IMG/VR virus record: IMGVR_UViG_3300019124_000019
Coordinates: 1 to 37,777 of that record
Direction: 5' to 3' (one strand)
Length of the DNA: 37,777 nt
Origin: a virus
Shown here: positions 1 through 37,777 of the stretch, piece after piece
Numbering within the stretch: position 1 is the first letter of the stretch
How the letters are laid out: every line of letters starts with the position of its first letter
Program-made: the position numbers and the translations under genes
The notes under the pieces: model-generated
The model's database searches: none
What the model saw: only the letters and a program-made list of their open reading frames with translations
What the model was told of the DNA's origin: nothing

Positions 1-44
1 CCGACTCATACGCACCTCCGTAACCTGAGCACCGTATACATGTC
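1..44. repeat. att-type direct repeat, left copy (phage P arm)
   Basis: These 44 bases are identical to 37573-37616. After them the two copies diverge (CAGTGG here, GAGCGG on the right). The repeat contains, on the minus strand, a GGAGGTG ribosome site and the first three codons (ATG AGT CGG) of the gene that is complete at 37366-37581. Read in the dprA frame it does not look like DprA, so it is phage sequence. This edge therefore looks like attP (circular or tandem phage), or like an unusually long shared core, rather than a normal attL with dprA on its left. Confidence 0.8.
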
Positions 45-58
45 CAGTGGCACGGTCC

Positions 59-1480
59 TTATATCACCGGGTCGAACTCCACCCGCAACACGCCACCCGG
101 CGCGACCAGCACCCGCAACCCCAGCCGTACGGCCGTCACGTGCAGGTTCTCCGCGCTCACCGCGTCCCGCAGCGCCGCACGCAACTGCTCAGGCCTGACC
201 GTCACGCGCGTCTCACGCGGCGTATTCAGAATCGCCTGCTCCTGCAAATCCAGCCGCGCTTTCTTCTCCCGGTACTCCGCGAGGGAATCCACGCCGTTCT
301 CGTACGCCTCCGCGATGCGCTTCCGCCGCTGCTTGATGTCCGCGAGAAGCGGCGTGACGTCCTGCACGCCACCCTCGCGCTGCGGCAGGTACGGCGTGAG
401 GTCCGTCGTGTCGAGCGTGAGGTCACGCAGAAACGCGACGAGCGGCTGGTGAATCGCGTCGACGCGGTAGTACGTGCCGTGCGCGCAGCCGAGGCGACGC
501 GCGGGCGTGTGCCGCTTGTCCCCGCACGTGTAGTAGTAATGCCGGCGCGCGCGCTCGTGATGCCCCGTCATGGCGCGGCCGCACTCGGCGCAGTAAATGC
601 GGCCCTGCAGCGGGAACGCGTCCGTGCGGGTGCCGCGGCGACCCTGCCCGGTTCGGCGGGCGTCCATGGCGCGCTGCGCGGCATGCCAGAGTTCCTCACT
701 GACGATCGGCGGGCACGGCGCGGAGTAGGACTCTTTCATGACGCGTTTGCGGCCGCGTCGGTCGCGTCCGAACACCCATTCGCCTCGGTACGCGGGGTCG
801 CGGAGCATGTCGTGAATGACGGTCGGGTCCCACGCGTCCCGCCCGGTGGGGGAGGGAACGCCGAGCTGCTGGAGTTCCCGCGCGATGCCGTACTGTCCGA
901 CCTCGAGGGAGCGTTCGAACATCCAGCGCACCCACCCGGCTTCGGTGGGGTGGATCTTGCCGTTCTTCCAGCCGTACTTGCGGAGCGTGACGAGCGGCTG
1001 CCCGGGAATGCCGAGGTGGGGTTTGCCTTTGACTTTGACGATTTTGCCGTCGGTGAGGCGTTGAATGATGCGGCGTCGCTCGAAGTCCGCGAAGACCATG
1101 CGCATTCCGAAGTTCACGGCGCCGGTGTCGTTCGTGAGGTCGAGCATGCCGTCGTGGACGGTGTGGACGTTGAGTCCGGCATTCTGGAGGGTTTCGAGGA
1201 GGGCGTAGCCGGCTTTTGGGTGGCGGGCGAGGCGGATGGCGTCGTAGAGGATGACGTCGCTGTAGCGGCTGGCGTTCGTGAGGAGTTTGCCGAATCCGGC
1301 GCGTTGTTCGGTGGTGCCGGTGATGGTGTCGGTGTAGATGTCGTCGGGTGCGAAGTTGAGGCCGCGCCGGAGGGCGTATTGGGTGCAGGCGTCGAGTTGG
1401 ACGTCCAGGCCGTCGATGTCCTCGTCTTTTTCGTCTCCGTAGGGGTTGGAGACGCGGAGGTACAGGGCGGTTCGGGTCAT
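59..1480 (-). CDS. int: Large serine recombinase (phage integrase)
   Basis: The 473-aa protein is a large serine integrase that catalyses attP x attB recombination. The N-terminal resolvase domain begins with the LYLRVS motif, in which Ser11 is the predicted nucleophile. A Recombinase domain follows at roughly residues 190-290, then a zinc ribbon from about residue 297 (CAEC, then two further cysteines), and a C-terminal coiled-coil-like segment. The start at 1480 was chosen because its ATG overlaps the stop of the upstream exported-protein gene (ATGA) and because homologues begin just before the LYLRVS strand; a longer in-frame start adds 18 unrelated residues. It is the last gene of the minus-strand lysogeny operon. 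Its stop lies 14 bp from the end of the 44-bp att repeat. No family-defining residue appears to be missing. Confidence 0.95.
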   Translation of the reverse strand: MTRTALYLRVSNPYGDEKDEDIDGLDVQLDACTQYALRRGLNFAPDDIYTDTITGTTEQRAGFGKLLTNASRYSDVILYDAIRLARHPKAGYALLETLQNAGLNVHTVHDGMLDLTNDTGAVNFGMRMVFADFERRRIIQRLTDGKIVKVKGKPHLGIPGQPLVTLRKYGWKNGKIHPTEAGWVRWMFERSLEVGQYGIARELQQLGVPSPTGRDAWDPTVIHDMLRDPAYRGEWVFGRDRRGRKRVMKESYSAPCPPIVSEELWHAAQRAMDARRTGQGRRGTRTDAFPLQGRIYCAECGRAMTGHHERARRHYYYTCGDKRHTPARRLGCAHGTYYRVDAIHQPLVAFLRDLTLDTTDLTPYLPQREGGVQDVTPLLADIKQRRKRIAEAYENGVDSLAEYREKKARLDLQEQAILNTPRETRVTVRPEQLRAALRDAVSAENLHVTAVRLGLRVLVAPGGVLRVEFDPVI

Positions 1481-1959
1481 TTCACAGCTTGAATTCGAAG
1501 GAAGAAGGACGTGCCGGTGCCGGAGACTTCCCATTTCGCTCCGTATCGCGTGATCGAATAGGGCTTGCCGGTCTTGGTCGCCATGACGGCTTTCTCAACC
1601 CACGCACGCGAAGCGCTGGCGTTGTTTCCTTTGAATGGGAGCGTCGCGAGGTAGCCGAAGAAGTCACGAGCGAACGAGCGTGATTTAGCGTCCAGCCCGA
1701 CGTATGCTGCTTCGACCATTTGAACTTGAGTGACGTTTGGGCTGTAAATGCAGACGTCCGCGACCCCGTTGTTGCTCTTCCCGCATTTCATGGATCGGGT
1801 GCGTTGCTGTTTCCAGTCGTCGAAGGTGAAGCCCTTTGGTTGAAGGTCCAGGTAGATGTCTACAGCCATCAAATCGGGCAGCACGGGCGACGTGGCAGCG
1901 ACCGCAGAGCTGGTCGCTATAGAGGCGATCAGGATGAGCAGGATGCGACTTGCGTTCAT
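1477..1959 (-). CDS. Small exported protein in the lysogeny operon
   Basis: This 160-aa protein starts with a clear signal peptide (basic MNASR, hydrophobic LLILIASIA, small residues around AVAA). The mature part has one nearby cysteine pair (CGKSNNGVADVC), which could form a disulphide outside the cytoplasm. I do not recognise the family. An AAGGAG ribosome site precedes the ATG, and the stop overlaps the integrase start, so the two are probably translationally coupled. Its place between the immunity genes and the integrase means it should be expressed in the lysogen. A superinfection-exclusion or other lysogenic conversion role is therefore possible, but this is inference from position and export only. 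Confidence 0.75.
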   Translation of the reverse strand: MNASRILLILIASIATSSAVAATSPVLPDLMAVDIYLDLQPKGFTFDDWKQQRTRSMKCGKSNNGVADVCIYSPNVTQVQMVEAAYVGLDAKSRSFARDFFGYLATLPFKGNNASASRAWVEKAVMATKTGKPYSITRYGAKWEVSGTGTSFFLRIQAVK

Positions 1960-1968
1960 GAGGGCTCC

Positions 1969-2649
1969 TTACGTGGCAAACATCCCGATGCACTTCCGGC
2001 TGCCGGGGATGACAAGTAGATTCGCTTCGGTTTCCTCCACGTTGACACGAACCAACCCGGCTTCTGCGCTCAAACTAGGGAACACATCTGGGAGTCGATC
2101 GTATGTACGAAAGGGAAGGGCGAAGTGATTCCGGGCGATGTCCATGACGCGCCTGCCGGTGGCAATGAAGCCCGCGCGGCTCGCGTTGGGGTCATGATGA
2201 ACAAGGCGTCGGAGGGCAGCGCTATAACTGGCGTGCGCTTGCTCGCGAAGGTGCTGAAGGGCGCGAGGTGTGGCGCCATAGAGGCGGAGGGCTTCCTCTA
2301 CCATCGGGTCAGGCATGAGGAGTAGGCTCGCGCCGAGGTTGCATAGCGCCTCGACGTCCCACTCTGCTTCTTCGTAGGTACCGTGGTAGTCAACAAGGGC
2401 GTCCTCGATGCCGATTTGTTGCATGAGGATATGCGCGAGCTCGTGGTAACTGGTGAAGCGGCGCCGGCTGCCGTATTCCTCATAGGCAATGGTGATGCGA
2501 GGTGGGGGACCACTGACAGCACTGTTCCAGGGGCCGGGGTGAACGATGATGCGGAGATGACGGGCGAGGGCGTGGAAATCTCGTTCATACCCGTATGCGG
2601 CGTGGGTGCGGCGGACGTGCGTGAGATAGATGGAGACGATTTCGTGCAC
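1969..2649 (-). CDS. ImmA/IrrE-type metallopeptidase
   Basis: The 226-aa protein carries the zinc-peptidase motif HELAH (in TSYHELAHILMQQ), followed by an acidic stretch with EAEWDVEALCN and LLLMP. This is the pattern of the ImmA/IrrE family (COG2856), which cleaves or inactivates XRE-type repressors. The GTG start at 2649 is preceded by TAGGAG at good spacing; a longer reading overlaps the repressor gene and is less likely. The gene follows the repressor by 8 bp, so the pair is co-transcribed. The known precedents are ImmA-ImmR of ICEBs1 and IrrE-DdrO of Deinococcus. The expected role is release of repression after a stress signal. The C-terminal part (about residues 150-226) could be the sensing region. 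Confidence 0.87.
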   Translation of the reverse strand: MHEIVSIYLTHVRRTHAAYGYERDFHALARHLRIIVHPGPWNSAVSGPPPRITIAYEEYGSRRRFTSYHELAHILMQQIGIEDALVDYHGTYEEAEWDVEALCNLGASLLLMPDPMVEEALRLYGATPRALQHLREQAHASYSAALRRLVHHDPNASRAGFIATGRRVMDIARNHFALPFRTYDRLPDVFPSLSAEAGLVRVNVEETEANLLVIPGSRKCIGMFAT

Positions 2650-2657
2650 CGTGGCTC

Positions 2658-3161
2658 CTATTGGTCGTCTTCGGGCTCGATGCCGTGCCGCACGAGGTCG
2701 CGATAGATGTCCCACCACTGATCCGGGTTTTCTGGTTTGGGACCTCGGAATCGCATGCGGCTGAGGTAAGAGCGCCAGCGGTACTCGTCGAGTTCCGGTG
2801 CAATGCTGCGTCGATCCACGATCATTTTCTCGAGAGCTGGGGACAATTCGAGCGGCGTGCGGCGCTGAATGGTGGTTCGCTTTTCTTCGTAGGAGGCGAG
2901 CCCCAGATCAATGCCCGTTGCAGCTTCGAGCTCGGCGAGTGTCCAATTCAGTCCCTTTGCCAAGCCGGCGAGCCGTGCAGCGGTGAGGTTGGCGAGTTCG
3001 TAGCGCCCACCCTCAAGCTCGCTGACCGTGGTTTGGTTGAGAATTCCACTGTCTAGCGCCACGGCTTCTTGGCTCTTTCCGAGAGCAACGCGGCGCAAGC
3101 GAAGCATTTGCGCCCACTGTGGGACTGGCTTTTTCTCGGATCGTGGCTTCATGGGCGGCAC
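2658..3161 (-). CDS. XRE-family lysogeny repressor
   Basis: A helix-turn-helix of the XRE type lies near the N-terminus (RRVALGKSQEAVALDSG, then TVSELEGGRYE). It is followed by a charged C-terminal region with several tryptophans. This is the expected CI/ImmR-like repressor, divergent from the Cro-like gene and upstream of the ImmA-type protease. The start is uncertain. GTG 3161 has AGAGAGGA about 9 nt upstream and gives 167 aa; ATG 3152 and ATG 3197 are alternatives, the latter very close to the palindromic operator at 3200-3217. There is no CI-type LexA protease domain, which fits inactivation by the neighbouring metallopeptidase rather than self-cleavage. Confidence 0.85.
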   Translation of the reverse strand: MPPMKPRSEKKPVPQWAQMLRLRRVALGKSQEAVALDSGILNQTTVSELEGGRYELANLTAARLAGLAKGLNWTLAELEAATGIDLGLASYEEKRTTIQRRTPLELSPALEKMIVDRRSIAPELDEYRWRSYLSRMRFRGPKPENPDQWWDIYRDLVRHGIEPEDDQ

Positions 3162-3199
3162 GTCCGGCAGTCCTCTCTCAAATACGAGCGTAACCATAC

Positions 3200-3217
3200 T
3201 GACGTACCCATACGTCA
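3200..3217. promoter_or_regulatory. Palindromic operator in the repressor/Cro control region
   Basis: TGACGTA-CCCA-TACGTCA is a perfect palindrome with 7-bp arms and a 4-bp centre. It lies between the two divergent regulators, next to the possible repressor start at 3197. This is the natural binding site for the XRE repressor and/or the Cro-like protein. Confidence 0.75.
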
Positions 3218-3276
3218 ATAGTCGTTCACGGGTTCCCCGATAGTCTAAAAGCACACCCGTAGTGCTATTGACGTAT
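3210..3276. repeat. 12-bp inverted repeat CTATTGACGTAT flanking the divergent promoters
   Basis: CTATTGACGTAT is read on the plus strand at 3265-3276 and on the minus strand at 3221-3210. The right copy carries the -35 box of the Cro-like gene. The left copy overlaps the 18-bp palindrome. The symmetry suggests one regulator binding both sides of the switch. Confidence 0.75.
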
Positions 3277-3296
3277 CACCCGAAGACCCATAAACT
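3268..3296 (+). promoter_or_regulatory. Early promoter for the Cro-like gene
   Basis: TTGACG (3268-3273) and TAAACT (3291-3296) are separated by exactly 17 bp. Transcription should begin near 3303, which is an ATG in the reading frame of the Cro-like gene, so the mRNA would be leaderless. The -35 box lies inside the repeated operator half-site, so binding there would block polymerase. Confidence 0.72.
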
Positions 3297-3302
3297 ATGG
3301 AT

Positions 3303-3542
3303 ATGCAAATGAAGCGGCTGCGGGAACTTCGGGAAAGGCAAGGCCTTTCCCGAGAGGCACTCGCTCGGAAGGCAGGGGTATCGGCTGCGCTGATTCAAGC
3401 TCACGAGCAGGGCAGAAAGACGGATACGTACTTCAGCGCCGCCTTTCACCTCGCGGGGGCGCTGGGGGTGCGCATCGAAGAGCTTTTCGCGATCGATGAT
3501 ATGGGTTTCCGGGTAGACCACGAAGAGAAGGTGCCTGCATGA
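3303..3542 (+). CDS. Cro-like XRE regulator
   Basis: The 79-aa protein is almost entirely an XRE helix-turn-helix: RLRELRERQGLSREALARKA is followed by a recognition helix in VSAALIQAHEQGRK. It is the first gene of the rightward early operon and diverges from the repressor. The in-frame ATG at 3297 directly abuts the -10 box, so the ATG at 3303 was taken as the start of a leaderless message; ATG 3309 is also possible. No Shine-Dalgarno sequence is visible, which agrees with this. Its stop overlaps the next start (ATGA). The probable role is Cro-type antagonism of the repressor or early-gene control. Confidence 0.85.
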   Translation: MQMKRLRELRERQGLSREALARKAGVSAALIQAHEQGRKTDTYFSAAFHLAGALGVRIEELFAIDDMGFRVDHEEKVPA

Positions 3543-3688
3543 CCCGCAAGGAGCAGCCCATCTGCCGCATCGAAAGCGTCACCTTCCGAGGCGAACCCTT
3601 CGACGCGCGGAAGCACACACCCGCGCTGATCCAGGCGCTTCTCGCGCCGCGTCTCACCACCCCGGCTGAACCGCGCAAGAGCGCGTAA
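3539..3688 (+). CDS. Small protein, 49 aa, unknown function
   Basis: The ATG overlaps the stop of the Cro-like gene in an ATGA junction, implying translational coupling. The product is 49 aa and basic, beginning MTRKEQPICRIESVTF. Early lysogeny-switch regions often have such small coupled proteins, but I do not recognise this one. Confidence 0.6.
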   Translation: MTRKEQPICRIESVTFRGEPFDARKHTPALIQALLAPRLTTPAEPRKSA

Positions 3689-3695
3689 GCAGAAA

Positions 3696-3728
3696 CCCCG
3701 CTCACAGGCGTGTGCGCGCCGAGCGGGG
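3696..3728. other. Hairpin CCCCGCTC/GAGCGGGG between early genes
   Basis: An 8-bp perfect stem (3696-3703 with 3721-3728) encloses a 17-nt loop, directly after the stop of the 49-aa gene and before the ribosome site of the next gene. There is no T-tract, so it may be a weak terminator, an RNA-processing element or a translation-control stem. Confidence 0.4.
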
Positions 3729-3747
3729 AGAGGACGGAGGTCCTTCC

Positions 3748-3999
3748 ATGAGTGTAGCAGCCAGAAAACGCCCCGCCACATTAGAAACCCCCGAGTGCGG
3801 CCCCAACGCGCCTTCACTCGGTGACGTGCGCTTCGAGGAACGCTGCGACCGGCACGCCAAGCGAATCACCGCGCGCCTCGCCGGCAAGCGCCCCTTCCGC
3901 TGCGTCGAGTGCCAGCAGGACTGGAGCGCGGAAGCCGCGTACTACAGCGACGCGGAATGCCGCTGCTGTGGTGGACGCCTCGAGGAAGTGGCCGCATGA
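3748..3999 (+). CDS. Zinc-ribbon-like small protein
   Basis: The 83-aa product has a CxxC pair (CVEC, residues 52-55) and a cluster CRCC at 71-74, plus Cys17 and Cys33, which suggests a small zinc-binding fold. The ATG at 3748 follows GACGGAGG at good spacing; a longer open frame to 3712 lacks this. The stop overlaps the next start. Small zinc-ribbon proteins are common in phage early operons as nucleic-acid or protein adaptors, but no function can be assigned here. Confidence 0.72.
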   Translation: MSVAARKRPATLETPECGPNAPSLGDVRFEERCDRHAKRITARLAGKRPFRCVECQQDWSAEAAYYSDAECRCCGGRLEEVAA

Positions 4000-4241
4000 A
4001 GAACCATAAGCTGCCTCGACCCGGAACCATTGCTCGCAAAGTTTACGACGTGATCGCGGAGTTCCCTGGCGTCAGGGTCTCCACGGCCGAAATTGCGGTT
4101 GAAGCTGGCATCAGCAGTCACGCCGCTGGCTGTCACGCCTACGATCTCGAAAAACGCGGGTTTGTGAGGGGCACCAAGCCGGGCCTGGGGCGGAAAGCAG
4201 AGTACTGGATTGAAGCGCACGAACAGGAAGTGGCCGCGTGA
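3996..4241 (+). CDS. Winged-helix DNA-binding protein
   Basis: This 81-aa protein looks like a stand-alone winged helix: TIARKVYDVIAEFPGVRVST, then AEIAVEAGISSHAAGCHAYDLEKRGFV and a charged wing. It resembles MarR/ArsR-like or initiator winged helices. The start overlaps the preceding stop by 4 bp (ATGA). It may regulate early genes or bind the replication region; the sequence does not tell which. Confidence 0.7.
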   Translation: MKNHKLPRPGTIARKVYDVIAEFPGVRVSTAEIAVEAGISSHAAGCHAYDLEKRGFVRGTKPGLGRKAEYWIEAHEQEVAA

Positions 4242-4681
4242 GCGGGCGCAAGCACCCTCACATCCCCATCGAGCAATGGGGCAAGGACCACTGGAGCCTG
4301 CTCGCCTACGTCGAAACGCGCTGCGTCGACTACAACGGGGCGCTGGACCTGCGTCGCATGACCGTCAACCCGAACCTCTACCGACGCGCGTACCGCCTGC
4401 GCTTCGAACAGTTCGGAGGGCACGTCGGCGAAAAGGGAGCCCAATGGACGGGCAAGCACATCACTCGTCTCGCGTCCGGCTTCGAAGCTCCTGCAGGGCA
4501 CTGCGACCGCGCGATCCTTGACGATCTCGCGGGAGAGGGCCTCGTCATCATCCACGACGAAGACCTCGTTGAGATGACCCCACTCGGAAGTCGCGTTGGG
4601 GGCGAATTGCGTGCGGCGAAAGCAGGCGGCATCAATTACGCCGAGTTCAGCAGTGACGCCATGAAGGCAGGTGCCGCATGA
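4238..4681 (+). CDS. Hypothetical early protein, 147 aa
   Basis: The GTG start overlaps the previous stop (GTGA), and the 3' end overlaps the next ATG. The product is hydrophilic. The first two thirds contain WGKDHWSLLAYVETRCVDYNG, and the C-terminal part (RAILDDLAGEGLVIIHDEDLVEMTPLG) reads like a small winged-helix fragment. I do not recognise the family. The chain of 4-bp overlaps supports it as a real gene. Confidence 0.68.
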   Translation: MSGRKHPHIPIEQWGKDHWSLLAYVETRCVDYNGALDLRRMTVNPNLYRRAYRLRFEQFGGHVGEKGAQWTGKHITRLASGFEAPAGHCDRAILDDLAGEGLVIIHDEDLVEMTPLGSRVGGELRAAKAGGINYAEFSSDAMKAGAA

Positions 4682-4902
4682 GCGCCCCAGACATCACCCT
4701 GACCCTGAAGAAACCCGAAGAACTCTGCCCGTGCCTGCACGCCCTCGTCCAACTCGAACTCCTCGAGTGGACCACCAGCATGAACACGCAGACGGGCGAG
4801 ACGCACCCCCGTCTTGCGATCCGGCGAGGCGCGCGCAAGTTCACCTTCGTGAACTACTGCCCCAGCTGCGGCGCGGCGACCTACAAGGTCGGTGACGCAT
4901 GA
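4678..4902 (+). CDS. Small protein with CxC and CxxC motifs
   Basis: The 74-aa product has CPC near residue 17 and CPSCG near residue 61, which together could bind one zinc. Its start overlaps the upstream stop and its end overlaps the next start. The function is unknown. Confidence 0.65.
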   Translation: MSAPDITLTLKKPEELCPCLHALVQLELLEWTTSMNTQTGETHPRLAIRRGARKFTFVNYCPSCGAATYKVGDA

Positions 4903-5126
4903 CCGCCCCGTCCCGCCAACCCGCAGCGCCCGCCCTGCGTGACGCGTTCCTCCGCACGGACGTCCGCCGCCGCACCCACGCCCTCCTCGAGGAACGGTAC
5001 GGCCGCCGCGGCCTCCGCTGCGCCGCGTGCAACGCACCCCTCACGAACGGCCGCGTGTGGTGGTGCGAACCCTGCCAGGACACCCACACCAACGCCGCAG
5101 CCATGAAACGAAAGGCACTCCGCTGA
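4899..5126 (+). CDS. Small zinc-finger protein
   Basis: The 75-aa product contains a compact CxxC-CxxC zinc knuckle (CAAC and CEPC, about residues 41-57) after a basic N-terminal helix. It is coupled to its neighbours by overlaps at both ends. It is one of three cysteine-motif proteins in this stretch (3748-5126). It could be a nucleic-acid binder, but no family is recognised. Confidence 0.66.
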   Translation: MTAPSRQPAAPALRDAFLRTDVRRRTHALLEERYGRRGLRCAACNAPLTNGRVWWCEPCQDTHTNAAAMKRKALR

Positions 5127-5374
5127 TGCGCACCCTCGCCCTGGAACTCCGCGCCGCGACGGGATGCGGCCCCATCAGCTGGATCCTCCTTCTCGCCACG
5201 GCAACCGCCGCGATCCTCCTCGCCCTGCACGGCTGGCGCGAGGCCGTCACCGGCTCAGAGGACGGCGATCTGGTGCGCGCCGTGAATGCCCTCGTGATGT
5301 TCGCGGGCAGCACCGCCTCGATGCTCGTCGCGATCCTCGTCCTCGCGTTCAACCTCACCCGCGAAACCCCGTGA
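5126..5374 (+). CDS. Small membrane protein with two TM segments
   Basis: The ATG at 5126 overlaps the upstream stop (TGATG). The 82-aa protein has two hydrophobic helices, WILLLATATAAILLALHG and a second around MFAGSTASMLVAILVLAF, with an acidic linker. Inner-membrane location is likely. In an early operon it could be an exclusion or host-takeover protein, but this is not shown by the sequence. Confidence 0.68.
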   Translation: MRTLALELRAATGCGPISWILLLATATAAILLALHGWREAVTGSEDGDLVRAVNALVMFAGSTASMLVAILVLAFNLTRETP

Positions 5375-5495
5375 CGACCTGGAGGGCGGCGCATTCCTCA
5401 CCACGCCGAACCGCACCGCGACAGTTCACCAGCCCCGCACTCACCACACAACAAGCCAACCGCCCGAGCGGCAACCGGCACCCGAGGAGACCACC

Positions 5496-6176
5496 ATGCG
5501 CACCACCGGAGAAGTCAGCACCCCCAAAGCCACCGACGTCGTCATCTTCGACCCCGGCAGCTACAACGCCCGCCTCGTTGAAGCGTTCCTCGTCGCCGGC
5601 ACGAAGTACCAGTCCGACGAACCGCAAATCGAAGCGGTGTTCATGTGGGAAGTCGAAGAGGACGTCAAACCCGTTCGGGACGGCTTCAACGCCGTGAAGT
5701 ACAACGCCCTCACCGGGAATCTCGAATTCAACAGCGAACGCAAGTACGTCGGGAAATTCCAAACGCGCATCGAAGCGCTCGCCGGGCAGCAACTCAGCGC
5801 CGAGGACGTCACGAGTCTCGACGTGCACATCGACACGCCCGACTTCGTCACGACATTCGACGAGCTGCTCGGGTACCTCACGGAAACCGACGATCAAGGC
5901 CGCCCGCGCCGCGCCCTCCTGAAGAGCATCAAGCTCGGCGAACGCGAACTCATCGGCGGGGAAGTCATCCTCGCCCTCAGCGTCACCGAGAAAACGAAGA
6001 ACGGCCAGAAGCAGGAGTACCAGAAGATCGAAAGCGTCACGGCCATCCCGCGCCGCCGCGCCGCTCGAGGAGCCCGCGCCGCCGCGCCCACCGAGGACGA
6101 CCAGGCCGCCCTGATGGATCCGCCACCCACGCAGGGCCGCCGACGCGCGACCACCGAGCCCGACCTGCCGTTCTAA
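5496..6176 (+). CDS. SSB-like protein with an acidic DLPF tail
   Basis: This 226-aa protein ends in EPDLPF, which closely copies the conserved acidic tip of bacterial SSB (DDDIPF) that recruits replication proteins. A flexible basic and acidic linker (about residues 188-220) precedes the tip. The body contains beta-rich segments such as LIGGEVILALSVTEKTK that could form an OB-like fold, although it is not obviously a standard SSB. GAGGAG lies upstream of the ATG. Its neighbour is the primase/helicase, so a single-strand DNA-binding or recruitment role in phage replication is likely. A recombinase-type annealing protein is an alternative. Confidence 0.7.
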   Translation: MRTTGEVSTPKATDVVIFDPGSYNARLVEAFLVAGTKYQSDEPQIEAVFMWEVEEDVKPVRDGFNAVKYNALTGNLEFNSERKYVGKFQTRIEALAGQQLSAEDVTSLDVHIDTPDFVTTFDELLGYLTETDDQGRPRRALLKSIKLGERELIGGEVILALSVTEKTKNGQKQEYQKIESVTAIPRRRAARGARAAAPTEDDQAALMDPPPTQGRRRATTEPDLPF

Positions 6177-6184
6177 CGACACAA

Positions 6185-6223
6185 GAGCGCCCCGCCAATG
6201 CTTGCCGGCGGGGCGGGGCGCTC
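6185..6223 (+). terminator. GC-rich hairpin after the SSB-like gene
   Basis: A perfect 12-bp stem (GAGCGCCCCGCC, 6185-6196, with 6212-6223) has a 15-nt loop and follows the SSB-like stop by 8 bp. There is no clear T-tract, so it could terminate, pause polymerase or protect the 3' end of the upstream message. Confidence 0.5.
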
Positions 6224-6243
6224 GCACCAGAGGTGCCACCACC

Positions 6244-6321
6244 ATGATGACACTCCCAACACCACCTCTCATTACGCGCGGCACCCGGGCTGAGTTCCCG
6301 AACGGTCGCGCGATCACCTGA
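6244..6321 (+). CDS. Possible 25-aa leader peptide
   Basis: AGAGGTG precedes an ATG ATG start at 6244, and the frame ends 10 bp before the primase GTG. The peptide is MMTLPTPPLITRGTRAEF plus seven further residues. It could couple translation to the primase gene. Its short length makes it uncertain. Confidence 0.3.
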   Translation: MMTLPTPPLITRGTRAEFPNGRAIT

Positions 6322-6331
6322 GGAGACTCAC

Positions 6332-9067
6332 GTGCGCGTGACGGGCAGCACCCCCACCTTCCAGAAAGACGACACGCTCGACCGCGCGATCGACACGGTC
6401 AACCTGCCCGACCTCCTCAACGAACTCTGCCCAACGCCCGAAACGCACCGCCTCAACCGCGAACGCGGCGGCATCATCCGCGACCCCCGCCCCGGCCGCA
6501 CCGAAAAGGAACCCAGCTTCAGCGTCACGTGCGAGAAAGGACGCTGGCTCTGGCATCGCTTCGGCGCGGCCGGCAAAGCCGGACGAGACGAGGGCGGCAA
6601 CGCGTACCAACTGCTCCTCGAACTCGGGTACAGCAAACGCGAAGCCGCGCGGTTCCTCATCGCGTTCACGGGCGTCACGCCCAGCGCGACGCCCACGCAC
6701 GCGCGCCCCGCCCGCCGACACGACCCCCTCCAGGACCTCCGTGACGAAGTCGCCCGCTGGCGGGAAACGCCCGAGCGCGTCACACCCAACGCGGGCCCCG
6801 CCGTGACGGCGCGCGGCTTCACCCTCGAGGACGCCACCCGGTACGCCCTCACGGACACCGACGCGAACCTCGAATTCGAAGTACGCGACCCAGCCGGACG
6901 CGTCCTCGCCATCAAAGGAAGGCGCGCCACCGACCAGGGCGGACGGTACTACTACCGCACGCCCGGCCACGGCAGCCCGCCCTGGTGCAGCCCCGCCACG
7001 ACCGGCGCCATCCTCATCGTCGAAGGGGAACTCAACGCGATCGCCGCGCACGCCGCCCGCCCCGACCTGCAAGTCATCGGACTCGCCGGCACCAGCGGGA
7101 AGTTCGACCCCGCCTGGGTGGCCGGGCGTGACGCGTACGTGTACGGCGACGCGGACCCGGACGGGCGAGGCCTTGCCGCGCGGGACCGGAACGTCGAACT
7201 CATCCGGCTCGCCGGTGGGAACGCCAGCGCGCTCGACGCGCTCGAATGGCCGCGGGACTTCAACGACGTTCTCCGCGACGAAGGCCGCGCGGCCCTCAAG
7301 GCGCGACTCGACGAACTCCTCGGGAACGCACCCGAACCCCTCCCTGACCAGCGCATTCCCGCGCTCGTGCCCGTCTTCGAGGAGCACGGCGCGTACTGGA
7401 CGCCCGCGAGAGGGAAGGACGCACCGCCGCAGCAACTCACGAACTGGGTGTTCACGCCGCACGCTCGCCTGCAGTACCCCGACGGGCGCCGAGGCACGCG
7501 CGGCACCGCCACCACCACCGACGGCCGCGACGTCACCCTCGACATTCCCGCGGACGCGTGGAACAGCCGCGCGGAACTCCTCAGCGTGCTCGGCAGCCAC
7601 GACCTCCTGTTCCTCGCGAGCAGCAACGCCGAAGTCGCGAAGCTCCGCGCGTACCTCCTGCACGTCGAACGCGAACTGAACCTCCCCGTCATTCACGGCG
7701 TCGAAACGTACGGCGAGCACGCCATTCAAGGGGAACGCATCGCCGTGTACGCGGACGCCGTCCTCAGCCAAGCCGGCGAGATGGACACGCCCCCAGCGTT
7801 CTACGCGGGCCCTGAAGGCCTCGCCGCTGACTTGCACGCCGCGCCGCCCAGCAGCGACCCCGCCCGCCTCCAGGAAGCCCTCACGGCCGCCCGCGCGAGC
7901 CTGAACCTCATCAATCCGCACGCGGCCCTCGCGATCGCCTGCAAGTCCGCCGCCGCGCATCTCGCGCCCCGCACGACCCGCGCGTACGGGAACCGCAACC
8001 CGTTCCTCACCGTCACGGGAGAACGCGAAAGCGGAAAAAGCAGCCTCGCGGAAATCTGGCTGCGCGCCACGACCGGCCGCACCGCCCGCACCGTCAAAGC
8101 CCGCGACCTCCGCAGTGCCTTCCAGTACGACAGCTGGCTCAGCGGACAGAACGACCTCATCGCGATTCTCGACGAGTACCACCCGGACCACATCGACGAC
8201 ACCCTCCTCAAGGGTCACTACGACCTCGCCGTCATGCGGCGCGGCACCGGCGTTGCCGCGCACGCGCAGGCGTACCACCGCAACAGCCCCCTCATCATCC
8301 TCGGGCAGCACGACGTGCAGGATCCCGCCACGCGCAGCCGCAGCGTTCAGTACGGCACGCTGCCGTCGGAACGCGGAGACACGAGCGCGTACTACGCCAC
8401 GTGGAACGCACCCCTCGAACTGCTCGCCCGGCCCCTCCGGCAAGCCGCGCTGCGCGTCACGGATGACCTCCTCACCGAATGGATCGACGACGCCCGCGCC
8501 CTCGCCCGGCACGCCCTCAACGCACGCGAACCCCGCCTCGAAGTCGCCCTCGTTGACCTCGCCGTTGGCGCGCGCCTCCTCAATCACGCTCTGAACTTCG
8601 GCATCACGCGCGACCAGGTCGCGGACCTCCTGCAGGCCGGCGTGCGCAACACCCTCGAGGGCGCCGCTGCCGGGGAAGGGCAGAAGGGCAGCGTGGAGGT
8701 GTTCCTGGAGCAGCTCGGATTCGCCGCCAAGCTGAAGCCCGCCGCCATGTGGGGGGATTTCTTCGCGATTCCCGATGGGGACCGGAGTGGCAGCAGCGTG
8801 ATTCTTCGTTCGACGGCGTGCGCGCAGCTCGTCGCGAGTCAGTTTCGGGATAAGGCGGCCGTGCTGAGTGGCGTCATGCTCGGCAAGCTCGTGAAACCCC
8901 TCGACTGGTTCACATCACCCCTGAGCGGAACGGTCAAGAGTGCGGGACGCGCCATCCGCGGCGTCATCCTCCATCTCGACCAGGCGCCCGACCGTGTGGA
9001 TCTCGACGCGATCCAAGACATCACCGACGCACTCATTGCCGGGCTGGAGGACACGCATGCGGAATGA
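6332..9067 (+). CDS. Primase/helicase replication protein (TOPRIM plus P-loop)
   Basis: The 911-aa protein joins primase and ATPase parts. The N-terminus (about residues 45-110) resembles a CHC2 primase zinc domain, but the usual cysteine/histidine set is not complete. A TOPRIM domain follows, with ILIVEGELNA near residue 228 and DADPDG near 273. The second half has a Walker A (GERESGKSS, about 563) and a Walker B (ILDEY, about 612). It is therefore likely to prime and unwind DNA at the phage origin, with the SSB-like protein upstream and the iteron array downstream. The GTG start follows GAGGAG at good spacing. The stop overlaps the next gene by 11 bp. A DUF927/VapE-like classification is possible. 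Confidence 0.86.
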   Translation: MRVTGSTPTFQKDDTLDRAIDTVNLPDLLNELCPTPETHRLNRERGGIIRDPRPGRTEKEPSFSVTCEKGRWLWHRFGAAGKAGRDEGGNAYQLLLELGYSKREAARFLIAFTGVTPSATPTHARPARRHDPLQDLRDEVARWRETPERVTPNAGPAVTARGFTLEDATRYALTDTDANLEFEVRDPAGRVLAIKGRRATDQGGRYYYRTPGHGSPPWCSPATTGAILIVEGELNAIAAHAARPDLQVIGLAGTSGKFDPAWVAGRDAYVYGDADPDGRGLAARDRNVELIRLAGGNASALDALEWPRDFNDVLRDEGRAALKARLDELLGNAPEPLPDQRIPALVPVFEEHGAYWTPARGKDAPPQQLTNWVFTPHARLQYPDGRRGTRGTATTTDGRDVTLDIPADAWNSRAELLSVLGSHDLLFLASSNAEVAKLRAYLLHVERELNLPVIHGVETYGEHAIQGERIAVYADAVLSQAGEMDTPPAFYAGPEGLAADLHAAPPSSDPARLQEALTAARASLNLINPHAALAIACKSAAAHLAPRTTRAYGNRNPFLTVTGERESGKSSLAEIWLRATTGRTARTVKARDLRSAFQYDSWLSGQNDLIAILDEYHPDHIDDTLLKGHYDLAVMRRGTGVAAHAQAYHRNSPLIILGQHDVQDPATRSRSVQYGTLPSERGDTSAYYATWNAPLELLARPLRQAALRVTDDLLTEWIDDARALARHALNAREPRLEVALVDLAVGARLLNHALNFGITRDQVADLLQAGVRNTLEGAAAGEGQKGSVEVFLEQLGFAAKLKPAAMWGDFFAIPDGDRSGSSVILRSTACAQLVASQFRDKAAVLSGVMLGKLVKPLDWFTSPLSGTVKSAGRAIRGVILHLDQAPDRVDLDAIQDITDALIAGLEDTHAE

Positions 9068-10253
9068 CGGACACGGGTTGGTCACGGGTCAGTCACGGGT
9101 TTCCGAATACCGACCCGTGACCACGGTTCAAAGCGTTCAGGACGGCTTCGTTCACGCTCAATTAGTTCTCCTTTCTCCTCAAGTCACGGGTTTAGAGAAC
9201 GTGGGTGTCACACATGTGCGCACGGAGGGCCCGCTCACAGGAGAACACACCCCTCCAGCAACCCGTGACCGCGTGACCAGTGCCGAGAACACTGTGCAGG
9301 ACAAAGAAAACGCGGTCACGCCCACCCGTGACCAAACCCCGCATCCCGTGACCGGCCCGCACCTCATCACGATCATCCACCACGCCCACGAAATCCTCCG
9401 CAGCAATCCCAACACCTACCCCACCCTCCACCACAACCCCAACCTCACCACCCACGCCCGCGCCCTCACCGACGCCTCCCACGCAGGCGAAGACACCACC
9501 ACCCTCCACGCCCTCGCCACGCAACTCCAAACCACCCTCCACCACATCCGCAACGGCACCCGACCCCCCACCAACGACAAATTCACCCGACCCCGCCCCA
9601 AAACCACCCGCCAAACCGCCAAACCCCGCACGGAGGCCCCACCCATGAAAGCCACCGCCAGCGCACCCAAAAAAACCACCAAACCCCGCACCAACAAAAC
9701 CACCCCCCACACCCTCCTCAACACCCTCCACCACGAAGCCGCCGCCACCACCGACGCCCTCACCGCGCACGCCATCACCTGCCTCACCCCAGCCCTCCAC
9801 TGGATCAACGGCGACCCCCTCACCATCACCTTCCCCAGCGCGTACCAACAAGAACGCCTCGCCAAGCTGTGCGCCTACCTGCAAACCATCCACGGCACCA
9901 CCAAACTCGAACCCGCCCGCGCCAGCATGCTCACCGCCCTCCACGAACTCTGGCCCGCCTACCAAGACGCATGCAGCCACGCGCCCCTCAACAGCGCCCT
10001 CGAGGGTGACGACAACACGCAGGAATACCGCGCGTGGAACTTCCCCGAACGAACCCCCAGCCCATGGGGCGGCCCATTCGACCCGCCCCTCGACGCGCCC
10101 GCACCGGACCTCCCCGAGTTCCGCGACACGGAATGCGGCCGCATCAGCAGCAGCTGGCACCTCACGCTCCTCGCGGTCGTGTTCCTGAACCACTGGACGG
10201 GCCGGCGCCTGCTCGACTTCGATGTCGAGGCGAGCGCGCGGGAGGTGGCGTGA
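9057..10253 (+). CDS. Protein encoded across the iteron array; possible origin-linked factor
   Basis: The ATG at 9057 follows CTGGAGG and overlaps the primase end, giving 398 aa. The first third is encoded by the repeated GTCACGGGT sequence and reads as a low-complexity, T/P/H-rich segment, so it may be flexible or not functional. ATG 9645 also has a good GGAGG site and would give a 202-aa protein that holds the folded, conserved-looking part (about residues 270-398). I do not recognise that part. The DNA between about 9360 and 9850 is unusually rich in C and A on this strand. Placement after the primase suggests a replication accessory protein. Confidence 0.65.
   Translation: MRNDGHGLVTGQSRVSEYRPVTTVQSVQDGFVHAQLVLLSPQVTGLENVGVTHVRTEGPLTGEHTPPATRDRVTSAENTVQDKENAVTPTRDQTPHPVTGPHLITIIHHAHEILRSNPNTYPTLHHNPNLTTHARALTDASHAGEDTTTLHALATQLQTTLHHIRNGTRPPTNDKFTRPRPKTTRQTAKPRTEAPPMKATASAPKKTTKPRTNKTTPHTLLNTLHHEAAATTDALTAHAITCLTPALHWINGDPLTITFPSAYQQERLAKLCAYLQTIHGTTKLEPARASMLTALHELWPAYQDACSHAPLNSALEGDDNTQEYRAWNFPERTPSPWGGPFDPPLDAPAPDLPEFRDTECGRISSSWHLTLLAVVFLNHWTGRRLLDFDVEASAREVA
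9070..9352. repeat. Iteron-like array of GTCACGGGT
   Basis: Six exact copies of GTCACGGGT are seen: 9081-9089, 9092-9100 and 9183-9191 on plus, and 9113-9121, 9261-9269 and 9324-9332 as the complement. Near copies differ by one base at 9070-9078 and 9344-9352. A comparatively AT-rich pyrimidine stretch lies at about 9158-9183. Next to a primase/helicase gene this has the architecture of a replication origin with initiator-binding iterons, although regulatory sites are an alternative. Confidence 0.72.
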
Positions 10254-10663
10254 TGCCGACTTCTGCCGACACCGTGACGGATTTGCCTGGCGTGCTGAAG
10301 CGCCTCGCTGAACTCGAACCCGAACGGTTCTACCTCAGCGCGCATGAGGGCGAACCCACCATCGACCTGTACCACGACAACGAGGAGTTGACGTACTTCC
10401 TCGCCACGCTGCCTGGCTGTGGGAGCGCGGCGTTATGGGTAGAGGGCGCGGTACGCGAGGCGATTGAGGCGCGCGGGTGGAGCTGGGAGTGTATCGGGAT
10501 GCCCGGCCGCGCCGGTGCAAGCATCTACCGACCGTACGACCCCACGCGACCCGACACGGACATGCTCATGGGCGAGTGCCTCCAGCCGGGCATCGACTCG
10601 CCCGCCTTGGCGCTGGCGCTCGCGTACCTGCGCGCCCTCGAAGCGCAAGGAGGCCCAGCGTGA
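10253..10663 (+). CDS. Hypothetical protein, 136 aa
   Basis: The ATG overlaps the preceding stop (TGATG). The acidic product contains LPGVLKRLAELEPERFYLS and a C-terminal helical stretch SPALALALAYLRALEAQG. I do not recognise a family. The region 10253-13511 is a chain of genes joined by 4-bp overlaps, so this gene is very likely translated with its neighbours. Confidence 0.65.
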   Translation: MPTSADTVTDLPGVLKRLAELEPERFYLSAHEGEPTIDLYHDNEELTYFLATLPGCGSAALWVEGAVREAIEARGWSWECIGMPGRAGASIYRPYDPTRPDTDMLMGECLQPGIDSPALALALAYLRALEAQGGPA

Positions 10664-11151
10664 GCATCATCACCGAGGCGTACCTCATCAGCGAACTCCG
10701 CACGCAAGCCGCGACGTTCCGCACCGCCACGAACGACCCCGACAACCCCGTCGCGCGCCTCCTCGAGGAAGCCGCACAGGAACTGGAGGACGCCCCCACG
10801 CCGTACGCGTACGACGAGCTGCGCCGCGAGCGTGACGAACTCCGCCACGCGCTCGACCAGGAGCGGCAGTGGATGCCGGACGGCGTGTACATCATCCGGC
10901 GCATCGAGGGCGGCATGAGCCGCGCGAGCATCAAAGTCAAGGACTTCGAGGACCTCGACGCGATCATGCCGATGGCGGCTGTCCTCAAGCACCACCACGC
11001 CATCACGCGCGCCGTGAGCCGCTGCCAGGAGGAGATACGCGCGAGCGTCACGTACGACGCGGACGGGCGGCCGCGCATGATCACGTACCCGAGCGCGGCG
11101 AGCATCGCGGACCGCATCTGCGACGAGCTGGCGAAGGAGCTGCAACCGTGA
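10660..11151 (+). CDS. Hypothetical coiled-coil protein, 163 aa
   Basis: A GTG start overlaps the upstream stop and follows AAGGAGG at good spacing. The central segment (YDELRRERDELRHALDQERQ) looks coiled-coil. The rest is mixed alpha/beta. No function can be assigned. Confidence 0.66.
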   Translation: MSIITEAYLISELRTQAATFRTATNDPDNPVARLLEEAAQELEDAPTPYAYDELRRERDELRHALDQERQWMPDGVYIIRRIEGGMSRASIKVKDFEDLDAIMPMAAVLKHHHAITRAVSRCQEEIRASVTYDADGRPRMITYPSAASIADRICDELAKELQP

Positions 11152-11432
11152 CGGGCCCTCAGGTGTTCATCGCGATCCTCACCCGCACCGAGGGCCGCGC
11201 GTACCAGATCCAGGAGCACCCCACCCGCAAAGCCGCCACGCGAGCCGCCTACGAGTGGCTCCACGCGGAAACCAGCACGCACGCCCTCACCGGCGCGGCA
11301 GAGCGGCAGCGCAGGTACGCGCGTCGCTGCGCGGAGCGTGGCGAGTACCAGAACGCCCTGCATCACCTCAGGGCTGCCCTGCGGGGCGTGCAGGCGCCCA
11401 CGGCGCGCGTGCAGCGCGGGAGGCACACGTGA
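11148..11432 (+). CDS. Hypothetical protein, 94 aa
   Basis: The GTG start overlaps the previous stop, with GAAGGAG upstream. The product begins MTGPQVFIAILTRTEGRAYQ and becomes strongly basic toward the C-terminus, so nucleic-acid binding is possible. The family is not recognised. Confidence 0.63.
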   Translation: MTGPQVFIAILTRTEGRAYQIQEHPTRKAATRAAYEWLHAETSTHALTGAAERQRRYARRCAERGEYQNALHHLRAALRGVQAPTARVQRGRHT

Positions 11433-11674
11433 ACGAGTACATCGTCCTCATGGAAGAAGTCTGGGGTGAGAACCCCGAGTACGTCCACGACCGGCAAATC
11501 ATGCACGTCATCTGGGCCGACACGCCCACGGACGCCGTACGCACGATTCACGCCGCGTACGACCTCACGCCCGCGACGCACAGTCGCCGGCGCGTGATCG
11601 GCGTGATGCGCACGCAACGCGAGTACCCGGCGGTCACGGTGTTCGACCCGTACGAGGAAGGAAGGAAGTCGTGA
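11429..11674 (+). CDS. Hypothetical protein, 81 aa
   Basis: The GTG start overlaps the previous stop (GTGA) and follows GGGAGG. The short product (MNEYIVLMEEVWGENPEYVH and onward) has no recognised domain. It belongs to the same coupled operon. Confidence 0.63.
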   Translation: MNEYIVLMEEVWGENPEYVHDRQIMHVIWADTPTDAVRTIHAAYDLTPATHSRRRVIGVMRTQREYPAVTVFDPYEEGRKS

Positions 11675-12546
11675 GGCCCGACCCGGCAGTCATCGAGCAA
11701 ATCAAAGCCCGCCGCACCCCAGAACAACAAGCCGACCACGACCAGGAAGCCGCCATCAAGAAACTCTTCCAGCAAATCACCATCAAGGAATTCGGGCAGC
11801 ACGCGCGGAACGCCTGCAACAGCATCACGGACGCCGCACGCGCGTTCCAACCACCACACGAGATGTTCAGCGGGCACCGCCTCATTCGGCACGGCCTGGA
11901 CCTGTTCATTGCCGCCGTGTGGTACCAGGCGACCGGCAGGCGCGGTGACATTCCCGCGCTGTACGCGCAGCAAGCGCAGATTGCCGAGGACGCGTGGCTG
12001 CATTGCGTGCGGGATGGCGTGGAGGCGTACGGCGCGCACGTGCACGACGAGCACGTCGCGTACAAGGCGCAGCTCGACGCGGAGCACGCAGAGCTGCGGG
12101 ACATGACGCTCGCGCAGGTGGAGCGCGTCACTGAGGAGAATCGCCAGCTGGAGCGCGAGCGTGACGCCGCGAAAGCCGAGGCGGCGAAAGCGAGAGCCGC
12201 GGCGCGGCGTGAACGCGACGAGCACGCCCGAGAGGTGCGGTCCCTGCGGGAGGAGCGCCGGCAACTCCTCGCCGACCTGGAGGCAGCCCGTGCCTTGATC
12301 GCGAGCTTGAACGCCGAGCTGGAGCAACTCACCGCGCCGAAGGAGGCAACCCCCATGAGCGACACGAACCTTGAACCGAAGAGCGCCCTGGAACGCATGA
12401 GCTGGTTCGTCTGGTCACACGACCGCTACTACCACCGGGGGACCGTCACGCTCGCCGCGTGGCGCGCGGCCGTCCGGGACACGCAACATCACGCCTTCGT
12501 TCGTCAGCACCTCGAGGCACGCGGCCTCGTCGGGAGGGCGGCATGA
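11671..12546 (+). CDS. Long coiled-coil protein, 291 aa
   Basis: The GTG start overlaps the previous stop and is preceded by a long GGAAGGAAG tract. Residues about 135-225 form an extended charged coiled coil (ENRQLERERDAAKAEAAKAR and onward). The N-terminal part is helical with tryptophans, and the C-terminal part (about 240-291) resembles a small folded domain. No family is recognised. A structural or scaffolding role in replication is one possibility. Confidence 0.68.
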   Translation: MRPDPAVIEQIKARRTPEQQADHDQEAAIKKLFQQITIKEFGQHARNACNSITDAARAFQPPHEMFSGHRLIRHGLDLFIAAVWYQATGRRGDIPALYAQQAQIAEDAWLHCVRDGVEAYGAHVHDEHVAYKAQLDAEHAELRDMTLAQVERVTEENRQLERERDAAKAEAAKARAAARRERDEHAREVRSLREERRQLLADLEAARALIASLNAELEQLTAPKEATPMSDTNLEPKSALERMSWFVWSHDRYYHRGTVTLAAWRAAVRDTQHHAFVRQHLEARGLVGRAA

Positions 12547-13511
12547 AACTCACCAATCAACTCTCAGCGAAAATCGCCACCCTCGAAAGCCAGGCCCTTG
12601 CCCTCGATTACCTGCGTGCCGGCCTCACGGCCGCGCAGCAGAAGCGCGCGGAGCTCGACGCGGCGATCCTGGAGCTCACGCAGGAGATCGAGACGGCTGA
12701 GGAGGCGACGCGTGTTCTGGAGCGCATGCAGGCCGCGTTCGAGCAGGCGCTCACCGTGGAGGGCGCGACGTCCATCGGCGTTCCGATGGACCCCCCTGTC
12801 GTCGACGACCAGGACGACGAGCCCGAACCGGCGGGGATCCTCTCCGTGCACTTCCAGGGCTACGAGGCGCTCGCTGAGGGCCTCGAGAGAGTTCGCGCTG
12901 AGCCCTCACTCACGGAACAGCTCATCACGCATTACGACGCCACCCCCACCGAGGACGACCAGGACGAGGACGTCACCTATGACCCGAGCCTGCCTCTCAA
13001 GCCCCGCATGCGCCTGTGGTTCGAGAGCAACCCGGATCGCGTGGCCAGCGCAGAGGTGATCGCGCAGGAACTCAACGCGAATCACAACAGCGTCGTGACG
13101 TACCTCCCACAGCTCGTTCGCGAGGGCGTCGCGGAGGTCGTGACGCCGGGGAACCGCCGGGGCGTGAGCGGCACGTACCGCTCCGCGCGTGCGGGCGAGC
13201 CGGTCGCAGAGGTCGAGCCGCAGCCCAAGCCAGTGGCCGAGAGGCCCGAGCAACCTACGACACAAGCCCAGGAACCTACGACACAAGCGCCGGTCGCACT
13301 CACGCCCGCGAGCCTCAGCGACCAGGAGGAGACGCTCCTGCGTTTCATGCTGCGGAACTTCCCCAACGGCGCGTCGGCCGGGCTGATCGCCGGGCGCCTC
13401 AAGTGGCGCTCGACGGTGGTGGAGCGCGTCATGGGTGACCTCGCGCAGCTGGGCTTCGTGACGCGGGACGGCGCGCGGTTCGTCCCGACCGAGAAGGGCC
13501 GCGCGGCATGA
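12543..13511 (+). CDS. Two-winged-helix DNA-binding protein
   Basis: The 322-aa product has an N-terminal coiled coil, an acidic linker, then a winged helix around residues 165-215 (RVASAEVIAQELNANHNSVV) and a second one near 260-320 (GASAGLIAGRLKWRSTVVER). The linker between them has an imperfect 7-aa repeat (QPTTQAQ/EPTTQAP, from 13252-13288). Two DNA-binding domains joined by linkers suggest binding to paired sites, possibly an origin or operator. The ATG overlaps the previous stop (ATGA). A partner of the iteron array is possible but unproven. Confidence 0.68.
   Translation: MKLTNQLSAKIATLESQALALDYLRAGLTAAQQKRAELDAAILELTQEIETAEEATRVLERMQAAFEQALTVEGATSIGVPMDPPVVDDQDDEPEPAGILSVHFQGYEALAEGLERVRAEPSLTEQLITHYDATPTEDDQDEDVTYDPSLPLKPRMRLWFESNPDRVASAEVIAQELNANHNSVVTYLPQLVREGVAEVVTPGNRRGVSGTYRSARAGEPVAEVEPQPKPVAERPEQPTTQAQEPTTQAPVALTPASLSDQEETLLRFMLRNFPNGASAGLIAGRLKWRSTVVERVMGDLAQLGFVTRDGARFVPTEKGRAA
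13252..13288 (+). repeat. 21-bp tandem repeat in the winged-helix gene
   Basis: AACCTACGACACAAGC is present at 13252-13267 and 13273-13288 with a 21-bp period, so the frame is kept. It encodes the QPTTQAQ/EPTTQAP linker. Confidence 0.6.
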
Positions 13512-13684
13512 ACCAGCAGCAGCAGGGGCGGCACATCGTACAGCAGGCCCTCCTCACCGGGCGACGGCACAAGCAGAAGCACCGGGTGAGCGAGATCGCC
13601 CTTGGCCTGTCGAATTCATTCCGCGCCGTCGCGCGTGCCGCACGCGCGTTCATTCGCGTGGCGAAGACGTGGAGCCTCCCGTGA
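13508..13684 (+). CDS. Small basic protein, 58 aa
   Basis: The ATG overlaps the upstream stop (ATGA) and the 3' end overlaps rusA. The product is strongly basic (RRHKQKHR) and helical at the end, so nucleic-acid binding is plausible. I do not recognise the family. Confidence 0.62.
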   Translation: MNQQQQGRHIVQQALLTGRRHKQKHRVSEIALGLSNSFRAVARAARAFIRVAKTWSLP

Positions 13685-14046
13685 TTGAACTCGCGCTGCC
13701 GTGGCCGCCGAGCGTGAACACGTACTGGCGTCACGTCCTCGTGCGCGGCCGCGTCCGCGTCCTCATCAGCAAAGCCGGCCGCCAGTACCGCGAGAATGCG
13801 CTGCTGGCCATTCGCGAGCAAGGCGCGCCCCGCATGCCGAGCGGCGCGCGCGTCGCGGTCGTCATCACGGCCGCCCCGCCGGATCGGCGAGCACGCGACC
13901 TCGACAACATTCTGAAGGGCGTCCTCGACAGCCTCACGCATGGCGGCGTGATCGCGGATGACGGCCTGATCGATCATCTCACCGTGACGCGCTCGCCCGC
14001 CCAGGCGGGCGGCGTGGTTCGCGTTCAACTCCAGGAGGCTCCATGA
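13681..14046 (+). CDS. rusA: RusA-family Holliday junction resolvase
   Basis: The 121-aa protein has the typical RusA signature: it starts with LALPWPPSVNTYWR, and later carries PPDRRARDLDNILKGVLDSL followed by GGVIADDG. The aspartates in RDLDN and the ADD pair match the metal-binding active site. RusA cleaves four-way junctions and clears recombination or replication branches before packaging. The GTG start at 13681 overlaps the previous stop, and a TGGAG site lies upstream. Length agrees with the family. Confidence 0.9.
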   Translation: MIELALPWPPSVNTYWRHVLVRGRVRVLISKAGRQYRENALLAIREQGAPRMPSGARVAVVITAAPPDRRARDLDNILKGVLDSLTHGGVIADDGLIDHLTVTRSPAQAGGVVRVQLQEAP

Positions 14047-14624
14047 CAGCTTTCTTCTTCCCCCTCGAGGTGCCCGTGACGGATAAACCCAGACGATCCC
14101 GGTACGTCGCGAAGTCCCGCGGCGTCACGTACCTGAAGCCCGAGCAGGCCGCGCGAGCGTACGCGGAAGCGTGGTACCAGGCGCTGCGCGCGTGGCGCGT
14201 CCAGGAAGTCGTGATTCCCTCGCCCCGCCAGGGAAGCAGCACGTTCGGCGCGAGTGACTGGGGAGACTACAACACCCTCGGGGAGCCGGGGCGGAGTGTC
14301 GCGAGGTACCTCGTAACGCCGTACGCGAGCGGGGAAGGGGAGGCCATGCTCACGGAAGGCGAGGTGGGCGGCATGATTTCCCTGATGGTGCGCAGTGGCG
14401 TGCCGGAAGCGGTCCTGTATGGGCGCATGCTGGAGCGGCTGCGGAAGGGGACGAGCATGCAGTCCCTGGTGCGTGAGGGTGGCGGGTGGGCGTACCCGCG
14501 TGAGCAGGCGGTGCGGTACGCGCTGGCGGTGTTGACGCTCGCGGTGCGGTTGCGTGACGCGCGCGCTGAGGGTTTTCTGAGAGTTCTGCAAAGAAACCTT
14601 GCAGAAACCGCAAGTTTCACCTAA
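14043..14624 (+). CDS. Protein in the late-regulator position, 193 aa
   Basis: This last gene of the early region ends only 10 bp before a promoter-terminator arrangement (14599-14685, partly overlapping its 3' end). The protein is mostly helical with a basic N-terminal part (TDKPRRSRYVAKSRGVTYLK), and a segment around residues 115-165 (MLERLRKGTSMQSLVREGG). No domain is recognised. In lambda-like phages the gene just before the late promoter encodes the Q antiterminator, and this gene has the same placement. The function is inferred from position only. An RNA polymerase-binding or sigma-like factor is an alternative. Confidence 0.55.
   Translation: MTAFFFPLEVPVTDKPRRSRYVAKSRGVTYLKPEQAARAYAEAWYQALRAWRVQEVVIPSPRQGSSTFGASDWGDYNTLGEPGRSVARYLVTPYASGEGEAMLTEGEVGGMISLMVRSGVPEAVLYGRMLERLRKGTSMQSLVREGGGWAYPREQAVRYALAVLTLAVRLRDARAEGFLRVLQRNLAETASFT
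14584..14606. repeat. Inverted repeat TTCTGCAA-TTGCAGAA at the late switch
   Basis: An 8-bp perfect inverted repeat (14584-14591 with 14599-14606) surrounds AGAAACC. AGAAACC itself occurs twice, 11 bp apart (14592 and 14603). It overlaps the -35 region of the promoter-like sequence, so it could be an activator or antiterminator target. Confidence 0.55.
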
Positions 14625-14627
14625 GAT
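14599..14627 (+). promoter_or_regulatory. Candidate late promoter
   Basis: TTGCAG (14599-14604) and TAAGAT (14622-14627) are spaced by 17 bp in a locally AT-rich pocket. Transcription would start near 14634, roughly 20 bp before the strong hairpin at 14655. The -35 match to TTGACA is only partial. Confidence 0.5.
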
Positions 14628-14654
14628 TTCATTAGAGTCGGCTTCAAGTCGAAT

Positions 14655-14685
14655 AAACACCCCCCTCACAAAAGGGGGGTGTTTT
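14655..14685 (+). terminator. Strong terminator between the early and late regions
   Basis: A perfect 12-bp stem (AAACACCCCCCT, 14655-14666, with 14673-14684) has a 6-nt loop and a TTTT run. It can stop rightward transcription. The A-run on the other side gives some activity leftward too. Confidence 0.9.
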
Positions 14686-14704
14686 CCATTCCCCGGAGGT
14701 CCGT

Positions 14705-14878
14705 ATGCACCATCTCCTCAGCCCGCACGCGTACCGGATGCACCTCAGGAGCTGCAGCGTCGAACGCCTGCACGAACTCCAGAAGCAAACGGACCTCCCG
14801 CCCCGCCACCGCCGCGTTCTCGCCGAGGAACTCGAGTACCGCCGGAACAACCCGCACATGCAATGGGGAACCGCGTGA
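14705..14878 (+). CDS. Small protein, 57 aa
   Basis: ATG 14705 follows CCGGAGG. The product (MHHLLSPHAYRMHLRSCSVE and onward) is histidine- and arginine-rich. It is the first gene after the early-late terminator and overlaps the next start. No family is recognised. Confidence 0.62.
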   Translation: MHHLLSPHAYRMHLRSCSVERLHELQKQTDLPPRHRRVLAEELEYRRNNPHMQWGTA

Positions 14879-15027
14879 AATGGCGCCCCGTCCTCACGTA
14901 CCCCGTCGCCCGACGTGAGGACGCCCGGCGCCTCGTCGAGCGACTCAACGACACGCAGGAGGAACGCGAATACAAGTGCCGCGAACGCGAGGAATCCGTC
15001 CGCGTCATCTACCGGGAGCGAGCGTGA
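14875..15027 (+). CDS. Small charged protein, 50 aa
   Basis: The GTG at 14875 overlaps the previous stop (GTGA); an ATG at 14863 would add four residues. The C-terminal half is an alternating charged helix (DTQEEREYKCREREESVRV). Function is unknown. Confidence 0.58.
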   Translation: MKWRPVLTYPVARREDARRLVERLNDTQEEREYKCREREESVRVIYRERA

Positions 15028-15191
15028 ACGCCTGGCTCACCGGGCAGCCCCGCGTCGCGACGCTCCTCACCCGCGTGCACACCCGCATGTTCATCCTGCG
15101 CGAGCAACGCCAACGCGTCAGCACGGCCCTCACGGCCCTCCTGAGCGCCGCGGACGCTGACGCCCACGAACACCACCGGCGAGCCGCGTGA
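15024..15191 (+). CDS. Small helical protein, 55 aa
   Basis: The GTG start overlaps the preceding stop, and the end overlaps the next start. The product is helical (MNAWLTGQPRVATLLTRVHT and onward). Function is unknown. Confidence 0.57.
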   Translation: MNAWLTGQPRVATLLTRVHTRMFILREQRQRVSTALTALLSAADADAHEHHRRAA

Positions 15192-15274
15192 ACACCTGGA
15201 AACGCAAGGAAAGAGTATGGATCACCCGCATCCGCAAGCGCGGCGCGATCCACCGGTACCGCAGCGCCCGCTGA
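15188..15274 (+). CDS. Very small basic protein, 28 aa
   Basis: The GTG start overlaps the upstream stop. The product, MNTWKRKERVWITRIRKRG plus nine residues, is extremely basic. Its coupling to both neighbours supports it, but its size leaves doubt. Confidence 0.45.
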   Translation: MNTWKRKERVWITRIRKRGAIHRYRSAR

Positions 15275-15284
15275 GGAGGCCGCG

Positions 15285-15416
15285 ATGACAACCGAGCAAC
15301 GCACGGACACTCTCTGGTACGCCGATCTCCTCCTCATGGCCGGCGCCCTCAGCCTCCGCGACTACGCGGAACTCACGCGAACCCTGTCCCGCCCCAGTTG
15401 GTGGCGAAGGAGGTGA
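15285..15416 (+). CDS. Small protein, 43 aa, before TerS
   Basis: ATG 15285 follows a TGAGGAGG ribosome site. The product (MTTEQRTDTLWYADLLLMAG and onward) has a short hydrophobic stretch and a basic tail, and it ends 3 bp before the terminase small-subunit start. Function is unknown. Confidence 0.57.
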   Translation: MTTEQRTDTLWYADLLLMAGALSLRDYAELTRTLSRPSWWRRR

Positions 15417-15419
15417 AGC

Positions 15420-16157
15420 ATGCCCGACGAACCCGCCCAACTCCCTGAACTGAAACCGAAGCACGCGCGGTTCGTCGACGCGTACTTCGAACACCACCTG
15501 AACGCCGCCGAAGCGTCCCGCGCGTGCGGGTACCGCGACCGCGCCGAAGGCAGCCGCCTTCTCGCCCGCGAGGACGTCGCCGCGCACGTGCAGGCACGCC
15601 TCGACGCGGCCGGCATGACCGCCGCTGAAGTGCTCGCGCGTCTCACGCGCCTCAGCCGCGGGGACATGAGTGACTTCCTCAGCGTGCACGAACGCGACGA
15701 GCCCGTGTACGAGAATCGACCCCTCGTGGAGAAACTCACGGACATCCGGCGCCGCATCGACGCGCTGCACCAGTTCCGCGCTCAACGCGACACGCACCTC
15801 AGCCAGGATCAGCGCGCCACCCTCAGCGATAAACTCGCGCGCCTCCTCGACCAGGAGCTCGACACGGAACTCGAACTCGCCCTGAATCCGGACGCGACGT
15901 ACCAGGCGAAGGTCGGCACGCGACCCGTGCGGGAACTCATCGCGGATCCCGTGAAAGCCGCGGAACTCCAGCAGCTCGGGCTCGTCAAGAAGTTCAAGTA
16001 CGAGGACGGCCGCCTCGAGGTGGAGCTGCACGACGTCGTCCGCACGCTGGAACTCATGGGCAAGCGACACAAGCTCTTCACCGACAAGATCGACGTGACG
16101 GGTGACGTGAGCGCCAGCATCAAGTTCGTCGTTGGCGTCGACGAGGACGCCCTGTGA
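15420..16157 (+). CDS. terS: Terminase small subunit
   Basis: The N-terminal region (LKPKHARFVDAYFEHHLNAA, then SRACGYRDRAEGSRLLAREDV) matches the terminase small-subunit helix-turn-helix (PF03592-type), which recognises the packaging site. A central coiled-coil oligomerisation region follows. At 245 aa it is longer than most, with an extra C-terminal part (about 150-245). GGAGGTG precedes the ATG. The gene overlaps the large subunit by 4 bp, as expected for the packaging motor. Confidence 0.9.
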   Translation: MPDEPAQLPELKPKHARFVDAYFEHHLNAAEASRACGYRDRAEGSRLLAREDVAAHVQARLDAAGMTAAEVLARLTRLSRGDMSDFLSVHERDEPVYENRPLVEKLTDIRRRIDALHQFRAQRDTHLSQDQRATLSDKLARLLDQELDTELELALNPDATYQAKVGTRPVRELIADPVKAAELQQLGLVKKFKYEDGRLEVELHDVVRTLELMGKRHKLFTDKIDVTGDVSASIKFVVGVDEDAL

Positions 16158-17470
16158 CGCTCACCCTCCCGCCCGGCGCGCACGTGTACGCTCCGCGCGG
16201 CAGCGCGCGGGACATCTTCTACGCGCGGGACGACGAAGTCATGCTCGACGGCCCCGCCGGCACGGGCAAGAGTCGCGCGAGCCTGGAGAAGCTCGACGCG
16301 CTCGCCCGCAAGTACGCCGGTTGCCGCCTCGCGATCGTGCGGAAGTTCCGCGCGGCCGTCACGGAAACGGCCCTCGTGACGTTCGAGCAGCACGTGCGGC
16401 CCGCGTGCGACACCACGAACCAGCAGCGCCGCGTCCGGCAATCCTACGAGTACCCGAACGGCAGTGAAATCGTCGTCGCGGGCATCGACAACCCCGTGAA
16501 GCTCATGTCGGCCGAGTTCGACGCGATCTACGTGCAGGAAGCAACGGAACTCACCCTGAATGACTGGGAGTTCCTCAGCACCCGCCTCCGCAACGGCGTC
16601 ATTCCGTACCAGCAGCTGTTCGGGGACTGCAACCCCGGCCCGCCCACGCACTGGCTGAACAAACGCATGGAGGCAGGCCTCACGCGCCGCATCCTGTGCC
16701 GGCACGAGGACAACCCGCGCCTCTGGGACGCCCGCGCCGGGGACTGGACGGAGTTCGGGAGGACGTACATCGCCCGCCTCGACAAACTCACCGGGCCCCG
16801 CAAGCTGCGCCTCCGGCACGGCAAGTGGGCCGCCAGCGAGGGTATGGTGTACGACGCGTTCGACGCGAACGTGCACGTCATCGACTCCTTCCCGATTCCC
16901 AAGGAGTGGCGCCGCGTGCGCGTCATCGACTTCGGCTTCACGAACGCGTTCGTGTGCCAGTGGTGGGCGATCGACCCGGACGGCCGCATGTACCGCTACC
17001 GCGAGATCTACCGAACGCGCCGCACCGTCCGCGAGCACGCCCAGCAGATCCGCCAGCTGGACGCGAGCGAGGACATCGAAGCGACCATCACGGATCACGA
17101 CGCCGAGGACCGCGCGACCCTCGAGCACGAACTCGACTGCTCCACCACCGCGGCGGACAAGGCCGTCACGACCGGCATTCAAGCCGTGCAGGACCGCCTC
17201 GCCATTCAGGAGGACGGCCGCGCCCGCCTGTACCTCCTGCGCGGCGCGCTCGTCGAGCGTGACCCGCTCCTCATCGACGGCGAGACGGGCCTCGCGAGCG
17301 TTCCGACCTGCACGGAAGAGGAAATCGACGGGTACGTGTGGGCGAAAGGGCAGGGCGGCGAAACACTCAAGGAACACCCCGTGAAAGAGAACGACCACGG
17401 GCTCGACACGCTCCGGTACGCCGTCCGGTACGTGGACCGCGATCAGGGCGGCGGAATCATCACCCTATGA
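16154..17470 (+). CDS. terL: Terminase large subunit
   Basis: The 438-aa protein is the DNA packaging ATPase and nuclease. Walker A GPAGTGKS lies near residue 33, and Walker B with its catalytic acidic residues is at FDAIYVQEATE near 122. The RNase H-like nuclease half has RVIDFGFTNAF near 256, DHDAEDRATLE near 315 and a final ENDHGLDTLRYAV. The GTG start overlaps TerS (GTGA). It loads DNA through the portal encoded next. Length and motif order fit TerL. Confidence 0.95.
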   Translation: MTLTLPPGAHVYAPRGSARDIFYARDDEVMLDGPAGTGKSRASLEKLDALARKYAGCRLAIVRKFRAAVTETALVTFEQHVRPACDTTNQQRRVRQSYEYPNGSEIVVAGIDNPVKLMSAEFDAIYVQEATELTLNDWEFLSTRLRNGVIPYQQLFGDCNPGPPTHWLNKRMEAGLTRRILCRHEDNPRLWDARAGDWTEFGRTYIARLDKLTGPRKLRLRHGKWAASEGMVYDAFDANVHVIDSFPIPKEWRRVRVIDFGFTNAFVCQWWAIDPDGRMYRYREIYRTRRTVREHAQQIRQLDASEDIEATITDHDAEDRATLEHELDCSTTAADKAVTTGIQAVQDRLAIQEDGRARLYLLRGALVERDPLLIDGETGLASVPTCTEEEIDGYVWAKGQGGETLKEHPVKENDHGLDTLRYAVRYVDRDQGGGIITL

Positions 17471-17483
17471 GAGGAGGTGAGGC

Positions 17484-18848
17484 ATGGACCTCGCCATGAC
17501 CGTGCAACTCGTCAAGAACCAACTCGCTGCCATCACCGCCGTGCGGGACGCGGAGAACGCCACGCGGGACGCCGTCAGTGGCGACGGCCTGAACAGCATC
17601 GTGAAACGCCTCTTTCCGGGCGTGCAGGATGACTTCCTCGCCGCGAACGCGGACTTCCCGAACCACCTGCAGAAGGGCGTCAGTCGGTACGTCATGGCCC
17701 TCACGCGCGGTGAACTCAACTGGGAATGGACCGAGGACGGCGACGCCCCCACGGACGGCACGCCCGCCGCTCTTCTCGGCGCGGCCGCGCGGGACATCCT
17801 GCAATCCATCACGGTCGACGCGCTCTGCACCGGGAAGATCGCCCTGTTCCCGTACCTCGACGAGGCAGGCGAACTGCAACTCAGCGTGCCCAGTGGCTTC
17901 CTCTGGCCGGTCTTCAAGGCAGGGAACAGCAACGTCATCGAAGCGGTCCTGCAGGTCACGCCGTACACCAGCAGCGACGGGAAACCCCGCTTCGAGGTGC
18001 GGCGCTTCACGCCCGGCCTCCTGGAGGTCTTCTCGAATCTCGAGAAGTGGGAGGAGTACGCGACGAGCAGCGCGCGTGAGGAGTTCCCGCAGCGTCACGC
18101 GAGCGGGCGCCTCCCGCTCGCGTTCAGCATCGCGAATCGGGACGCGAAACGCCTTCCCGAGGGTCTCGCGCAAGCCGCGATGCCGGCGTTCATGGCGTAC
18201 GTGAAGGCCCGCGTGATGCTGAATTTCATCGCTGAGCTCGGCGGGTTCGAGGAACGCGTCGTGAAGTCGAACAAGCTGTTCGAGATCGCGCGGAAGAACC
18301 CGCAGGACCCCATGCTCGCGGCCATGCGTCAGGTCGGGCCGCGCAAGATTCGCCTCGTCAGCAGTGAGGACACGTACGAGCGCCTCGCGCCTGTCGGACT
18401 CAAGGAGTACCAGGCGCAGGAACGCCAGGCCGTCGCGGACCTCCGGGACGCCATGAACATTCCCGACACGGACGGCGCGGACCTCGCTGGTGTCGCGCTG
18501 CAGGAGAAACGCGAGGCGTACACGGAAACCGTCGGGTCTCTCGCGGCACTCATCGCGGACGCCCTCACGGACGCCCTCGCCCTCGCTGCCGCGTTGAAGC
18601 CCGGCATGGTGCGGCCGGGGTGGCGCGTGACGCTCACGCCACGCTTCACGCAGGACGTCCAGGCGGAACGCACGTTCATCGTGGACGCGTTCAGTAAGGG
18701 CGCCCTCCCGAGCAGCGCGGCCCTGAGTGGCCTGCAGTCCCTCGGCGCGACGTACGTCACGGACGACATGGTCGCCCGCGCCGCGGAGAGGGAAGCGGGT
18801 GACGTCACACCCACCGTCCTACCGGCGGAGGATGAGGCCGTCACGTGA
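17484..18848 (+). CDS. Portal protein
   Basis: The 454-aa product has the position and length of an SPP1-type portal, the dodecameric ring through which DNA enters. AGGAGGTGAGG precedes the ATG. The central part includes a long helical stem-like region (AFMAYVKARVMLNFIAELGG and onward) and a C-terminal helical crown region. The assignment rests on context between TerL and the MuF-like gene and on overall pattern rather than one motif. Confidence 0.86.
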   Translation: MDLAMTVQLVKNQLAAITAVRDAENATRDAVSGDGLNSIVKRLFPGVQDDFLAANADFPNHLQKGVSRYVMALTRGELNWEWTEDGDAPTDGTPAALLGAAARDILQSITVDALCTGKIALFPYLDEAGELQLSVPSGFLWPVFKAGNSNVIEAVLQVTPYTSSDGKPRFEVRRFTPGLLEVFSNLEKWEEYATSSAREEFPQRHASGRLPLAFSIANRDAKRLPEGLAQAAMPAFMAYVKARVMLNFIAELGGFEERVVKSNKLFEIARKNPQDPMLAAMRQVGPRKIRLVSSEDTYERLAPVGLKEYQAQERQAVADLRDAMNIPDTDGADLAGVALQEKREAYTETVGSLAALIADALTDALALAAALKPGMVRPGWRVTLTPRFTQDVQAERTFIVDAFSKGALPSSAALSGLQSLGATYVTDDMVARAAEREAGDVTPTVLPAEDEAVT

Positions 18849-19591
18849 GTCTCGACGCGCTCGCCCGGCGCCTGGAGCGGCAGGGTTTACGCGTCGAGGC
18901 GCGCGCGATCCGTGAGGTGCAGCGCGCGTACGGCGACATGCAACTCGCGGATCTCCTCGCGCTCATTCAGCAGGCGAGCAGCGTCGAGAATCCCGCCGAG
19001 CGCGTCGCGAACGTGGAACGCCTCATGCTCGCGTTCGACATGGCCGCGCGTATCCTGCAGCAACCCCCGGACGGCATGCTCGCCCTCCTGGAGGAAGCCA
19101 CCCGCAGGGGGTACGCGGCCGCGCAGGAGATGCTCGCCCTCTCCCCGGAGCTCCTCGCGGCGTTCCGCGTCCGTGGGGACCGCGAGATCGAGTACACGCG
19201 GCACGCGCAAGCGCGCTTCGAGCGGTACTGGCGAACGGAAACCACCCGCTTCCGCCAGGAGGTGCAGGGCGCCCTCCTCGAGGGCCTGGAGCGCGGGCAG
19301 AGCAACCAGCAGATCGCTCGCTCCCTCCGGGAGCGCGTCGCTGTGAGCCGCACGCGCTCCCTGCGCATCGCGCGGAACGAGGTCGGCAACGCCGCCGCGT
19401 ACGCGATGCGTGAGAGCCAGCGCGAAGCGGGTATCGAGCGGTACGTGTGGCGCACCGCTTCGGACACGCGCGTCCGACCCGAGCATAAAGCCCGGAACGG
19501 AAAGATCTACCGCTGGGACACCCCGCCAGCGGACGGGCACCCGGGCGAAGCAATCCTGTGCCGGTGCGTGGCCCTCGCCGTCATTCCGTAA
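18845..19591 (+). CDS. MuF-like head morphogenesis protein
   Basis: The 248-aa product ends with the MuF/SPP1 gp7-type domain: RSLRIARNEVGNAAAYAMRE, then WRTASDTRVRPEHKARNGK and the terminal cysteine pair in ILCRC. These proteins bind the portal and help in head assembly. The start overlaps the portal stop (GTGA). A terminator follows downstream. Confidence 0.9.
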   Translation: MSLDALARRLERQGLRVEARAIREVQRAYGDMQLADLLALIQQASSVENPAERVANVERLMLAFDMAARILQQPPDGMLALLEEATRRGYAAAQEMLALSPELLAAFRVRGDREIEYTRHAQARFERYWRTETTRFRQEVQGALLEGLERGQSNQQIARSLRERVAVSRTRSLRIARNEVGNAAAYAMRESQREAGIERYVWRTASDTRVRPEHKARNGKIYRWDTPPADGHPGEAILCRCVALAVIP

Positions 19592-19654
19592 CTCCTGCCG
19601 TTCGCACCACGACCCTACGCGTGGGAGGCAGCATCATCCAACACCTGAACGACG

Positions 19655-19678
19655 AACCACCCCACGCGGGTGGTTTTT
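19655..19678 (+). terminator. Rho-independent terminator before the scaffold gene
   Basis: AACCACCC (19655-19662) pairs with GGGTGGTT (19668-19675) across a 5-nt loop, and a run of T residues follows to 19678. It lies inside the late region, so readthrough or another promoter would be needed for the capsid genes. Confidence 0.88.
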
Positions 19679-19751
19679 TCGTGGCCGTACTGGCGGGCCT
19701 AAAACGCCTGGATTCGGGGCACGCGACCCCTCAAACGCGGAGGAGACCCAC

Positions 19752-20369
19752 ATGTTCAAGGACCTCATGACCGCACGCCTGCAGAAGCTCCACGCGAACA
19801 CCGACCCGAACGAGCCGGCAGGAGGCAGCGGAGGCGGCACGCCCGCCACACCCCCAGCAGACGGGGCCGGCACACCCCCGGTAGAGGGTGGGAAGTCGTT
19901 CACGCAAGAGGACATCGACAAGATCATCCAGCAGCGCCTCGCGCGGGAACGCAAGCAGTGGGAGCAGCAAGTCGAGGAGGAAAAACGCAAGGCCACCATG
20001 ACCGCCGAGGAGAAACTCAAAGCGGACCTGGACGCCGCGAACCGCAAAGCCGCAGAGGCTGAAGCGCGCGTCACGGCTGCCGAACGGAAAGCCTCCCTCA
20101 CCGGACGGGTCGTCAACGTGGACGCCGCCTTGAAACTCCTGGATCCCGACAAGCACCTCGACGACACCGGGTCCATCAACGTCGACGCGTTCCTCAAGGA
20201 CCACCCGTACCTCGCGCCCACGCAACAGTCCGCTGGCCCCACCGCCCCGAACGGCGGCGGCGGAGCCCAACCCACAGGACGCAAATTCACCGAGGCTGAC
20301 CTGGAACGCATGTCCCCCGGTGAAATCAACGCGAACTGGGACCGCATTCAAGCCGACCTGAAGAAGTAA
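19752..20369 (+). CDS. Capsid scaffolding protein
   Basis: The 205-aa product has a glycine/proline-rich N-terminal part and then a coiled coil (RLARERKQWEQQVEEEKRK and onward). A C-terminal basic segment could bind the capsid. This is the usual pattern of a gp20/DUF4355-like scaffold. The ATG follows GCGGAGGAG, and the longer open frame upstream is an artefact. The gene is directly before the major capsid gene. Confidence 0.86.
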   Translation: MFKDLMTARLQKLHANTDPNEPAGGSGGGTPATPPADGAGTPPVEGGKSFTQEDIDKIIQQRLARERKQWEQQVEEEKRKATMTAEEKLKADLDAANRKAAEAEARVTAAERKASLTGRVVNVDAALKLLDPDKHLDDTGSINVDAFLKDHPYLAPTQQSAGPTAPNGGGGAQPTGRKFTEADLERMSPGEINANWDRIQADLKK

Positions 20370-20381
20370 AGGAGAAAAACC

Positions 20382-21185
20382 ATGATCGCGAACTTCAAAC
20401 CCACCCTCTGGGCAGCCCGCCTGCAAGCCAACCTCGACAAGACCCTCGTCTTCCGTGGACTCGTCAACACCGACTACGAAGGCGAAGTGAAAGTCGGCGG
20501 CACCGTGAAGATCAACCGCCCCGGCCGCATCACCGTCAGCGCGTACGAAGGCAGCGTGGCCTACCAAGCGCCGACCAGCACGCAACAGACCCTCGCCATC
20601 TCGAAGGACGAGTACTTCGCGTTCGCCGTGGATGACCTGGATCGCGTGCAAGCCAACGTGAACCTCGTCGACACGTACACGCAGGAAGCCGCGTACAGCC
20701 TCGGTCAGAACATCGACGCGGACATCGCGGGCCTGTACGTCGATGCCGGCGCGGGTAGCGTCATCGCCCTGACTCTCGCGAGCGGTGACTACTACGACGC
20801 GCTCGTCGAGGCGGGCATGCAACTCGACAAGAACAGCGTGCCCCGCGCGGGCCGCTGGCACGTCACGAGCCCCGAAGGGTACGCCGCGCTTCTCAAGAAC
20901 GACAAGTTCATTCACGCAACCGCGCAGGGTGACGCCGTCGTCGCGAGTGGCTTCGTCGGTCAAGCCGCGGGCTTCCGCATCATCGTCAGCAACAACCTGG
21001 TCGTCGCGACCGGCACGAAGTCCCTGTTCGGCACGAACGCCGCGATCAGCTTCGCTCAGGCTCTCGAAGGCAACCCCGAAGCGCTCCGCCTGCAGGGTCA
21101 GTTCGGCGACGGCGTGCGCGGCCGTGTCGCGTGGGGCCGCAAGGTCATCGAACCGAAGGCGCTCGGCGTCATCAACCTCACCTGA
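20382..21185 (+). CDS. Major capsid protein
   Basis: The 267-aa product follows the scaffold and is of capsid length. It has a P22 coat-like or HK97-like pattern: GGTVKINRPGRITVSAYEG, FAVDDLDRVQANVN and a C-terminal beta-rich end with GRVAWGRKVIEPKALGVI. AAAGGAGAAAAACC is a strong ribosome site, as expected for an abundant protein. It forms the icosahedral shell. Confidence 0.9.
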   Translation: MIANFKPTLWAARLQANLDKTLVFRGLVNTDYEGEVKVGGTVKINRPGRITVSAYEGSVAYQAPTSTQQTLAISKDEYFAFAVDDLDRVQANVNLVDTYTQEAAYSLGQNIDADIAGLYVDAGAGSVIALTLASGDYYDALVEAGMQLDKNSVPRAGRWHVTSPEGYAALLKNDKFIHATAQGDAVVASGFVGQAAGFRIIVSNNLVVATGTKSLFGTNAAISFAQALEGNPEALRLQGQFGDGVRGRVAWGRKVIEPKALGVINLT

Positions 21186-21367
21186 TGCCTCGCGTGCGGA
21201 ACATCGCGACCGGGCTGGAGCACGATGTTCCGCCCGGTCACTGGTGCCTGAGTGACCCTCAGGCGTACGCCGTGCTGCCTGAGGAGGTGGTGACGAGTGG
21301 CGACGGACCCAACGAACAGGAACGCGTGCCTGAGCCTCGCGCAACGCGCGGCAAACGGCGCGGGTGA
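21185..21367 (+). CDS. Small protein after the capsid gene, 60 aa
   Basis: The ATG overlaps the capsid stop (TGATG). The first half reads RNIATGLEHDVPPGHWCLSD, a type often seen in small proteins between capsid and connector genes. The tail is basic. It overlaps the next gene by 71 bp in another frame. It could be a head fibre or decoration factor, but this is not established. Confidence 0.6.
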   Translation: MPRVRNIATGLEHDVPPGHWCLSDPQAYAVLPEEVVTSGDGPNEQERVPEPRATRGKRRG

Positions 21368-21644
21368 CTGGACTCAGCAGGACTGGACGGCGCAACTCAC
21401 CGAGGACGCCGTCGAGCGGGGCGATCCGCTCGTCACGCATTACCGCCCGTACGCGACGGCCATCGCGTACTTGCAGCGCCCGGACCGCGTTACGAGCCGC
21501 ACGGAAGGTGACGTGCGTGAGGACTACGAGGACGTCACGAGCGTCCTCGAGTACCTGCGCGGCCGCAGTGCCGAGTGGGACGCGGCCCTCCCGCCTGATG
21601 CGTCTGCCGTGAATCTCACGGCGTCCTTCACCGGGTGGGGCTGA
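21297..21644 (+). CDS. Head-tail connector (adaptor) protein
   Basis: The 115-aa helical product (ATAIAYLQRPDRVTSRTEGD and onward) lies directly after the capsid gene and before the other joining proteins, which is the place of the SPP1 gp15-like/HK97 gp6-like connector. Its GTG start is preceded by GAGGAGGTGG. It should bind under the portal. Confidence 0.75.
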   Translation: MATDPTNRNACLSLAQRAANGAGDWTQQDWTAQLTEDAVERGDPLVTHYRPYATAIAYLQRPDRVTSRTEGDVREDYEDVTSVLEYLRGRSAEWDAALPPDASAVNLTASFTGWG

Positions 21645-21967
21645 TGCCCCGCGCGACCCTCACCAGGTCGGCGCACGAGGCCGTGACGCTCCTCACGCCG
21701 CAACACGGCGCGGAGGATGACCTCGGTGAGGTCAGCGTCACGTGGGCGGCAGGGGAGACCGTCATGGCGCTCGTGCAGCCCGTCACGCGCGAGCAGGCCG
21801 CCCGGGCGGGCCTCAGCGTGGACGTGGAGCGCGTTCGCGCGTACCTCCCGCCCGTCACCGTCACCCTTCCGGCCCGCGTGACGCTGCGTGGGCAGGAGTG
21901 GCGCGTCGTGAATGCCGAGGCTCGCGCGAGCCGCACCGTCGTCACCCTCGAGGAGGCCACCCAGTGA
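21644..21967 (+). CDS. Head closure protein
   Basis: The 107-aa product is beta-rich (EVSVTWAAGETVMALVQPV, then RVTLRGQEWRVVNAEA) and resembles SPP1 gp16-type head-closure proteins that plug the connector. The ATG at 21644 overlaps the previous stop. An additional three residues would result from an upstream start, which is less likely. Confidence 0.78.
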   Translation: MPRATLTRSAHEAVTLLTPQHGAEDDLGEVSVTWAAGETVMALVQPVTREQAARAGLSVDVERVRAYLPPVTVTLPARVTLRGQEWRVVNAEARASRTVVTLEEATQ

Positions 21968-22314
21968 CGACCGCGAACTTCCAGAACCTCCGGCAGGCCG
22001 CGCGAGAAGCAGCGGAACGGCACGTCGCGAGGCGCGCGCAGGACCTGCGGAACGTCATCGTGCAGAAACTCAGCGCGCCCGGCGGGGGCCGCACGTACGG
22101 CGTGCACACCGCCAGCGCGCCCGGGCAACCGCCCGCGGTGGACACGGGCCGCCTCCGGCAGAGCATTCGCGTGCAGAAGGTCGGCCCGGGGCACTACCGC
22201 GTCGGCACGGACGTTCAGTACGCGATCTTCCTCGAGTTCGGGACGCGCCGCATCGCCGCGCGTCCGTTCCTCCGGCCGAGCGTGCAGGAACTCCTGACGC
22301 GGAGGCGCCCGTGA
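21964..22314 (+). CDS. HK97 gp10-like head-tail joining protein
   Basis: The 116-aa product has VDTGRLRQSIRVQKV and VQYAIFLEFGTRRIAARPFL, the pattern of HK97 gp10-type proteins. The GTG start overlaps the previous stop (GTGA). It probably helps join the tail to the head. Confidence 0.86.
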   Translation: MTTANFQNLRQAAREAAERHVARRAQDLRNVIVQKLSAPGGGRTYGVHTASAPGQPPAVDTGRLRQSIRVQKVGPGHYRVGTDVQYAIFLEFGTRRIAARPFLRPSVQELLTRRRP

Positions 22315-22652
22315 CGCCGCGTGAAGCGCTCGCCCTCGCCAGGGCGACCCTCCTCAGCCTCGACCCGCCCGTCACCGCGTACCTCTCGCGGGACGAGGTG
22401 CCCGACTCGCCCGCCGGGCCGTACGTCGTCATCGACCTCATCGCAACCACGCCTGAGGCGACGTACGAGGCCCGCGCGGGCAGTCGGACGCTCCTGCAGG
22501 TGAACTGCTGGGGCACGAAGCGCGGCGGCGTCCTGGACCTCGCGGAACGCTGCGCGGTCGCCCTGACGAACGCGAGCTTCAGGGAAGGCCAGAGCCGGTA
22601 CCCGATTGAGGACGGGTACTTCGGCGTGCAAACCGACTACCTCACCCCCTAG
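22311..22652 (+). CDS. Tail terminator/completion protein
   Basis: The 113-aa product (DUF3168/SPP1 gp17-like pattern) includes PAGPYVVIDLIATTPEATYE and LLQVNCWGTKRGGVLDLAE. These proteins cap the growing tail tube and set the joining surface. The GTG start overlaps the upstream stop. The position before the major tail protein agrees. Confidence 0.84.
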   Translation: MTPREALALARATLLSLDPPVTAYLSRDEVPDSPAGPYVVIDLIATTPEATYEARAGSRTLLQVNCWGTKRGGVLDLAERCAVALTNASFREGQSRYPIEDGYFGVQTDYLTP

Positions 22653-22661
22653 GAGACACCC

Positions 22662-23123
22662 ATGCCCAATGATTTCCAGACTGGCGCCGGCACGAAGATC
22701 CGCTTCAAGGTCCTCGCCGCCGGGACCCGCACGCGCCCCTCGGCGCTCGCGGACTTCACGACCCTCGCTCAAGTCACGACCTCGGACCTGAGCCTCACCG
22801 CAAGCGACGTGACGACCACCACGTACGACAGCGACAAGAAGGAAGACGGGAAGGTCACGAAAACCGCGTGGGGCTTCAACGCCACCGCGAACGTCCCCGC
22901 CACCCTCCTGAACCGCACCGCGATCAACGCCCTGCGTGACGCCGCGAACGCCGGCGACGAAGTGTGGATCGAGCGCCAACTCGCCGGCGAGACCACCTGG
23001 GAAGGCGGCGTCGCGAGCATCATGAGCTTCGCCAGCCCCGCCCCGGCGGACGGCATCGTGACCGTCACGTGCCAGTTCAAGGGACGCGGCGCGTACAGCG
23101 ACAACCTCGCGGAAGTCTCGTAA
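22662..23123 (+). CDS. Major tail protein
   Basis: The 153-aa protein has the usual size and place of a siphovirus tail-tube protein. It includes TSDLSLTASDVTTTTYDSDK and a C-terminal beta stretch with GIVTVTCQFKGRGAYSDN. TAGGAGA lies upstream of the ATG. It should polymerise around the tape measure. Confidence 0.9.
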   Translation: MPNDFQTGAGTKIRFKVLAAGTRTRPSALADFTTLAQVTTSDLSLTASDVTTTTYDSDKKEDGKVTKTAWGFNATANVPATLLNRTAINALRDAANAGDEVWIERQLAGETTWEGGVASIMSFASPAPADGIVTVTCQFKGRGAYSDNLAEVS

Positions 23124-23127
23124 GCGC

Positions 23128-23394
23128 ATGGAGCTCCTCTCGCTCACCCGGCAGAGGGGCGAGCCCGCCGCGTGCATCTACGGCGCCACCTGGGAAGGTG
23201 GCGCCGTTCGCGCGGGCCTCCTGTTCGTTCAGGCGGGCGTCACGCGCCGCACCCTCACTTTCAGAAACCCCAACACGAGACAACGCGTGACACTCACGCT
23301 TCCCGACAAGGCCCTCCGCTTGGAGGCGCCCGGGTACACCACGCACGCCCTCCTGGAGGTCCACCATGGCGAAACAGAAGACACTCACGCTTGA
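23128..23394 (+). CDS. Hypothetical protein between the tail tube and chaperone genes
   Basis: The 88-aa product has beta-type stretches (RTLTFRNPNTRQRVTLTLPD) and overlaps the chaperone start by 29 bp. No ribosome site is clear, so translation may be coupled to the tail-tube gene. The frame also contains the hairpin at 23182-23205. Its function is unknown. Confidence 0.58.
   Translation: MELLSLTRQRGEPAACIYGATWEGGAVRAGLLFVQAGVTRRTLTFRNPNTRQRVTLTLPDKALRLEAPGYTTHALLEVHHGETEDTHA
23182..23205 (+). promoter_or_regulatory. Perfect hairpin downstream of the tail-tube gene
   Basis: GGCGCCACCT (23182-23191) and AGGTGGCGCC (23196-23205) form a 10-bp stem with loop GGGA. It begins 58 bp after the major tail stop. 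No T-tract follows, so RNA stability or attenuation is more likely than termination. Confidence 0.55.
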
Positions 23395-23779
23395 CGTCGC
23401 GCTCGGCATCGAAATGCCGCGGCTCGCCCTCACCATCCCCGCCGAGGTCCGCGCGCAATACCCCGACGCGGGCGAGCACCTCACCCTGCAGCTCCGCGAG
23501 CCGAAAATCACCGAGCAACGCACCATGATGACCCCCATCGAGAACGCCAGCACGAACGACGAGCTGTTCGACGCGCTCGCGGACCTCCTCATGCGGTTCG
23601 TGCAGGGCAGCGTGAGCCGCGACGTCGTGCGGGCCGTCGTGGGTGAATGCACGGCATCCGCGGTGAGTCAGATTCTCGTCGCCGTGCAGACGGGGGAACT
23701 CCCGGACCCAAAGCAACACCAGCAGTTGCTTCTCCGGACGATGCGACGCACGCAGGAGCAGCTGCTGAACTCGATGTAA
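23366..23779 (+). CDS. Tail assembly chaperone (gpG-like)
   Basis: The 137-aa product is the upstream tail chaperone in the lambda G/GT arrangement. TGGAGG precedes the ATG. It begins with a beta-type segment and continues helical (NDELFDALADLLMRFVQGSV). Near its 3' end it contains the slippery heptamer CCCAAAG in the correct phase, leading into the overlapping -1 frame. Such chaperones bind the tape measure during tail assembly. Confidence 0.87.
   Translation: MAKQKTLTLDVALGIEMPRLALTIPAEVRAQYPDAGEHLTLQLREPKITEQRTMMTPIENASTNDELFDALADLLMRFVQGSVSRDVVRAVVGECTASAVSQILVAVQTGELPDPKQHQQLLLRTMRRTQEQLLNSM
23707..23713 (+). promoter_or_regulatory. Programmed -1 frameshift site CCCAAAG
   Basis: In the gpG frame the codons are CCA AAG, with one C before, which fits X XXY YYZ. 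A -1 slip gives CCC AAA and then joins the downstream frame through GCA ACA. This makes a 262-aa GT-like fusion, consistent with the conserved tail-chaperone strategy. Confidence 0.82.
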
Positions 23780-24153
23780 GCGAGCAGTTCGCGCTGCTCG
23801 CGCACCTGTACGGCCTGCGCCCGTGGGAGGTGGGGGACCTCACGTGGAGTCAGTACCGCATGCTCCTCAACCAGGTCGGCACGGTCCTGTTCCTGCGGGA
23901 CCGACCCATGCTGATGTACCACTTCGGGAAGATTCCCGAATCCGAGTACCCCACGCTGATCGCCGGCTCAGCACCGAATCCCGTGCGGCAGCAGGCGTTC
24001 GAGGCGTTCACCGCGCACTACCGCCTTCCCGGGCGGAGTCGCATTCCACAGCAGGCCGCGCGGGAGTTCCTCGCGGCGAGCGAAGCGCTCCGCGTACCCG
24101 AATGGGTGTTCGCGTGCGCGCCCATTCAGGAGATTCGCGCTGCGGCGCAGTGA
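23713..24153 (+). CDS. Frameshift extension of the tail chaperone (gpT-like)
   Basis: In the -1 frame, 146 codons continue from the slippery site. The translated segment has EQFALLAHLYGLRPWEVGDL and ends in a helical region (REFLAASEALRVPEWVFACA). No credible independent ATG with a ribosome site is visible in the overlap, so the extension is likely made only as the GT fusion with the first 116 residues of the upstream protein. The T part is expected to contact the tail-tube protein. The full fusion spans 23366-24153. Confidence 0.82.
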   Translation, partial: ATPAVASPDDATHAGAAAELDVSEQFALLAHLYGLRPWEVGDLTWSQYRMLLNQVGTVLFLRDRPMLMYHFGKIPESEYPTLIAGSAPNPVRQQAFEAFTAHYRLPGRSRIPQQAAREFLAASEALRVPEWVFACAPIQEIRAAAQ

Positions 24154-24165
24154 GGGAGGTGAGGC

Positions 24166-27100
24166 ATGACGACAGGCGGCGGAGCAGGCGGAAGTGGCAG
24201 CGCGGGCATCCTGTACATCGACGTGCAGGGCCGCTTCGACGACTTCGAACGGCGGTTGAATCAACTGCAGCAGCAGGCAGGCCAGCAGGGGCAGACGCTC
24301 GGGCAGCGCTTCAGCGGCGGAATCGGCACGGGCCTCAAGATCGCCGCTGGAGCCGCGATCGGCCTGGGCGCCGCGGTACTTGGGGCCGTGCCGGCCATGC
24401 AGTCCCTCGCGGCGGAAGCCGCTCGGGCGGACTCGACGAACAAGATGTTCGCCAAGTCACTCGAGCGGTTCAAGGTGCCTGCCGGTGAGGCGGAGAAGGC
24501 CGTCAGTGACCTCAGCACGAAACTCGGCGTCGCGCCCGAAGTCATCAAGGAAGGCATGACGACGATTCTCCGCGCGGGCGGCACCCTCGAGGACGCCGTG
24601 CGGACCATCACGGCCGCCGGGGCGAGCGCCGCAGCGGCGGGGTCGGACATCGGGAACGCCGTGGAGAACGCGAGCGTCGCGATCGCAACGGGCCGCTCGG
24701 AACTCCTCGAGACGGCTGGGATCATCACGAACGCGAGCGACGCGTACAAGGACTACGCGAAGTCAATCGGCGTGAAGACCGAAGCGCTTACGGAAGCGCA
24801 GAAAATCGAGGCGTTCAGCAAGGCGATCTACAAGGAAAGCAAGTACGAAATCGCGGACTTGTCGACGATCATGGGCGGGTACGCGGGCGTGCAGGCTCGC
24901 AACGCGCAAGTCAGCCGCGAATTCAAGCAAGCACTCGGCGAGGCGCTCCTGCCCGCCATGACGAAACTCACCGAGGTCGGCACGGACCTCCTGGGGCGCG
25001 GCACGGAATGGATCAAGTCGTTCCAGCAGAACGAAGGCGTGAAGCAGTTCGGGTCGGGCCTCATGACGGTCGCGTCGCAGGTCATGCCGCTCTTCCAGTC
25101 GGCCGTCGCGGCGATCGCGCCGGTGGTGCGTCAGGTCCTCACGACGTTCGCGCAGGTTGGCGTGCAGGTCGCGCCGTACGTGCAGCAGGTCATCACGATC
25201 ATCCGGCAACTCGCCGTGAGCGCGCAGGGCACGTTCACGCAGATCGCGCCGTACGCGCAGCAGATGATCGCGAGTCTCCGCCCGCTGCTCGTCGCGCTTG
25301 GGCCGTTGTTCGCGAACGCGTTCCGGTTCGTGCAGGTCGCGTGGGAAACCGTTCTGAAGCCCGCGATCATCGCGATCATGCCGGTCGTGAGTGCCGTGTT
25401 CCGCGCGGCCGTGCAGGTCATTACAACGGCCGTGAATGTCATCAGCGGCATCTTCAAGTTCCTGTCGCAGCTCTTCACGGGTGACTTCAGAGGCGCGGCG
25501 GAAACACTCAGGGGCATCTGGTTCAGCCTCGCGCGCGGCATTCTGCAGGCCGCGCGGACCATCTACGACGGCGTCGTGCAGTGGCTCGGGAACATCGGCC
25601 CGAAAGCGATTGAGTTCGGACGGCACCTCATCGACGGACTCCTGAACGGCATTCGTGGCGGCATCGACCGCGTCCGCAAGGGCGTCGCGGAACTCGGGTC
25701 GAATATGATCTCCAGCTTGAAGAGCGCCCTTGGCATCCGCAGTCCCTCCCGTGAAATGTGGATCCTCGGGGAGCACGCGGCGGACGGCCTGGTGCTCGGC
25801 ATTCAGAGCCGCACGCCCGCCGTGGGTAAGGCGGCGTACATCATGGGTGAGCATGCCGCGAATCAGGCCCGCGCGGGCCTCGCCGCGAATCAGGAACCCA
25901 CGGGTCGCGCGGCGTACATCCTCGGGGAGCACGCGGCGATGCGCGTCGCGGATGCCGTTACGAAGAACAGCCCGAGAGCCGTTGCGAGCGTGAAGTCCCT
26001 CGGGAAGAGCGTCGTTGACGAAACGAAGCAGGCCATCGCGAATCTCGAGAAGGAAATCGCGTTCGACAAGTTCGCCAGCAGCCTTACGGCTCAGTCCGTC
26101 GCGCGGCTGAAGCAACTCATGGCGGAAGCTCGCGCGGTGGGTGACAGCCAGAAGTACAACGCCGTGAAGAGTGAAATGGAACGGCGCGAGGACGCCCACA
26201 CGGCCGCCGTGCGGGCGAACGCGGACGCCGTGCGGCAGCACGCGGAGGAACTCAAACGCAACCGCCAGGAACTCGAGCGGAGCATTCAGAATGACGCGTG
26301 GCGCAAGAGTCTGCAGGGCTTCACGGCCGCGCAGCTCGAAAGCGCGAAAGCGTCCGCGCGAGCCGCTGGGGATCAAGCGCGGTACAACGACATCCTCACG
26401 GAACAGCAGCGGCGCGTGCAGGCCGCGAACGACCAATGGCAGAAGTACCTGGACCTTCAGGTGCAGATCGGGCAGAACACGCAGGACTCCCTCACGCGCG
26501 TGGGTGGGAAGCCCGGCACGCAGCAAGGACCGGCGTTCAAGGGTCGGAAGCTGGGCCTCGCGGATTTCCAGGCGGACATCGACGCGCTTGACAGCACCGC
26601 GAAGATCGAAGCGTTCCGGCAGGTCATCGTGCGTCTCGCGACGGACGGTGCCCTCGCGAAGGGCGCCCTGACGGACATCACGGACGCCCTCGCCGTGCAG
26701 CAGGGGCAGATCGACGCGGCCGCGTCCCTCACGAACACCTTCACGGACTCGTGGGCGCGAGCCCGCGTGACTCAGGAGGGCGTGACGGCCACGTACGACG
26801 ACCTCATGGAGTCCTTCCGGCAGTCCAAGAAGACCGGCGAGGACTTCATCACGAGCGTCCTGAAGCCCATGCTGCGGGACGGGCAGGTCACGGCGGCCGT
26901 GTACGCGGAACTCGTCACGACCCTGAACGCTCTCGGGAACGCCGGGCAGGTTGGCCGCGCGGAACTCCCCAAGGGAGCCGGGCGCGACGCCCGTCCCGCA
27001 CCGGCGGAACCCGCCGGGGAACGCTCGGGCGGCGGGCACGACCGGGCGAATCAGGCCGCCGCGTTCTTCCAGCAGGTGCAGAAGGCCGCGGAGAGCGCCG

Positions 27101-28047
27101 CGTTCGACAAGTACCGTGAGGGCCTCAGGCGCCTCTCGGACGAGCAGCTGGAAACGGCGCGGAGTGCTGCGTTCGCCGCGAGGAACTTCGAGGAGTACAA
27201 CGCGATTCTCGCCGAGCAGGGGCGCCGCACGAACGACGCTGCCGCCACGGTGGAACGCTGGAACGAGAACCTCGAGAAGCTCGCGTTCGACAAGTGGAAG
27301 GAAGAGCTGCGTGACTACACGGCCGCGCAGCTCGACGACGCCCTCGCGACGGCCGTCGCGACGAAGAACGTCGAGGAATACAACGCGGTCCTCGCGGAAC
27401 TGAAGCGCCGTCAGGACGCGATGAAGGACGCCGCGCTGAACCTCACCGTGAAGGTGTTCGGGATCGACACGGGCATCAAGCAACTCGACTTGTTCAAGCA
27501 GGTCCTTCAGGGCGTGCAGGACGTCATCAGCGACACGTTCCAAGCGCTCGTGTCAGGCACCGGGAACGCCGCGGACGGCGTGCTGAAGAACATGGCGCGC
27601 ATGGCGCTCGGCATCGTCCGCCAGGTCGCCATCGCGATCGCGGCGTACCAAGCGCAAGCAATCGCGGCCGCCCTGCTGCAAACAGCAACGCCGTTCAGCT
27701 GGGGCCTGGCTATCGCTGCCTTCGCAGCAGCCGCGGCGATCGCGGGTATCGCCGCCGGTCTCGAAGCACGCCTCAACAGCGGCGGAGGCGGTGGGGGAGG
27801 CGGGTCGTACTCACCACCCGTCTCAGGCGGCGCGGCCGAACGCGCCGGAGTGGACGCGGGCCTCGTCGACATCCCCAACTCCAGCGTCACCGTCATCGCC
27901 GCGCCCTCCTGGATCGCGGAAATGGGCAAGCACGTCGACCGACTCGGCGGGTACTTCGACCGACTCATCACGGAGGGCATTCGTGTTCAAGGCTTTACGG
28001 ACGGCAGCAGTCCTCGCAGTGGCATGTTTGACCTGCTCACTCCCTAG
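24166..28047 (+). CDS. Tape measure protein
   Basis: The 1293-aa protein is the longest tail protein before the fibre and should set tail length. It has an N-terminal hydrophobic segment (KIAAGAAIGLGAAVLGAV), a long helical body, a TMP-type region with SSLKSALGIRSPSREMW, and a strongly hydrophobic region near residues 1143-1205 ending in a glycine run. An unusual repeat of about 45 aa appears four times: about 630-675, 708-755, 978-1030 and 1038-1085. Each copy has a DK/DAW..L...A..L..A...A....YN..L.E..RR pattern. GGGAGGTGAGGC precedes the ATG. Its chaperone is directly upstream. Confidence 0.94.
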   Translation: MTTGGGAGGSGSAGILYIDVQGRFDDFERRLNQLQQQAGQQGQTLGQRFSGGIGTGLKIAAGAAIGLGAAVLGAVPAMQSLAAEAARADSTNKMFAKSLERFKVPAGEAEKAVSDLSTKLGVAPEVIKEGMTTILRAGGTLEDAVRTITAAGASAAAAGSDIGNAVENASVAIATGRSELLETAGIITNASDAYKDYAKSIGVKTEALTEAQKIEAFSKAIYKESKYEIADLSTIMGGYAGVQARNAQVSREFKQALGEALLPAMTKLTEVGTDLLGRGTEWIKSFQQNEGVKQFGSGLMTVASQVMPLFQSAVAAIAPVVRQVLTTFAQVGVQVAPYVQQVITIIRQLAVSAQGTFTQIAPYAQQMIASLRPLLVALGPLFANAFRFVQVAWETVLKPAIIAIMPVVSAVFRAAVQVITTAVNVISGIFKFLSQLFTGDFRGAAETLRGIWFSLARGILQAARTIYDGVVQWLGNIGPKAIEFGRHLIDGLLNGIRGGIDRVRKGVAELGSNMISSLKSALGIRSPSREMWILGEHAADGLVLGIQSRTPAVGKAAYIMGEHAANQARAGLAANQEPTGRAAYILGEHAAMRVADAVTKNSPRAVASVKSLGKSVVDETKQAIANLEKEIAFDKFASSLTAQSVARLKQLMAEARAVGDSQKYNAVKSEMERREDAHTAAVRANADAVRQHAEELKRNRQELERSIQNDAWRKSLQGFTAAQLESAKASARAAGDQARYNDILTEQQRRVQAANDQWQKYLDLQVQIGQNTQDSLTRVGGKPGTQQGPAFKGRKLGLADFQADIDALDSTAKIEAFRQVIVRLATDGALAKGALTDITDALAVQQGQIDAAASLTNTFTDSWARARVTQEGVTATYDDLMESFRQSKKTGEDFITSVLKPMLRDGQVTAAVYAELVTTLNALGNAGQVGRAELPKGAGRDARPAPAEPAGERSGGGHDRANQAAAFFQQVQKAAESAAFDKYREGLRRLSDEQLETARSAAFAARNFEEYNAILAEQGRRTNDAAATVERWNENLEKLAFDKWKEELRDYTAAQLDDALATAVATKNVEEYNAVLAELKRRQDAMKDAALNLTVKVFGIDTGIKQLDLFKQVLQGVQDVISDTFQALVSGTGNAADGVLKNMARMALGIVRQVAIAIAAYQAQAIAAALLQTATPFSWGLAIAAFAAAAAIAGIAAGLEARLNSGGGGGGGGSYSPPVSGGAAERAGVDAGLVDIPNSSVTVIAAPSWIAEMGKHVDRLGGYFDRLITEGIRVQGFTDGSSPRSGMFDLLTP

Positions 28048-28062
28048 CTGCGCCACCCACCA

Positions 28063-28086
28063 GACCCCACCCGAGCGGGTGGGGTC
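28063..28086 (+). terminator. Hairpin after the tape measure gene
   Basis: GACCCCACCC (28063-28072) and GGGTGGGGTC (28077-28086) make a perfect 10-bp stem with loop GAGC. The downstream sequence (GTTCGTTT) is moderately T-rich. It can slow or end transcription before the baseplate genes. Confidence 0.75.
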
Positions 28087-28120
28087 GTTCGTTTACCGCA
28101 CCACGAAAGGAGGTGATCGC

Positions 28121-29686
28121 GTGACGTGGAAACTCAAGATCTACCCGCCGAACGGGACCGGCGCGCCGCGTGAGTTCACGCAAGCCGGCGAGAGCGGCGT
28201 GCGGAACGGCTTCGCGTGGCAGCTCACGCCATACGGAGACAACGTGCAGCTGCGCTTCGCGGGTAAGAACGCGCACCTGCAAGTCGGGCCTCGTGACGTC
28301 ATTCGACTCGAGGTGGACAATCAGCCCGCGTTTTTCGGTGTCGTCACGCGGCCGCCGAATCCACGCAGCAAGAACGGCGAGGAGTTCACCGTCGTCGGCG
28401 GTCGCGAGGTGCTGCGCCGCGCGCAGATGGACGGCAAGGAGTACGTGAACGCCGGTATTTACAGCATCGTGCGGGACATCGCGGGTCGCCTCCTCGCGGG
28501 CCGTGCCGTGACGTACGACGCCACCCTCGTCGGGAACGGCACGGGCACGGACGCGGGACCGCTTCTCTCGCGGTACTACGCGCCGACCAGCAGCCTCCTG
28601 GACGATGCTGTAAATACCGCGAAAGCCGCGGGGGATGTTCCCTGGGGCGTCGACGCTCAAGGTCGGTTCTTCTTCGCGCGGCCCGCACCAGCGGCCCTCA
28701 CGGTCGCGTACGACGCGCATCAGCTCGCGTGGCTGCCCGTGGATGGGGATGACGCGGTGACGAAAGCGATTCTGCGAATCGCGAGTTCACCGACCAGCAA
28801 CGTCAACCCGTACACGTACCGCAGCGGGAACGTCTTCCAGGTGCTCGGGTACGTCCCGGCGACCATCACGAAAGAAGCGACCGGGCCGACGCACGCGACG
28901 TACCTCGCCGAAGCGGCCGTGACGCCGCCCGTCGGCGTGGCGGTCACGAAGCCGTACCAGACGGCACCCACGTCATCCTTCCAGATGACGAACCCGGGGA
29001 ACGTCGTCGACGGCGACCCGAGCACGTACGCGAGCAACACGGGCGCGACCGCGCAGTGGGTGATGACCAGCACGACGAACCGCGTGATCGGCCTTCGCAT
29101 CCGGTACACGCTCGCCGAGGGGCACGACGGCGCGTACGCGCTCCTGCGGAACCGCGCGCCGTACGACGGCGGGGACTTCGTGTACGACGACTTCCACTGC
29201 CCGCTGCAGCCCGCAACGACCATGCGGGAGGTGACGTTCATCGCGCCGCCCAGCACCATCACCCTCGCGCGAGGCATCGACACGACCGTCCTGGTCATCA
29301 CCACGGGCGGAGGCGCACTCGCCGCGGACGGGTTCCGCCTGTACGAGGCGAGTATGGTCGTCGTGGATGAAACGGCCGCCGCGAGTGTCGCCGCGAGTTT
29401 CCTGCGGGAGCCCGCGCTCGTTCCGACGCAGCTCACCCTGCAAGGCATCGTGGCGCCCTCACCGAGCGTCACGATCACGAACGCGCCCGGCGGCACCGTG
29501 AGCGGGCCCACCGGACTGTTCGAGTATCGCTACGAACGCGGCAGCGGCCTAGGGGGCCGCAGCACCCTCGTCCGGCTCGGATCGACCGGGCAGGGCGCGG
29601 AAGCCCGCACGATCCGCCTGCAAACGCAACGCACCGCGGCTCTCGCCGCTGAAGGCGTCCGCGCGTACCTGGAGCGTCAGCCATGA
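28121..29686 (+). CDS. Tail/baseplate hub-like protein with a discoidin-like domain
   Basis: The GTG at 28121 follows a near-perfect AAAGGAGGTGATC ribosome site and gives 521 aa; the longer open frame overlaps the tape measure. The N-terminal half resembles siphovirus hub or gpD-like tail proteins (VGPRDVIRLEVDNQPAFFGV, VVGGREVLRRAQMDG). Near residues 280-420 there is a discoidin or F5/8 type C-like segment with NVVDGDPSTYASNTGATAQW, a fold that usually binds carbohydrate. The protein probably forms part of the tail tip and may contact surface glycans. The domain calls are by sequence pattern only. Confidence 0.75.
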   Translation: MTWKLKIYPPNGTGAPREFTQAGESGVRNGFAWQLTPYGDNVQLRFAGKNAHLQVGPRDVIRLEVDNQPAFFGVVTRPPNPRSKNGEEFTVVGGREVLRRAQMDGKEYVNAGIYSIVRDIAGRLLAGRAVTYDATLVGNGTGTDAGPLLSRYYAPTSSLLDDAVNTAKAAGDVPWGVDAQGRFFFARPAPAALTVAYDAHQLAWLPVDGDDAVTKAILRIASSPTSNVNPYTYRSGNVFQVLGYVPATITKEATGPTHATYLAEAAVTPPVGVAVTKPYQTAPTSSFQMTNPGNVVDGDPSTYASNTGATAQWVMTSTTNRVIGLRIRYTLAEGHDGAYALLRNRAPYDGGDFVYDDFHCPLQPATTMREVTFIAPPSTITLARGIDTTVLVITTGGGALAADGFRLYEASMVVVDETAAASVAASFLREPALVPTQLTLQGIVAPSPSVTITNAPGGTVSGPTGLFEYRYERGSGLGGRSTLVRLGSTGQGAEARTIRLQTQRTAALAAEGVRAYLERQP

Positions 29687-30102
29687 GCAACTACAATTAC
29701 ACCCTCACACACACCGGAACGGGGTACGCGCTGCCACTCCCGGCGGACGCGCGCGTCACGAACGCGACCCTCGCCCCGGACGTGGAGCTCGACCGCGCCG
29801 TCGACTCGGACGTCTGGGAAGTGTACGGGGACCTCAAGGCGAAGCCGGCGCCGCTCGAGTTGACGTTCACGCTGCTCGGCGTGAACGAGGACGACGCGAG
29901 GCTGCGCGCCAGTGAGATTTACGACGCGGCATTCTCGAGCAACCGGCTCGTGCGCGGCGCGAACTGGCACCGGGACATTCACGCCCTCGCGGGGATCGCG
30001 TTGCAACCCACGGACAGCCCGGACGTGTGGACGGCTCGCCTGACGCTGTACCCGAAGGGGCCGCGCTGGGTGAGTAACTTCGGGCAGAAGGGAGTGATGT
30101 GA
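29683..30102 (+). CDS. Small tail-tip protein, 139 aa
   Basis: The ATG overlaps the hub-like gene stop (ATGA). The product is beta-rich (DSDVWEVYGDLKAKPAPLEL, then RLTLYPKGPRWVS) and lies between the hub and the fibre, so it should be part of the baseplate. I do not recognise its exact family. Confidence 0.7.
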   Translation: MSNYNYTLTHTGTGYALPLPADARVTNATLAPDVELDRAVDSDVWEVYGDLKAKPAPLELTFTLLGVNEDDARLRASEIYDAAFSSNRLVRGANWHRDIHALAGIALQPTDSPDVWTARLTLYPKGPRWVSNFGQKGVM

Positions 30103-30103
30103 C

Positions 30104-33100
30104 GTGCTGCTGACCATTACCAGACCCGCCGCGCCCGCCGGAGCGACCGGCGGAACGCTCGCCGTGAAGTACCGCAAGCCGTACAGTGACGGCACGAACG
30201 ACGCTCCCGCGTACTACGCCGCCACGTGGGACCTCGTGAACGCCCGCTGGGTGGACGTGAACACGAACCAGCCGCTCGTGATTGTCGGCGCGACGACCGG
30301 GGAGGCCGCGCCGCCCGCGCTGGATTTCGTGGAGTCGTGGACGTTCGTGACACCATCGAAGCCGACGGACAGTGAGGTGTACGTTCGTCATCCGGTCGTG
30401 ACGAGCGGCAGCGTGTTCGATTACACGAAGCCTGAAGCGCCGTTCGACCTGGTCGGTCCCGCACCCACGGGAGGCGTGAATCTCGACGCGATCACCCAGC
30501 GCCTCGACGCCCTCGAAGCAGCGCGCGTCACGCCCGTTCCGCTGGGCCTGACGAACACGGGTGACGTGTTCCGCCTTGCCTTCACCGCCACGCCCGGTGC
30601 GACCGAGTACCGCCTGTACCGCAAACGCAAGCCGAACGCGCCGCGCCGGCAGCTCGTCGCGGTGTGCGGCGCCACACCCGAGGTGCTCACGGACGCGGGC
30701 GTGTACGACGGCGTCACGGCGTACTACGAGCTCGTCGCGGTCGTGAACGGCGCCGAGACCGTCGTCGCGACGCACTCGGACGTGCAGCCCGCGCGCACGT
30801 GGACGGAAACGCCACTCGTCATCACGAGCGGCGGCACGTACGCGCTGAACCACCGCAATCTCGACGCGACGAAAGCGAGCGTGACGATCAGCACGACGGA
30901 ACCCGTGATTCTCACGGGCCGTATCGCGTCGCGCGGGCACGGCGTCGTCGAAACCATTCAGGGCGTGAACGTGACGCTGCTGAACCTGCGCGGCTGGGGC
31001 TTGCACCCGATGCTGGCGAACAGCGCGCACGGCATGATGCTGAACCTGAACCGGCCCGTGAATGTCGTCGTGCAGAACTGTTACGCGGAAGCGTGGCGCA
31101 TGAGCTGGTACGTCCAGGCTGACGAAATCGCCGGGCACGTGCAGAAACTCCACGTCCGGCAGTCCGTCAGCGTGAACGTCGAGGGCCGCGCCACGAACGC
31201 GAACGGCACGTACCAGGCGATCCGCACGGTCGACCTGAACCCACCCATTCCCGTCGGGCACGCCATTCAGACGAACGGTGTCGTCGCGTGTCCGGACCTG
31301 AAGATCGCGTACAACTACGTCCTGCAGGAGCCGTACGAGGGGTTCGTCGAGGATCCCATCAACCTGTACATCACGTCGGGAACGAATGCGAACCGCGCGC
31401 TCGTGCACGACAACGGCGTGTACGGCGGGTACGCCATCAACCCCGCCAGCGGCAGCTACGCCGGCACGGGCATCATCCTCGACGGGAAGGGCGCGCTGCC
31501 CGCAAACACCGGGTACCTCAAGGTCTACAACAACCGAGTCGCCGGCACGTCGAACGCGGGCCTCGCCATCGCCGGCGGGCAACACACCGAGTGGTACGCC
31601 AACGTAGTGCGCGGCGCGGCTCGCCTCGAGGACGGCACCGTCATCTACGCGCAGAACGTCGGGATGTACATGCGGGACCTCACGAACACCGGCGCCGCGT
31701 TCTCGAATCACAACGCGCACGACAACCAGGCCGGCTGGCTCGAAGCGCCCGGCAGCGTGAATCAGGTCGGCGCGACCCAGGATTACAACAACCCGTACGA
31801 CTGGCACGCCGTCGGCACGAACGGCAACGTGCAGACGAACAACACCACGATTCCCGCGAGCGGCCTGACCGTCGCGGACGAACGGAACCTCATGGCCGCC
31901 TTCTGGCTCGCGCAACGCGCAGCGGGACGCGCGCTCGGCGTGGTCTTCGCCGTGACCGCCACGGCCGTCGGCACGCCCGGCACGGCGTACACGGACGCCC
32001 TCGCGCAGCAAGCAGCGGCCGCCCTGGTCCTCAATGGGCAGCACGACGGCCTCGAAGCGTCCTACGAGTCCAACCTGAGCCGGCTGAACCTGCGCGTGAC
32101 TGCCGCGAACGCGACGGGCAGCACGTACCCGTACCTGGAACGCACGCAAACCACGACGGCGAGCCCGACCGTGGAGGCGTTCGACACGAACCTGCCGTCC
32201 TCCGCGTGGACCGTCAGCGCGAACCGCAACGGCACGGGCGGCACGTTCCGCGGGTACGCGTACCTGAACGCGCAGCAGAGTGACTTTACGCTCGAAACGA
32301 CCATCGTGAACGTCAGCTCGCAAACGGACGTGTACCTCCGCGCCGCGACCGGCACGACCTTCACGAACAGCTTGTACTTCACCATCACGGGCGGCGGCGT
32401 GTTCGCGGTGCGGGCGCGCGGCAGCGGCACGGACACCACCACGTACCACTCGCAGTCGAACGTGCCCACCGCGAGCGTGAACGTGAAAGTCACCCTGACC
32501 GGCACGACCATGACCGTGTACCTGAACGGGAACCTCGTCCTCACGCAGGCGAACGTGCCGCGCACGAGCGGGTACGTGCAGCTCTTCACCAGCACCGAAG
32601 CCGGCGCGACCGACGCGTTCGACGCCGTCACCGTCACGCCCGCCGGCGCGGACGCCGGAGCCGTGACCCTCGCCGGCGTGCCGAGCGGGTGGACGACCCG
32701 CACCCTCAGCGGCACGAGCGGCACGAACACGAGCGTGAACGTCACCGCGGGCGGGGAAGTCGTGCGCGTGCTCGACACGCTCGGACACGAAGCCGCGCGC
32801 GACACCATGCGAGCCGGGGAAACGTGGACGCTGCGCCTCATTCCGAGTGAGGTCGTCACGAGCAGCAGCGGCACCGTGACGACCTCACCCGACCCGGTCG
32901 GTCGGTTCTTCGGTCGGTCGGGCGCGAACGTGTTCGGAAGCGCGAACGTCGCAGAGCCCGTCATCGTGTGGGACGCGGACGCGAACAAGTACCGCATGTT
33001 CCGCTTCAACTTCGTCGCGGGTCAGAGCGGGAATGCCGCCGTCACGAACGCGCACGCCACGGCGGACCACCTCGAGGGGCCTTGGACGGACGCGGGCGCG

Positions 33101-34228
33101 TTCATGAGCACGTACCACAAGTTCGTACCGCTCGTGGACCTCGACGGAGCGCCCGTGAAGCTCAGCGGGAAGTACCACTCGTACTCCGTGTACTACCCCG
33201 GTCAGGACGCCGGGAAGTACATCGTGCACGCCACGGCCGACACCCTCGCGGGACCGTGGACGGTGAGCGGCACGGTCGTCCCCGTTGGGCACGCGGGCAC
33301 CACGGACAACGCCGCGACGGACGCGCCGTTCGCCCTGTGGGACGGCACGACCGTCCGCTTGTACTACATGGGCATGCCGAACGCGAGTCACGCCACGTAC
33401 GGCCTCGCGGCCCGGCAGCACCTCACGAAAGCCACGAGCCCGGCCGGTCCGTTCACGTACCACAGCATCGTCGTGAACCCGAGTACATCAAGCGGCGCAT
33501 GGAACTACGGGTGGATTGGCGGCGTGCAGATCGCGCGGCGCCCGGACGGAACGTACTGGATGCTCGCGAACGCGGGCAGTACGCGACCCGCCACGGTCGC
33601 GCACGAACCTGCTCCGAGTCTCGGCGGGATGTACACGGCATCCAGCTTGGACGGGCCGTGGACGGAACACGCGAGCAGTCCTGTCACGAGCGTCACGGAC
33701 GTGCCCGCATCGGACGCCGTGACAAGCACGAACAACTGGCGTCACTGGCTCGTCATGGACCGCGTCGCGAAACGCTGGTACGTGTTTCTGAATACGGGCG
33801 CGGCGGCGAACGAGCGCATCACGTACTACCGGCAGGGCATGGCGCGGCAGCAGCATGGCGGGGCACTTCCCGCGAACGTCCTGGTCCTCACGACGAGCGA
33901 GCAGAACGTCCCCGGCACGCTGCTGGATCTTCCGGCCGGGTGGTACCGCGTGACGGCGCAGTACAACCTCATCGCGGACAGCGCCGCTGGCGGCTCACCG
34001 AAGCTTGACGTGGACGTGCGGTTGAAAGTGAACGGCACCACGCAGGCATTCACCCGCGCGTTCGTGGGGAACTACGCGTACGAGAATGACGACTGGACCG
34101 TGGATGAGTACGTGTTCCTGTCCGTTCGGGGGCAAGTGCGACTCGCGGCTCAAGTGATTGCTGGCACGCCAACCGCAAATACGCGCATTCGGAACGTGCG
34201 CCTCCTCGTGCGGCAGGAAGCGCCCTGA
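30104..34228 (+). CDS. Multidomain tail fibre / receptor-binding protein
   Basis: This 1374-aa protein ends the tail region. The N-terminal 140 residues are probably the baseplate attachment. An fn3-like domain follows (about 145-230), then a right-handed beta-helix-like region (about 235-600), a concanavalin-like region (about 690-850), a five-bladed propeller-like region (about 930-1245) and a C-terminal beta domain. The propeller shows four recurring GPW/FT blade ends (LEGPWT, LAGPWT, PAGPFT, LDGPWT), as in GH43/GH32-type enzymes. A polysaccharide-binding or degrading role against host surface glycan is likely. The catalytic residues cannot be fixed without a structural comparison. The GTG start is the first in frame; the ribosome site is GAAGGGAG. 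Confidence 0.82.
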   Translation: MLLTITRPAAPAGATGGTLAVKYRKPYSDGTNDAPAYYAATWDLVNARWVDVNTNQPLVIVGATTGEAAPPALDFVESWTFVTPSKPTDSEVYVRHPVVTSGSVFDYTKPEAPFDLVGPAPTGGVNLDAITQRLDALEAARVTPVPLGLTNTGDVFRLAFTATPGATEYRLYRKRKPNAPRRQLVAVCGATPEVLTDAGVYDGVTAYYELVAVVNGAETVVATHSDVQPARTWTETPLVITSGGTYALNHRNLDATKASVTISTTEPVILTGRIASRGHGVVETIQGVNVTLLNLRGWGLHPMLANSAHGMMLNLNRPVNVVVQNCYAEAWRMSWYVQADEIAGHVQKLHVRQSVSVNVEGRATNANGTYQAIRTVDLNPPIPVGHAIQTNGVVACPDLKIAYNYVLQEPYEGFVEDPINLYITSGTNANRALVHDNGVYGGYAINPASGSYAGTGIILDGKGALPANTGYLKVYNNRVAGTSNAGLAIAGGQHTEWYANVVRGAARLEDGTVIYAQNVGMYMRDLTNTGAAFSNHNAHDNQAGWLEAPGSVNQVGATQDYNNPYDWHAVGTNGNVQTNNTTIPASGLTVADERNLMAAFWLAQRAAGRALGVVFAVTATAVGTPGTAYTDALAQQAAAALVLNGQHDGLEASYESNLSRLNLRVTAANATGSTYPYLERTQTTTASPTVEAFDTNLPSSAWTVSANRNGTGGTFRGYAYLNAQQSDFTLETTIVNVSSQTDVYLRAATGTTFTNSLYFTITGGGVFAVRARGSGTDTTTYHSQSNVPTASVNVKVTLTGTTMTVYLNGNLVLTQANVPRTSGYVQLFTSTEAGATDAFDAVTVTPAGADAGAVTLAGVPSGWTTRTLSGTSGTNTSVNVTAGGEVVRVLDTLGHEAARDTMRAGETWTLRLIPSEVVTSSSGTVTTSPDPVGRFFGRSGANVFGSANVAEPVIVWDADANKYRMFRFNFVAGQSGNAAVTNAHATADHLEGPWTDAGAFMSTYHKFVPLVDLDGAPVKLSGKYHSYSVYYPGQDAGKYIVHATADTLAGPWTVSGTVVPVGHAGTTDNAATDAPFALWDGTTVRLYYMGMPNASHATYGLAARQHLTKATSPAGPFTYHSIVVNPSTSSGAWNYGWIGGVQIARRPDGTYWMLANAGSTRPATVAHEPAPSLGGMYTASSLDGPWTEHASSPVTSVTDVPASDAVTSTNNWRHWLVMDRVAKRWYVFLNTGAAANERITYYRQGMARQQHGGALPANVLVLTTSEQNVPGTLLDLPAGWYRVTAQYNLIADSAAGGSPKLDVDVRLKVNGTTQAFTRAFVGNYAYENDDWTVDEYVFLSVRGQVRLAAQVIAGTPTANTRIRNVRLLVRQEAP

Positions 34229-34265
34229 GTGAGGATCTGCGGCAACCGCGTGAGGGGCAGCGTCG

Positions 34266-34271
34266 TAACGT
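34266..34271 (+). promoter_or_regulatory. -10 box for a leaderless acyltransferase transcript
   Basis: TAACGT lies 6 bp before the ATG at 34278, so transcription would start at or next to the start codon. No convincing -35 box is seen, and no ribosome site precedes the ATG, which supports leaderless expression. Confidence 0.5.
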
Positions 34272-34277
34272 GAAACT

Positions 34278-35420
34278 ATGCCCCCCGCGATACCCGCATT
34301 GACTGGCCTGCGATTCCTCGCGGCGCTCGCTGTCGTGATCGTTCACTTCGGCGCGCCCTTCTTCGTCGGTCTGGGATTGCCAGGGTACGCTCCGCGACTC
34401 GCGAGCGCCGGGTATCTCGGCGTGAATTTCTTCTTCCTCCTGAGCGGCTTCATCCTCGCGTACAACTACCTGTCGGGCGGAACGATGCGAGGGACACATC
34501 GCGCCTTCTGGGTGGCGCGTGCCGCGCGAGTCCTGCCGGTGTACTGGCTCGCGTGGCTGCTGGCATTGCCGTTGTACCTCGCGAATGCCAGTGAGGGCGC
34601 CTACCGGGCGATGCCACATCAGGATTCAGCCGTGACAGTTGCTCTGTCGGGCGTACTGGTGCAATCGTGGTGGCCGCACGCGGCGAACTTCCTCAACGCT
34701 CCCGGGTGGAGCTTGAGCACGGAGGTGTTGTTCTACGCGGCGTTCCCACTGATTGGCGTCTGGCTCACGCGCCAATCATCCCTTGTGCTCCTCGCGACGG
34801 TCGGTGGCGCGTGGGTGCTCGCGCTGTTGCCCGCCGTGATGTACCTCGCGCTGCGCCCTGACGCGGGTGTTGACCCGCAATGGGGCGCGTTCGGGACATG
34901 GTTACAGGTCGTGAAGTTCAATCCGGTGGTGCGCCTGCCCGAGTTCGTAATGGGTATCGCGCTCGGCTGCCTGTTCCTGCGCAGACGAACTTGGCCCCTC
35001 CCGCAAGTCCGCCCGGGGATGCTCGCCCTTCTTGCTGTTGCTGGTGTCGTGCTGCTCGTCACGCGCTTCCCGGCACCATTCTTGATGCTCCACTCCGGCC
35101 TGCTGGACCCACTGTTCGCGATGCTGATCGTAAGCGTTGCTTACGATCAGGGTGTCCTGACGAGGGTACTCGGTTCGCCCGTGTTCGTGCTCCTCGGTGA
35201 GGCTAGCTACGCCCTCTACCTCCTGCACGTGCCCGCATGGGATGCCCTCGCGCGCTTCGCAGGCGTGCCGAACCTGCTCCCATGGGGTTTCCCAGCGTTT
35301 GTAGCGCTCGTGACAGCCATAAGTGTCCTCGTGTTCCGCGTGTTCGAGGAGCCGATGCGGCATCGCATTCGCCGTGTGTTGGCCCCTCGTCGCGCAAGCC
35401 TCACAGCCGCAACCAACTGA
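34278..35420 (+). CDS. Acyltransferase-3 family membrane protein (OafA-like moron)
   Basis: The 380-aa protein has about ten transmembrane helices and family motifs: GLRFLAALAVVIVHFG at the N-terminus, FFLLSGFILAYNY, and GWSLSTEVLFYAAFPL. Members transfer acetyl or other acyl groups to cell-surface carbohydrates. It lies between the tail fibre and lysis genes, with its own promoter-like element and terminator, so it is probably a lysogenic-conversion gene that changes the surface polysaccharide. It may alter phage adsorption. The base composition is a little less extreme than in neighbouring genes, consistent with transfer. Substrate unknown. Confidence 0.9.
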   Translation: MPPAIPALTGLRFLAALAVVIVHFGAPFFVGLGLPGYAPRLASAGYLGVNFFFLLSGFILAYNYLSGGTMRGTHRAFWVARAARVLPVYWLAWLLALPLYLANASEGAYRAMPHQDSAVTVALSGVLVQSWWPHAANFLNAPGWSLSTEVLFYAAFPLIGVWLTRQSSLVLLATVGGAWVLALLPAVMYLALRPDAGVDPQWGAFGTWLQVVKFNPVVRLPEFVMGIALGCLFLRRRTWPLPQVRPGMLALLAVAGVVLLVTRFPAPFLMLHSGLLDPLFAMLIVSVAYDQGVLTRVLGSPVFVLLGEASYALYLLHVPAWDALARFAGVPNLLPWGFPAFVALVTAISVLVFRVFEEPMRHRIRRVLAPRRASLTAATN

Positions 35421-35437
35421 CCGTCTAGTATCGCCCC

Positions 35438-35463
35438 GACCCCGCGTCGGACGCGGGGTCTTT
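35438..35463 (+). terminator. Terminator after the acyltransferase gene
   Basis: GACCCCGCGT (35438-35447) and ACGCGGGGTC (35451-35460) form a 10-bp stem with a 3-nt loop, followed by TTT. It ends the moron transcript. Confidence 0.85.
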
Positions 35464-35515
35464 CATTCCACCGCAACCACCATTGACCCCCGCGCGCCGC
35501 GCGACTGGAGACAAC

Positions 35516-35560
35516 ATGCACAACGACAACACGCAGCCGTGCGGCAGAGGCCACGCCTGA
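35516..35560 (+). CDS. Possible 14-aa leader peptide
   Basis: CTGGAG precedes ATG 35516. The frame encodes MHNDNTQPCGRGHA and stops at the ATG of the next gene (TGATG), so it could couple translation to the lysis region. It is very short. Confidence 0.32.
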   Translation: MHNDNTQPCGRGHA

Positions 35561-36126
35561 TGTCCACGGACCTCACCCAGATCGCCGTGAATGCCGTCAG
35601 CGCCATCGCTGGCGGCTTCTTCACATGGCTCGGCCTGCTGACGCAGAGCAGCCGGCAAGGCAAGCAATCCGAGCAGAGCGCGCAGGCCGCGTTTCGCGAC
35701 ACCCTTCTCCACCAGCTCGACAAGACAAACGAACGCATCGAAGAACTACAGACGGAACTCTCCGAAACAAAGACGGAACTCGCGAGCGTGAAATCCCAAG
35801 TGCAGATCCTGATGCACACGGAAGCGCACCTGAAAGCCGAGAACTCCCGCCTCGCTGCCCTCCTCGAAGAGAGGGACGCGGAGAACACGCATCAGCTGGA
35901 ACGCATCGCCGAACTCACCGGGAAGAACACCCTCCTGGAGCAGCAGGGCGTGCGGCTCCGCCAGGAGCTCGACGCCGGCTTGGAGCGCGCCCGGCAGCTC
36001 GACGACGAGAACCGCGACCTGGAAACGCACATTCACCAGCAGAACGCGCGCATCGCGAGCCTCGAGGCGGAACTCATCACACTCCGCGGCCCCATGCGCC
36101 CAGCGGAACAAGGAGGAACCGCATGA
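35560..36126 (+). CDS. N-terminally anchored coiled-coil protein (possible spanin-like)
   Basis: The 188-aa protein has one N-terminal hydrophobic segment (AVNAVSAIAGGFFTWLGLL) followed by a long coiled coil across most of the chain (ELQTELSETKTELASVKSQV and onward). This is the topology of inner-membrane spanins and some lysis-associated proteins. Its gene overlaps the endolysin start by 4 bp, which supports a lysis role. No classical Rz1 partner is seen. Confidence 0.65.
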   Translation: MSTDLTQIAVNAVSAIAGGFFTWLGLLTQSSRQGKQSEQSAQAAFRDTLLHQLDKTNERIEELQTELSETKTELASVKSQVQILMHTEAHLKAENSRLAALLEERDAENTHQLERIAELTGKNTLLEQQGVRLRQELDAGLERARQLDDENRDLETHIHQQNARIASLEAELITLRGPMRPAEQGGTA

Positions 36127-36578
36127 ATGAAATCCCGAAGGACCGCGAGGTCACGTCCTTGGCGCCCGTGATGCAAACCAGCATCCGGGCGTTCCTCACT
36201 GCCGCGAACGCCGCGCTCGCGAAGCAGGGCATGCGCGTCCAGGTGGGGGAGACGCGCCGCACCCGCGCCCGGCAGGCGTACCTGTACTCGTGCAACACCC
36301 CGAAGCGGTGGGTGACGAACTGTGACGGAACGCGGAGCGTCAGCATGCACCAGTACGGAATTGCCGTCGACCTGGTCATCGTGAACCGCCTCGGTGCGGC
36401 CGTGTGGGACGCGCGGACGTGGCGGACGCTGTACGCGCTCGTTCCGCCCGCCCGGTACGGTCTGGAACTCATTCCTCAGGAGCTCGTGCACGTGCAGCTG
36501 CTTGGCAGTCAGGCGCACGTCGCGAATGGCCGCCTGAATCAGTCGTACGTCGCGAAACTCGGCCTGAAACTCACCTGA
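36123..36578 (+). CDS. Endolysin: M15 peptidase (VanY/CwlK-like)
   Basis: The 151-aa product has the M15 zinc-peptidase pattern: SMHQYGIAVDLV provides the histidine and aspartate ligands, and ELVHVQL provides the final histidine. Such enzymes cut the peptide stem of peptidoglycan, as in L-Ala-D-Glu or D-Ala-D-Ala peptidases. No signal peptide is visible, so release by the holin is expected. The ATG overlaps the coiled-coil gene (ATGA). Confidence 0.9.
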   Translation: MNEIPKDREVTSLAPVMQTSIRAFLTAANAALAKQGMRVQVGETRRTRARQAYLYSCNTPKRWVTNCDGTRSVSMHQYGIAVDLVIVNRLGAAVWDARTWRTLYALVPPARYGLELIPQELVHVQLLGSQAHVANGRLNQSYVAKLGLKLT

Positions 36579-36609
36579 CCCGCCTTCTCTCCTGAACCTG
36601 GAGGTTCAC

Positions 36610-37089
36610 ATGCGTACACTCCTGAACGCCCGCAGCTTGATCGTTGCCGCCCTCGCCGTGCTGTTCTTCTTCGTGCTGCCCGCACTCGTGCCCGCCAGCG
36701 CACAAGGACTGGACGCCCTGCCTGACCTGACGCCCGCGACGCTCGGCGCGGACGTGTTCGCGCTCGGCGCGGCCGTCCTGTTCGTCGTGCAGTTCGCGAA
36801 GCGCCAGGTCGAGCGGTACCGAATTCTCCCTCCTGCCGCGTGGATCGCGCTGTCGTTCACGCTCGGCGTCGCTGGGGCGTTCGCGCTGCACGCCCTCGGG
36901 TATGGCGCCGTGTACGCGTTCGCGTACCCGCTCGGTACGGCCGCGTACGGCGTTCTCGCCGGTGCGATCGCGAGCGGGTTCAAGGATCTCGTCAGCGGCT
37001 TCCTGAAGGGTGGCCCGGCTGCGCCAGCTGGTCCTCAGAGGCACGTTGAGGACTTCATGCGGGAACTCCGCGAACGCACCCGCCAGTAA
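36610..37089 (+). CDS. Holin candidate with four TM segments
   Basis: The 159-aa protein has a first hydrophobic segment (SLIVAALAVLFFFVLPALV), followed by three more (around 50-70, 76-100 and 100-122). It ends in a highly charged tail (RHVEDFMRELRERTRQ). This fits a holin that forms membrane lesions for the endolysin, although the first segment could be a cleaved signal peptide. The ribosome site GGAGG is inside the short palindrome at 36593-36608, which might influence translation. Location after the endolysin supports the call. Confidence 0.75.
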   Translation: MRTLLNARSLIVAALAVLFFFVLPALVPASAQGLDALPDLTPATLGADVFALGAAVLFVVQFAKRQVERYRILPPAAWIALSFTLGVAGAFALHALGYGAVYAFAYPLGTAAYGVLAGAIASGFKDLVSGFLKGGPAAPAGPQRHVEDFMRELRERTRQ

Positions 37090-37093
37090 CACC

Positions 37094-37129
37094 AGCGCCC
37101 CACACCTCACTGCCGAGGTGTGGGGCGCT
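37094..37129 (+). terminator. Strong terminator at the end of the late region
   Basis: A perfect 15-bp stem (37094-37108 with 37115-37129) with a 6-nt loop follows the holin stop at once and continues into TTTCTCGTT. This ends the rightward late transcript. Confidence 0.92.
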
Positions 37130-37134
37130 TTCTC

Positions 37135-37171
37135 GTTATCCACAGGGGGTGTGGATGACCCTGTGGATAAC
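37135..37171. promoter_or_regulatory. Cluster of DnaA boxes in an inverted repeat
   Basis: TTATCCACA occurs at 37136-37144 and, as its complement, at 37162-37170. The two are arms of a 13-bp perfect inverted repeat (37135-37147 with 37159-37171). TGTGGATGA at 37150-37158 is a one-mismatch box. Host DnaA could bind here. The site is intergenic near att, so an origin, DnaA titration or control of nearby genes is possible. Confidence 0.72.
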
Positions 37172-37365
37172 GCGCTACACTGAGGGCACCACAGAAGCAG
37201 TACATGGCTTGGCTCGCTGGGAATCTCCCGGCGGGTTTAGTCTTTTGCCTTACACTGAAGGCACGGAGCCGCGCCAGCGCGGTCACCGCCACATCCTGCG
37301 GGGAGTGCGCCCACCCATCCCAGCACTGCCCGCCCACGGGGGCCCGGCCACGCGCCGGGCTCTTG
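37172..37365. other. Right intergenic region with repeated TACACTGARGGCAC
   Basis: TACACTGAGGGCAC (from 37176) and TACACTGAAGGCAC (from 37251) are 13/14 identical and 75 bp apart. TACACT fits a TANNNT -10 box in each, but no good -35 is visible. With the hairpin at 37342-37360, a short untranslated RNA is possible. The 76-aa frame here does not look like a real protein. Confidence 0.45.
37342..37360. terminator. Hairpin GCCCGGC/GCCGGGC between converging transcripts
   Basis: A 7-bp stem (37342-37348 with 37354-37360) and a CACGC loop are followed by TCTTGTC on the plus strand. It sits just after the stop of the minus-strand 71-aa gene and could serve both directions. Confidence 0.6.
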
Positions 37366-37581
37366 TCATTCCATCCTGAACTCACTCACCGGCACGATCA
37401 CCCCACCCACCTCCACCCCCACCACCCGCATGTCCGCCCGCTGATCCACCCCCACGATCCGCTCCCGCAGAACCCCCTCGTTCTCGCAGCGGTACCGACC
37501 CATGACCCAATCCCCACGCACCTGCCGCTGCTCGAAACACAACCGCACCGGATAAGGCAAACTCGACAAGTCCCGACTCAT
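37366..37581 (-). CDS. Small att-proximal protein, 71 aa
   Basis: ATG 37581 follows GGAGGTG, and both lie inside the 44-bp att repeat. The product begins [20 protein letters not shown] and ends in a beta-rich segment ([20 protein letters not shown]). I do not recognise a family. In the circular phage the integrase gene would be directly upstream on the same strand, with its stop 49 bp from this start; after integration the upstream DNA is antisense dprA. A recombination directionality factor or other integration-control role is attractive by position but unproven. A longer frame to 37716 runs into dprA and is not the natural start. Confidence 0.72.
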
Positions 37582-37616
37582 ACGCACCTCCGTAACCTGA
37601 GCACCGTATACATGTC
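37573..37616. repeat. att-type direct repeat, right copy (attR side)
   Basis: This copy is identical to positions 1-44. To its right the sequence becomes the host dprA frame. P' (45 onward) and B' (37617 onward) share only scattered bases (C/GAGT/CGG), so the crossover should lie at or just before this boundary, probably near ATGTC. Serine integrases usually need only a few shared core bases. Confidence 0.85.
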
Positions 37617-37777
37617 GAGCGGCGCCATGATCACGGCGTCCGCCGCGCTGGAGTGCGGACGGACCGTGTTCGCCGTGCCGGGACGCCCCGGCGACCCACT
37701 CGCCGCCGGGCCGCACAAGCTCCTTCGCGAGGGCGCCGTGCTCGTCGAGCGCGCGGCCGACATCCTCACCGAGCTCG
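37612..37777 (+). CDS. dprA: DprA, 3' part of the interrupted host gene (runs off the window)
   Basis: The reading [20 protein letters not shown], then [20 protein letters not shown], is the conserved C-terminal half of the DprA Rossmann domain (SGAxITA, FAVPG and GxxxLLRxGA motifs). DprA loads RecA on incoming single-stranded DNA during natural transformation. The ATG at 37612 is created at the att junction and is probably not a native start. The upstream half of dprA is not in this window. The frame remains open at 37777. Confidence 0.9.

Follow-up and report, generated by a model that had tools for sequence, protein, structure and literature searches.

The window analysed here, i.e., the whole stretch of DNA under study, is a virus record of 37.8 kb with a GC content of 67%. 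At its left lie the gene of a serine-type integrase, genes of repressor-type regulators and a Cro-like gene, followed by the early genes; rightward of these come a RusA-type resolvase gene, a gene for a protein of 193 aa, and the terminase, portal, head, tail, tape-measure and endolysin genes, in this order. The 193-aa gene occupies the position of Q in lambdoid phages, after the early genes and the Holliday junction resolvase and before the late operon. The phage is temperate, and the plasmid-borne relatives of this gene, together with the form of its promoter, suggest a Deinococcus-type host. Two other regions of the window deserve mention. The AT-rich, divergent region 3195-3285, between the repressor-type and Cro-like genes, carries TGACGTA-CCCA-TACGTCA plus a further TTGACGTATCACC, and these are likely lysogeny operators. 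An O-acetyltransferase of the O-antigen acetylase type is encoded between the tail and lysis genes (34278-35420; phrog_3333, 4e-47); classical O-antigen is unexpected in Deinococcus, and the enzyme is thus odd for the presumed host.

The features of the locus are the following:

13669-14046, plus strand: RusA-type Holliday junction resolvase, directly 5' of the 193-aa gene (Pfam RusA, 4.6e-14; phrog_34, 2.5e-40)
14043-14624, plus strand: Q-like gene, 193 aa, proposed late antiterminator; relatives in L002, L003, L005, L087, L088, L090, L091 and L095, and no Pfam, PHROG, NCBIfam or PDB match
14584-14606, plus strand: longer inverted repeat TTCTGCAA-N7-TTGCAGAA, containing the first AGAAACC copy (14592-14598); unconserved in relatives
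14599-14604, plus strand: TTGCAG, -35 element of the proposed late promoter, within the 3' end of the 193-aa gene; TTGnnn at N16/17 from the -10 in 8/8 intact members
14599-14614, plus strand: proposed protein-binding element TTGC-AGAAACC-GCAAG, an inverted repeat over the -35 and spacer; in the same register, TTGC-N7-GCAA in L091 and TTGC-N7-GCTA (half-kept) in L002
14622-14627, plus strand: -10 element TAAGAT (TANNNT); TAnnnT in 9/9 members
14633-14638, plus strand: TAGAGT, a second -10-like element (-1 to +5) and proposed site of a sigma-dependent pause; TA(A/G)nnn exactly 11 nt from the -10 in 9/9 members, the AlpA pause element being in the same register
14655-14684, plus strand: leader terminator (tR'-like), intrinsic-type, with a 12-bp GC-rich stem and a short T run; a terminator-like hairpin similarly placed in 8/8 intact members
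15420-16157, plus strand: terminase small subunit, early in the proposed late operon (Pfam Terminase_2, 2.7e-14)
16154-17470, plus strand: terminase large subunit, proposed late operon (phrog_2, 1.1e-30)

A promoter-like module at the end of the gene

The promoter-like sequence TTGCAG-N17-TAAGAT spans 14599-14627, and the stop codon (TAA) of the 193-aa gene overlaps its -10 element. By the usual rule (12 bases past the first base of the -10), the predicted +1 is 14634, which places TAGAGT within the first transcribed bases; the module as a whole runs TTGCAG-N17-TAAGAT-TTCAT-TAGAGT, the hairpin following at 14655. The original prediction had described a gene of unknown family ending at this promoter-like sequence, overlapped by an inverted repeat and by an AGAAACC repeat with 11-bp spacing, and all of these elements are in place; TAGAGT, the most telling part of the module, had been overlooked. 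The match to the E. coli promoter consensus is weak (7/12) and is missed by a strict scan. The Deinococcus -10 is TANNNT, which is experimentally supported and to which a -35 placed 17 bp upstream adds strength, and promoters of this genus can also work with TANNNT alone (PMC12340547). A search for sigma70-type promoters from 14.6 to 34.5 kb of the window found none. Of all 80-bp intervals of the window, 14581-14660 has the lowest GC content (41% vs 67%), and the full pattern of promoter and second -10-like element occurs once in the 37.8 kb, both strands considered (shuffled 110-nt regions yield it at about 0.0005 each).

The strong terminator that had been predicted about 20 bp past the start was found at 14655-14684: its stem (-21.2 kcal/mol) begins at +22 with +1 at 14634, its T run is short, and the 71-nt stretch containing it folds at z = -4.2 relative to shuffles. 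The leader has no match in Rfam. In 8/8 intact leaders there is a G near +14/+15, a feature of consensus pauses; as it was noticed post hoc, it was excluded from the evidence. Further downstream, a strong plus-strand hairpin of 10 bp (GACCCCACCC-GAGC-GGGTGGGGTC, 28063-28086) lies 3' of the tape-measure gene, within the late operon, and is possibly a further terminator for a modified polymerase to pass.

Relatives of the 193-aa protein

A homologue search with the window protein alone, among viral contigs and phage records, retrieved no relatives. Those in L002, L005 and L003 were found through terminase synteny, i.e., via contigs with a terminase 70-78% identical; profile and plasmid searches added L087 (D. 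gobiensis plasmid P2, WP_014686837) and L088 (Deinococcus sp. QL22), and later relatives came from metagenome contigs (L090 and L091) and from a further prophage (L095). Scans of species genomes with two strict peptide patterns gave no relatives, probably owing to that strictness. The eight relatives, located in Deinococcus plasmid prophages and phage contigs, make with the window a small set of nine members, in which the spread of the family in Deinococcus genomes is undercounted; pairwise identity ranges from 23 to 64%. In L088 (5884-6460) a frameshift interrupts the gene and no terminator is left, with the promoter block still recognisable. This is a decaying prophage and was counted apart, so that the intact members are eight with the window and seven without it.

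The surroundings of the gene vary among members. The resolvase gene situated 5' of it is RusA-like in the window, L002 and L095, and VRR-NUC in L087. Downstream, L087 has genes of a different type (DUF935 family, phage protease), with head genes quite different from those of the window, and L095 also seems to have another large terminase. Thus, the module was not merely inherited together with one packaging gene set. A small basic protein starting with MSKKAQKRAARRA or similar is found among the first genes past the terminator in four members (L003:6776, L005:6737, L095:6011 and L091:1291; approximate starts).

Conservation of the module and of its spacer

Each of the eight intact members, window included, carries TTGnnn-N16/17-TAnnnT-N5-TA(A/G)nnn and then a terminator-like hairpin, with its start in the range of about +15 to +50, and the module overlaps or closely follows the end of the gene in all of them. 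A(+1) is kept in 9/9 members and T(+5) in 8/8 intact ones. The pattern occurs once per member contig (both strands), solely at the end of the Q-like gene; elsewhere, five matches were found in ~2 Mb of both-strand sequence, none of them in loci with a family member. The pattern had been written down before L090, L091 and L095 were fetched, and all three fit it, whereas shuffling these regions leaves a match rate of ≤0.0005. Across members, the -10-to-pause block shows an identity of 0.64, as compared with 0.26 for the coding DNA upstream and 0.31 for the leader, both near background. Since it is conserved amid diverged coding DNA and leader, the -10-to-pause block is under selection. The lambda order of Q, pR' and tR' that had been proposed for this locus therefore recurs after every intact member with fixed geometry, and it is also the order in P22 and HK97.

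Several repeats overlap the promoter in the window: the AGAAACC direct repeat (14592 and 14603, spaced 11 bp) and the inverted repeats TTCTGCAA/TTGCAGAA (14584/14599) and CTTGC-N7-GCAAG (14598-14614). The AGAAACC repeat, which the original prediction had stressed, is present, but neither it nor the longer TTCTGCAA repeat is conserved in any relative. AGAAACC was also considered as a double site of the 21Q kind and was dropped as the main element, the repeat being absent from all relatives. The TTGC-N7-GCAAG element is the sole site of its kind within the window. The spacer motifs follow subfamilies: GCAAG/GCTAG in the window, L091 and L002; GAAYAAA in L005, L087 and L090; and GATTGAC/GTTGAC in L003, L095 and L088. 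Spacer identity tracks protein identity (Mantel p 0.03, a weak test with nine sequences), whereas identity of the -10-to-pause block does not; a binding element in the -35/-10 spacer would be expected to behave in this way if the protein recognising it were diverging.

The -35 and upstream spacer of L090 (3587-3605), TTGACTTTTGGAATAAAGT, are identical in register to the P22/HK97 late promoter, TTGACTTTTTGAATAAAGT, at 18/19 bases, and this site is the only one with ≤4 mismatches to TTGACTTTTTGAATAAAGT in ~2 Mb, both strands. The likeness could reflect convergence, shared binding specificity or exchange.

Comparison with known Q-type systems

By sequence, the 193-aa protein belongs to none of the Q families tested. 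No match to PF03589 was obtained for any of seven members at E up to 5, whereas the Q proteins of lambda, P22 and HK97 match it at 1e-56 or better; by profile, no relation to lambda Q or P22 gp23 emerged (hhalign probability 0.1). The antitermination families of Pfam, PHROG and NCBIfam gave no match at E up to 5 (82Q was compared only through these family libraries), and a sequence search of the PDB, which includes 21Q and AlpA, gave no match of note. No DNA-binding domain was recognised by sequence in the protein. An AlphaFold model of moderate confidence (pLDDT 74), built on an alignment of only seven sequences, begins with a disordered segment at the N-terminus, which leads into a helix; next come two longer strands flanking a disordered loop. 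Four helices complete the model, and a tight turn connects the final pair. Fold searches with two AlphaFold models gave Foldseek E values of 0.77 or worse in the PDB, a best value of 0.028 with TM 0.18 in the viral library, and a VIA Z of 3.1 at most; 21Q and AlpA were absent from these matches, the model being only moderately confident. This null result is no evidence of a new fold: both an unrelated fold and a diverged Q with too poor a model would be compatible with it. The earlier suggestion of a possibly new antiterminator type fits the lack of sequence relation to lambda Q, P22 gp23 and the library families, as far as function can be read from sequence.

The Q-type systems described in the literature consulted are three phage Q families and AlpA, all of them, to our knowledge, from Proteobacteria. 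Their late promoters need a -10-like sequence in the first transcribed bases, which causes a sigma-dependent pause, together with a binding element (PMC9371919). The AlpA pause element is located at -1 to +5, antitermination suffers when its A(+1) or T(+5) is substituted, and the binding element lies between the -35 and -10; the authors of the AlpA structure anticipated the discovery of more Q-like antiterminators.

The window has in common with lambda-type Q systems (lambda, P22 gp23, HK97 gp69; PF03589; pR'/qut/tR') the order of Q, late promoter and terminator, the second -10-like element in the first transcribed bases and the late operon downstream; as in the window, HK97 also has a RusA gene near Q. 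The terminator is found ~30 nt past the start in P22 and HK97 (+30 to +59 in P22, according to the record annotation), and the short leader of the window is therefore normal for the class. On the other hand, the lambda-type pause element (AACGAT in lambda) lies at +1 to +6 and that of the window family at -1 to +5, the late operon of the window has small genes and terminase at its start, not lysis genes, and the presumed host phylum is Deinococcota. The likeness to AlpA of Pseudomonas aeruginosa includes the pause element at -1 to +5, a candidate element between the -35 and -10 and an intrinsic terminator soon after the promoter. However, AlpA controls a chromosomal lysis cassette, and it is all-helical with a C-terminal helix-turn-helix, whereas the model of the window protein has strands and no matched fold. 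The same logic applies to 21Q of phage 21, which binds direct repeats in its promoter; the direct repeat of the window is at another position and is not conserved in relatives.

Proposed late switch and alternative explanations

We consider it quite probable that the 193-aa protein is a processive antiterminator of the Q type, acting with a late promoter and a leader terminator on the terminase-to-lysis operon. This reading is supported by the recurrence of the module with fixed geometry, by a pause-type element at a known register and by the late region itself, in which the promoter search found nothing but a further hairpin occurs (28063); promoter activity, pausing, DNA binding and antitermination are all read from sequence elements, their conservation and gene order. 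Counted against it are the -10 hexamers, poor by E. coli standards, the short T run, the lack of a recognised DNA-binding domain and a structural model resembling no known Q. RNA polymerase would start constitutively at ~14634 and make a leader RNA of ~50 nt, transcription normally ending at the hairpin 14655-14684. Soon after the start, sigma would rebind TAGAGT at -1 to +5 and the polymerase would pause. The Q-like protein, accumulating from the early operon, would bind the DNA element in the -35 and spacer (here TTGC-N7-GCAAG) and load onto the paused polymerase, rendering it resistant to terminators, and the terminase, head, tail and lysis genes (15.4-37 kb) would then be transcribed.

The protein might instead be an ordinary activator or repressor acting at initiation, with the hairpin as a leaky terminator or attenuator merely ending transcription of the early operon. 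Subfamily-specific spacer motifs would fit any DNA-binding regulator, terminators past an early operon are common, and TAGAGT could be a second, tandem start site instead of a pause element, given that TANNNT alone can suffice in Deinococcus. We nevertheless regard this as unlikely, since a start 15-50 nt before a terminator in 8/8 members would be pointless without control of readthrough, and the second element is fixed at exactly 11 nt, in the register of known pause elements.

Still less credible is a small phage RNA gene of ~50 nt with a regulatory role of its own, to which the upstream gene would be unrelated. A short transcript is indeed predicted between promoter and terminator, and it could be likened to the short leader RNA that arises from the late promoter of lambda; however, neither the low conservation of the leader nor its lack of an Rfam match suits an RNA gene, and the promoter block always follows the Q-like protein family. 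That the promoter-like and repeat sequences are due to chance, the terminator at the end of the early operon being the only real element, seems the most improbable of these explanations: the AGAAACC and longer inverted repeats are unconserved and E. coli-type promoter scans find nothing, but chance would hardly produce a fixed-spacing recurrence in all intact relatives, three of them found after the pattern was formulated, or a local conservation standing out from a diverged background.

Returning to the Q-type antiterminator, we would propose, more tentatively and at somewhat less than even chances, that it represents a further lineage with an origin and fold independent of lambda Q, 21Q, 82Q and AlpA, which would have arisen in Deinococcota phages and arrived by convergence at a sigma-dependent pause and a promoter-embedded loading site.

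Implications

If the proposal is true, a protein unrelated to the known ones has evolved a lambda-like terminator bypass in a distant bacterial phylum, and the occurrence of this promoter architecture in a Deinococcota family would imply that distant phyla use sigma-dependent pausing as a loading platform. The nine natural variants of promoter plus protein would constitute a test set for what fixes loading specificity. Furthermore, the family would make the late switch of Deinococcus phages more accessible and open the way to comparisons with the RNA polymerase of Thermus, which is well studied.
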